Positions 1 to 43,513 of a stretch of 43,513 nucleotides of DNA are shown piece after piece. This DNA is from Planctomycetales bacterium (lineage in GTDB: Bacteria; Planctomycetota; Planctomycetia; Pirellulales; Lacipirellulaceae): the NCBI GenBank assembly GCA_020427145.1, contig JAGQOU010000089.1:1-43513 (forward strand), read 5' to 3'. Position numbers and translations under genes: made by a program. The notes beneath the pieces are model-generated. The model did no database searches, was not told the DNA's origin, and saw only the letters and a list, made by a program, of their open reading frames with translations. How positions within the stretch are numbered: the first letter of the stretch is position 1; each line of letters starts with the position of its first letter.

Positions 1-27
1 GCGAGCCGCGGCGTCTCGCCCGCGGCG
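1..27 (+). repeat. REP-like palindrome, copy 1
   Basis: This is a short hairpin-forming unit: a 7-bp stem GCCGCGG/CCGCGGC around an 8-base loop. It is repeated exactly in inverted orientation at 569-595, with two changes at 624-650 and with one change at 14197-14223. It sits just before the transposase-like gene that starts at 44. It may continue beyond the left edge of the window. Confidence 0.8.
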
Positions 28-43
28 AACCACAAAGCCCGCG

Positions 44-562
44 ATGACTTTCCCCCGTCAAACGCTCGATCCCTCGCGCACCACGTGGCACATCACTTGG
101 GGGACCTACGGCACGCGACTTCACGGGGGCGTCGCCCCGACGGTCGACAAACGGCACAATCGCCGCGGCGAGCCGTTTGTGTCGCGGAATCCCACTGTCG
201 AGAAGCTCGCGCGCCGATCGCTGAACTTCGACCCGGTGATCCTAACCCGCGAGCAGAGAGAACTCGCCGAGGAAGCGCTTCCGGCAATCTGCATCCGCGG
301 CGGCTGGACGTATCGCGGTTGCGCTGCGGGCGAGGACCACGTCCACGTGCTGTGCGACATCTTGCCGGACATCCACGGCGAGAAGGTGCGGCGGCTTTTG
401 AAACGATGGCTCGGTCAGAACATGAGCGACCAGTGGCCGCTGCCCGACGGAGCTCGTTGGTGGGCCGTGGAAGGCTCCAACAATGCGATTCACGACGAGG
501 CGTATCTCAACAACGCGTTCGGGTATATTGCACGGCAGCGATGCTTGAGGTTTGCGCCTTGA
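44..562 (+). CDS. RAYT-type (REP-associated tyrosine / IS200-like Y1) transposase
   Basis: This 172-residue protein resembles the single-domain Y1 HUH transposases that mobilise or maintain REP sequences. An N-terminal WHITWGTYGTRLHG strand (residues 15-28) is typical of the family. The metal-binding HUH pair is H99 and H101 in the motif EDHVHVL. The nucleophilic tyrosine is probably Y154 or Y161 in the stretch YLNNAFGYIARQR. The length is in the usual 140-200 residue range. REP-like hairpins lie on both sides (1-27, 569-595, 624-650), the classic RAYT arrangement, so the gene is more likely a domesticated REP handler than a free insertion sequence. No Shine-Dalgarno sequence stands out before the ATG. 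Activity cannot be judged from sequence. Confidence 0.8.
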   Translation: MTFPRQTLDPSRTTWHITWGTYGTRLHGGVAPTVDKRHNRRGEPFVSRNPTVEKLARRSLNFDPVILTREQRELAEEALPAICIRGGWTYRGCAAGEDHVHVLCDILPDIHGEKVRRLLKRWLGQNMSDQWPLPDGARWWAVEGSNNAIHDEAYLNNAFGYIARQRCLRFAP

Positions 563-568
563 AACGCG

Positions 569-595
569 CGCCGCGGGCGAGACGCCGCGGCTCGC
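569..595 (-). repeat. REP-like palindrome, copy 2 (inverted)
   Basis: This is the exact reverse complement of bases 1-27. It begins six bases after the transposase stop codon. Copies 1 and 2 therefore bracket the gene as an inverted pair, a REPIN-like arrangement. Confidence 0.8.
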
Positions 596-623
596 AACGC
601 AGTTCAATTCAACACAATTAAAT

Positions 624-650
624 GCGAGCCGCGGCGTCCCGACCGCGGCG
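624..650 (+). repeat. REP-like palindrome, copy 3
   Basis: It is in the same orientation as copy 1 with two loop-region substitutions; the 7-bp stem is preserved. Copies 2 and 3 form a head-to-head pair about 28 bp apart. The last base of this copy begins a GAGGT sequence (650-654) placed 7 nt before the ATG at 662, so the repeat borders the ribosome-binding site of the next gene. Confidence 0.75.
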
Positions 651-661
651 AGGTCGCTACT

Positions 662-1099
662 ATGCTCAGTTTTCACGCCAACATCTACGCACTGCCAGAG
701 CACGCCGCCCCCAGCGAGCCGCTGTCGCTGCGCGGCGAGTCGCTTGCCCCGCTGCGCGACGGGCAAGGGCGTCCGCCGATCTTCGAAACCTTCCTGCCGG
801 TCACCTTCGAAGCGGCCTACGACGCCCTGATCAAGCTGCCGCGGCTCGATGCGGAGCCCGACGGGTTTCTGGTGATTGCCGGCGACGCAGAAGGCCGACG
901 CTGGCAACTCGACGGGCACTTGTTCGACTTCGGCGACCGCCTGCACCGTCTGCAACTGCACGGCGAGTGCCCCGCCGACGCGCTGGACGACATCCTCCGC
1001 TGCCTCGGCTGGCCCGACGCACGCCTGGCGTTTGAGGTCATCACCGACGGCGTCGTGTTCGATGAACCGACGTTCCGCCGCTATGCCGCCAGTGCTTAG
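662..1099 (+). CDS. conserved-looking hypothetical protein (145 aa)
   Basis: I do not recognise the family. The product is soluble, has no signal peptide or membrane segment, and has mixed alpha/beta composition with many Asp, Leu and Arg residues. The start is supported by GAGGT at 650-654, 7 nt upstream of the ATG. It ends 45 bp from the convergent DUF707-like gene, with a GC hairpin at 1113-1127 between them. Codon use matches the neighbours and the overlapping frames look like shadows, so it is probably real. No function is proposed. Confidence 0.65.
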   Translation: MLSFHANIYALPEHAAPSEPLSLRGESLAPLRDGQGRPPIFETFLPVTFEAAYDALIKLPRLDAEPDGFLVIAGDAEGRRWQLDGHLFDFGDRLHRLQLHGECPADALDDILRCLGWPDARLAFEVITDGVVFDEPTFRRYAASA

Positions 1100-1112
1100 C
1101 GCGGTTTCTCAA

Positions 1113-1127
1113 GGGCGCAGGGCGCCC
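1113..1127. terminator. hairpin between convergent genes
   Basis: GGGCGC and GCGCCC pair around a 3-base loop, between the stop codons of the genes ending at 1099 (+) and 1145 (-). There is no T-run, so intrinsic termination is only suggested by the position. Confidence 0.35.
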
Positions 1128-1138
1128 GTGTCAGGGAC

Positions 1139-1153
1139 GGCGGCTCACGCCGC
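1139..1153. repeat. second REP-like motif (GGCGGCTCACGCCGC)
   Basis: An imperfect palindrome related to the inverted pair at 19090-19120 and 19159-19186. Here it overlaps the stop codon (1145-1147) of the minus-strand DUF707-like gene, which suggests that the insertion set or moved the end of that gene. Confidence 0.45.
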
Positions 1154-1927
1154 GCGGCGGCCCAACCAGTGGTCGAGACGCGAGCAGGTCCAGATCTTGT
1201 TGCCAGCTGGATCCACGCCCCGCAACCGGGCCGTATCGCGGACGATAGCGCGCGCGTGACGGCGGTTGTTGAGTCGGTATTGGCGGACGATCTGGTCATA
1301 GTCGTCGCCGGGCTTGACGCCCATTTCGGCAATCCGCTTGTAGATCTCGCCCGATTGCAGGGGCCGAGTGTGGTGAACAGGCGTGGCGTCGATCACGGCC
1401 AACTCTTCGGGGCCAAACAGCGACGACCAGACCCAGTCGATGCCCCACCCCGACCGATTGGCTGCGAACACCGGCAGCGTGCGGACGAGCGCCTTGCGTG
1501 AAAATAGCGGGCACATCATTTCAACAAACTGCGTGTAACGCAGCAGGTAGCCGTCGTGCGTCTTGAGCGCCTCGTAGCTGCAATCGCCCTGGCCGATCGC
1601 CGGTTGGCAAACCTGCAGGTGATAGTCGGCAGCGATGTCAAACAATTGATTGACGGTCGCCGTGTCGGCCGCGATATCGTCGTCGGCAAGCCAAAACTGA
1701 TCGTACTGCTCCAGCAAGTGCGCCAACTCGCCCTGAAAAAAGTTGTACAACAGCCGGTACTTGAGCCCCTTGCACTGCAGGTAGTACTCCCCGTCGCCGG
1801 ACCACTGCCCGGGCTGATCGCCGTAGTACACCAGACAGAGATCGAACCGCCGCGACTCAGGACCGGCAAGCCAGGTGGGGTGCTGCGATTCGTTGCCGAC
1901 GGCGCTCACGACAAGGTTCTTGCTCAT
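1145..1927 (-). CDS. DUF707-like protein, possible glycosyltransferase-fold enzyme
   Basis: The chosen ATG gives 260 residues starting MSKNLVVSAVG. A longer frame reaches to 2041, but its extra 38 residues are Arg- and Cys-rich and look non-coding. The pattern fits DUF707: an N-terminal strand, LAGPESRRFDLCLVYYGD (residues 20-37), QCKGLKYRLL (51-60), then FWLADDDIAAD with an acidic triplet D82-D84 that resembles the DxD nucleotide-sugar motif of GT-A glycosyltransferases. No signal peptide or membrane segment is seen. Sugar transfer is an inference from the acidic motif; the family has no firm biochemical role. The 3' end overlaps a REP-like motif. Confidence 0.65.
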   Translation of the reverse strand: MSKNLVVSAVGNESQHPTWLAGPESRRFDLCLVYYGDQPGQWSGDGEYYLQCKGLKYRLLYNFFQGELAHLLEQYDQFWLADDDIAADTATVNQLFDIAADYHLQVCQPAIGQGDCSYEALKTHDGYLLRYTQFVEMMCPLFSRKALVRTLPVFAANRSGWGIDWVWSSLFGPEELAVIDATPVHHTRPLQSGEIYKRIAEMGVKPGDDYDQIVRQYRLNNRRHARAIVRDTARLRGVDPAGNKIWTCSRLDHWLGRRAA

Positions 1928-2041
1928 AGCCAAGACGACCGTGCGAGGATGAAAGCGGGCGGATGGGCAGTCTTCGCCCCAGAACCGTCGGCAACCTCGG
2001 CGGGCCGATCGGCAAACTGCGCGCGTGCTTGTAGCAAACAC

Positions 2042-2094
2042 GGCGAAATGGCGAAATGGCGACGCAGGCGACGCGGGCGACGCAGGCGACGCGG
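2042..2094. repeat. short tandem repeats
   Basis: Two copies of an 8-base unit GGCGAAAT (2042-2057) are followed by four copies of a 9-base unit GCGACGCRG (2059-2094), alternating CAG and CGG endings. They lie between the DUF707-like gene and the end of the ABC-F gene. A slippage-prone spacer with no visible coding role. Confidence 0.7.
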
Positions 2095-2121
2095 CGGGCC
2101 AAAGAGAAATGCCCGGCGCTT

Positions 2122-3906
2122 TTAGCCTTCCAGCTGACTGCTAGCAGCGAGCCACTCTTCTTCCAGCGCCGCAAGCTCGCGAGTCAGCGTCGCCAGCTGC
2201 TCGTGGGCGCGGCGGGCTTCCGCCGGGTCGCTCAGGGCGAGCAGCTTGTCGCCCAACTCCCGCTTTTCGTCGTCGAGCTTGGCGATCTTCCGCTCGATCG
2301 ATTTGAGCTTCTTCTCCAGCTCGCGCTCCTCGCGCCCCGACAGCTTGCGTTTGCCGGCGCCGGTCGCGGGGACGCCTTCGGGAGCGGCGCAGTACGTCGC
2401 GTGTTCCGCCCGCAGGCCGTCCGCCAGCTCCTTGTGGACCCGGTACACGTAGTCGTCGTAGCTGCCGGGGTAACTCACAACCTTGCCGTTGACCACTTCC
2501 ACCACCTCGGTCGCCACGCGGTGCATGAAGTGGCGGTCGTGACTGGTAAAGATCACCGTGCCGGGGTAGCGGCACAGCGCCTCGGCCAGCGCCTCGACGG
2601 TTTCCACGTCGAGGTGGTTGCCCGGCTCGTCGAGCACCAGCACGTTGTGTTGCTCCAGCAACAGCCCGGCCAGCACCAGTCGGGCCCGCTCGCCGCCGCT
2701 GAGCACCTTGATCTTCTTTTCGACCAGGGCGCCGCTGAACAGAAAACTGCCGGCCACGCTCTTGATCTGCTGAATGGTCGTCCCCGGCGCCGCTTGGTAG
2801 TGCAGGTAGTCTTCTACCGTCCGATCGGCCGGCAGCGTCGTGTAAACGTGCTGCGCGTAAACGCCGATCTGGCAGCCGTGCCCCCATTTCAACGTGCCGG
2901 CCAACGGTTCCAGCGAACCCACCACGGTGCGCAGAAAAGTCGTCTTGCCCTGGCCGTTGTCGCCCACGACGCCCACGCGCGAGCCGTGCTCAATCTCCAG
3001 CTGCACGTCCTCGGCCACCGTGCGCTCGGGGTAGCCGATCGACAACTGCTCGATCCGCAGCGCCGTGCCCTGGCGGGCGTTGGCCGTGGGGAAGCTGAAG
3101 TGAGCGGTCGCCTCGTCGCCGGCGACCTCGACCAACTGCAACCGTTCGAGCTGCTTGGCCTTGCTGCGGGCCTGGCTGGCGGTGTTCGCGTTGGCGCGAT
3201 TCTTGGCGATAAACGTTTCCAGCTGCTTGCGCTTGGCGAGCGTGGCGGCGTTGGCCCGCTGGTCGTGCTCGCGGCGTTCCTCGAGGTTGGCCAGATAGCC
3301 GTCCACGTCGCCGGGGAACATCGTCAACTGGCCGCGAGACAGCTCCAGCGTGTGGGCGCAGGTTCGCTTGAGGAACTCGCGATCGTGCGACACGACCAGG
3401 CACCCGCCGCCGAAGCCGTCGAGAAACTCCTCCAGCAGCATCTGCGTGCGCAGGTCGAGAAAGTTCGTCGGTTCGTCGAGAATCAGCAAGTTGGGATCGT
3501 GCAGCAACAGGGCGGCCAGCTTCACGCGGGTTTGCCACCCGCCCGACAGCGAACGCACCTCCTGGTGGAGCATCGGCTCGGGCAGCTGAAACTGCCAGGC
3601 GATCTCGCCGCACCGCCACTCGGGCTGGCCGCTGTCGCGCTCGAGAAAATCGAGCACCGTTTCGCCATCGCGAAACGGGTCGTGCTGCCGCAGGTAGCCC
3701 AGCCGCAGTTTGCGGTTCTTGACCACCTCGCCGGCGTCCAGGTCTTCCTCCTCCAGCAGCAACCGGCAAAGCGTACTCTTGCCGGCGCCGTTGCGGCCAA
3801 TCAGGCCCACTTTCTGATCGTCGGTCAGCGCGCAGCTGGCGCCGTCGAGCAACGCTTGCTCGCCGTAACGCTTGTGGGCGTCTTGCAGTTGAAGAACGAC
3901 TGGCAT
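2122..3906 (-). CDS. ABC-F family ATPase (Uup/EttA-like)
   Basis: A 594-residue protein with two ABC ATPase domains and no membrane domain, the hallmark of ABC-F proteins, which act on ribosomes (translation factors or antibiotic-protection proteins) rather than in transport. Domain 1: Walker A GRNGAGKST (37-45), signature LSGGW (120-124), Walker B LLILDE (140-145). An interdomain linker rich in Arg, Lys and Glu spans about 190-260. Domain 2: Walker A GDNGQGKTT (315-323), signature LSGGE (402-406), Walker B with LDEPGNH (425-431), H-loop H456. The C-terminus (about 522-592) is a charged coiled coil as in Uup and many Arb types. The second Walker B is followed by GNH where TNH is usual. Which subfamily it belongs to cannot be settled here. 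It lies upstream of nothing obviously co-transcribed. Confidence 0.92.
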   Translation of the reverse strand: MPVVLQLQDAHKRYGEQALLDGASCALTDDQKVGLIGRNGAGKSTLCRLLLEEEDLDAGEVVKNRKLRLGYLRQHDPFRDGETVLDFLERDSGQPEWRCGEIAWQFQLPEPMLHQEVRSLSGGWQTRVKLAALLLHDPNLLILDEPTNFLDLRTQMLLEEFLDGFGGGCLVVSHDREFLKRTCAHTLELSRGQLTMFPGDVDGYLANLEERREHDQRANAATLAKRKQLETFIAKNRANANTASQARSKAKQLERLQLVEVAGDEATAHFSFPTANARQGTALRIEQLSIGYPERTVAEDVQLEIEHGSRVGVVGDNGQGKTTFLRTVVGSLEPLAGTLKWGHGCQIGVYAQHVYTTLPADRTVEDYLHYQAAPGTTIQQIKSVAGSFLFSGALVEKKIKVLSGGERARLVLAGLLLEQHNVLVLDEPGNHLDVETVEALAEALCRYPGTVIFTSHDRHFMHRVATEVVEVVNGKVVSYPGSYDDYVYRVHKELADGLRAEHATYCAAPEGVPATGAGKRKLSGREERELEKKLKSIERKIAKLDDEKRELGDKLLALSDPAEARRAHEQLATLTRELAALEEEWLAASSQLEG

Positions 3907-4007
3907 CGGGAGGGATCGGGGGCGGGAGGTCGGAAGTCGCGCGGCGGCGGGCAGACAACGTGATCGACAGCCGCGAGCTCACCAGCTCGCCGGCGGTGGG
4001 GCGCTCA

Positions 4008-5741
4008 TCACGCCGCCTTTGCCGCCCGGCGGGCACGCCAGCCGACGGCGGCGAAAACCGTGCAGCATAACAAACACAGCGTCGGCAGCCAGTCGCCGAA
4101 GCGGACGTAGAAGGTGGTCGGTCGGGACTTGGCGGCGGGAATCCGTACCTCGGCAATCAACACGTCCGCCTGATCCCGCGGCGTCGCCGCGCGCACGAGT
4201 CCGCCGGCGCTGATGGACGCCGACAGCCCGCGGTTGGCGGCGATCACCAGCGGCGTACGAGTCTCCACCGCCCGCAACACGCCGGCGGCCAGGTGCATGT
4301 CCAACTCCGCCGAGCCCCAGTACCAGGCGTCGTTAGTGAGGTTCACCAGCACGTCGGGGGCCTCGCCGCGGGCGGTCAACTCCGCGACCTGGCTGCGGAT
4401 GACGTGTGGCAACGCCGTTTCGTAGCAGATGTTGGGGGCGTAGCGGACGATCCGCTCGGCGTCGCTTGCCAAGGGCAGTGCCAATGACGCCGGCCCCGCG
4501 CCCGGAATCGCCCCGCCGGTGATTGGCGTGACCCGCCGCAGCAGCGGCATCCAATCGACCAGCGGCACGTACTCGCCGAACGGCAACAGGTGCATCTTGT
4601 CGTACGTGCCGACCACCTCGCCGGCACGGTCGACCATCACGCACGAGTTGAACGCGTCGAACCCCACCTCCGGCAATTCGGCGTACAGGGGCGGTTCATT
4701 GGGTTTCAGATCGCGCCAGACTCGGCGGTCCACTCCGACCAGCACGGGCGTTTGCAATTCGTCGACGAGGGCCGCCAGGTAATTCGGCGTGCTTTGGAAG
4801 ATCCCGGACAGCCGGCGCGGGGGCTCGTAGCCCTCGCCCCGTTGGTGCAGCGGCATGCGGAACATCGTCTCGGGCCACACGATCAAGTCGAGCGGTTCGG
4901 CGCTCTCGCGCACCGCCCGGCGAGACAAATCGGCCTGCTGCACCATGACCTCTTCGTCCCGCTCGGCGGTTCCCTTCCAGTCGGAGAGCATGTCGCTTTG
5001 GATCAGGGCGATGCGCGCTGGTCGTTCGCCTTTGTCGATTTGAATCATGCCAAGCGGGATGGACGCGGCGGCGGGGATGAACACGGCAGCAGCCGGGCCC
5101 AGCAGAATCAGCGGCGCTCGCCGCGCCGCGCGTCGTCGATCGACCCGCCAGATATTGACCGTCGTCGCCACAAGTGCCGCGGTCAGCACCATGACGAACG
5201 TAACGGCGTACTCGCCGCCGTACTCGGCCAAGCCCAGCACCAGCGGCCAGCGATACTGCGAATCGGCCAGCGAGCCCATCAGGAACCCCGTCAGCAGATG
5301 CGCCCGGGCCAACTCCAACCCCGTCCACACCACCGGCGCCGCGATCCACACCGGCCACCGCAGCCGATGCACGGCCACGCGCGACAGGCCCACGAACACG
5401 GGCAGGTACAGCCCCAGGTAGCTCGCGACGAACGCTAGCGACGCCCAAGTCATCGGTTGAAAGGGCAATCGCAACCACGCGATGGTCAGCAGCCAGTAGA
5501 CGAGACCCGCGACCCACAACGCCCGGTACGGCCGCCGTCCCGGCAGCTGGGGCCAGCTCACCATCGCAATCCACGCCGCCGGGCCAATCCACGCTAGCAG
5601 GCTCCAACCCACCGGCGGGTGGGCCAGATAGGTCACCACGGCGCCGACCAGTCCCCAGCGGAGCACCTCGCGCGACGACGCCTCGGCAGCTTCCGAAGGC
5701 TTCGATTTCACGCTCTCAGCGGCTTGGCGGCGACGCGACAT
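4008..5741 (-). CDS. lnt: apolipoprotein N-acyltransferase
   Basis: This integral inner-membrane enzyme adds the third acyl chain to the N-terminal cysteine of lipoproteins. The 577 residues start at MSRRRQ; an upstream open stretch to 6173 looks non-coding. About six hydrophobic segments lie between residues 28 and 235, followed by a periplasmic nitrilase-fold domain and a last membrane segment near 550-568. The catalytic triad is complete: E291 in VWPETMFRMP, K382 in TYDKMHLLPFGEYVP and C439 in APNICYETALP. The N-terminal 25 residues are polar and longer than usual; total length is slightly above the usual 500-550. It follows the ABC-F gene's start by about 100 bp in the same direction. It implies a full lipoprotein maturation pathway. 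Confidence 0.95.
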   Translation of the reverse strand: MSRRRQAAESVKSKPSEAAEASSREVLRWGLVGAVVTYLAHPPVGWSLLAWIGPAAWIAMVSWPQLPGRRPYRALWVAGLVYWLLTIAWLRLPFQPMTWASLAFVASYLGLYLPVFVGLSRVAVHRLRWPVWIAAPVVWTGLELARAHLLTGFLMGSLADSQYRWPLVLGLAEYGGEYAVTFVMVLTAALVATTVNIWRVDRRRAARRAPLILLGPAAAVFIPAAASIPLGMIQIDKGERPARIALIQSDMLSDWKGTAERDEEVMVQQADLSRRAVRESAEPLDLIVWPETMFRMPLHQRGEGYEPPRRLSGIFQSTPNYLAALVDELQTPVLVGVDRRVWRDLKPNEPPLYAELPEVGFDAFNSCVMVDRAGEVVGTYDKMHLLPFGEYVPLVDWMPLLRRVTPITGGAIPGAGPASLALPLASDAERIVRYAPNICYETALPHVIRSQVAELTARGEAPDVLVNLTNDAWYWGSAELDMHLAAGVLRAVETRTPLVIAANRGLSASISAGGLVRAATPRDQADVLIAEVRIPAAKSRPTTFYVRFGDWLPTLCLLCCTVFAAVGWRARRAAKAA

Positions 5742-5837
5742 GCCCGCCAAGCTACGGCCGCCGGCACGCTTTGGCCAGAGCGATTGGAGAACACGATTTC
5801 TTATCCCAGAGCCGGGGGCAAGCGCCTGACGGGACCG

Positions 5838-5856
5838 CGGACCGCGTAGCGGTCCG
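5838..5856. terminator. hairpin downstream of metallophosphoesterase gene
   Basis: An 8-bp perfect stem CGGACCGC/GCGGTCCG with loop GTA lies 53 bp past the stop of the minus-strand metallophosphoesterase gene. There is no T-run; it may be a REP-like unit instead of a terminator. A (CGG)n-type trinucleotide run lies next to it at about 5884-5900. Confidence 0.35.
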
Positions 5857-5908
5857 GCTATGGGCTGAATCGACGCGCAGCAGCGGCGGCGGCGGCGGCG
5901 CGCATGAC

Positions 5909-6808
5909 CTACGCCGCCGCGAGCGTGAACACCGTGATCTCCGGCCGGGCGTTGAACCGTACCCGGTGGAGGTACCCCAGCCCCCGGTTGATATACAGCT
6001 GCCGACCCGGCGCCAGGTCGTACTCGCCGGCCACGTAGCGCTTGTTGCGCACCGGCACCAACGGCGGACGGAAGAAGGGCGCCTTGCACTGGCCCCCGTG
6101 CGTGTGACCGGCCAGAATCCAGCCGCGATAGTCGGCCCACGCCGGATCGTCCGCCCCGTCGGGATTGTGGCACAGCGCCAGCATCGGTTCGTCGCGACTC
6201 AACTGGCCCAGGGTCCGCTCGGGATCAAACCGTCGGGAGTAGAAATCCTCGACGCCGGCAATTTGCAAACCGCCGACGCGGGTCACGTCATTGGCCAGCA
6301 CTTGCACGCCGGCGCGTTCCAGCGCCCCGTGCAGCCGGTCGGCGACGCCGTGGTTGCGGAACTTGCATCCATAGTCGTGGTTGCCCAAAATCGCCAACCG
6401 ACCCAACGGGGCGGCAGGCAGCGCGCGCACGGCTTCCATCGCCCGGGGGATTTCCTCGTCGCCGTCGCAGGTCATGAAGTCGCCGGTGACGACGAGCAGG
6501 TCGGGCTGCAACTCGGCGATGCGTTCCAGCGCGCCGATCAGCCAACGCTGGTCGACGATCGGCCCCGCGTGCAGGTCGCTCACCTGCACCAGCCGTTTGC
6601 CGATCAACCGCGGCGGCAAGCCGACGATCGGCAGCGGCCGGCGGACCACCTCGACCCAGTGCGGCTCGATTCGCCAGGTGTAAAGAAACGCCCCGCCCGC
6701 GGCGACAGCGGCGCCCTGGCCCAGTCGTTTCAGGAACCGGCGCCGCGACGGGCGGCATTCGACGGGGGCGGCGGGCTCGGCAGCCGACGGCAACGGCAAG
6801 GCGGGCAT
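5909..6808 (-). CDS. Tat-exported calcineurin-like metallophosphoesterase (YkuE/YaeI type)
   Basis: A 299-residue protein of the calcineurin-like phosphoesterase superfamily, which uses two metals to cleave phosphoesters; YaeI/YkuE relatives act at or outside the membrane. The start at MPALPL leaves a twin-arginine signal SRRRFLKRLG (21-30) followed by a hydrophobic stretch (31-44), so Tat export or anchoring is likely. Metal ligands are all visible: D78 and H80 in SDLHAG, D110 in TGD, N143 and H144 in GNHDYG, H214, and H235 and H237 in GHTHGGQ (234-240). An upstream in-frame start exists at 6865 but would bury the Tat signal. The substrate is unknown. The divergent neighbour across a 420-bp gap is a HAMP-like membrane protein. 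Confidence 0.9.
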   Translation of the reverse strand: MPALPLPSAAEPAAPVECRPSRRRFLKRLGQGAAVAAGGAFLYTWRIEPHWVEVVRRPLPIVGLPPRLIGKRLVQVSDLHAGPIVDQRWLIGALERIAELQPDLLVVTGDFMTCDGDEEIPRAMEAVRALPAAPLGRLAILGNHDYGCKFRNHGVADRLHGALERAGVQVLANDVTRVGGLQIAGVEDFYSRRFDPERTLGQLSRDEPMLALCHNPDGADDPAWADYRGWILAGHTHGGQCKAPFFRPPLVPVRNKRYVAGEYDLAPGRQLYINRGLGYLHRVRFNARPEITVFTLAAA

Positions 6809-7228
6809 GGGCAAGACTCGGCAAGATGGAAAGCGGCGCCTTTCAGGATCGCACGTCCCAGGCAATCAGGCAAGCAAACCCGCCGCCGGGTCGTGATACC
6901 GTTTGCCCAGGAGAGTGGGGTGGCTGGGGACGGAGCGAAGCGAAGCCCCCAGGAACTCACTGGGGGCTCCCTACGGTCGTCCCCAGCCACCCCGATCGAG
7001 TTGAAAGGGTATCACGACTCGCCGCCGGCAGCCGGCAGGGCCCAGTTATGCCGATTGCACCGGCCAGACAGCCCCGCCGCCGCGTCGGTTGGTCGATGAC
7101 GTTCCGACACGCCCCCGGCGCCGGCCGAATCCCCGCGACGGTGACCTATGTTTAGCTAGGGTTCCAAAGCTATCCACGCATCGGTCGCGCTTCCGCACGA
7201 CGCCGCTTGCACGAGGTCATTTTCTGTC
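6809..7228. other. divergent intergenic region
   Basis: This 420-bp gap separates two divergent genes. It holds the palindromic element at 6890-7018. The rest is GC-rich, with a repeated GCCGGCAG motif near 7023-7040. I see no convincing gene. GAGGT at 7213-7217 may be a ribosome-binding site for the next gene. Confidence 0.6.
6890..7018. mobile_element. MITE-like palindromic element, copy A
   Basis: A non-coding 129-bp element with 11-bp terminal inverted repeats (GTCGTGATACC / GGTATCACGAC). It has two inner inverted pairs, GGGTGGCTGGGGACG with CGTCCCCAGCCACCC and CCCCCAG with CTGGGGG, so the whole element can fold into one long hairpin. A second copy of about 131 bp with the same ends is at 41515-41645. 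Small size, terminal repeats and no open frame fit a miniature inverted-repeat element or a structured intergenic repeat. No target-site duplication was clear. Confidence 0.75.
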
Positions 7229-7708
7229 ATGTCGCATCCAAATCGCAAGAAGAAGTTCGTCGACCCGCAGGTCCAGGGCGCCCTGGTACGGCGATTGGTG
7301 GGGCATTGGCTGGCGTTCATCGGCATGGCCGCGGCCGTGTCGTTCTGCCTGCAGGTGCTTACCAATCCGTTTCAGCCGATCGGCGACCACATCGCGTCGC
7401 TGTGGCGCACGCAGGGACCGTTTCTGCTGGTGCTGATCTTCATGCTGCCGGTGTTCGTGGTCGACACGATCAAGCTCAGCCATCGATTCGCCGGGCCGAT
7501 CTACCGCCTGCGCCAAACGATTCGCGGGCTGGCCCACGGCGAAGACTTCCAGCCGCTGAAGTTCCGCGACTACGACTTCTGGCAGGGACTGGCGCAGGAC
7601 TTCAACAACATGGTCGAGCGGCTGCGCAGCGAGAAGGGCTCGCCGGTTCGCGCCCTGCCGACGAGCGACGAGACGGTCGACGAGCAACCGGCCGCCAACG
7701 CCAGTTGA
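7229..7708 (+). CDS. membrane protein with HAMP-like region
   Basis: A 159-residue protein with two predicted membrane segments (about 25-46 and 64-84). A HAMP-like amphipathic helix pair follows (about 85-133): P90 in the FAGPIYRLRQTIRGLAHGED stretch, then a second helix ending NNMVERLRS. HAMP domains normally relay signals from membrane helices to an output domain, but here nothing follows except a short polar tail. It may pair with a separate partner or act as a scaffold. The N-terminus is basic (NRKKK). It converges with the aspartic-protease-like gene, with a hairpin between them at 7736-7753. Confidence 0.75.
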   Translation: MSHPNRKKKFVDPQVQGALVRRLVGHWLAFIGMAAAVSFCLQVLTNPFQPIGDHIASLWRTQGPFLLVLIFMLPVFVVDTIKLSHRFAGPIYRLRQTIRGLAHGEDFQPLKFRDYDFWQGLAQDFNNMVERLRSEKGSPVRALPTSDETVDEQPAANAS

Positions 7709-7735
7709 GCCGCCAACTTTCGCGGCGCACGCCCG

Positions 7736-7753
7736 GCGACCTCGTCAGGTCGC
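7736..7753. terminator. probable bidirectional terminator hairpin
   Basis: A perfect 7-bp stem GCGACCT/AGGTCGC with a 4-base loop, placed between two convergent stop codons (7708 and 7785). On the plus strand it is followed within 15 bases by a modestly T-rich stretch. Confidence 0.5.
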
Positions 7754-7784
7754 GGCTGGCGACTCGTTTGATTGCGTTGCATCT

Positions 7785-9956
7785 TTAGCGGCTGCTTGCC
7801 GCGGAGCGACGCGTCCGCCGGCAAAGGGCGACGCCCATCGCCGCGGCCACGGTCGCCAACAGCGCGGAACCGGGTTCCGGCACGGCGGCGATCGCCGACC
7901 CGCCGTAGTTGCGCTGCCAGAGCAGAAAATCTCCGCCGTTGTAGCCGGCCGGCTCGGTGAAGCCCGCTTCCCACACGGCCAGATCCGTTTGGTTCGTCTG
8001 GCCGCTGTTGTCAAAATCAGCGAGGCTATTCTTCCAGCCGACGGATTCAATCACCACGGCGTCGTCCTGGTACTCGACCAACCAGGCGTGCGTCGCCGGC
8101 AAGTCGTACAGATCGAACCTGCCGCCGATTCCTTCCGTGGCGCCGAGCAACGTGAAGCGGTCGCCAATTGCCGGGTCGTACCCCGCATCGAGTCGCACTT
8201 TCAGCGTGCCGCCCAGTGCCGCCGGTCCTTCAATCGACAACTCGCCGAAATCGACGCCGGGGGTCGTGCCGCCCAGCAGAAATTCCAACGTCGCGTCGTC
8301 GCCGTTGGAGTACCGACCGACGATCTCCAACGCGCCGCTGGCGCCCAAGGCCACCGTGCCGCGAATGTTCTCGACCTGCCCAGGAATCGGGCCACTGCCC
8401 GTATCGATTGTCCCGTTGCCCGACAGCAAGGCGTTCTCGCCGACTTCAACGTATTGGGCGTCGAGTCGACCGCCCTCCAGCTGAACGGCTCCGAACGCTT
8501 CGATGTTGATGCCCGAGTAAGCGGTCAGCTTGCCGGTGGAGGTGATTCGCAAGGTCATTTTCTGGCTGGCTGCGACGCCGGAAATATTGGCCTCAAAGGC
8601 CTGCCCGGCGGTCGAGAGCACGGCTTCCTGATTGCCGCCGCTAACATGCCGCAGGTTGGCAATGCCGGTGTACGATGGCGTGCCGCCGGACCAATTGCCG
8701 CCGCTGTTCCACGCGGAACTCGCAACGGCGCTCGCCCAGTTGCGATTGGTCGTCACGGGATCGCTGATGTAGACGCCCGCGCTCGCTCCCCCGCCGCCCA
8801 GCGAAGGGACGGGATCGATAATGATGTCGCGGCCGGCGAAGACGTTGGTGCCGACGATGCCCGGCACGACGTTGCCCGGGCTAGCTGGGTTGGTCACGTC
8901 GAACACAAGCACGGGAACGTTGCTCACCGTCATTGACCCGCCGGTGGCGAGCACGGTGAATTGATCGATGAAGTACCCCGGCACTGCCTCAGAAACGCCG
9001 CCCGAGCCAACGATCTGAATGGTGAACTCCGGTTCGTCGAGCCCGACGTCAATGCCCAACTGCAAAGCAGTGAGTTCGGAGAGCACGGTGACGCTGGCCC
9101 CCGTGTCGAAGAAGAACTGCGAGCCGCTGATTGCCGCGCCGTTGTTGGCAGCGTTGATATTAAGAAAGTGCCCGCCCTGCACGACCGTGGGCTGCGACGG
9201 ATTCTCCCAGATGTCGTCCAGGCCGCCGCCAAAGTTCAAGAAATAGAACGGATTCGACGGCCCGTCGCCGAGCAAACTGAGAGGAGCTTTGCGGGAAATG
9301 CCGTGCTGGCTGCCCGTGCCCAGTTCCAAGAAATCGATTGCCGGCGCCCGCACAGTCTTGCCGTCCAGTTCGAACACTTGCGGCAGGCTATTGCGAATGC
9401 GCGTCGCGTACTGGCTGGCAAACGGCAAGCCGAGAATGTTGGGCAAATCGGACTCGACCGGCAACGTGGCAATGGATGTGTTGGTCTGACCAGTCAGCGC
9501 CCCCGTGTTCATCGTCAGCGATGCGCCGGCGCCGGTGCGAGTCTGCAAGCCGTTCGCGTACAGGCCCAACGGATCGCTGATCCGCGCTTGCAGAAAACCT
9601 GTGGCGCCGCCGATCGTGATGAATTCCGTACCGCGAAACCCATCCGACTCGCCCGGATAAGGACCGGCAATATTAAACCCGGCGTCCGCAGCAGTGGTAA
9701 TCAGCGACGCCGCCGCCCCCGTATCCAGCAGCGCCACGTCGTAGTAAGGCGTGCCGCCGGCCCCCAATTGGGTGCCACTGGGCGACGTGGAAGGATAGGG
9801 GAAGAAATCAATGTCGGCGACAAATTCATCAGTCAGCCCAATACCGACCATCGGCAAGAAGCCGTCGATCGGCACGCCCGTGGCCCGCGCGTCGACGGCG
9901 TTCGCGGCCAGCGCGAGACTCAGGACTGTCAAACCGACGCGTTGCCGCAAATGCAT
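7785..9956 (-). CDS. secreted aspartic-protease-like protein with dockerin-like and PEP-CTERM regions
   Basis: A 723-residue exported protein. Signal peptide at 1-26. Two DTG motifs, ALLDTGAAASL (D78) and FFFDTGASVTV (D284), about 206 residues apart, each followed by a hydrophobic-hydrophobic-Gly motif (NILG 173-176, GIVG 366-369). This is the bilobal layout of pepsin-type aspartic proteases, unlike the single-DTG retropepsins usual in bacteria. Residues 405-640 look like beta-helix, autotransporter-type repeats (SGNGTIDTG, ALEIVGRYS). A dockerin-like loop pair covers about 647-685 (DFDNSGQTNQTDL, then GDFLLWQRN). The tail is PEP (693-695), a hydrophobic helix and CRRTRR, the exosortase sorting signal. 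The ATG at 9956 was preferred over an upstream frame to 10082 because it starts the signal peptide. Protease activity is inferred, not shown. Confidence 0.85.
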   Translation of the reverse strand: MHLRQRVGLTVLSLALAANAVDARATGVPIDGFLPMVGIGLTDEFVADIDFFPYPSTSPSGTQLGAGGTPYYDVALLDTGAAASLITTAADAGFNIAGPYPGESDGFRGTEFITIGGATGFLQARISDPLGLYANGLQTRTGAGASLTMNTGALTGQTNTSIATLPVESDLPNILGLPFASQYATRIRNSLPQVFELDGKTVRAPAIDFLELGTGSQHGISRKAPLSLLGDGPSNPFYFLNFGGGLDDIWENPSQPTVVQGGHFLNINAANNGAAISGSQFFFDTGASVTVLSELTALQLGIDVGLDEPEFTIQIVGSGGVSEAVPGYFIDQFTVLATGGSMTVSNVPVLVFDVTNPASPGNVVPGIVGTNVFAGRDIIIDPVPSLGGGGASAGVYISDPVTTNRNWASAVASSAWNSGGNWSGGTPSYTGIANLRHVSGGNQEAVLSTAGQAFEANISGVAASQKMTLRITSTGKLTAYSGINIEAFGAVQLEGGRLDAQYVEVGENALLSGNGTIDTGSGPIPGQVENIRGTVALGASGALEIVGRYSNGDDATLEFLLGGTTPGVDFGELSIEGPAALGGTLKVRLDAGYDPAIGDRFTLLGATEGIGGRFDLYDLPATHAWLVEYQDDAVVIESVGWKNSLADFDNSGQTNQTDLAVWEAGFTEPAGYNGGDFLLWQRNYGGSAIAAVPEPGSALLATVAAAMGVALCRRTRRSAASSR

Positions 9957-10394
9957 TGCCGAACTCAATTTCCGCGCAGCGAACGCGCAAATGCGAACGC
10001 AAACGAATAGAAGCTCGCCCTGGGCGGGCGCGAATCGAAAGGGAACTGCCGCCACGCCGCAACAACGACGCCGCGGTTCCATCCCTCTGGTGGCGCAAAA
10101 GACGAGAAGCCCCTCTCTGTCGAGCTGCGCCGCGGCCGGGTCTTCCGGCCACCATCTAGCCTAAGCGGGGGCAAAAACGCCGTCAAGCAAGGCGAAAACG
10201 GCATGTCCCGTGCGGTTGCGGTGATCCGCCCCCGCCGGCGACGGAACCGCGAGCCACGGCCCTGCAACGTCATTCCCTAGCCGGCAGCGCAAGCTGCCGG
10301 TTGGCGGGACGCTTGCCGCGCGATCCCCCGGCTTGCGCCGGGGGCTGCCGACTTTGGCAGCATAATAGACCGCTGAAAAAGCCGCCGAATTGGC
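9957..10394. other. intergenic region upstream of aspartic-protease-like gene
   Basis: This 438-bp gap lies 3' of the UDP-glucose dehydrogenase gene and 5' of the PEP-CTERM gene (both minus strand). Near 10281-10360 it holds a cluster of stem-loops. The middle part shows no gene that I can support, and I could not assign a promoter. Confidence 0.6.
10281..10344. terminator. double hairpin 3' of UDP-glucose dehydrogenase gene
   Basis: Two perfect 8-bp stems stand in a row: CCGGCAGC/GCTGCCGG with a GCAA loop (10281-10300) and CCCCCGGC/GCCGGGGG with a TTGC loop (10325-10344). A weaker CTGCC/GGCAG pair follows at 10345-10360. They begin about 50 bp past the stop codon at 10395. They have no T-run, so they may be mRNA 3'-end protectors or REP units as well as terminators. 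Confidence 0.5.
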
Positions 10395-11723
10395 TCACTT
10401 CTTGCCCGTGCGACCGTCGACCATCGGCCGACCGATGCTGTGGTAGCAGTAGCCGCGCCGCTTCATCCGCTCGGGATCGAACAGGTTGCGGCCGTCGAAA
10501 ACCACCGGATCGGCCATCACCTGGTACATCTCGGCGAAATCGGGCGAGTGGTAATCTTTCCACTCGGTCATGATCGCCAACGCATCGGCGCCCGCGACCG
10601 TCTCCATGCGGCGGTCGCAATAGGCAATCTTGTCGCCGTACTTGGCCCGCACGTTGTCTTTGGCCTCGGGGTCGTGAACCCGCACCACGGCGCCGCGCTC
10701 CAGCAGCCAGTCGATCAGCACCAGGGCGGGCGCCTCGCGGATATCGTCGGTCCGCGGCTTGAACGCTAGGCCCCAGATGCCGACCGTCTTGCCGGCCAGG
10801 TCGCCGCCGAAGTGGGTCTCGATTTTCTGCGCGACGACGCTCTTTTGCCGTTCGTTGACCGCGTCGACCGCCTTGAGAATCGACGGCTCGATGCCGTGGT
10901 GCAGGGCCATCGCCTCCAGGGCGCGCACGTCCTTGGGAAAGCAACTGCCGCCGTAGCCGACGCCGGGGAACAAAAAGGCGAACCCGATCCGGCTGTCGTG
11001 GCCGATGCCGCGTCGCACGTCGTTGATATCGCCCCCCATCCGCTCGCACAGATTGGCCATTTCGTTGATGAAACTGATCTTGGTCGACAGCAGCGCGTTG
11101 GCCACGTACTTGGTCATCTCCGCGCTTTCGGGGCTCATCACGATGAACGGATTTTCGGTCCGCAAGAACGGCTGGTAGAGTTGCTGCAGCACTTCGGCCA
11201 CCTCGGGCCGTCGCACGCCGACCACGACGCGGTCGGGTTTCATGAAGTCCTCGATCGCCGCGCCTTCTTTGAGAAACTCGGGGTTGCTGGCGACGTCGCA
11301 GTCGCGACCGGTGAACTCGCGCAGCATGCCGTAGATGCGCGCGTTGGTTCCCACCGGGACGGTGCTCTTGGTCACGACAACCGCGTCCTCGCGCAGGTGC
11401 GGGGCGATCGCTTCGACCACGCTCCACATGGCCGACAGGTCGGCGGCCCCGTCGGCTCCCTGCGGCGTGCCGACCGCCAGGTAAATGACGTCCGCCGGCC
11501 TCACCGCAGCGGGCAGGTCGGTGGTGAAGTGCAGCCGGTGGGATTCCACATTGTGCTCCACAAGCTCGCTCAGCCCCGGCTCGTAGATGGGAATGATCCC
11601 GGCCTTGAGGTTGTCGATCTTCTTCTGATCGATGTCGACGCAGATGACGTCGTTGCCGCTATCGGCAAAACAGGTCCCGGTCACAAGGCCGACGTAGCCG
11701 GTGCCGATGACTGCGATTTTCAT
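10395..11723 (-). CDS. ugd: UDP-glucose 6-dehydrogenase
   Basis: A 442-residue cytosolic NAD-dependent enzyme that oxidises UDP-glucose to UDP-glucuronate, a precursor for exopolysaccharide and envelope glycans. The start [12 protein letters not shown] begins directly with the nucleotide-binding Gly motif (G7, G9, G12). Further family landmarks: D30 at the end of strand 2, VGTPQG (84-89), STVPVGT (120-126), NPEFLKEG (147-154), and the catalytic cysteine C261 in [10 protein letters not shown] with D265. A UDP-binding C-terminal domain follows (about 310-420). The length is normal. The open frame continues upstream to 13784, antisense to the hydrolase gene, but that is not coding. A GDP-mannose dehydrogenase is less likely, though the family cannot be fully split by eye. 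Confidence 0.93.
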
Positions 11724-11954
11724 GGCTCGAATCCTGAGAAAGCCGCGGCAATGCGGCGAAAACGGGTTGGGGGCTCGGGGCGACTGCCAGGTTGGCGTCG
11801 AGGCGGGACCTTCTAGAATACTTCGCACTGCCGGCGGAGCAACTTCTTGGCCCCTTCGCGCAGTATTGTCGGGATGGGACGAGTTTTGAGGGGTTGCGAC
11901 GAGTATCGCCCCCGCCCGCCGGTGTTGGTAGGGCCTCTTTTTGCGAAAGTTGAC

Positions 11955-13244
11955 ATGCGCACCGATGACAGCAGCGGGCCTCGGCCCCGTTTTAGGCATG
12001 CTCTGCCGAGTGCGGCCGTGGTGGCAGCCCTCGTGGCACTGGCCGCACCGGCCGTCGCCCGGCCGGATGCGGCCCGGTCGCGACAGGCGATCGACCAGTT
12101 GCGAGCTCGTCTCGCGGCCGAACCCGATCGTCTCGGCGCGACGGCAAGCGACAGCTGGCGGGACGTGCCGCTGACTCGGGCCGACGCCGCCATCGCGCAA
12201 AAACTGCTGCGCGAACGGCAGGTCGCGCTCATTCGCCAACAGCGCGCCGCCGAGTGGCAGGAAAAGCGGATTGAGATCGGCCAGCAGGCGCTCAAATTCG
12301 AGACGCGTCCGTTCGGTCAGGCGCCCGAGGGACGCCGCAGCCTGTTTATCTCGATGCACGGCGGCGGCGGCGCGCCGGCGGCGGTCAACGATCAACAATG
12401 GCGCAACCAAGTGGTGTTGTACCAACCGGACGAAGGTTTGTACGTGGCGCCGCGCGCTCCGACCGACGAGTGGAACCTGTGGCATCAAGCCCACATCGAC
12501 GCGTTGTTTGATCGACTGATTTCCGACGCCGTCGTATTCGCCGGGGTCGACCCCAACCGCGTGTATCTCATGGGCTACTCGGCGGGCGGCGACGGAGTTT
12601 ATCAGTTGGCCCCGCGGATGGCCGATCGTTGGGCGGCCGCGTCGATGATGGCCGGTCACCCGAACGACGCCTCGCCGCTCAATCTGCGCAACATTGGTTT
12701 TGCGATCCACGTGGGCGCCCTCGACGGGGCGTATCAGCGCAATGAAGTCGCGCACCAGTGGGGCGAGAAGCTCGACGAACTCCAACAGGCCGACCCGCAA
12801 GGGTACGTCCACCATGTTGAAGTCCACCCCGGGCGAGGCCACTGGATGAACCGGGAAGACGCCTCGGCCGTGCCGTGGATGGCCCAGTTCACGCGCAACC
12901 CGCTGCCCGAACGCATCGTGTGGCGGCAAGACGACGTGCCCCAATCGCGGCTGTATTGGTTGGAGGTCGAACCCGAGCAGCGCAAGCCCGGCGCCATGCT
13001 GGTCGCCTCGCGGCGCGGACAAACGATTGAGATCGAGCGAGCGGAGAACGTGACGCAGGCGACGGTGCTGCTGTGCGACGACATGGTGTCGCTCGACCGG
13101 CCGGTGACGATCACCTACGGCGGGAAAGAATTGTTCCGCGGCGTCGTGCCGCGCACGGGGGGCGTCATCCAGCGGACGCTCGCCGAGCGTGAAGACCCGG
13201 CGCTGACGTTCTCCGCCGCCGTGACGGTCGACTTGCCGCAATGA
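11955..13244 (+). CDS. secreted alpha/beta hydrolase (esterase/depolymerase-like)
   Basis: A 429-residue exported serine hydrolase. The ATG at 11955 gives a signal peptide (residues 1-36, hydrophobic core [16 protein letters not shown]). After a helical N-terminal spacer rich in Arg and Gln (40-115), the alpha/beta fold shows the oxyanion motif HGGGG (135-139), nucleophile S209 in GYSAGG, acid D257 in VGALDG and base H296 in GRGHWM. This triad spacing fits poly(3-hydroxybutyrate) depolymerase and feruloyl-esterase-like hydrolases. The C-terminal 110 residues look beta-rich. It is divergent from the UDP-glucose dehydrogenase gene (231-bp gap) and converges with the radical SAM gene 23 bp away. 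The substrate is unknown. Confidence 0.85.
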
Positions 13245-13267
13245 ATGCCCGGTATGCGTCCGGTTGC

Positions 13268-14146
13268 TCAGTCGGCGTCGCTCTGGGCCGTGGCGCCGCC
13301 GTAGTAGCCTTCGACGGTCAAGCCGGTGCGAGTGCGGACTAGGTCGGCAATCGCGTCGACCTCGGCGTTCGCCAGCGGGGCGACGAAATCCTCCGCCGGC
13401 CGCCGGGCCACGGTGTAGATCTGCACGAGTTTGAGCCCGCCGCCGGCCGCGACGATTTCGTTGAGCCGGTCGCAGAACGCAACCAACTCGGCATCGGTGG
13501 GCGACTCGCCCGCCACGCGCATGAACAGCGACTGAATCACCAGCGGTCGCACCCGCGCCGCCGCGGCAATGTTGTCGAGAATCTGCCGAAAGGGAATCGG
13601 CGTGCGGTCGACCAGATGAAAATACTCCTCGGTCCCCGCCTCCAGCTTGGCCCAAATCTCGCCATGGTTCGCGTCGAGGATCGCCAGCCCGCGATGGACG
13701 TGCGGGCGATGGAACATGCTGGCGTTGGTGATCAGCACCATCTTCACGTCGTCGAGCCCGCGATCCCGCTTGAGTTGCGCACACGCGGAGATCAGCTCAT
13801 CGAAATTTCTGAAGGTGGTCGGCTCGCCGTCGCCGCTGAACGCCATGTCGTTAAGCCGCCGCAGGGCGGGGGGCGTGTCGCGAAACTTTTGCGTCTGGTA
13901 GATCTCACCCGACGCAACAAAGTCGAGCATCTCGCCGAGCTCAGCCAGCAGCGCGTCGGTCTCGACAAACCGCGTCTCGCTCTGCCGTGTGCGGTCGACC
14001 TGGCAGTAGATGCAGTCGAAGTTGCAGACCTTGTCGGGGTTGAGATTCACGCCGATGGAAATCCCCCCCGACCGTCGGCTCAACACCGGGTAGACAAAGC
14101 GGTTGGTCTCGAAAGACCGTTCGTGGCGGGCGTGAAGTTCGTGCAT
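13268..14146 (-). CDS. radical SAM protein
   Basis: A 292-residue radical S-adenosylmethionine enzyme. The [4Fe-4S] cluster cysteines are C41, C45 and C48 in [12 protein letters not shown], the canonical CX3CX2C. The motif SGDGEPT (near 108-114) is the SAM-binding GGE-type region, and the TIM-barrel strands follow. The short N-terminal extension and the length fit the standalone family near COG0731/COG2896-type Fe-S oxidoreductases, some linked to tRNA modification. No accessory cluster cysteines are seen at the C-terminus. The reaction is not predictable. The start ATG is followed upstream by a G-rich tract and a REP-like hairpin. Confidence 0.88.
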
Positions 14147-14154
14147 TGCGCGAA

Positions 14155-14179
14155 GGGGGAGGCGGAAGGGGGAGGGCGG
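14155..14179 (+). repeat. G-rich tract upstream of radical SAM gene
   Basis: A purine run with two GGGGG blocks (14155-14159 and 14168-14172), a GGG and several GG pairs. It could form a G-quadruplex on the plus strand, 8 bp upstream of the minus-strand start codon. Purely structural speculation. Confidence 0.3.
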
Positions 14180-14196
14180 AAGGCAACCCGCCTGGT

Positions 14197-14223
14197 GCAA
14201 GCCGCGGCGTCTCGCCCGCGGCG
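14197..14223 (+). repeat. REP-like palindrome, copy 4
   Basis: It differs by one base from the copy at 1-27, 13.5 kb from the RAYT gene. Flanking TGCAAG and CTTGCA lengthen the stem to a palindrome covering about 14196-14231. It sits in the gap between the radical SAM gene (-) and the PEP-CTERM gene (+). Confidence 0.75.
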
Positions 14224-14373
14224 CACTTGCATCATAGACCGCCGCCGCCCCTGCGGCGACCGCCGCCACCCTCGTCCGCTCGCTTGAGCGACCCTGCTTG
14301 GCGAATCGTGGCACGCCGTGGTAGGCTAATTCTTCCAAGGTTCTCGTCGCACTCACAATCGCTCTGGGCGGAA

Positions 14374-15249
14374 ATGCGTCACCGTGGTCACCTGCCGTTA
14401 TTCGCTCTCGCACTTGCCGCGGCGGCTGCCGCGGACGCCCACGCTGTGGTAATCGACGACTACACAGTCGGGCCCCTCGTCGTCGACACCCCCGGCGTGA
14501 CCGAGCAAACAGGCTTGTCGCCAGACCACGTCATTGGCGGACAACGTCACATTGAGATCGGTCAGTACGTCTCGACCTCAACGGTGGAGATTGCTGCGAG
14601 CAGCGGCATGCAGTTCAGTTCTGTGGGGTGGGGGTACATGGAGCTGACCTACGACGGCGGCGACTCGCTCGGCGGAATCGATCTGACCGCTGGCGGCGAC
14701 GACCGATTCCTACTCAACTTCGGCGACATCGGCCCCGGCTTTCATCCCTTGGGAATCTACGTCAACCTCCCGACGTACACTTCCAAGAACGGTCGCAGCA
14801 TCTATCTGCTGGACGCTTGGGATGGCGTGTCGCTGGAGTTGCCTTTCTCGGCGCTGCCCACCTCGATGGATTCAGTCGACGGCATTGTGATCGACGTCTT
14901 TCGAAATCCAGCGGGCACCAGTTTTACGCTGAATTCGTTCCTCACCGGTCAGCGCTCGCTGCCCGGCGACTTCAACCATGATGGCGTCGTCGGCGCACTC
15001 GATTTGGCGAAATGGTCGACTGCGTTGGGCGTGAAGACGTCGGGCGGATACCTAGCCTCGGCCGATGCCAACGAAGACGGCGTGGTCGACGGCCGCGATT
15101 TTTTGACGTGGCAACGAGCAGTGACGGCCGCGCCGGTGAACTCTGCCGTGCCCGAACCCGCGGCGGCGCTGCTGGCGACGATCACGCTAAGCGGAGCGGC
15201 TCTTGCCTCGCTGGCAACACGGGGCCGACGACGGCAATCGGCGATCTAA
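14374..15249 (+). CDS. PEP-CTERM sorting-domain protein with dockerin-like repeat
   Basis: A 291-residue exported protein of unknown function. Signal peptide about 1-24 (LALAAAAAADAHA). The body (25-195) is beta-rich with no family that I recognise. A dockerin type I-like pair of calcium-binding loops covers 197-248: GDFNHDGVVGALDLAKW and DANEDGVVDGRDFLTWQRA. The C-terminal sorting signal is PEP (260-262), a hydrophobic helix and RGRRRQ, as recognised by exosortase. The ATG at 14374 was chosen because the signal peptide starts there. The last 4 bases overlap the stop of the convergent ABC exporter gene. Confidence 0.85.
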   Translation: MRHRGHLPLFALALAAAAAADAHAVVIDDYTVGPLVVDTPGVTEQTGLSPDHVIGGQRHIEIGQYVSTSTVEIAASSGMQFSSVGWGYMELTYDGGDSLGGIDLTAGGDDRFLLNFGDIGPGFHPLGIYVNLPTYTSKNGRSIYLLDAWDGVSLELPFSALPTSMDSVDGIVIDVFRNPAGTSFTLNSFLTGQRSLPGDFNHDGVVGALDLAKWSTALGVKTSGGYLASADANEDGVVDGRDFLTWQRAVTAAPVNSAVPEPAAALLATITLSGAALASLATRGRRRQSAI

Positions 15250-17243
15250 GCACTTTCGCGCAAATCCAAATGCACCAGCCGCCGGAACAGTTCGCACCGG
15301 CCGGCCAGTTCGGCGAACGTGCCGCTGTCGACAATCCGGCCCTGGTCCATCACCACAACCCGGTCGGCCAGTTCCAGCGTGCTGGGGCGGTGGGTGATCA
15401 TCACCGCCGTGCGGCCCTGGATGAAATCCTGCAGCACCTCGTGGATCAGCCGTTCGCTTTCCACGTCGATCTGGCTGGTCGCCTCGTCGAGGATGAGAAT
15501 CTCGGGGTCGCGGAGAATCGCCCGCGCCAGGGCGATGCGCTGTCGCTGGCCCCCCGAGAGGCGATTGCCCGCGGGGCCGCACAGGCTGGCGTAGCCGTCG
15601 GTCAGCTTGTCTTCGATAAACCGCTCGGCGTGGGCCCGGCGGGCCGCCTCGCGCACCTCGTCGAACGTCGCCTCGGGGCGACCGTACAGAATGTTCGTCG
15701 CCACCGTGTCGTCAAACAGCAAGGTTTCCTGCGTCACCACGCCGATCCGCGCCCGCAGGTCGCGCAGCCGCGCGTCGCGCAGGTCGACGCCGCTGATCGA
15801 GACCGTGCCGTGCGTCGGATCGTAGAACCGCGGCAGCAGGTTCATCAGCGTGCTCTTGCCGCAACCGTTGGGGCCGACGATCGCCACCGTCTCGCCCGGT
15901 TCGATGACGAGGCTCACCTGTTGCAGCACCGGCTCGTTGGCTTTGTAAGCAAACGACACGTCGGAAAACTCGATGCGTCCCAACGGCGCCGGCAATCGCA
16001 CGGGCCGCTCGGCTTCCACCAACAGCGACTGTCGATCCATCAGTTCGTAGATTCGGTCCGACGCGGCGATGCCCTGTTGCACCGTGTTGAAGACGCCCGT
16101 CATCCGTCGCATCGGGTCGCTCGCCCCGGCCAGCAGTCCGTAGAACAGCGTCAGCGTGCCGTGGGTCAGCGGCTCGTGGCTGATGCGCACCTTGAACAGA
16201 TGCGTCTGCCCGTTGAGCACGAGATACCCGCCGGCGATCACGACGACCACGATCACGGCAATCCCCAGCAATTCGGTCATGGGGCTGACCAGCGAATCGT
16301 AAAACGCGATTCGCATCGTGCGGCGGTACAGCAGTTTGCCGTCGCGGTGGAACCGGCTCCGCTCGCGGGACTCGCCGGTAAACGCCTTGATGACCTTGAT
16401 TCCCGAGAAGGTTTCTTCGAGGCGGTCGTACACGTTAGACAGTTCCGCCAGCGCGCGACGGTTGGCGCGTTTGAGGCTCTTGGCGAGCCAATGGATCAGG
16501 TACCCGGCCACCGGGGCGATGAAGGCGGTGATGAGAAACAGCCGCCAACTGACCCAGGCGGCTCCCGCCAGGCAAACCAGCGCCTTGAGCGGCTCGCGCA
16601 GCACCGTGCCCCACACGTTGGCCACGCCCACCGACGCGATATTCACGTCGTGGGTGAATCGCGTCATCAGATCGCCGGGCGAGGTCTCGCGAAACGTTCC
16701 CAGGTCGAGCCGCAAGGTGCGACGATAAAACTCCTTGCGCAGATCAAACCCCGTGAGGGCGCCCAGCCGCGACGACGCGTACGAACCGATGACGCGAAAC
16801 GCCGTCTTGAGCAGCGTCCCCAAGACCAGCGCCGCGCAAATCACCACCAACGTTTTGAACGCGGTCGATGGCAACACGCGGTGCGCCCAGGGGCTGAACC
16901 GCTCGTAGATCGCCAGCTTGGAACGCAAGAACGCTTCGCGGTCGGTCAGGCGCGCCAACAACCGCTGTTCTTCGGCGCTGTCGCCGGGCGGGGCCGCTTT
17001 CACGGCATCCTTGGCGGTAGCGATCGACGGGGCCAACTCGGCGATTTCGGCTCGCTTCGTCTCGATTTCGTCGTCGAGCCACTGGGGCACGCTCTTGCCG
17101 ACCATCACCACGTCGACGATCGGCGCGATCGCGGTGATGTTGCCGCCCCAGATCACCGCGACGGCAAGAGAGCAGAGCACCGACGCGGCCAGCGTGAAAC
17201 GGTGATTCAGAGAGATGCGCAGGACGCGAAGGAAGTTGTTCAT
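15246..17243 (-). CDS. ABC exporter, fused membrane and ATPase domains (MsbA-like)
   Basis: A 665-residue half-transporter. Membrane helices lie at about 15-48, 128-145, 220-260 and 323-345. The C-terminal ATPase carries Walker A GPNGCGKST (457-465), Q-loop Q505, signature LSGGQ (562-566), Walker B ILILDE (582-587) and H-loop H618, all intact. A helical, charged insert of about 65 residues (about 52-116, coiled-coil-like) separates the first two membrane helices, where typical exporters have a short loop; the total is some 80 residues longer than MsbA. Such proteins export lipids, lipid-linked glycans or drugs; lipid export is my inference. The start MNNFLR follows an upstream open frame without coding character. 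It overlaps the neighbouring PEP-CTERM gene tail to tail by 4 bp. Confidence 0.9.
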   Translation of the reverse strand: MNNFLRVLRISLNHRFTLAASVLCSLAVAVIWGGNITAIAPIVDVVMVGKSVPQWLDDEIETKRAEIAELAPSIATAKDAVKAAPPGDSAEEQRLLARLTDREAFLRSKLAIYERFSPWAHRVLPSTAFKTLVVICAALVLGTLLKTAFRVIGSYASSRLGALTGFDLRKEFYRRTLRLDLGTFRETSPGDLMTRFTHDVNIASVGVANVWGTVLREPLKALVCLAGAAWVSWRLFLITAFIAPVAGYLIHWLAKSLKRANRRALAELSNVYDRLEETFSGIKVIKAFTGESRERSRFHRDGKLLYRRTMRIAFYDSLVSPMTELLGIAVIVVVVIAGGYLVLNGQTHLFKVRISHEPLTHGTLTLFYGLLAGASDPMRRMTGVFNTVQQGIAASDRIYELMDRQSLLVEAERPVRLPAPLGRIEFSDVSFAYKANEPVLQQVSLVIEPGETVAIVGPNGCGKSTLMNLLPRFYDPTHGTVSISGVDLRDARLRDLRARIGVVTQETLLFDDTVATNILYGRPEATFDEVREAARRAHAERFIEDKLTDGYASLCGPAGNRLSGGQRQRIALARAILRDPEILILDEATSQIDVESERLIHEVLQDFIQGRTAVMITHRPSTLELADRVVVMDQGRIVDSGTFAELAGRCELFRRLVHLDLRESA

Positions 17244-17372
17244 CGCTGACGGGCAGGTGCGGGAACCGAGAGAGCGCCGGCAATGCTGGCGCCAAAAGCG
17301 CAAAAGTTGCGCGCGGGTTGTAGCAGATGCCCGGGCGGCGACCAAGATCGGCCGACGCGGCGGCCGCTGTTG

Positions 17373-18992
17373 CTAGCGGCCGTCCAACTCGGCCTTGCGC
17401 TGCCGAGCCTTGTCGACCAGCGGCTCGAGCTCCTGATTGCCGTCGTACAGCGAGATGACCGTCGTCAGCACCTCGCGGGCGGCCAGCGTCTGGTTGTCCG
17501 CGGCAAGTTCGTCGGCCTTGGCGAGCTGCTCCGCGACAAAGTCGGCCAGCTGCTGTTGCTGCTGGGCCTGCGCGCGGATCTCGCCAATGCGCAGCTTGGC
17601 GAGTTCCACGAACGCCCGATCGGACAGGTCGTCGCTTTCGTCCAGCAGGTTCACCAGCCCCTCGTACCGCTGCCAGGCCGTCACCCGGTCGCCGAAACGC
17701 TCGTAGCGGCGGGCCTCGGCGTACAAGCGTTCGGCCTCGGTCTCGGGCGTGCGGCCGAAGCGATCGAGGTTCTTGATGCGCTCCTCGGCCCGGTTCATGG
17801 CGTATTTCAGCTCGAACGCCTCGATCTCGGGTCGATGCTCGGTTTCGGGGAAGCGCTGCAGCAGTTCCGAGAGATAGTCGTCCTTGGCCCGCCGCCAATC
17901 GACGGCGCTGTCCGATTGCATCAGCGGCGCGGCTTTGGCCCACAGCTGGGCCTCGCTGGCCGGCCACAGGGACCACACGGCCCCGCCGATCACCGCCGCC
18001 AGGCAGAGCGCCAGAAACCACGCCCGCTCGTAGAACGGGCTGTCGTCGCGCGTGTGCGTCTGGCGGCGACGAATCTTCTTCAGTTCAGCGCGATCGGCCT
18101 GGCTGGCGCCCATCGCCAGCGCGCCGCTCTTGCCAGCCAGCGCCTGTTGGGCGGCGCCAACGCCCTCGGCGGCCTTCTGCTTGGCGTTCACGATCGCCGA
18201 ATGGGTCACTTCGGCGGAAGCGAGACGGTCGACTCGCTTGCGTGCCAGCAGTTTGGAGACCAGCACGTCGAGCCACACCGGGCAGTCGAGCACCTTGGTG
18301 GAGATGCGCGGCGCGGGCGTCTCGCGGCGAGCGGCCTTCAGCGCCGTCGGCGAATCCGCCGGCCAGGGCAACTCGCCCGTGAGGCATTCGTACAGAATCA
18401 CGCCCAGGCTGTAGAGGTCGCACGCCGGCAGGGCGGCCGACTGGTGGCCGCGGAACTGCTCGGGCGACAGGTAGTGGGCCACCTTCATGGGGCACCGCAA
18501 TCCGACCACCTCGTCGGCGTCAGCCCAGGCGCAGTCGAAACCGATGAGCTTCACCCCCCCGGCGGCCGGCAGCAGCACCCGGTCAGGCGTCAGCCGTCGG
18601 TGGACCACGCCGGCGCGATGGGCCGCATGCAGCGCCAGGCAGATCGAGTCGGCCAGATCGACGACCATTTCCCACGGCAACCGCCCACGGCGATCGAGCA
18701 GAGCGCGGAGCGACTCGCCGTCGACGTATTCCAGGGCGAGATAGGGCTGCCCGTTCTCAATGGCGCCGCCGTAGTGCCGCACGACGCCGGGGTGGGCGAC
18801 CTTTTGCAGCCGTTTGACGTCGGCGAGCAGGTCGTGGTTGGTCGCGCCCAGCGCGCCGCGAATGACGCGCGGATCGAGCAGCTTGACGGCCATCGAGACG
18901 CCGCGCTCGACGTGAACGCCGCGCAGCACGTTGCTGTCAGCGCCCCCGAGCGGCTCCTCGAGCGCAAATGGACCAATCCGCGAAAGCTGCAT
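17373..18992 (-). CDS. membrane-anchored pseudokinase of the Ser/Thr kinase fold
   Basis: A 539-residue protein: kinase-like domain (about 5-265), linker, one membrane helix (324-343), then extracytoplasmic helical repeats (345-535, TPR-like with a Q-run at 477-481). Bacterial Hanks-type kinases phosphorylate proteins, but key residues are lost. The glycine loop reads EPLGGADSN, the HRD motif is HRRLTPDRV (131-139) with the catalytic Asp as R133 and the Asn as R138, and DFG reads GFD (151-153). K37 in MAVKLL is kept, and SPEQ (176-179) stands for APE. Loss of the catalytic base argues for a pseudokinase that binds or scaffolds. The ATG at 18992 was chosen; another in-frame start is at 19031. 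Confidence 0.85.
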   Translation of the reverse strand: MQLSRIGPFALEEPLGGADSNVLRGVHVERGVSMAVKLLDPRVIRGALGATNHDLLADVKRLQKVAHPGVVRHYGGAIENGQPYLALEYVDGESLRALLDRRGRLPWEMVVDLADSICLALHAAHRAGVVHRRLTPDRVLLPAAGGVKLIGFDCAWADADEVVGLRCPMKVAHYLSPEQFRGHQSAALPACDLYSLGVILYECLTGELPWPADSPTALKAARRETPAPRISTKVLDCPVWLDVLVSKLLARKRVDRLASAEVTHSAIVNAKQKAAEGVGAAQQALAGKSGALAMGASQADRAELKKIRRRQTHTRDDSPFYERAWFLALCLAAVIGGAVWSLWPASEAQLWAKAAPLMQSDSAVDWRRAKDDYLSELLQRFPETEHRPEIEAFELKYAMNRAEERIKNLDRFGRTPETEAERLYAEARRYERFGDRVTAWQRYEGLVNLLDESDDLSDRAFVELAKLRIGEIRAQAQQQQQLADFVAEQLAKADELAADNQTLAAREVLTTVISLYDGNQELEPLVDKARQRKAELDGR

Positions 18993-19089
18993 AGTACCCT
19001 GACCACCAGAAGCGACGCCCCTACGGGCCATTCTAATTCAGGGTACGAAGCGAGCAATTCGAGCCGGCGTTACGCCCTGCGACGCGAGA

Positions 19090-19186
19090 GGCGAGCGGCG
19101 GGCGTAAGCCCGCTGTTCACACGCGTCGCCAACCTGCAGCCGCCCCAACGCACGCACCAACAGGCGGCTCACGCCGCCCGCTCGCC
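19090..19186. repeat. inverted REP-like pair, family 2
   Basis: Unit 1 is 19090-19120 and unit 2 is 19159-19186 in opposite orientation; both centre on an imperfect GGCGGCNNACGCCGCC-type palindrome. The same motif occurs at 1139-1153. The units lie between the pseudokinase and rimI-like genes, 38 bp apart. Confidence 0.6.
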
Positions 19187-19204
19187 GTGGCTGAGCGTCG
19201 CGTT

Positions 19205-19234
19205 CTGCCGGCTTCGCAATGCACCAGCCGGCAG
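19205..19234. terminator. hairpin 3' of rimI-like gene
   Basis: CTGCCGGC (19205-19212) pairs with GCCGGCAG (19227-19234), an 8-bp stem with a 14-base loop, immediately after the rimI-like stop codon (19236-19238, minus strand). There is no T-run. Confidence 0.4.
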
Positions 19235-19235
19235 G

Positions 19236-19757
19236 CTACCCCGCCAGCCGGTCGATGCGATTCTCCACGGGCAGCGCCGGCATGGCGGCCGGAACATGAC
19301 GAAATTGCATCATGTAAGCGTCTTCGGGCGAGTCTTCGTAGAACGACCGCAGCACCATCGTGGCGCGGAAGCCCAGTTGCTTGAAGAACAGCTGCGCCGG
19401 AAGGTTCGTCTCGCGCACTTCCAGCGTGATCCGCGTGCGGCGCTGGCTGGAGAGCTTCGAGACGAGTTTGTCGACCATCTGGCGGCCGACGGCGCGGCAA
19501 CGGAATTCCGGAGCCACGGCAAAGTTGAGGATGTGCAGCCGCGTCTTATGCAGCTCGTAAATCATGAAGCCGACGACGCGCTCGCCGTGCTCGGCGACCA
19601 TGCCGATGCAATTGCGCTGCCGCAAGCACCGGATGAAGTCCTCTTCGAACCAGGGAAACTCGAAGCTGTGCTGCTCGATCGAGAGCACCTCTTCCATGTC
19701 CCGGCGAATCATCCAGCGGATATGCACCCGCACTTGCTGCGTGGGGAGAGAGCTCAT
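19236..19757 (-). CDS. rimI: GNAT acetyltransferase, RimI-like (probable ribosomal protein S18 N-acetyltransferase)
   Basis: A 173-residue GCN5-related N-acetyltransferase. RimI acetylates the N-terminal alanine of ribosomal protein S18. Family marks: IRRDMEEVLSIEQHSFEFPW (17-36) matching the RimI N-terminal pattern, and the acetyl-CoA region FAVAPEFRCRAVGRQM (79-94). The normal Q/R-x-x-G-x-G/A motif reads R86-C-R-A89-V-G91, so the first Gly is Ala. It ends LPAQLFFKQLGF, the usual fold end. The start is fixed by AAGGAGG at 19766-19772, 8 nt upstream of the ATG. A frame open to 19991 is upstream non-coding. Other GNAT targets cannot be ruled out. Confidence 0.8.
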   Translation of the reverse strand: MSSLPTQQVRVHIRWMIRRDMEEVLSIEQHSFEFPWFEEDFIRCLRQRNCIGMVAEHGERVVGFMIYELHKTRLHILNFAVAPEFRCRAVGRQMVDKLVSKLSSQRRTRITLEVRETNLPAQLFFKQLGFRATMVLRSFYEDSPEDAYMMQFRHVPAAMPALPVENRIDRLAG

Positions 19758-20313
19758 AGCAGCGGCCTCCTTCCGTGTCGGCCCGAAGTTATTCATCGCG
19801 TGATAGGGGGCGTTGTGGCGCACGCCGTCTCCGGCAGCAACCAGGATCCGTTTGCCGTGACCGACCCAGTCCTTGAGTCGGGACAACCAGTTTTGATCGT
19901 GAGAAGACACGCCGCCGCTCACAGTAAGCGTCCAGAACATGCGGCCGGAAGGCAGCGGGCGACGCGATTTCCTCGCTGCTCGTGTTCGCAATCATGCGGC
20001 TGAGCGGCAAACCAGGAGAAACGTCGTCCGTGACCGGCGTTCGCGAAAACTACCAAAAGGGTCGGCGCGTGCCAAGCGCGAAAGATGCCCGGTTTCAGCG
20101 AGAAACCAATTTCGATTCGCGGCGTCCGCCGCCGCCGACCCGGCGCCGGTCGCACCGACTGCGCCGCACGAAGGGATTCTACGGGGTAGCGCAATCTGGA
20201 AAGCAGCGCCGGTTGCGTTCGGCTGGCCGGCATCGGCGCTGTGGCGCGCGTAGAGTTAGAAAACTGCGCCCAAACCGCGCACTTTACCTGCCTTCTACGC
20301 ATTGCCGCGCGCC
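19758..20313. other. divergent intergenic region
   Basis: This 556-bp gap lies between the rimI-like gene (-) and the GT-C-like gene (+). The only site I support is the Shine-Dalgarno site. Several short frames exist, but their translations are Arg- and Ala-rich shadows with no start site. It probably holds both promoters; none was clear enough to call. Confidence 0.55.
19766..19772 (-). promoter_or_regulatory. strong Shine-Dalgarno site of rimI-like gene
   Basis: AAGGAGG on the minus strand lies 8 nt before the ATG at 19757. It decides the start against the longer open frame to 19991. Confidence 0.8.
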
Positions 20314-22119
20314 ATGGAACCGACGCTCGAAAACGCCCCGCCAGACCTGCCGCAAGATAATGCGCGCCTTCTGCAAATTGGCCTGCTGGCGTTGTTGATG
20401 CTGGCATGCGCGTACCCGCTGTCGATCAACATCGTTGATCCCGACTTGTGGGGGCACGTGAAATACGGGCAGGACTGGATCGCCGACGGCCACCTCCACC
20501 GCACCGCCACGCACGCCTACACGGCCGAGGGTTACCCCTGGGTCAACCACGAGAACCTCGCCGAGCTGACGTTTGCGTGGGGCTTCGACCACCTGGGGGT
20601 TTACCCCATGCTGGTGCTGAAATGCCTCTGGGGATTGGCGATCCTGGCCACGATGGCGTGGCTCGCCCGCCGCCAGGGCGTGCATCCGATCACCGCCTGG
20701 GTGCTGCTGTTGGTGGTCGCGTACAACTTGCAAGCCTTCTTCCCCATGCGGCCGCAACTGCTGTCATTCGGGTGGTTCACGGCCATCATGGTTTGCTGCC
20801 ATCTGGCGTTCGAGCGGATGGCCGACGAGGGCCGCGTGCATCTCAAGTGGCTGCTCGCCGTGCCGGTGCTGATGGCGTGCTGGGTCAACTCGCACGGCGG
20901 ATTCGCGCTGGGGCTCGCCGTGACCGGCGTCTTGCTGTGCGGGCGGATGATTGAATTGTTCGCACGCCGCGGCTGGGCCAGTTGGCGCGATCAATTGGGC
21001 ATCGCCATGGTCGGCCTGGCGTGCCTGGCGTCGACCCTGGTCAACCCGTACGGCCCGGGGCTGCTGGAGTGGATGGCCAATTCGCTGGGCAACCCGCGAC
21101 CCGAAATCACGGAGTGGGCCCCGCTGCGACCAGAGCACCCGATGTTCGTCACGTTTGTCACGCTCAACCTGATCGCCGTGGCGAGCTTGTGGCGCACCAC
21201 CGTTCGCCGCGACTGGACGCAGATCGCCATCCTGGCCATCACCTGCTGGCAAGCGTGGGCCCATCTGCGCCACATTGCCTTTTTCTCACTCATGTGCGGG
21301 TTGTGGTTGCCGGTGCATTTTCAATCGGCGCTAGCCAGCCTGCGGTCGAAAAAAACGGGCGACGCGACCGGCGAGACGCCGGTGGAGACCGGCGGCGCCG
21401 CGGCGCACGCGCCTCACGCGGCGCCGGCGTGGATGAAGTGGGCCGCCGCCGCGGGCATCGCGTGCGGCGTCACAGCCCAAAGCTGGGCGCTGTCCGAGCA
21501 GTTCACCGATTTCCCCGTCTGGCGCAGTCACTTTCCCGTCGACGCCATTCAGTACATGGTCGACCACCGCATGCGCGGCAAGTTGGTCGTGAATTTCAAT
21601 TGGGCGCAGTACGCCATCGCGGCGCTCTCGCCGGAGGTGAAGGTCGGCTTCGACGGCCGCTTTCGCACCTGCTACCCGCAGTCGGTCATCGACATGCACT
21701 TCGATTTCCTGCTCGGCGGACACAAGGGGCTTCGTTACCGCGCGCCCGACTCCGGGCCGATCGACGGCCAGAAGGTGCTGTCCTACATGGACCCCGACAT
21801 GGTGCTGATCGACTCGCGGTACGGCGATTGCGTCGCAGTGATGCATGAACAGGCCGAAGCGGACGATCCCGCGTGGACGCTGCTGTACAGCAACCAGATG
21901 TGCGAACTGTACGGCCGCACCGAGCGATATGCCGACCCGGCGAGCCCGGACTTCATTGCCGTCGACGAGCGGCAGATCGGCCAAAAGTTGTTCGAAGCGC
22001 GCTTCCAATGGCCAGCGCTGCCCGACCGCAGCCTGGCCGAGGAACTCGACGCCCAGGACGCGCTCTCGGCCCCGTCGCCGCGACTGCCCGTGAGTTCGCC
22101 CCTGCAAACTGTGAATTGA
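20314..22119 (+). CDS. polytopic membrane protein, GT-C-like
   Basis: A 601-residue protein with about ten hydrophobic segments between residues 20 and 400, then a soluble C-terminal domain (about 420-590). The first extracytoplasmic loop has VDPDLWGHVKYG (41-52), the acidic motif (D42, D44) followed by W and H that is common in GT-C enzymes and related membrane glycosyltransferases, which use lipid-linked sugars. The last 180 residues look folded and contain FDGRF and NWAQYA. The ATG at 20314 is preferred to a TTG at 20302. It leads a same-strand run with a GT2 gene 65 bp downstream, supporting a role in glycan assembly. The exact donor and acceptor are unknown. Confidence 0.7.
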   Translation: MEPTLENAPPDLPQDNARLLQIGLLALLMLACAYPLSINIVDPDLWGHVKYGQDWIADGHLHRTATHAYTAEGYPWVNHENLAELTFAWGFDHLGVYPMLVLKCLWGLAILATMAWLARRQGVHPITAWVLLLVVAYNLQAFFPMRPQLLSFGWFTAIMVCCHLAFERMADEGRVHLKWLLAVPVLMACWVNSHGGFALGLAVTGVLLCGRMIELFARRGWASWRDQLGIAMVGLACLASTLVNPYGPGLLEWMANSLGNPRPEITEWAPLRPEHPMFVTFVTLNLIAVASLWRTTVRRDWTQIAILAITCWQAWAHLRHIAFFSLMCGLWLPVHFQSALASLRSKKTGDATGETPVETGGAAAHAPHAAPAWMKWAAAAGIACGVTAQSWALSEQFTDFPVWRSHFPVDAIQYMVDHRMRGKLVVNFNWAQYAIAALSPEVKVGFDGRFRTCYPQSVIDMHFDFLLGGHKGLRYRAPDSGPIDGQKVLSYMDPDMVLIDSRYGDCVAVMHEQAEADDPAWTLLYSNQMCELYGRTERYADPASPDFIAVDERQIGQKLFEARFQWPALPDRSLAEELDAQDALSAPSPRLPVSSPLQTVN

Positions 22120-22184
22120 GATTTGAATTTGAGCCGGCCGCGTTACGTCCGGACGACTCGCCCCCGATTCGAGACCACGAAGCC

Positions 22185-23060
22185 ATGAAGACGACCGATT
22201 CCGCCCCGAGCATTGTCGACGCGCCGCCGCACGAAGTCGCCCGGTCCGAGCCGCCGCGGGCCGACCGCGCGTTGACCCGCCGCATGGAAGCCCAGCTGGC
22301 CGTGGCCGAACAGACCGCGCGCGTCGCCCAGGAACTCGAAGCGGCTCCGCCGATCGAGGGGCGCACGCAGACGACCCTGGCCGTGTCGGTGGTCATTCCC
22401 TGCTACAACGAGCGCGAGACGATCGTCGAGATCGTGCGCCGCGTGCAGATGGTCGGCGTTCATCGCGAGGTGATCATCGTCGACGATTTCAGCACCGACG
22501 GCACGCGCGACCTGCTGCTATTGCTCGACAACGAGCCCGACATCCGCGTGCTCATGCACGGCTACAACCGCGGCAAAGGCGCCGCGCTGCGCACGGGCTT
22601 CTCGGCCGCCACGGGCGACGTGGTGATGATTCAGGACGCCGACCTGGAATACAATCCCAACGACCTGCCGCGCCTGCTGGAGCCCATCGAACGGGGCGAA
22701 GCGGACGTGGTGTACGGCTCGCGGTTTTTGGAGGACGCCCACCAGGACCCCTCGCGGATGCATCGGCTGGGCAACTGGGCGCTGACCGCCGCGTCAAACC
22801 TCGCCACGGGACAGCGGCTCACCGATATGGAAACCTGCTACAAGGTCTTCCGCCGCGAGGTGCTAGACCAAATCCACATCGAGCAAAAACGGTTCGGCTT
22901 CGAGCCGGAGATCACCGCCAAGGTGTCGAAGCTGGGTTATCGCATCAAGGAGTTGCCGATCGGCTACGACAGCCGCGGCTACGAAGAGGGCAAGAAGATC
23001 GGCTGGCGCGACGCGGTCAACGCGTTCTATTGCATCGCGAAATACGGCGGCCGGCGGTAG
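22185..23060 (+). CDS. glycosyltransferase family 2 (dolichol-phosphate-mannose-synthase-like)
   Basis: A 291-residue GT2 enzyme that moves a sugar from a nucleotide donor, probably to a polyprenyl phosphate. After a polar N-terminal extension of about 66 residues, the GT-A domain starts SVVIPCYNERETI (68-80), with VDD (99-101) binding the nucleotide and the DxD metal site D151-A-D153 in MIQDADLEY. It carries the LTDMETCYKVFRREVL region typical of DPM1-like members. There is no membrane helix, unlike the DPM1-GtrA fusions. It lies 65 bp after the GT-C-like gene, and a polyprenyl-sugar product would be a natural donor for that protein. The N-terminal extension is unusual. Confidence 0.88.
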   Translation: MKTTDSAPSIVDAPPHEVARSEPPRADRALTRRMEAQLAVAEQTARVAQELEAAPPIEGRTQTTLAVSVVIPCYNERETIVEIVRRVQMVGVHREVIIVDDFSTDGTRDLLLLLDNEPDIRVLMHGYNRGKGAALRTGFSAATGDVVMIQDADLEYNPNDLPRLLEPIERGEADVVYGSRFLEDAHQDPSRMHRLGNWALTAASNLATGQRLTDMETCYKVFRREVLDQIHIEQKRFGFEPEITAKVSKLGYRIKELPIGYDSRGYEEGKKIGWRDAVNAFYCIAKYGGRR

Positions 23061-23120
23061 CGACTCGATGGTTCGCCATCTCAAAGACAAGACTCAGCAC
23101 ACTCAAACGTGAAGCCCACA

Positions 23121-23411
23121 ATGGCCGCGACCACCGAGACTTGGCGTGACTTATTCACCAACTGGCCCGCAGAGGTGCCGCGGCTGGGGTTGATCGTTTC
23201 GTCGTTGGCCGACCAGACGCCGTTCAGGAACTTCTGGATTCGCGGGGAGCTGCTGCTGCTGGAGCGGAACGTGCCCGACGCGAATGGCGGACGGTTCGTG
23301 CTCATTTCGTTCGACGTGATCAACACCGTCAAGCTGAACAGCCCGCTCAACGCCACGATGATCGCGGCGGCCGGCTTCAGCAACGGAGCCCCGGCGCTCG
23401 CCGCGCGCTGA
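23121..23411 (+). CDS. small hypothetical protein
   Basis: A 96-residue soluble protein starting MAATTETWRDLFTNWP; a GTG at 23109 could add four residues. It contains LGLIVSSLADQTPFRNFWIRGELLLLER and a beta-rich middle, with no signal peptide or membrane span. I do not recognise the family. It follows the GT2 gene by 60 bp on the same strand, so co-transcription is likely. A hairpin at 23456-23480 ends the run. Confidence 0.65.
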   Translation: MAATTETWRDLFTNWPAEVPRLGLIVSSLADQTPFRNFWIRGELLLLERNVPDANGGRFVLISFDVINTVKLNSPLNATMIAAAGFSNGAPALAAR

Positions 23412-23455
23412 GCAAGACGACTCCGCGCGCCGCGACTCTGTAGACCGTAGCACGC

Positions 23456-23480
23456 CCGGCGGGCGGAATCCGCCCACCGG
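23456..23480. terminator. hairpin between convergent genes
   Basis: CCGG-C-GGGCGG pairs with CCGCCC-A-CCGG around an AAT loop, 10 bp with one mismatch. It lies between the stop at 23411 (+) and the stop at 23485 (-). No T-run follows, but the position fits a shared terminator. Confidence 0.45.
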
Positions 23481-23484
23481 ACGT

Positions 23485-24768
23485 TCAAACGGCCTCTTCC
23501 AACTCGATCGCAGCGGGGTAGGCCGCGTCGGGAAACAACTCCGGTTCGGGCGACGCCGGTGATGCGCGCAGCCTGTCGCAGCGGCGCATCCGCGCGGCGA
23601 GCAACTCAAACCCCGCGAGCACCGCCAAGCCCACCGCGGCGCCGCCGTACCACAGCGCGTCGCGGTTCCACTGGTACGCCAGGCCGCCGACGCTGGGGCC
23701 GATCATCCACGCCAGCGACAGCATCAGCGAGTAATACCCCATATAGGCCGACTCGCTGCCCGGCGGACTGCGATTGGCGACGTACCCCGCCGACAACGGC
23801 AAAGAGAGCATCTCGCCCACCGTGACCACCAACATGGCGAACACGGCATACCCCGGGGCCGACCCCAGCGGCAACATGCCAAACCCCAAGCACGACAGGA
23901 ACAGACCCCAGCCGACCGTGCGCACCAACGGCAAACCCTGCACCATGTCGACCAACAGCATCTCGACCAGCACGATAACTGACGTGTTCACCGCGAACAT
24001 CAGCCCGATCCGCGGCTTGCTAAAGCCGAAATGATCGCGCAGGTACAGCGGATAGGTGGACCCGAGCTGGAAGAACACGCACGTCCCGGCCAGCATCAGC
24101 GCGAGGAACACCATGTACTCGCGATCGCGCAGCGGCGACTTCGGCGCAGGCGCGTCCGACTCGTCGACGGCGGGGTTCTCCAACCGGCGAAAGCGAAAGA
24201 ACCACGCCAGCGCCGCAAACGCGGTCAACGACGAGCACGCGTCGACGACAAACACCGCGGTAAACTTCCACGACGCCAGCACGCCGCCAATCGCGGGGCC
24301 GAACGAGAATCCGAAGTTCGCAGCCAGCCGCTGCAGCGCAAACGCCCGCATGCGCGTTTCGTGGGTGGTGAGCTTGGCGATTGTCGCGGCATTGGCCGGA
24401 CGCACCGCGGCCGAGGCCACGCTCCAGACGAACAGGCTCGCGGCGATCGCCTCCCAACTGCGACCCAGCGGAATCAACAGACACGCCGGCGCCGACAGCA
24501 GCATGCCGAGCGTTTGCACGCGAATCGCGCCAAATCGGGCGGCTAACCGTCCGCCCAGATACGATCCGACCACCGCGCCCAGCCCGAACACGCTGATCAG
24601 TCGCGTGGCCGACGCCTCGGGCATGTCCATTTCGCTGGTCAGGTACAGCGTGAGAAACGGCAGCACCATCGCCCCGGCGCGGTTCACGAACAACACCACC
24701 GCCATCAGCCACACCTCGCGGGGCAACCCGGCATAGGCGGCACGGTAGCGAAGCCAGGCGCGGGTCAT
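23485..24768 (-). CDS. major facilitator superfamily transporter (MdtH-like)
   Basis: A 427-residue protein with about 12 hydrophobic helices. The first loop VLFVNRAGAMVLPFLTLYL and the following GLGAVVGSYLGGRLAARFG match the MFS loop 2-3 signature region. A central cytoplasmic loop lies near 215-235 (ENPAVDESDAP). The C-terminal 45 residues are polar. The pattern resembles drug/proton antiporters of the MdtH or YfcJ group; the substrate is unknown. The ATG at 24768 is the first plausible start. Gap to the PFK gene: 164 bp, same strand, so an operon is possible but not shown. Confidence 0.8.
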   Translation of the reverse strand: MTRAWLRYRAAYAGLPREVWLMAVVLFVNRAGAMVLPFLTLYLTSEMDMPEASATRLISVFGLGAVVGSYLGGRLAARFGAIRVQTLGMLLSAPACLLIPLGRSWEAIAASLFVWSVASAAVRPANAATIAKLTTHETRMRAFALQRLAANFGFSFGPAIGGVLASWKFTAVFVVDACSSLTAFAALAWFFRFRRLENPAVDESDAPAPKSPLRDREYMVFLALMLAGTCVFFQLGSTYPLYLRDHFGFSKPRIGLMFAVNTSVIVLVEMLLVDMVQGLPLVRTVGWGLFLSCLGFGMLPLGSAPGYAVFAMLVVTVGEMLSLPLSAGYVANRSPPGSESAYMGYYSLMLSLAWMIGPSVGGLAYQWNRDALWYGGAAVGLAVLAGFELLAARMRRCDRLRASPASPEPELFPDAAYPAAIELEEAV

Positions 24769-24932
24769 GGCACAACGGGGGGCGAGGGATCAGGGGCAGG
24801 AAGCAAGCATGTGGTGGAAGACACGGCACGGCGGGCAGGGGTTCGTCGGGCAATTTCATGAGCGTTGTGCGGCCGGTTCGACGGCGTGGCTCGCGACGCG
24901 GCGATAGCGACCGCCAAGCTCTCGTACCCCGC

Positions 24933-26243
24933 TCACCACTTCTCTTGCCCGGTCACCGCCAGCACGCTCCCCCAGAGTTCGCCTTCGACGTCGAGCTGTT
25001 TCTTTTGCCCCGTCGCCACGACCAGCGGGACGTGGACGAGTTGATCGTGCCACAACGCCACCATCGCGTCGGTCTTGCCCGCCATGCCGGCATGCACCGC
25101 GCCGCGGGCAAACCGCTCGCAGAGCAGCGAGTCGACGGCCGTGGCCGGCACGCTGCGAATTTGATAGCTGGGGTCGAAATACTTGACGCTGACCGGCACG
25201 CCCTCGGCGCGACAGAAACTTTCGATCTGCGTCTTGAGGAAATACCCGATGTCGCCATGGCGTTGATTGCCGCTGGCGTCGCAGTCGCGCGGTCGATCGG
25301 CCAACAAATGCTGTCCCGCCCCCTCGGCGACGACGATCACGGCGTGTTCGCGCGCGGCCAGACGATGCTGCAGTCGCGCGAGCAAACCATGCTCGCCTTC
25401 GAGCTGAAACGGCTCTTCGGGAATGAGACAGAAATTGACTTCGCCGCTGGCCAGCGTCGCGGCGGCGGCGATAAAGCCCGCCTCGCGGCCCATCAACTTC
25501 ACCAACCCCACGCCGTTCAGCACACTCTTGGCCTCGACGTGCGCGCGGTCGATGGCAATCTCGGCCTCGGCCACCGCGGTAAAGAAGCCGAACGTGCGGT
25601 AACAAAACTTGATGTCGTTATCGATGGTCTTGGGGATGCCGATCACCGCGATCGGCAGTTCGCGGCGGGAGATCTCCGCGGCAATCGCGTGGGCGCCGCG
25701 CTGCGTCCCGTCGCCGCCGATGCAGAACAAGAGATTGATCCCCTCGGCCGCAAGAAAGTCGACCGTCACGCGCGGCTCCTGCGGGCCGCGCGACGTGCCG
25801 AGGATGGTGCCGCCTTGGTGGTGAATCGAGGAGACCAACTCGGCGTCAAGCTTGATCGGCGGCCGTCCCTCTGCGGGGTTCAAGCCCTGGTAGCCGTGGC
25901 GAATTCCCAGCACGTGGTTCACGCCATAGTTGTATTGCAGTTCCTGCACGATGCCGCGGATCACGTTGTTGAGCCCCGGGCACAACCCGCCGCAGGTGAC
26001 GATCGCGGCCTTCACCTCCTCGGGGCGGAAAAAAATCTGCTCGCGCGGCCCGCCGACTTCCAGCGACAGCAAGTCGGGTTCTTCGCCGGCGCGCAACCGG
26101 GGTTCGTACAGCAGCCGCATGTCGTCGAGCATGTAGTTGCCGCGGCCGTCGCCCAGCGTCGTCGACAGCTCCAGCGGCGAAGCAACGCGACGCGGCCCCA
26201 GATTGGGGATCTGCAATTGCGATTGGGTCAACGAAACAGACAT
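24933..26243 (-). CDS. 6-phosphofructokinase family protein
   Basis: A 436-residue enzyme that phosphorylates fructose 6-phosphate in glycolysis. It belongs to the long PFK group with an N-terminal extension of about 75 residues. Active-site motifs: GGLCPGLN (85-92), GGDGT (176-180), PKTIDND (204-210) with catalytic D208, and VKLMGREAGF near 245-255. The combination GGDGT plus PKTIDND is hybrid: G179 at the phosphoryl-donor site is typical of ATP enzymes and K205 of pyrophosphate enzymes. The trypanosomal ATP enzymes have the same combination, so ATP is the likely donor, but pyrophosphate cannot be excluded. No allosteric assignment is possible. Confidence 0.88.
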   Translation of the reverse strand: MSVSLTQSQLQIPNLGPRRVASPLELSTTLGDGRGNYMLDDMRLLYEPRLRAGEEPDLLSLEVGGPREQIFFRPEEVKAAIVTCGGLCPGLNNVIRGIVQELQYNYGVNHVLGIRHGYQGLNPAEGRPPIKLDAELVSSIHHQGGTILGTSRGPQEPRVTVDFLAAEGINLLFCIGGDGTQRGAHAIAAEISRRELPIAVIGIPKTIDNDIKFCYRTFGFFTAVAEAEIAIDRAHVEAKSVLNGVGLVKLMGREAGFIAAAATLASGEVNFCLIPEEPFQLEGEHGLLARLQHRLAAREHAVIVVAEGAGQHLLADRPRDCDASGNQRHGDIGYFLKTQIESFCRAEGVPVSVKYFDPSYQIRSVPATAVDSLLCERFARGAVHAGMAGKTDAMVALWHDQLVHVPLVVATGQKKQLDVEGELWGSVLAVTGQEKW

Positions 26244-26601
26244 GGCGCGGGGAACTGGCAGCAGGGAGCAGTCGGCGGGGAAAGTTCCGGGAAGCCGCCA
26301 ATTCTAACGCGTTCACCCAGCAACTGCCCACCGCCGAAGCGCAGCGAAGGCAAGTTCTCGCAATACTCTGGTTGGCTCCCGAACGTCGGAGATCGGCATT
26401 CGACCGCAAATTGCAGGGCAAACATCCCTCGGCCTGTAGGGCCGAATTCACGAAAGCCCAGGGCGCACTGGGTCGGAAACACGATCGGTTCGGGAGCCCT
26501 GAAGGAGCGCGCTTCCGCCGGGTCGCCAATTCCCCGCGGGCCGCGCCGCCGCCCCTTTCCGGAATTTGGGCATTGTCACGAGCCCAACGCGCAATCGCAG
26601 C
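26244..26601. other. intergenic region upstream of phosphofructokinase gene
   Basis: This 358-bp gap holds a candidate repeat at 26374-26498 and otherwise GC-mixed sequence. It lies between two minus-strand genes. No coding frame is convincing. Confidence 0.55.
26374..26498. repeat. structured intergenic repeat candidate
   Basis: It is bounded by an 11-bp inverted repeat, GGCTCCCGAAC (26374-26384) and GTTCGGGAGCC (26488-26498), with inner hairpins TCGGCC/GGCCGA and CCCAG/CTGGG. It is AT-richer than its surroundings. It may be a MITE-like unit or a 5'-UTR structure of the PFK gene. Only one copy is in this window. Confidence 0.4.
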
Positions 26602-27618
26602 TCACAGCCACCCTTGCGCACGATACCACGCCACGGTGTCGGCCATCTGTTCTTCGACCGTTGCGGAGGGGCGGTAATCGAGTTGCCGGCGTATCTTCTC
26701 GTCGCTGCAGACCCAGCCCGGCGCGTAAATCTCGCGGACCTTGTCAAAATTGACCAGCGCCTGTTTGCCCCGCCACTGCGACACGAGTTCGGTCACGCCG
26801 CCCACCACCCAGAAGGCCGCTTTGGGCAGCGGCAGCGCCGCGACAATCCAACCAGCCGACGTGGCGCCCAGCCGACCAAACTCGCCGTAACTCATGTTGC
26901 GCTCGGCCGCCACATAGTACACGCCTTGGCCCGGCGCGGCGTCAGTCGCCCCCGGCGCAGGCAAACGCTCGCCGCGCACGGCGGCCTGCGTCAGCGCCGC
27001 ACACAGGTCCCCCGCGTACACCAACGACACGGGCCACTTCGTGAATCCCGGCGTGGGATGCACCGGAAACATCCGCATGCCGCGAAACATTTGCAGCGTC
27101 GCCTTGTCGCCGGGACCGAACACGATGGGCGGGCGAATGACCGTGATCGGCACCCGATCGGCAAACTCGGCCGCAGCTCGTTCGCCCGCCAGCTTGCTGC
27201 GGCCGTAGTGCGACACCGGCGCCGGGGGATCGTCCTCGCGGCGGGGCGACTTGAACGTCCCGGCTCCCCCCGCGGCCAGCGAACTGGTCATCACCAGCAC
27301 CGGCGGCGGGTCCTGGGCCGCGCACGTCTCGGCTACGATCTGCACGCCGGCGGCGTTGTCGCGGTGAAACTCCGCGGCATCGAGCGCCTTGGTTCGCCCG
27401 GCGAGATGAAACACGACGTCAACGCCGCGCAGCGCCGCCTGCACGCTCTCGGCATCCTGCAAACTACCGTAGGCGAGCGCTACGTCGAGCCGTTTGAGTT
27501 CGGCCACGTCGGACGTGGGTCGCACGAGCGCACGCACGGTCCACCCCTGGCGACAGACGTGACGAACGAGATTCGTCCCGACGAAACCGCTGGCGCCAGT
27601 GATGAGGCAGTGGGGCAT
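26602..27618 (-). CDS. NAD(P)-dependent epimerase/dehydratase (extended SDR)
   Basis: A 338-residue extended short-chain dehydrogenase. The nucleotide-binding GASGFVG is at residues 8-14, the HLAGRT region follows near 71-76, and the active-site YGRSK (Y138, K142) follows the Ser pair S112/S113. The C-terminal substrate domain is longer than in small SDRs. Family members modify nucleotide sugars or act on steroid-like or terpenoid substrates (3-beta-HSD-like). The ATG at 27618 is preferred over a frame to 27855 that adds 79 non-coding residues. It lies 266 bp from the divergent 1333-residue gene. Confidence 0.88.
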   Translation of the reverse strand: MPHCLITGASGFVGTNLVRHVCRQGWTVRALVRPTSDVAELKRLDVALAYGSLQDAESVQAALRGVDVVFHLAGRTKALDAAEFHRDNAAGVQIVAETCAAQDPPPVLVMTSSLAAGGAGTFKSPRREDDPPAPVSHYGRSKLAGERAAAEFADRVPITVIRPPIVFGPGDKATLQMFRGMRMFPVHPTPGFTKWPVSLVYAGDLCAALTQAAVRGERLPAPGATDAAPGQGVYYVAAERNMSYGEFGRLGATSAGWIVAALPLPKAAFWVVGGVTELVSQWRGKQALVNFDKVREIYAPGWVCSDEKIRRQLDYRPSATVEEQMADTVAWYRAQGWL

Positions 27619-27884
27619 GGCAAGCAAACGGGATAACGGGCAGCGGCCGACGAACAATGCTATCGCTGTATCGTGAAGGGCCGCGAGTCGCTTGAAAAGG
27701 GGCGCAGCACCGCCCGAACTCGCCAATCTGGGGCTGCGCCGCCCTCGGCCAATTGCGCAATTGCGACGGCGACGGCCATTTCTGGCGCCTAGACCGTCTG
27801 CCGGGGCGTCCCGTACCATGGAGCCGCTGCCTTGCTCGTCCTCCCCCGTAACCAATGTCGCCGCCGTGACCGCGCGCTGCGCCC

Positions 27885-30800
27885 GTGAAAAACCCCTGCC
27901 GACAACCTGACGATCGCGAGCGAGCGCTGCTTGAAGAAGCGGCCGGCTATCTCAACTTCTCCTCCGGGACAAGCGATACGCGGTTTCTCAATCGGCTGAG
28001 CGAGTTGTGGCGTTCGCTGGAGAGCGATCCTGCCGAAACGCCCGCGGTCGAGCGCTTTGCCGCGTGGCTCGGCGAGACCATCGACCGACTGGAAGCGACC
28101 GGCGGCGCCTTTGCCGACGTGACCCAAGCCCGCGGCGTCGTCTCGCTGCTGCCGGAACTGCTGGCGGCCTACCGCTTGTTTCACCGCGATCTGCTGCACC
28201 ATCAGCCGAACGAGGATCTGTGGCGGCCGTTCTTCATCGGCCGGGCGTGCGAGGCGCTGCTGCTGGAGGGTCCGCCGTGGGACGAGACGGATCGCATCCT
28301 CGACGGCGCCATTCATCGACTGAACGACTACGTCGGCTATCGCCCCGTGCCGCAACTCTCGGGCGACGCGCGGGCCGAGCCCTACCCGAACGAGTACGTC
28401 CGTCCCGTGCCGTTGTTCATTGCGGGGGCGGGCGTCGCCGCGGGTCGGTACGAGCGGCTGCTGTCGCGGGCGATGGAAATCCTGCGCTCGACCGACCCCG
28501 ACCTCTTGCAGCGCGCATGGTTCGATCTCGACCGCTTGGAGGAAATCTCGCTGGACCCGCGGGCATATGACTTCGATCACCCGGCCAATCGACGCCCGAA
28601 TTACCACTTTGGCATGTGGGATCCGTTTCAGATATCTGAGAGCGGCTACTACACGCGGTTCGTGCTGCAGCAGCTCACGCTCGACGCCTTGCTGAAGCGC
28701 TGCGAACAGAGCGGGCAGGACGAGGAGGATCACTTCGAAGAAGGCGCCGCGGTGTTGGCCGGCACCATGCTCATGGCCTCGGGCACCAGCGGCGACGGGC
28801 CGGGACGGCACGACTCCGAGACGACCCTCTCGACGCTGCTGCCCCATATCGCCGCCTATCGCGACGACTTCTACCAGCAGCAACTCGCCAAGACCGCCGG
28901 GCCGCTCGGCGAGCGACTGCGCGCCGAGGCCCAGAAGCGGCGGCAACCCTTCGGCGGAGCCCGGCAACACCTCAATCACGAACTCGCCCGCCGCCGCGCT
29001 ATGCAGCTGCAACGGGTCCACCTCGCGCTGCTCTTTGCGCGCATGGGACGCCGCGAAAGCGCCCTGCGACAAGCCGACGCTGTGCGCGTCGCGTCGGCGC
29101 GCATGCTCACCGCGATCTACTGCCGGCTGACCTCGGGGCACGACGCGCTCGATCGCAACGAACTCGCCACCGCGGCCGACAATCTGGCCGAAATCCAGGA
29201 GCTGCTCCACCGCGGCATTGAGTGCGGGGCCCTGGTCGACCCCTGGAACGTCGTCGGCTTCGCCGCCAACTACAGCCTGTTTCCCGCGTTGGAAAACACC
29301 GTACACGACTGGCGGGTCGACGAGCTGATCGAACTGGTCGAGCAGATCCTCGACCTGTGCGCCCGGGCGTGGAGCGAAGCGGCGGTCGTCGACGACTCGG
29401 CGCTGGAACAGAAGTTCAAGAAAATCCTCAACGACCTGGCCGGGTGGTGGGACCAATACGCCACCGCCACGGTCGAAGGCGTCCCGCGGCTGGTCGCCAA
29501 GGAAATCGAAGTCTCGTCCAACCTCGTGGCCGGGGCGCTCAACGCCTGGCACAAGTCGGGCGCCGCGGCCGGCGACGTCGGGTTCTGGGCGCTGTTCGTC
29601 GAGCAGTTCGATTCGTCCAAAGCGTTTCAACTGGTCGTCGAGGCCTTGCTCGATCACGGCGACGTGGTCGCGTCGCGCGCCCTGATGATGCAATGGGTGC
29701 ATCAGCGCTACCTCACGCCGCTCGACGACGGCGAGGTCTCCTGGCATCCGCTCGCGCTGCGGTGGCTCGCCCTGGTCGAACAGCAACAGCACGCCGACGG
29801 CGTCGATCGCTGGGACGAGGTCGCCAAGTTCTTTGCCTTTCTCGAAGCCAACGCCGAAGAGTACTGGCGGGCGCCCACCGAGCTGTTCGCCAACGACGGC
29901 CCCGAAATCGAAGACGACGACATCCCCTTTGGCGACGCCGACGAGGACGAGTACGACGACGAGGACGACGGCACGTACGGTGGCGACGACTTCTACGAAT
30001 ACGATTCCGAAGACAGCGCCTTTGAATACGACGAAGACGGTGGGGAAGAGGACGAGCTGTTCGGCGCCGCGTACGAGGAGATGGTCTACCGCGACAGCAC
30101 CGACGACGGCATCGAAGGCGATCTGGCCGACGACGGCTACGAACCGCTCCACAGCGAGTGGGAATACGAGGCCGATCGGCTGGAGCAACGGCTCGATTTT
30201 CTCAACACGGTCGCCCGACTGTGGAAACACTCGGCGATCACCTGGGGCGGCGCCGGCGAGGCGCCCGAGCGACGCGAGCTGCTCGACCAATGGCTGCGAC
30301 AGGCGGCCGCCAATCACCGGGGTTTGATCGAGCTGGTCGAAGACGTCCGCCAGCATAAGTTCTCCCCGCCCTCGGGGTCGCACGAGTCGTTGGTGGAATT
30401 CGACCGCCTGCGGACGATCAAAGAAGCGCTGGTGCAGAAGATCGTCGCCACCTGCGTCGACACCGCCGCGGCGGCCCGGCTGCTGATGACCACTCGCACC
30501 GACGCGGCGATCGCCGCCGCGGAATTCGGCGAGCCGATCGACGCCGTGTCGGTGCAGCTGATGCGGGCCGTGCTGGCCGGCGACCCGGAGGCGGCCCGAG
30601 GCGTGTGGAAGCCGTTTCTCGATTCGCTGCGCCCGCGACAACTGCTGTACATTCCGTATTCCCGCGGCGGCGAGCCGCGCAAAATCGTCATCGCTCGCGG
30701 CGTGCAGCGGCTCCTGCACGACCTGCTCAACTGGCTGCCCAAGCTCGGCCTGCTGCGCGAAACGTGCGAGTTGCTCGATCTGGCTCAGGACCTGGAGGGC

Positions 30801-31886
30801 GCCAATCCCGTGGGCCAGGGCGCGGTGACCGAGTTTGATCGCCTGTTTGAAACCGGCTACCAGGCCGTCGTCCGCGCGCTGGTCGCCGCGGCCGAGGCGT
30901 GGGACGAGCGGCTGCCCGCCGAGCAAGCCGACCAAATGCTTGTCGATTCGCTGCAACTGGTCACCGAACGGCAGTTGGAGCGGTGGCTCGCCCACAGTCG
31001 CACGCTGCGACTCAGCGTGGTCGAAAAGCTGGCCGATCCTGGCGATTGGCAGCGGTTCGTGCAATTCGTCGCCGACTATGGCGGCGACCTGTTCACGCAG
31101 AAGTTCCTCAGCCTGGGCAACCTCCGCGGCATCTTGCACCAGGGGGTCGAGGCCTGGATCGATCGCCTGTTGCGCGACGAGGAGCACGTCGAGAACCACC
31201 GCTTTCTGGCGGCCATCGACAATGCTATCCCCAAGCGGGTCGCGGTGGACATGCTCACCATCGCCATCGAAGCGGTGGTCGAAAACTATCGCACCTACCG
31301 CGACTACAACACCACGACCACCCAAAGCGATCACGGCGAAATGCTGTACGCCCTGGTCGACTTCCTGCGGCTGCGGGCCGGCTACGATCGCGTGGCGTGG
31401 AATCTCAAGCCCGTCGTGTGGGCCCACGAAATCCTCGTGCGGCACAATCGCAATCTCGCCGCCGAGATGTGGCGCCGCGCTTTCTCCGAGCGGACCGCCG
31501 ACGTGGCCGACGACCACGTCCGCAGGTTGACGGAGCTGTCGGCCGAGCACGGCATGCAACTGGCCACGATCAGCGACCGCGTGAGCGAGCGCTTCATCCG
31601 CCCGGCGATCATCGACCGCGTGCGCGCGATGGTCGCTCCGGCCATGCAGCGCGACGACAACGGCAGCGACGCGGCGTTTGCGATGCTCGAACGGGAGATC
31701 ACCGAACTGGCCAGCGAGCCCCACGGCGCCGGCCTCGACGTCCCCGACTGGCTGACCGCCCTGGAAGACGAAGTGACCGAAGCCCGCTCGCGGCTCACCC
31801 ACGTGTCGAGCGCCGACCGGCTGGCGCGCCGCATCGGACAGGTGCGATTGTCATGGGACGAGATCAATCGCCAGCTGGGCGAGTGA
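27885..31886 (+). CDS. giant helical protein of unknown function
   Basis: A 1333-residue soluble protein, the largest gene here. I do not recognise the family. It appears almost fully alpha-helical, rich in Leu, Glu and Arg, with repeat-like hydrophobic spacing. It has no signal peptide, membrane helix or nucleotide-binding motif that I could find. A very acidic linker covers about residues 670-760 (runs such as EDEYDDEDDGTYGGDDFYEY), splitting an N-terminal half (1-669) from a C-terminal half. The start is GTG at 27885, the first after an in-frame TGA; no good Shine-Dalgarno sequence is visible. Codon use is uniform. A long antisense frame is a shadow. It is flanked by an epimerase (divergent) and a glycosidase-like gene (convergent, 48-bp gap). 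Confidence 0.75.
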   Translation: MKNPCRQPDDRERALLEEAAGYLNFSSGTSDTRFLNRLSELWRSLESDPAETPAVERFAAWLGETIDRLEATGGAFADVTQARGVVSLLPELLAAYRLFHRDLLHHQPNEDLWRPFFIGRACEALLLEGPPWDETDRILDGAIHRLNDYVGYRPVPQLSGDARAEPYPNEYVRPVPLFIAGAGVAAGRYERLLSRAMEILRSTDPDLLQRAWFDLDRLEEISLDPRAYDFDHPANRRPNYHFGMWDPFQISESGYYTRFVLQQLTLDALLKRCEQSGQDEEDHFEEGAAVLAGTMLMASGTSGDGPGRHDSETTLSTLLPHIAAYRDDFYQQQLAKTAGPLGERLRAEAQKRRQPFGGARQHLNHELARRRAMQLQRVHLALLFARMGRRESALRQADAVRVASARMLTAIYCRLTSGHDALDRNELATAADNLAEIQELLHRGIECGALVDPWNVVGFAANYSLFPALENTVHDWRVDELIELVEQILDLCARAWSEAAVVDDSALEQKFKKILNDLAGWWDQYATATVEGVPRLVAKEIEVSSNLVAGALNAWHKSGAAAGDVGFWALFVEQFDSSKAFQLVVEALLDHGDVVASRALMMQWVHQRYLTPLDDGEVSWHPLALRWLALVEQQQHADGVDRWDEVAKFFAFLEANAEEYWRAPTELFANDGPEIEDDDIPFGDADEDEYDDEDDGTYGGDDFYEYDSEDSAFEYDEDGGEEDELFGAAYEEMVYRDSTDDGIEGDLADDGYEPLHSEWEYEADRLEQRLDFLNTVARLWKHSAITWGGAGEAPERRELLDQWLRQAAANHRGLIELVEDVRQHKFSPPSGSHESLVEFDRLRTIKEALVQKIVATCVDTAAAARLLMTTRTDAAIAAAEFGEPIDAVSVQLMRAVLAGDPEAARGVWKPFLDSLRPRQLLYIPYSRGGEPRKIVIARGVQRLLHDLLNWLPKLGLLRETCELLDLAQDLEGANPVGQGAVTEFDRLFETGYQAVVRALVAAAEAWDERLPAEQADQMLVDSLQLVTERQLERWLAHSRTLRLSVVEKLADPGDWQRFVQFVADYGGDLFTQKFLSLGNLRGILHQGVEAWIDRLLRDEEHVENHRFLAAIDNAIPKRVAVDMLTIAIEAVVENYRTYRDYNTTTTQSDHGEMLYALVDFLRLRAGYDRVAWNLKPVVWAHEILVRHNRNLAAEMWRRAFSERTADVADDHVRRLTELSAEHGMQLATISDRVSERFIRPAIIDRVRAMVAPAMQRDDNGSDAAFAMLEREITELASEPHGAGLDVPDWLTALEDEVTEARSRLTHVSSADRLARRIGQVRLSWDEINRQLGE

Positions 31887-31934
31887 AGTCGCACCGCCCG
31901 AGCCGCAAGGCACGTTTCGACACCAGCCCGTTGC

Positions 31935-33443
31935 CTACTGTTGAATGAGAAGTCGCTTCTCTTCGCCGCCCACCAGCTGCACGGGCAACCCTTCGTGAAG
32001 CTGCCGACCGGTCCAGCGGGCGGTCGTTCCGGCGGTGAGATCCTGCACGCGGTATTGCTCGTCGGGTTCCACCGTGAACCACTCGGGGATCGTGTTCATG
32101 CGGGGCCAATCGCGTTGAAACCCCATGAACTCCCGATGGCGGGGGATATCGAAGACCAGCTTGCCCGACCAATCGCGATCGGCCTGCATCACGATCGCCA
32201 AGCCATCCTCCGTCTCAACCGCCCCCAACTTCAAATCCTGTCGCCAGGGACGCGCGATCAGTCCGCGCGTGTGCATCAGTGCATGAATGATCGCGGTGCG
32301 AACGCCATTGGACTCAAGCTTCGACGTCCCCCACAGATGATCCTGTTGCGACGCGTAGACGATATTCTTCGAGACCTCCCGGTCGGCCCACGCGACGCCT
32401 TCCGGAACCGGAAGCCGATTCAACAGGTAGAGTCCCCCCTCCACGGAGTCGGCATACCCGTCGATCGCGTTGACTTCCCAGGGATAGTCCTTGTACAGCG
32501 GCTTCGCCAAACTCCGCAGCGTTCGTTCGACGCCTGGCGCGTAGACCGGTTCGCCGGCCGCCATGTCGTAGCACAGAAAAGCGACGTAGTTGTATCCCCA
32601 TCCATCGCTCAGTCCGCCCGGTTTTCCCAGCTCGTCGTACATCACGCCGTCTTCGTTGGTTCCGCGCTGGAGAATTGCATCCAGCATCCTCCGAATGCGA
32701 GGCAGATAGACCTGCGCCTGTTCGGGATTGTGCTCCGATTCGACCCCCACGAGCAGGCCCAGCCCGCCAATGATCTCGGAGCCGTGATCGCGGAGCCGCT
32801 GGGGCACAAAATCTCCTTCAAGCAGGTAGTAATTCGCTAATCGTTCAGCCCAATCGAGATACCTCTTCTCGCCCGTCATCGCATACAAGCGCGCCAGCAC
32901 TTGAATCTGTTCGCCGTTGACCTCGATGTTGGTTGATGGAATCCGACCATAGGGACTGTCGATCGTCGGGTTCCGCCAAATCTCTTCCTCCACGGCGACC
33001 AGCCGGTCAAACCATTCGTCCTTGCCGGTAATCTCAACAATCGCCACCAACCCGTCTTTGGCGTACTCGCTGCCGCCGAAGGCGTTCTGGGGATCGGCAA
33101 AGAACCCTTCGGCGCATCGGTCGATTTCCGCGTGCAGCGCCCCGCGAACGGGTCCGTTGAACGCGTCGAGATCAGTCAGCCACGCGGACCACGCCAGGAA
33201 CGGATAGCAATCGGCCCAAGCGTCCTGATAGTTGAAATGGCCGTCGGGATGATAGAGCCCCGCGTCAGGTTCGATCTTCTTGAGTGCGACCTCGTGCAGC
33301 CAGCGCTGCACCTTGCTGATCGTGCCGCTCGCCGCCTCTGCCGACGCCCTGGCTTTGTCAAAATCCGGACTTTCCGCGCCGCGCGCGATTGTCGCCGCGA
33401 CGCCCAGCAAGACGGCCCACGCAAACCGCTGCATCAAAGCCAT
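31935..33443 (-). CDS. secreted (alpha/alpha)6-barrel glycosidase/lyase-like protein
   Basis: A 502-residue exported protein. Signal peptide 1-22 after the ATG at 33443; a GGAGAAGAG purine run lies about 9 nt upstream. A TTG upstream at 33467 is less likely. The repeating helix pairs with motifs such as WADCYPFLAW, NIEVNGEQIQVLARLYAMTGEKRYLDWAERLANYYL and GWGYNYVAFLCYDM are typical of six-hairpin glycosidase folds (GH88/GH105-like hydrolases, polysaccharide lyases). A final 100-residue beta-rich domain contains VEPDEQYRVQDL. No catalytic residue can be assigned by eye. A role in degrading external polysaccharide is an inference. Confidence 0.7.
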   Translation of the reverse strand: MALMQRFAWAVLLGVAATIARGAESPDFDKARASAEAASGTISKVQRWLHEVALKKIEPDAGLYHPDGHFNYQDAWADCYPFLAWSAWLTDLDAFNGPVRGALHAEIDRCAEGFFADPQNAFGGSEYAKDGLVAIVEITGKDEWFDRLVAVEEEIWRNPTIDSPYGRIPSTNIEVNGEQIQVLARLYAMTGEKRYLDWAERLANYYLLEGDFVPQRLRDHGSEIIGGLGLLVGVESEHNPEQAQVYLPRIRRMLDAILQRGTNEDGVMYDELGKPGGLSDGWGYNYVAFLCYDMAAGEPVYAPGVERTLRSLAKPLYKDYPWEVNAIDGYADSVEGGLYLLNRLPVPEGVAWADREVSKNIVYASQQDHLWGTSKLESNGVRTAIIHALMHTRGLIARPWRQDLKLGAVETEDGLAIVMQADRDWSGKLVFDIPRHREFMGFQRDWPRMNTIPEWFTVEPDEQYRVQDLTAGTTARWTGRQLHEGLPVQLVGGEEKRLLIQQ

Positions 33444-33830
33444 GCTCACGTTCTCTTCTCCGCTCAAAATTTATCCACCGGAGGCAAGTCTCCAAGGACG
33501 CAACTCTTCCGACGATTCTGCCATGGTACACAAGCCCACCCCTCATGCGAGGCGGGCGTCGGGGCCGCTGCATTGGCCGTGCGTGACTCGCGTGCCGCGC
33601 GATCAATCGACACCTGGGGGTGACGAGAAAGGTCCATTTTTTTCGAACCGAGGCGAACGCGCTCGCGATAACCTGTGCATCGTCGGCCATACTACCGTCT
33701 GCTTGGGAACTGCCCTCATCACGCCGCCGTCGCGTGGGCAAAAAAAAGAGCGATTTGCAACGAGATTCTTTTTAAGGGCCGAGCGCCTCGTGCGTCTCAC
33801 CTCTTGGAACGCGGAAAGGCGGGGAAATGC
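33444..33830. other. divergent intergenic region with ECF-type promoter
   Basis: This 387-bp gap lies between the glycosidase-like gene (-) and the sigma factor gene (+). It contains the candidate promoter at 33706-33731, an A-run of eight at 33740-33747 and a TTTTT stretch at about 33770. No further gene is supported. Confidence 0.6.
33706..33731 (+). promoter_or_regulatory. candidate ECF sigma promoter (GGAACT-N16-CGTC)
   Basis: The -35 element GGAACT is at 33706-33711 and the -10 element CGTC at 33728-33731, with a 16-bp spacer, matching the general ECF promoter consensus. The sigma gene starts 99 bp downstream, so it could be autoregulated. Chance occurrence in GC-rich DNA is possible. 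Confidence 0.45.
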
Positions 33831-34394
33831 ATGTCGCAATCAGATCCTCGGCCGATCCCGCCAAAAACTCAGCCCGCCGACGAGGAGGCCGTCAACCGAC
33901 GAACAATCGACCGGCTGGTTGTCGACCACCTGCCGGCGGCTTTGGCATTTGCCCAGCGGCTTGCCGGCAACGCCGACGTCGCCGAAGACCTCGTCCAGGA
34001 GACGCTGTGCCGCGTGCTGCGGCAGTGGAAAAGCTATCGCGGCCAGGCTGCCTTCAAGACCTGGATGTTCCAGATCTTGTTGAACGCCGACCGCGATCGC
34101 CGGAGGCGGCAACGAAGCACCGACGACGTGCCGCAGGAACAACTGACAATTTACGCACCAAGCCCTCACCAGCGCGTGACGGCCGAGGAGCTTCGCGAAC
34201 AAATTCGCCGGGAGATCGCCCGCCTGCCGGACCGACAACGGGAGGTCGCGGTGCTGACCCTGGGCGAAGGCTATACGGCCGCTGAGTCGGCCGAGATTCT
34301 GGGAACCTCGGTGGCCAACGTGCAGACGTGCCTGCATTTGGCTCGCAAACGAATTGGAGCGGCGATCGGCCTCGACGACCTCGCCCCGAAGTGA
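33831..34394 (+). CDS. ECF-type RNA polymerase sigma factor
   Basis: A 187-residue sigma-70-family factor with only regions 2 and 4. Region 2 (about 32-93): LPAALAFAQRLAGNADVAEDLVQETLCRVL and KSYRGQAAFKTWMFQILLN. Region 4 (about 130-178): IARLPDRQREVAVLTLGEGYTAAESAEILGTSVANVQTCLHLARKRI with the helix-turn-helix. The start at 33831 has AAAGGCGGGG upstream; longer frames from 33675 are non-coding. It is the first gene of an operon: the next gene begins 1 bp after its stop. Target genes are unknown; an ECF-type promoter motif lies upstream. Confidence 0.9.
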   Translation: MSQSDPRPIPPKTQPADEEAVNRRTIDRLVVDHLPAALAFAQRLAGNADVAEDLVQETLCRVLRQWKSYRGQAAFKTWMFQILLNADRDRRRRQRSTDDVPQEQLTIYAPSPHQRVTAEELREQIRREIARLPDRQREVAVLTLGEGYTAAESAEILGTSVANVQTCLHLARKRIGAAIGLDDLAPK

Positions 34395-34395
34395 C

Positions 34396-35562
34396 ATGCC
34401 ACGACAAGATCTCCCACAATCGTCCGACGACAACGGCGACCAGACGCTCGACGAGTTGATTGCTCGCGCGCTGGCCGGCGACGGCGAACCGTTGCGGCTC
34501 GAACGGCTGCAGCAGTTTTGGGATCGCCAGTCCCGGCGGCGACGACGGCGATCGCTTCTGACGGCGATGACGGCCGCGGCAGCCTCGTTGTTGTTTGCGG
34601 GCTGGCTGATTGGTGGGCGTCGAACGGAGGCGCCCCCCTCGCCAGCGCATGTGGTCGAGCAACCTCTGCCGTCGCCGCGCGGACTGGCGTCGGCGGCGCC
34701 CGACGACGGAATGCCGACGACGAAACCCGCCGCTTCGCTCGCGGCGGGGCGACCGCCGACGGATTACGAGCGCTTGATGTTTTTCGCGCAAACCCGCTCG
34801 CCGCAGCCCCGGCGAACGCCCGACGAATTGCTGACTGAGGCGATCGACCGCCTGACGGCCAACCCGCAAGCGGATGTCCGCGACCTCACGGCTGACCTGC
34901 TCGCAAGCGATGGCGCGGACCCTGTGCGTCACGACTGGCAAGCGAAATTGCTGGCGGAGTTGCCCGACTCTGCGGGCGCACGTCGGGTGGCGGTCTGTCG
35001 CTTGCTGGCGGTCTATGGATCCGAGCGAGCAACGCCGGCGCTGCTGCAGGTTGCCGCCCGCGCGGGCCACCCTGCGGAAGTGCTGGACGCCATCGAAGCG
35101 ATTGCGGGCGTGGACCGCTGGCCGGCCATCGCCCGCCAGGCGCCGGACAGTCGCACGCGCCAGGCGATCGCGCAGCGTCTGCTGAGGGCCGACGCGGAAG
35201 GGGCGCTGCTGGCGTTTGTGGCGATGATCAACGACGAGACGCTGCGGAGCGACGCGCTCGCCGCCGCCCGGGACGAACAACAACTGCCCGTCCCGCGACT
35301 GCTGGCGCTTCTGGATCATGAACAAGCCTGGGTGCGACTCGCGGCCGCGAGGACGCTCGGCGAGACAAGCCGTTGCGAGATGACCGAGGCCCTGATTGCC
35401 CGCATTCGGAACCGGCCCTCCGGCTCGAAAGAAGCCTGGTTTGCGCTGCTCGCAAGCCAGTGCGAAGCCGCGGACGAGTTCGTCGCCCGCGCCGCGCGAG
35501 ACCCGCACTTGTTGGGACAGTTGAACAACGCCCGATTGCAGTGGTCGCGAACGATTCAGTGA
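34396..35562 (+). CDS. membrane-anchored HEAT-repeat-like protein, possible anti-sigma factor
   Basis: A 388-residue protein with a cytoplasmic N-terminus (1-52, ending in an RRRRRR run), one membrane helix (53-74), a Pro/Ala-rich stretch, and helical repeats (about 120-385) of HEAT type, for example TPALLQVAARAGHPAEVLDAIEAI and ALLDHEQAWVRLAAARTLGE. The gene starts 1 bp after the ECF sigma stop, the usual place of an anti-sigma factor. The short cytoplasmic part (DQTLDELIARALAGDGEPLRLERL) could bind sigma. It lacks a zinc-finger anti-sigma motif. Role inferred from position only. Confidence 0.75.
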   Translation: MPRQDLPQSSDDNGDQTLDELIARALAGDGEPLRLERLQQFWDRQSRRRRRRSLLTAMTAAAASLLFAGWLIGGRRTEAPPSPAHVVEQPLPSPRGLASAAPDDGMPTTKPAASLAAGRPPTDYERLMFFAQTRSPQPRRTPDELLTEAIDRLTANPQADVRDLTADLLASDGADPVRHDWQAKLLAELPDSAGARRVAVCRLLAVYGSERATPALLQVAARAGHPAEVLDAIEAIAGVDRWPAIARQAPDSRTRQAIAQRLLRADAEGALLAFVAMINDETLRSDALAAARDEQQLPVPRLLALLDHEQAWVRLAAARTLGETSRCEMTEALIARIRNRPSGSKEAWFALLASQCEAADEFVARAARDPHLLGQLNNARLQWSRTIQ

Positions 35563-35658
35563 AAGCGATTGGACAGACCTGCAGCGACGGCGAGCGCCGG
35601 GGCGCGGGGCGCACGGCATTCGGGGCGCTGCGGGCGTGACTTTGGGTTCTTAACTCTT

Positions 35659-35663
35659 GGAGG
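35659..35663 (+). promoter_or_regulatory. Shine-Dalgarno site deciding the secretin-like start
   Basis: GGAGG (followed by A) lies 1 nt before an ATG at 35665 and 7 nt before the ATG at 35671. The spacing favours 35671. Confidence 0.75.
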
Positions 35664-35670
35664 AATGGCA

Positions 35671-36906
35671 ATGCGTAGTCTCTCTCTGGTAGTCGTCGCG
35701 GTGGCGGGGATCGCTGCATTGGAAGCGCACGCTCAGCAAGGTCGCAATCCGGGTGCGGAACAGTACGAGCTGCGCACCTACGACATCGCCGACCTGATTC
35801 TGACAATTCACGATCACCCGTACCCCGGCGAGCCGTCAAAGACGACGGGGCGCGTCCCCAGCGGCAGTTTTGGCGGTAGCGGAGGCGGACTGGGCGCAAA
35901 CGTTCAAGACCCTCGTTCGCCCGTTCAATTTGCCCAGTTCGGCGGAGGCGGAGGCGAATTCGGAAGAGGCGGGGGGCGCGGCTATGGCCCACCGGCCGCG
36001 GCGAACGAGACGAATGGGATGAACGTGACGGTGGACGACGTGATGGGCGCCATCGTCGAAACGATCGAACCCGAGACTTGGGAAGAAAAGCGCGGAGGCG
36101 CAGCGCAAGGCGCGGGACGGATCGCGCGCGTCGGGGCGGCGTTGGTGATCTGGCAAACGCAGCAAGTGCATGAGCAAATCGCCGAGCTGCTCCGCGCCCT
36201 TCACTCCAGCGCGGGAAGCCGCAAGACGTTGCGAATCGACGCTCGTTGGCTGTTGCTCACGTCCGATGAACTCGATGCGCTCCTCTCGGGCGAGAACTCG
36301 AGCGTCGATCGCAAGACGCTCGATCGCCTCACGCGACGCCCCACCAGCATCCGCGGCGTCACGAACTGTTTTAGCGGACAACTGACGTACCTGGTGAGCG
36401 GCACGCGCCGCAACGTCGTGCAAGGCTATATTCCCGTGGTCGGCAGCATCGACAGCACGGCGCCGGACGCCACGCAGTGGGCCGGTGGAGACGGCCCGGT
36501 GATTTCGCTGGTTTCAGAGCAAACGGAGTTTGCGCCGAGCCGGGGCGTCGGCTATCAGCCCCTGGTGAGCACGCCCAATTTTGGCGCCCTGTTGGAAATC
36601 CGGCCGACGCTGGTCCACGGAGACGATCGCGTCACCGTCGATTTGAAGTCGACCATCACGGCGCTCGGCGCGCCGGACGACGCCGCGGCAAACCAGTGGG
36701 AATCAACCGGCGGAGCCCCGGCGGTTGATCGCAGTGCGATCGAAACCCAGGAGTTCGCGACCACGCTCAGGACGCCGCTGGGCGAGCCGCTGCTGGTCGG
36801 GGGGATGACTTGCTCTCCCGGCGTCGGCGAGTTCGATCCCGCCGGAACCCCAGCCGGCGAAAGCCGCGAGGCGCCGCAGCTCTATTTGGTGCTTGAGGTG
36901 CAGTGA
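35671..36906 (+). CDS. exported secretin-like protein
   Basis: A 411-residue protein with signal peptide 1-21 (LVVVAVAGIAALEAHA). After YELRTYDIADLILTIHD, a Gly-rich low-complexity stretch covers about 65-110. A region with NVTVDDVMGAIVETIEPETWEE and VIWQTQQVHEQIAELLRAL resembles the ring-building N-domains of type II secretion secretins. The C-terminal part has LLEIRPTLVHGDDRVTVDLKSTI, reminiscent of the secretin core, but the protein is too short for a full secretin. Function unknown. It lies 108 bp after the HEAT-like gene on the same strand, in the ECF operon. Its low-complexity stretch suggests surface exposure. Confidence 0.7.
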   Translation: MRSLSLVVVAVAGIAALEAHAQQGRNPGAEQYELRTYDIADLILTIHDHPYPGEPSKTTGRVPSGSFGGSGGGLGANVQDPRSPVQFAQFGGGGGEFGRGGGRGYGPPAAANETNGMNVTVDDVMGAIVETIEPETWEEKRGGAAQGAGRIARVGAALVIWQTQQVHEQIAELLRALHSSAGSRKTLRIDARWLLLTSDELDALLSGENSSVDRKTLDRLTRRPTSIRGVTNCFSGQLTYLVSGTRRNVVQGYIPVVGSIDSTAPDATQWAGGDGPVISLVSEQTEFAPSRGVGYQPLVSTPNFGALLEIRPTLVHGDDRVTVDLKSTITALGAPDDAAANQWESTGGAPAVDRSAIETQEFATTLRTPLGEPLLVGGMTCSPGVGEFDPAGTPAGESREAPQLYLVLEVQ

Positions 36907-36999
36907 TCGACCAGCGCGGACCCGTCAGTCGGCCGGCGCGACGCCGCCACGGCCGATTGGCGGGGGCGGTGAGCGACGCGAGTCAATCGCCGCGCCCCG

Positions 37000-38244
37000 T
37001 CACTGGTTGAACCGCCAGGTGAGCCCCGCTCCCACCCAGTAGCTGACGATGGACGTCTGGGTGTACGGTCCCAGTTGCTCGGCATCGCGGAACATGCCGC
37101 CGGCCATCATGTCGAGATCGACGCCTGGCAACACGTCAACGACGCCGACGCCGGCGGAGATGCGATGTTGGCTGGTGATCGCCAACAAGCCTTGCGTGTA
37201 CCGCGCGAGGGGCAACTCGCCGACAGGCACCGAGCCGATCGTCGTGCCGGGCGATTGGTCGATGGGATTCTCCGCCCATACGTAGCCGGCCCGCAGGCGG
37301 TAGCGACCGACAGAGTATTGCGAACCGAGTTGAACGACCCATTGGTTATCGTAGATCGCGCTGTAGAGATCGGCCTCGTCCCAGAGTTTGTAGAGCACGT
37401 CGGCGGCCAACAGCAGACGGCCGTCGAGGAGCCGGTTGTTGGCGACCCCCAGGCCGATGTTCTGCGGCATGTCCATGTCGATGTCGATGTTCGTCTGCCC
37501 CGGCCCCGGGTTGATGACCAGGCCGTTGTCGAAGTGAAACGACTGTCTGGTCTGGTAATAGGCGCCCAGGGTGGTCGCGTCGGTCAGATTGTAGTTGGCG
37601 CCCACCGTGCCGCGCAGGGCGTAGTCGGCCGTCATGCCGCTGGCTCCGACGAACGGCCCGTCGTAGAACGCAATGCCCATGGCAAGACTGGCGCCCAGCG
37701 ACAGGTTGTCGGTAACGTCGACGCCCACCGCCATCGGCAGCGAGAAGATGGTCATGCCGGTGTTCGTGCCGTTGCTGGCGGGGACCTGTCGGAAGTCAAC
37801 GAAGCCGCCGCTGGTGGTGACGAAGCCCACGCCAAACGTGGCCGGCAGTCCCAACGCATCAAGGTCCTGCGTGACGCCGATATTGCCCACCGGAGTCCCC
37901 GGCGCCGTCGACTTGGCGGCAAACGGCTCGACCTGCGGCGTCCCCACGGTCGGCAGATTGCTGGACTGCGCCATGTTGAACGTCGGTTCCGCCCAGGCGC
38001 CGCTGAAGACGAACTGCGTGCCGTGAAATTGGCTGAGTGTGGCCGGGTTGCCGTTGAGCGCCGAAGTGACGTCCTGCGGCCGCGCGATGCTCACGCCCCC
38101 CATGCCGCCCGCGGCGGGCATCAGCGTGTTATGGAGCTCGACTCCGAAAGTCTGCGCGTAGGAAGACGAAGCTGCCGTCGCGAGCGCGGCGACGGCGACC
38201 AGCAACTCGATCCCGCAGCGCTTGCTGCAGCTTGGCTTGAACAT
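37000..38244 (-). CDS. OmpP1/FadL-family outer-membrane protein
   Basis: A 414-residue beta-barrel protein. Signal peptide 1-30 (VAVAALATAASSSYA). The family opener FGVELHNTLMPAAGGMGGVSIARPQDVTSALNGNPATLSQFHG (33-75) is the FadL N-terminal hatch, with the NPA motif. Alternating beta-strands follow to the C-terminal strand GAGLTWRFNQ, which ends near an aromatic residue as outer-membrane proteins do. FadL proteins take up long-chain fatty acids or other hydrophobic compounds. The start MFKPSC at 38244 has AGGGA 8 nt upstream; the extended frame to 38385 is not coding. It converges with the ECF operon. Confidence 0.88.
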   Translation of the reverse strand: MFKPSCSKRCGIELLVAVAALATAASSSYAQTFGVELHNTLMPAAGGMGGVSIARPQDVTSALNGNPATLSQFHGTQFVFSGAWAEPTFNMAQSSNLPTVGTPQVEPFAAKSTAPGTPVGNIGVTQDLDALGLPATFGVGFVTTSGGFVDFRQVPASNGTNTGMTIFSLPMAVGVDVTDNLSLGASLAMGIAFYDGPFVGASGMTADYALRGTVGANYNLTDATTLGAYYQTRQSFHFDNGLVINPGPGQTNIDIDMDMPQNIGLGVANNRLLDGRLLLAADVLYKLWDEADLYSAIYDNQWVVQLGSQYSVGRYRLRAGYVWAENPIDQSPGTTIGSVPVGELPLARYTQGLLAITSQHRISAGVGVVDVLPGVDLDMMAGGMFRDAEQLGPYTQTSIVSYWVGAGLTWRFNQ

Positions 38245-38555
38245 CTTAGCTTCCCTGCGGGGCACGGTCGGAGCGGCGCCATCCTTGGCGCAGCAGTGGC
38301 GGGACAAGACCGCCATCTGAGTCAATCGGCCGAGGTCCGCGGAGACTCCATCGAAATGGCCGCGGCAACCGTTCGAAACCGACACTCCGAACGCCGCACG
38401 CCGTCGAACCGCGCCGAGAGCCCCGGCGACTTTGCCCAGGCGGAAAATCTTCGCGCGGATTGGGCGCCGCGATGGGCGCGGCGAGTGGTTACCATGTCAG
38501 AGCCGCTCCGCGCCGCTGACGGGGCGGCTGCCCGCCGCTTGCCAGGTGCTGTCGC
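38245..38555. other. divergent intergenic region
   Basis: This 311-bp gap lies between the FadL-like gene (-) and the MFS-like gene (+). A hairpin GCGCCA/TGGCGC with loop TCCT (38276-38291) could fold in the FadL 5' leader. No gene is supported. The plus-strand start is a GTG with only a weak CAGGT upstream. Confidence 0.5.
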
Positions 38556-39848
38556 GTGAAGTCTCCGCCGCCTCTTGAGGATCGCTCCGCGCGTACGGCG
38601 TTTGTCGCCGCGGCCGCCGCATTTGCGACTTACTTCTGCGCCTACGGCCTGCGCAAACCGTACACCGCCGCCGAGTTTGCCGGGCCAAGCTTCTTCGGCT
38701 CCGACCTGCAACTGAAAACCGCGCTGGTGATCAGCCAGGTGATTGGCTACGGGCTGGCCAAGTATGCGGGGATCAAGTTTGTTTCGGAACTGCAACGCCG
38801 GCGCCTGTTGCCGATGCTGATCGCCGCGGCGGCGACGGCCGAGTTGGCGCTGGTCGGTTTCGCCGTGACGCCGGGATCGTGGAAGGCGGCCTGGATGTTC
38901 CTCAACGGCGTCCCGCTGGGATTCGTGTGGGGCCTGGTCGTGCGATACCTGGAGGGGCGCACCACGTCGGACCTGCTGATGGCGGCGCTCTGTTGCTCGT
39001 TCGTGTTGGCCGGGGGCGTGGTCAAGGACGCGGGGCGGCTGTTGATGACCGCGGGAGTGAGCGAATTCTGGATGCCGGCCGCCACGGGGGCCTGCTTTCT
39101 GCTGCCGTTTATCGTGGCCGTGGTCATTCTCGACCGCGTGCCCGCCCCCACGGCGCGCGACGTCGCCCTGCGCACCGAGCGGCGGCCCATGACCGCGCCG
39201 GAGCGGCGCGCGTTCCTGCGCGACTTTGCCGTCGGGCTCGTGCCGCTGTTTGCCTTCTACGCCGTGCTGACGGCCATGCGCGACTATCGCGACTACTACT
39301 CCGCTGAAATCCTCCGCGAACTGAAATACGGCAAGACCCCGGGCATCTTCACGATGGTCGAAGGCCCCACGGCGCTGACGGTCACCGCCGTGGTCGGCGC
39401 CCTGGTGCTGGTGCGCAATCATCAGCGCAGTTTGCTGGCGATCTTCTCGTGCATGGCCCTTGGCATGATTGTCGTGGGCGGCGGCACGCTGCTGCACGCC
39501 AGCGGGCAGATCTCGGGGCTGGCGTGGATGATCGCCACCGGCGTCGGCGGCTACCTGGCATACGTGCCGTTCAACGCCGTGGTGTTCGAACGGATCGTCG
39601 CCGCCACGCGCAGCCCCGGCACGGCGGTCTTCGCCATCTACGTGGCCGACGCCTTGGGCTACACCGGCAGCGTGGCGCTGCAGCTGCACAAGGATCTCGC
39701 CGCGGGCGAGGCTCGGCGGACGGTTTACTTTGCGTCATTCACCATCGTCACAGCGGTGATCGGATTGGCGGCGTTGGCGATTAGCGGCTGGTTCTTCTTG
39801 GTCCGGCTGCCCAATCGCGACGGATTCCGATACGCTGACAGCGAGTGA
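38556..39848 (+). CDS. MFS-like membrane transporter (DUF5690-like)
   Basis: A 430-residue protein with about 12 hydrophobic segments. The N-terminus RTAFVAAAAAFATYFCAYGLRKPYTAAEF resembles the DUF5690 group of MFS-type permeases; helix pairs flank a basic cytoplasmic loop near 205-220 (RTERRPMTAPERRAF). GTG is the start; no Shine-Dalgarno stands out. The substrate is unknown. The next gene starts about 70 bp on, same strand, so a shared transcript is likely. Confidence 0.78.
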   Translation: MKSPPPLEDRSARTAFVAAAAAFATYFCAYGLRKPYTAAEFAGPSFFGSDLQLKTALVISQVIGYGLAKYAGIKFVSELQRRRLLPMLIAAAATAELALVGFAVTPGSWKAAWMFLNGVPLGFVWGLVVRYLEGRTTSDLLMAALCCSFVLAGGVVKDAGRLLMTAGVSEFWMPAATGACFLLPFIVAVVILDRVPAPTARDVALRTERRPMTAPERRAFLRDFAVGLVPLFAFYAVLTAMRDYRDYYSAEILRELKYGKTPGIFTMVEGPTALTVTAVVGALVLVRNHQRSLLAIFSCMALGMIVVGGGTLLHASGQISGLAWMIATGVGGYLAYVPFNAVVFERIVAATRSPGTAVFAIYVADALGYTGSVALQLHKDLAAGEARRTVYFASFTIVTAVIGLAALAISGWFFLVRLPNRDGFRYADSE

Positions 39849-39917
39849 ACCGCCGGCGACGCCATGTCGTCTTGCCGCCCCTCTGGCCGTTTTCCGCAAA
39901 TCCCGCCGCACGCCGCC

Positions 39918-41492
39918 ATGCCGATCGATCCCGCCGCTCCTGCCGTGAAGGTGCGCCGTTGGCGCGCATCCGACGTGCCCGCCTTGGTGGCGCTGCAACG
40001 CGCCGCGTACCCGAACATCGCCCGCGAAAGCCTGCAGGACGAGCGCAAGCTCAAAATGCAGCAGAAGGCGTTCCCCGAAGGGCAGTTGCTCGCCGAGGTC
40101 GACGGGCGGATCGTCGCCTACGCCACGTCGCTCATCGTGCAACTCGCCGACGACTCGCCGTGGTACTCCTACGACGAGATCACCGGCGTGGGCACCTTCA
40201 GCACGCATACTCCCAGCGGCGATACGCTGTACGGGTCGGACATCGCGGTGCATCCCGACTTTCGCGGACGGGGGGTCGCGCAGCAGCTCTACAAACGGCG
40301 CAAGGCGCTGTTGCGGCGGTTGGGGCTGCGGCGGATGGTCGCCGGCGGGCGGATTCCCGGCTACGCCGAGGTCGCCAAGAAAATGACGCCCGCCGAGTAT
40401 GTGGCGTCGGTCGAGCGGGGCGAACGCAAGGATCCCGCGCTGTCGGCCCACCTGCGCGCCGGGTACAAGGTCCTAGGCGTACACTTTGCGTATCTCAACG
40501 ACGCCGAGAGCATGAGCTACGCGACGTTCCTGGAAATGCCCAACCCGAAGTTTGACGAAGCCCGGCAGCAGATTTCCGCAGCGCCCATCCGTCGGTCGGT
40601 TCGCCGCGTACGGGTTTGCGCGGCCCAGTACCAGATGCGCCCCATCACGTGTTGGGACGACCTGGAGCGGCAAGTCCACTTCTTCGCCGAAACGGCCAAC
40701 GAGTACCACTGTCACTACTTGCTGATGCCCGAGCTGTTCACGGCGCAACTGTTCAGCACGCTGCCGCGCGACATCCCCTCGCGCGAAGCGGTGCTGGAAG
40801 TCGCCGCCTACGCCGAGGACTATCGCCGGATGTTCCTCCAACTGGCGGCCAAATTCAACCTGTTCATCATCGGCGGGTCGACGCCGGTGGTGGTCGACGG
40901 CGAGCTGCAGAACATCGCCCATCTGTTCACGCCCAGCGGCAACGTTTACCAGCAGGAAAAGCTGCACATCACCAGCGTCGAACGCCACTGGTACAACATC
41001 CAGCCCGGCGACAAGCTGCGCGTGTTCGACACGCCGCTGGGGCGCATCGGCATTGCCGTTTGCTACGACGTGGAGTTCCCCGAACTGATTCGGTTGCTGG
41101 CGCTCAACGGCATCGAAATCTTGTTCGTCCCCTTCGCCACCGACGAACGCAAAAGCTACTGCCGCGTCCGCCACTGCGCCCAGGCCCGCGCCGTCGAGAA
41201 CGTGATTTACGTGGTGCTGTCCGGCTGCGTCGGCAATCTGCCGCAGGTCAACAGCTTTCTGATCAACTACGGCCAGGCCGCCATCTGCACGCCGTGCGAC
41301 GTGCCGTTCCCCAAGGACGGCATCCTGGCCGAGGCCGAGCCGAACTGCGAAACGGTCGTGGTGGCCGAGATCGACCTGAGCAGCCTGGTGCAGCACCGCG
41401 ACATCGGCAGCGTACTGCCGCTACAAAACCGGCGGCGCGACCTGTACGACCTGACGCCCCGCACGCCTGTCGAGGTGGTGACGGTGCAGTGA
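39918..41492 (+). CDS. bifunctional GNAT acetyltransferase / carbon-nitrogen hydrolase
   Basis: A 524-residue fusion. N-terminal GNAT domain (about 10-205) with acetyl-CoA motif VHPDFRGRGVAQQLY (111-125). C-terminal nitrilase-superfamily domain (about 230-515) with an intact triad: E272 in LLMPELFTA, K348 in QQEKLHIT and C382 in IAVCYDVEFPE. The hydrolase cleaves non-peptide C-N bonds such as amides; the acetyltransferase could prepare or protect the substrate. NCBI-type annotations already know this fusion. The ATG at 39918 was preferred; another in-frame ATG is at 39864. A palindromic element follows the stop at 23 bp. Confidence 0.88.
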   Translation: MPIDPAAPAVKVRRWRASDVPALVALQRAAYPNIARESLQDERKLKMQQKAFPEGQLLAEVDGRIVAYATSLIVQLADDSPWYSYDEITGVGTFSTHTPSGDTLYGSDIAVHPDFRGRGVAQQLYKRRKALLRRLGLRRMVAGGRIPGYAEVAKKMTPAEYVASVERGERKDPALSAHLRAGYKVLGVHFAYLNDAESMSYATFLEMPNPKFDEARQQISAAPIRRSVRRVRVCAAQYQMRPITCWDDLERQVHFFAETANEYHCHYLLMPELFTAQLFSTLPRDIPSREAVLEVAAYAEDYRRMFLQLAAKFNLFIIGGSTPVVVDGELQNIAHLFTPSGNVYQQEKLHITSVERHWYNIQPGDKLRVFDTPLGRIGIAVCYDVEFPELIRLLALNGIEILFVPFATDERKSYCRVRHCAQARAVENVIYVVLSGCVGNLPQVNSFLINYGQAAICTPCDVPFPKDGILAEAEPNCETVVVAEIDLSSLVQHRDIGSVLPLQNRRRDLYDLTPRTPVEVVTVQ

Positions 41493-41514
41493 CGGCGGAC
41501 CGGGCCTGCCAGGG

Positions 41515-41645
41515 GTCGTGACACCGTTTGCCCAGGGGAGTTGGGTGGCTCACGGGCGTAGCGCAGCGAAGCCCCCAGGAATTCCGCTGGGGGCTCCCTA
41601 CGGTCGTCCCCAGCCACCCGGATCGAGTTCAAATGGTATCACGAC
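41515..41645. mobile_element. MITE-like palindromic element, copy B
   Basis: A second copy of the element at 6890-7018, about 131 bp, with terminal GTCGTGACACC and GGTATCACGAC; pairing extends outward to GGGG/CCCC (41512-41648). Inner inverted pairs are conserved. Identity with copy A is high by eye, with scattered changes. It sits between two plus-strand genes, 23 bp after the GNAT-hydrolase stop. Confidence 0.78.
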
Positions 41646-41661
41646 CCCGCTAGACGCTTGC

Positions 41662-41690
41662 TTGTCTCGCCGGCGACGATTTGCCATATT
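41662..41690 (+). promoter_or_regulatory. candidate sigma-70-type promoter
   Basis: TTGTCT (41662-41667) and CATATT (41685-41690) stand 17 bp apart, in an AT-rich island containing the perfect palindrome ATATTAATAT (41686-41695). It lies 79 bp upstream of the next start codon. The palindrome could also be an operator. Confidence 0.45.
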
Positions 41691-41753
41691 AATATACGGC
41701 TGTTCATATTCGTCCGCCGTGGGCCGGCGGGGAGAATCGCGTTCGCTCGCTTC

Positions 41754-41761
41754 GGAGGAGG
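41754..41761 (+). promoter_or_regulatory. strong Shine-Dalgarno site of nuclease-like gene
   Basis: GGAGGAGG, ending 7 nt before the ATG at 41769. It decides that start over upstream in-frame codons to 41658. Confidence 0.8.
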
Positions 41762-41768
41762 AAGACCG

Positions 41769-43394
41769 ATGTCGCAATTGCTCAAGGGATTGTATCCCGA
41801 CGCCGAGGAAGACGATGCGGACGACACCACGCTCGAGGGGGCGCCGATCCCGGGCGCCATGGAGTTGCACCTGCGGGTGACCGACCGCGACGTGCTGGCG
41901 GAACTGGCCAAGCACCCCGCCGGCGCGGCCCGCGACGAGTTCGCCCTCGAGGCGCTGAAGATCGGCGTGCTCGCCCTGCGCCGAGCCAGCTCGCAGATTG
42001 ACGGCGATCTCGTGCAACGCGAAATGAAGGCGATGCTCGACGCGCTGCGGCGGCAGCTGGACGAGCACTCCCGCGGCGCCCACGACCGCCTGGCCGGTTC
42101 GCTCAAGGAATACTTCGATCCCAACGAAGGTCGCTTCACCGAGCGCGTGCAACGGCTCACCAGCGACGACGGCGACCTGGCCCGGGTGCTCAAAGGGGCG
42201 CTGGGGGGCGACGATTCGCAACTGGCCCGCACGCTGCTGGCCCATGTCGGCGAGAACAGCCCGCTGATGAAACTGCTCAGCCCCGACCAATCGCAGGGGC
42301 TGCTCGCCACGCTGCGGACCAACGTCGAGGGGCAATTGCAGCAGCAACGCGATCGGCTGCTGAAAGAGTTTTCGCTCGACAACAAGGAAGGCTCGCTGCG
42401 GCGGCTCGTCGACGAACTGACCAGCCGGCACGGCGACCTGTCGAAGGACCTGCAGGGCAAGATCGACGTGGTGGTCAAAGAGTTCTCGCTCGACGAAGAG
42501 AACTCCGCGCTCAGCCGGTTGGTGCAGAACGTCGACCGGGCGCAGCGGATCATCACCAACGAGTTCTCACTCGACAACGAACAGTCGGCGCTGCGGCGGC
42601 TCAAGACGGAGCTGACCACGATTCTCGAAGCGCATGTGAAAACGAATGCCGAGTTTCAAGACGAGGTGAAGCAATCGCTCACAAAACTCGTCACGCGCCG
42701 CGAGGAGCAAGCCCGCGGCACGCAGCACGGGGCCACGTTTGAGGCGGCCGTGGTGGAATTCGTGCAGCACGACGCCCAGCGCCGCGGCGACGTCGCCGAA
42801 GCGACCGGCGCCACCACGGGGCTTATCAAGAACTGCAAGATCGGCGACGCGGTGGTGGAACTGGGGCCCGACTGCGCGGCGGCCGGCGCGCGGATCGTGA
42901 TCGAAGCGAAGGAAGAGGGCCGCTACTCGCTGTCCAAGGCCCGCGAGGAGATCGAACAAGCCCGCAAGAACCGCGGCGCGGGGCAGGGGGTGTTCGTCTT
43001 CAGCCAGCAGACGGCCCCCGCCGGCTTGGCGCCATTGGCCCGCTACGGCGCCGACGTGGTCGTCGCCTGGGACGCCGAGGACCCCGCCACCGACGCCTAT
43101 CTGCACGCGGCGCTGGAAATCTCGCGAGCGCTTTGCATTCGCGAGGGCCAAAGCGCCGCCCGCGAGACGGTCGACTTCGAGCCGATCGATCGGGCCGTGC
43201 TCGATATTGAGAAGCGCGTCAGCAATCTCGACCAGATCCGCAAGAGCGCCGACACGATCAAATCATCGAGTGAGACAATTCTCGATCGCGTTCGAATCGA
43301 TCAAGCAGCCCTCGAAAAGCAGGTGGGCGTACTGCGAGACGCGATGACGACCGTCCGCCGCGTGCTGGGCGAAACGCCCGTCCAGCAGAACTAA
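41769..43394 (+). CDS. repeat protein with PD-(D/E)XK nuclease-like domain
   Basis: A 541-residue soluble protein. The N-terminal part is acidic (10-20). Three clear repeats of the pattern EFSLDNxxxSALRRLxxEL start at residues 200, 238 and 265, and weaker relatives sit near 113, 140 and 168, about 27-38 residues apart, probably a helical stalk. The C-terminal domain (about 318-460) has E325 in TFEAAVVEF, D360 in KIGDAVVELG and E379-x-K381 in RIVIEAKEE, then a helix with Q397 and ARKNRG: the PD-(D/E)XK fold as in RmuC or DUF2130-type proteins. A coiled coil ends it (470-535). Function is inferred: DNA binding or cleavage, possibly chromosome maintenance or defence. Confidence 0.78.
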   Translation: MSQLLKGLYPDAEEDDADDTTLEGAPIPGAMELHLRVTDRDVLAELAKHPAGAARDEFALEALKIGVLALRRASSQIDGDLVQREMKAMLDALRRQLDEHSRGAHDRLAGSLKEYFDPNEGRFTERVQRLTSDDGDLARVLKGALGGDDSQLARTLLAHVGENSPLMKLLSPDQSQGLLATLRTNVEGQLQQQRDRLLKEFSLDNKEGSLRRLVDELTSRHGDLSKDLQGKIDVVVKEFSLDEENSALSRLVQNVDRAQRIITNEFSLDNEQSALRRLKTELTTILEAHVKTNAEFQDEVKQSLTKLVTRREEQARGTQHGATFEAAVVEFVQHDAQRRGDVAEATGATTGLIKNCKIGDAVVELGPDCAAAGARIVIEAKEEGRYSLSKAREEIEQARKNRGAGQGVFVFSQQTAPAGLAPLARYGADVVVAWDAEDPATDAYLHAALEISRALCIREGQSAARETVDFEPIDRAVLDIEKRVSNLDQIRKSADTIKSSSETILDRVRIDQAALEKQVGVLRDAMTTVRRVLGETPVQQN

Positions 43395-43396
43395 CG

Positions 43397-43435
43397 CGTC
43401 AGCAACAGTTCGTAGCCCCCGGCGGCTGACGTTTT
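43397..43435 (+). terminator. probable intrinsic terminator
   Basis: CGTCAGC (43397-43403) pairs with GCTGACG (43425-43431), a 7-bp stem that is followed at once by TTTT (43432-43435). It lies 3 bp after the stop of the nuclease-like gene. The loop is long at 21 bases. The remaining bases to 43513 hold no visible gene. Confidence 0.55.
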
Positions 43436-43513
43436 GCTTATTGCGTCAACCGCGCTGCGAACCTTGCGACCCGCTGTGTGGTCCTGTATCGAGGCCTGAT
43501 AGGCCGCGCTTCG

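Follow-up and report, generated by a model that had tools for sequence, protein, structure and literature searches.

A conserved planctomycete operon encoding an ECF sigma factor, a HEAT-repeat membrane protein and a secretin-like protein suggests an envelope-sensing circuit

An ECF sigma factor, a HEAT-repeat protein and a secretin-like protein are encoded head to tail, all on the plus strand, in the DNA stretch analysed here (hereafter the window; 43,513 nt, contig 525 of an incomplete assembly of 5.86 Mb). The operon is confined to some planctomycetes and is conserved as a unit. Its composition suggests that the three products form a self-contained envelope-sensing circuit, and its best explanation, to which we attach reasonable though limited confidence, is an autoregulated operon of an ECF sigma factor and its membrane anti-sigma factor. 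Planctomycetes possess many ECF sigma factors, the signals of which are mostly unknown; for one of them, the present operon supplies a specific partner, a definite promoter sequence and one evident target. A circuit this compact could also reveal how secretin-type proteins of the planctomycete envelope are monitored. The coordinates of all features are listed in Table 1.

Table 1. Features of the sigma-HEAT-secretin-like operon in the window.
Feature	Position	Strand	Basis
-35-like block TTTTTAAG (consensus TTTTGAGATT)	33769..33776	+	PWM of 24 orthologous upstream regions, leave-one-out against 200 shuffles
-10-like block GCGTCTCA (consensus GCGTCTAA)	33792..33799	+	conserved two-block motif, pattern searches
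ECF sigma factor, minimal, 187 aa, regions 2 and 4, without C-terminal extension	33831..34394	+	Pfam; NCBIfam sigma70-ECF (1e-27); solved relatives
Single-span HEAT-repeat protein, 388 aa, candidate anti-sigma factor	34396..35562	+	HEAT_2 similarity, AF2 solenoid, conserved place after the sigma gene
Cytosolic N-terminal segment of the HEAT protein, residues 1-53, candidate sigma-binding segment; LDxLLxxA...RLxxxW, then an Arg run	34396..34554	+	Trp42 invariance, predicted helices, co-variation with sigma
Transmembrane helix of the HEAT protein, residues 54-72, N-in	34555..34611	+	positive-inside rule
Extracytoplasmic HEAT alpha-solenoid, residues 121-388	34756..35559	+	AF2 model, structure comparison
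Exported secretin-domain protein, 411 aa: signal peptide, secretin N-type domain, Gly-rich linker, short secretin domain	35671..36906	+	Foldseek, realignment, Pfam Secretin

The gene order had been claimed in a sequence-only reading of this DNA, which proposed a survey of related genomes. A protein search within the source order, followed by searches of larger stretches with profiles of all three proteins, bore this claim out: 33 genomes of the class Planctomycetia, counting the window, carry the three genes in identical order on a single strand, several of these loci being truncated at contig ends. In the protein search, the distant relatives recovered for the HEAT protein mostly adjoin a homologous sigma gene and a homologous third gene. 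As also read earlier, a gap of 1 bp separates the first two genes of the window, the ATG of the HEAT gene (34396) following the TGA of the sigma gene (34392-34394), and in 26 of the 31 measurable loci the HEAT gene starts between -30 and +25 bp relative to the sigma stop. An all-against-all comparison of neighbouring reading frames revealed no further gene family, anti-sigma-like or other, common to the surroundings of the triad; beyond these, it gave only antisense frames of the triad genes and families seen sporadically, in 3-4 loci.

The operon is patchily distributed: the HEAT protein is present in 31 of the 396 genomes of the source order, and divergent copies occur in certain members of a further family of the class. 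In a sample of 294 genomes from the phylum, the copy in the window was accompanied by just a single partial match, this phylum-wide search giving no full-length relative outside the class; the viral contigs searched contain no relative of the HEAT protein. In Aeoliella straminimaris the third gene is retained, but the sigma gene is missing, together with the greater part of the HEAT gene. Full-length secretin-like genes lacking an accompanying sigma gene (loci L082, L083, L090 and L091) represent a distinct paralogue whose N-terminus is a coiled coil.

The identification of the first gene as an ECF sigma gene was confirmed by matches to Sigma70_r2 (2e-15, 56.7 bits) and Sigma70_r4_2 (5e-11, 42.6 bits), each of which exceeds the Pfam cut-off. 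Among solved structures, those nearest to this sigma factor include AlgU, SigE, SigW and CnrH. The source genome, as represented by the incomplete assembly, contains 22 matches to the sigma profile, among which the triad sigma scores 246 bits and the best of the 21 others 89 bits. Other ECF genes in this genome likewise precede N-in membrane proteins, the cytosolic segments of which differ.

The second protein has the single transmembrane helix that had been claimed for it, with nine Lys/Arg residues on the N side. Given the Arg run before this helix, the N-terminus should be cytosolic and the solenoid located outside; the same N-in single-span topology is found in nearly all orthologues. In the AlphaFold model, two helices at residues 18-26 and 32-73, the second of which runs into the membrane span, are joined by a disordered linker to a solenoid at residues 123-387; pLDDT is mostly >90 in the solenoid and 50-76 in the N-terminal segment. 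The Pfam domain HEAT_2 is sub-threshold in the window protein and is matched at E<=0.1 by 18 of 22 orthologues (best 2.6e-12). Structure comparison of the solenoid retrieved designed HEAT repeats, spliceosomal SF3b and TOG domains; the scores were intermediate, which is what a repeat fold should give. The protein thus combines tandem antiparallel helix pairs arranged as a solenoid with similarity to the HEAT profile, and the earlier description of it as HEAT-like is upheld by both.

We consider the HEAT protein a probable anti-sigma factor, inhibiting the sigma factor encoded before it. The proposal that a HEAT-repeat membrane protein occupies the anti-sigma position agrees with its adjoining the sigma gene in 33 genomes, its N-in orientation and its short conserved cytosolic segment, in which the motifs LDxLLxxA and RLxxxW were recognised and Trp42 is invariant across 20 N-termini. 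Pfam anti-sigma domains of the class I or zinc type (RseA, RskA, ZAS) are matched by none of the 22 members, and the zinc motif Hx3Cx2C does not occur in the N-terminus, which in the window protein contains no Cys or His at all. The segment is predicted, at the pLDDT values of 50-76 given above, to follow the class II plan of a short two-helix cytosolic part beside a transmembrane helix.

This plan may be compared with the CnrH-CnrY-CnrX system of Cupriavidus metallidurans, which comprises an ECF sigma factor, a class II membrane anti-sigma factor and a periplasmic sensor. In both cases a sigma factor, an actual or candidate membrane inhibitor and an extracytoplasmic protein are encoded together, and the HEAT protein, like CnrY, is predicted to have a short cytosolic part of two helices that immediately precedes a single transmembrane helix. 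However, the gene order of the triad differs, its third protein is secretin-like rather than a metal sensor, and the HEAT protein has a solenoid of about 270 residues whereas CnrY has almost no periplasmic domain. Nor was sequence similarity between the two proteins detected: a comparison of the N-terminal segment with PDB sequences gave nothing meaningful, CnrY included, and hhalign against CnrY returned a probability of 4.8 with only the membrane (hydrophobic) part aligned. The two helices of CnrY embrace its sigma factor, and CnrY and NepR have no primary sequence similarity to each other (PMC4598750). Since no similarity of the HEAT segment to CnrY was detected either, we propose that it may work like CnrY and do not assign it to the class. 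The features of the HEAT protein suit a minimal CnrY-like anti-sigma factor, which would bind the sigma factor.

The logic of a sigma factor, a single-span candidate anti-sigma factor and an exported partner is shared with the AlgU-MucA-MucB and sigmaE-RseA-RseB systems, in which a class I anti-sigma factor with a periplasmic domain is combined with an exported partner; AlgU and sigmaE are also among the closest solved relatives of the triad sigma. Unlike MucA and RseA, the HEAT protein has a cytosolic segment that could not accommodate a class I domain, and it gives no such Pfam match; the sensor domain of the triad is of the HEAT type, not MucA/RseA-like, and the partner is secretin-like. 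Of the suggestion that the operon represents a new type of sigma control, the part concerning the sensor domain, HEAT, stands, whereas the type of control is already known. In the literature covered by our search, which lay outside the main ECF classification papers, neither a HEAT solenoid as the extracytoplasmic part of an anti-sigma factor nor a pairing of a sigma factor with a HEAT protein was found described, and an earlier mention of the pairing is possible.

The third gene encodes a protein with a signal peptide and a secretin fold, in agreement with its earlier reading as a secretin-like exported protein. A search of PDB sequences with the secretin-like profile gave only low-complexity Gly-rich matches, and fold comparison was therefore used. 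Although its model is of modest confidence (mean pLDDT 51.5), the first 29 Foldseek matches in the PDB are all secretins, with E-values down to 1.7e-7, and realignment to GspD gave Z 11.2 over 176 residues at 3.6 A. The predicted fold resembles that of secretins such as GspD, PilQ, InvG and pIV over residues 26-411, and the segments IPVVG, G-x-LLEIRPTL and ATTLR...VGG are secretin-like as well. The Pfam Secretin domain is matched at E<=0.1 by 11 of 14 members, the window protein falling below the curated cut-off. Unlike secretins, the protein is short and contains a Gly-rich linker; since the C-terminal signature of the VPxLGxIPxLGxLF type is absent from all 14 members, it is termed secretin-like rather than a secretin.

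Contacts of the HEAT protein with its two neighbours were addressed by co-variation in 29 paired sets of related sequences, each correlation being corrected for the two remaining parts. For distances of the cytosolic segment, the partial rank correlations were 0.35-0.43 with the sigma factor versus 0.10-0.17 with the third protein, while for those of the periplasmic solenoid they were 0.51-0.53 with the third protein versus 0.22-0.27 with the sigma factor. This is the pattern expected if the HEAT protein touches the sigma factor inside and the third protein outside; with bootstrap support of 0.79-0.97 it is suggestive only.

In the mechanism that we favour, the HEAT protein would keep the sigma factor inactive through its cytosolic N-terminus of about 50 residues, the two short helices of which probably wrap the sigma factor in the manner of CnrY and other class II anti-sigma factors. 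The extracytoplasmic solenoid would be the sensing part, and upon binding, or losing, an envelope partner it would release the sigma factor, resulting in more of all three proteins. The partner might most simply be the product of the third gene or an envelope structure that it joins, giving, speculatively, a closed homeostatic loop. Sensing of the secretin-like product or its assembly by the HEAT protein is speculative and rather doubtful as it stands, and we offer only tentatively the corresponding reading of the operon, in which a sigma factor dedicated to one promoter belongs to a closed feedback loop of the planctomycete envelope: a HEAT-solenoid anti-sigma factor would directly monitor the secretin-like protein of its own operon, and the cell would regulate this envelope component through its occupancy or assembly state.

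Alternatively, the HEAT protein could be an anti-sigma factor whose solenoid senses an unrelated envelope signal, for instance a cell-wall, lipid or surface ligand, with the third protein serving as the output or effector. This arrangement is quite conceivable, albeit short of probable: in most ECF systems the sensed signal differs from the product, and the third gene is the sole non-regulatory gene linked to the promoter. The co-variation between the periplasmic part of the HEAT protein and the third protein, which is the strongest observed and would be expected if the two touch, argues weakly against it.

It is less likely that the HEAT protein is an assembly or piloting subunit of a secretin-like complex, with its N-terminal helices acting only as an anchor or docking site and the sigma factor being an autoregulated activator controlled by its level or by some unlinked protein. 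Many known pilotins of secretins are alpha-solenoid (TPR) proteins, and the C-terminal part of the HEAT protein tracks the third protein most closely. However, the cytosolic segment is conserved beyond the needs of an anchor (invariant Trp, LDxLL) and co-varies more with the sigma factor than with the third protein, and in Aeoliella the sigma gene is missing together with the 5' part of the HEAT gene while the third gene persists. Moreover, the HEAT gene directly follows the sigma gene, which is where anti-sigma factors are usually encoded.

The N-domain of the third protein recurs in a giant ORF of most genomes in the class Planctomycetia. These giant secretins are 1100-2100 aa long and occur nearly once per planctomycete genome; that of the source genome contains a full Pfam Secretin domain (1.3e-21). 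The third protein might thus modulate the giant secretin, the operon monitoring the state of that channel, but this seems improbable, as the giant protein is near-universal in the class whereas the operon is patchy, and no linkage was seen.

The favoured anti-sigma operon would be driven from a promoter of its own. Upstream of the sigma gene, GGAACT-N16-CGTC (33706-33731) had been read as the promoter; GGAAC is a common ECF -35 element. The motif is present, but recognition of it by the sigma factor is very improbable, as GGAACT-N15..17-CGTC occurs at chance level (one match in the window versus 0.28 expected, with at least one in 27 of 100 shuffles) and no motif of this type lies upstream of the 23 orthologous sigma genes (0/23). 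In its place, TTTTTAAG-N15-GCGTCTCA at 33769-33799, located 31 bp before the sigma ATG and 63 bp downstream of the GGAACT motif, is proposed as the candidate promoter. It is a form of TTTTGAGATT-N12/13-GCGTCTAA, the motif on which a two-block matrix (gap of 12-13 bp) built from the upstream regions of orthologous sigma genes converges. Leave-one-out analysis recovered the same site, scoring higher than each of the 200 shuffles, for 22 of 24 loci, among them the window. Locus L068 gave another site and L065 failed, probably because its sigma start is misplaced; a later pattern search showed that the latter genome does contain the site. Among 10 loci outside the matrix building, eight exceeded all 300 shuffles, one was borderline and one gave none.

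Whole-genome searches employed strict patterns, which divergent targets could escape. With two mismatches allowed, the matches were scattered and about at the level of a reversed-pattern control, representing background only. The strict pattern TTTGAGWTN15-16GTCTMA has 10 matches in 48 genomes, nine of them at the triad operon. A lineage variant with at most one mismatch gave no match in the triad-free genomes among the 12 searched and four matches in total, all at the triad operon. Since the strict patterns match almost only this operon, the sigma factor is probably autoregulated and has a near-private regulon, its evident target being its own operon. Judging from the conservation and near-uniqueness of the motif, it would recognise promoters of the TTTTGAGATT-N12/13-GCGTCTAA type and drive essentially the three genes described here; in the source genome, as far as assembled, the exact match to TTTTTAAG-N15-GCGTCTCA is unique.

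The operon's third protein, the 411-aa secretin-like exported protein, shares an N-domain with a giant secretin encoded at locus L095 of the window's own genome, and comparable ORFs of 1100-2100 aa are found in the majority of Planctomycetia genomes. A second, full-length secretin-like paralogue, in which the N-terminus is a coiled-coil, is encoded at four of the loci compared (L082, L083, L090 and L091), and at all four it is adjoined by neither a sigma nor a HEAT gene.

Aeoliella straminimaris (locus L096, G099:C6) has an intact secretin-like gene but lacks the sigma gene and the greater part of the HEAT gene; this locus is an operon partly lost in nature. At locus L145 (G547:C26) one search gave the match to the HEAT profile with one internal TAA, although the profile is spanned by an open frame of 412 aa.

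Elsewhere in the window's genome, single-span proteins are encoded after other ECF sigma genes at three loci (L156, L157 and L158); their cytosolic segments differ and their outer domains are varied. Within the window, the ORF with a long acidic tract had no Pfam match, and another ORF encodes a fusion of two enzymes.

Secretin-like paralogues, the giant secretin and two ORFs of the window
Feature	Location	Positions	Strand	Remarks
Secretin-like paralogue, coiled-coil N-terminus	L082	7396-8874		
Same	L083	5177-6793		
Same	L090	7243-8808		
Same	L091	7673-9064		
Giant secretin ORF, 1320 aa	L095 (G000:C513:1-8000)	2-3961	minus	Pfam Secretin 1.3e-21, C-terminal
1333-residue ORF	window	27885-31886	+	Long acidic tract
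GNAT acetyltransferase and carbon-nitrogen hydrolase	window	39864-41492	+	Fused in one ORF
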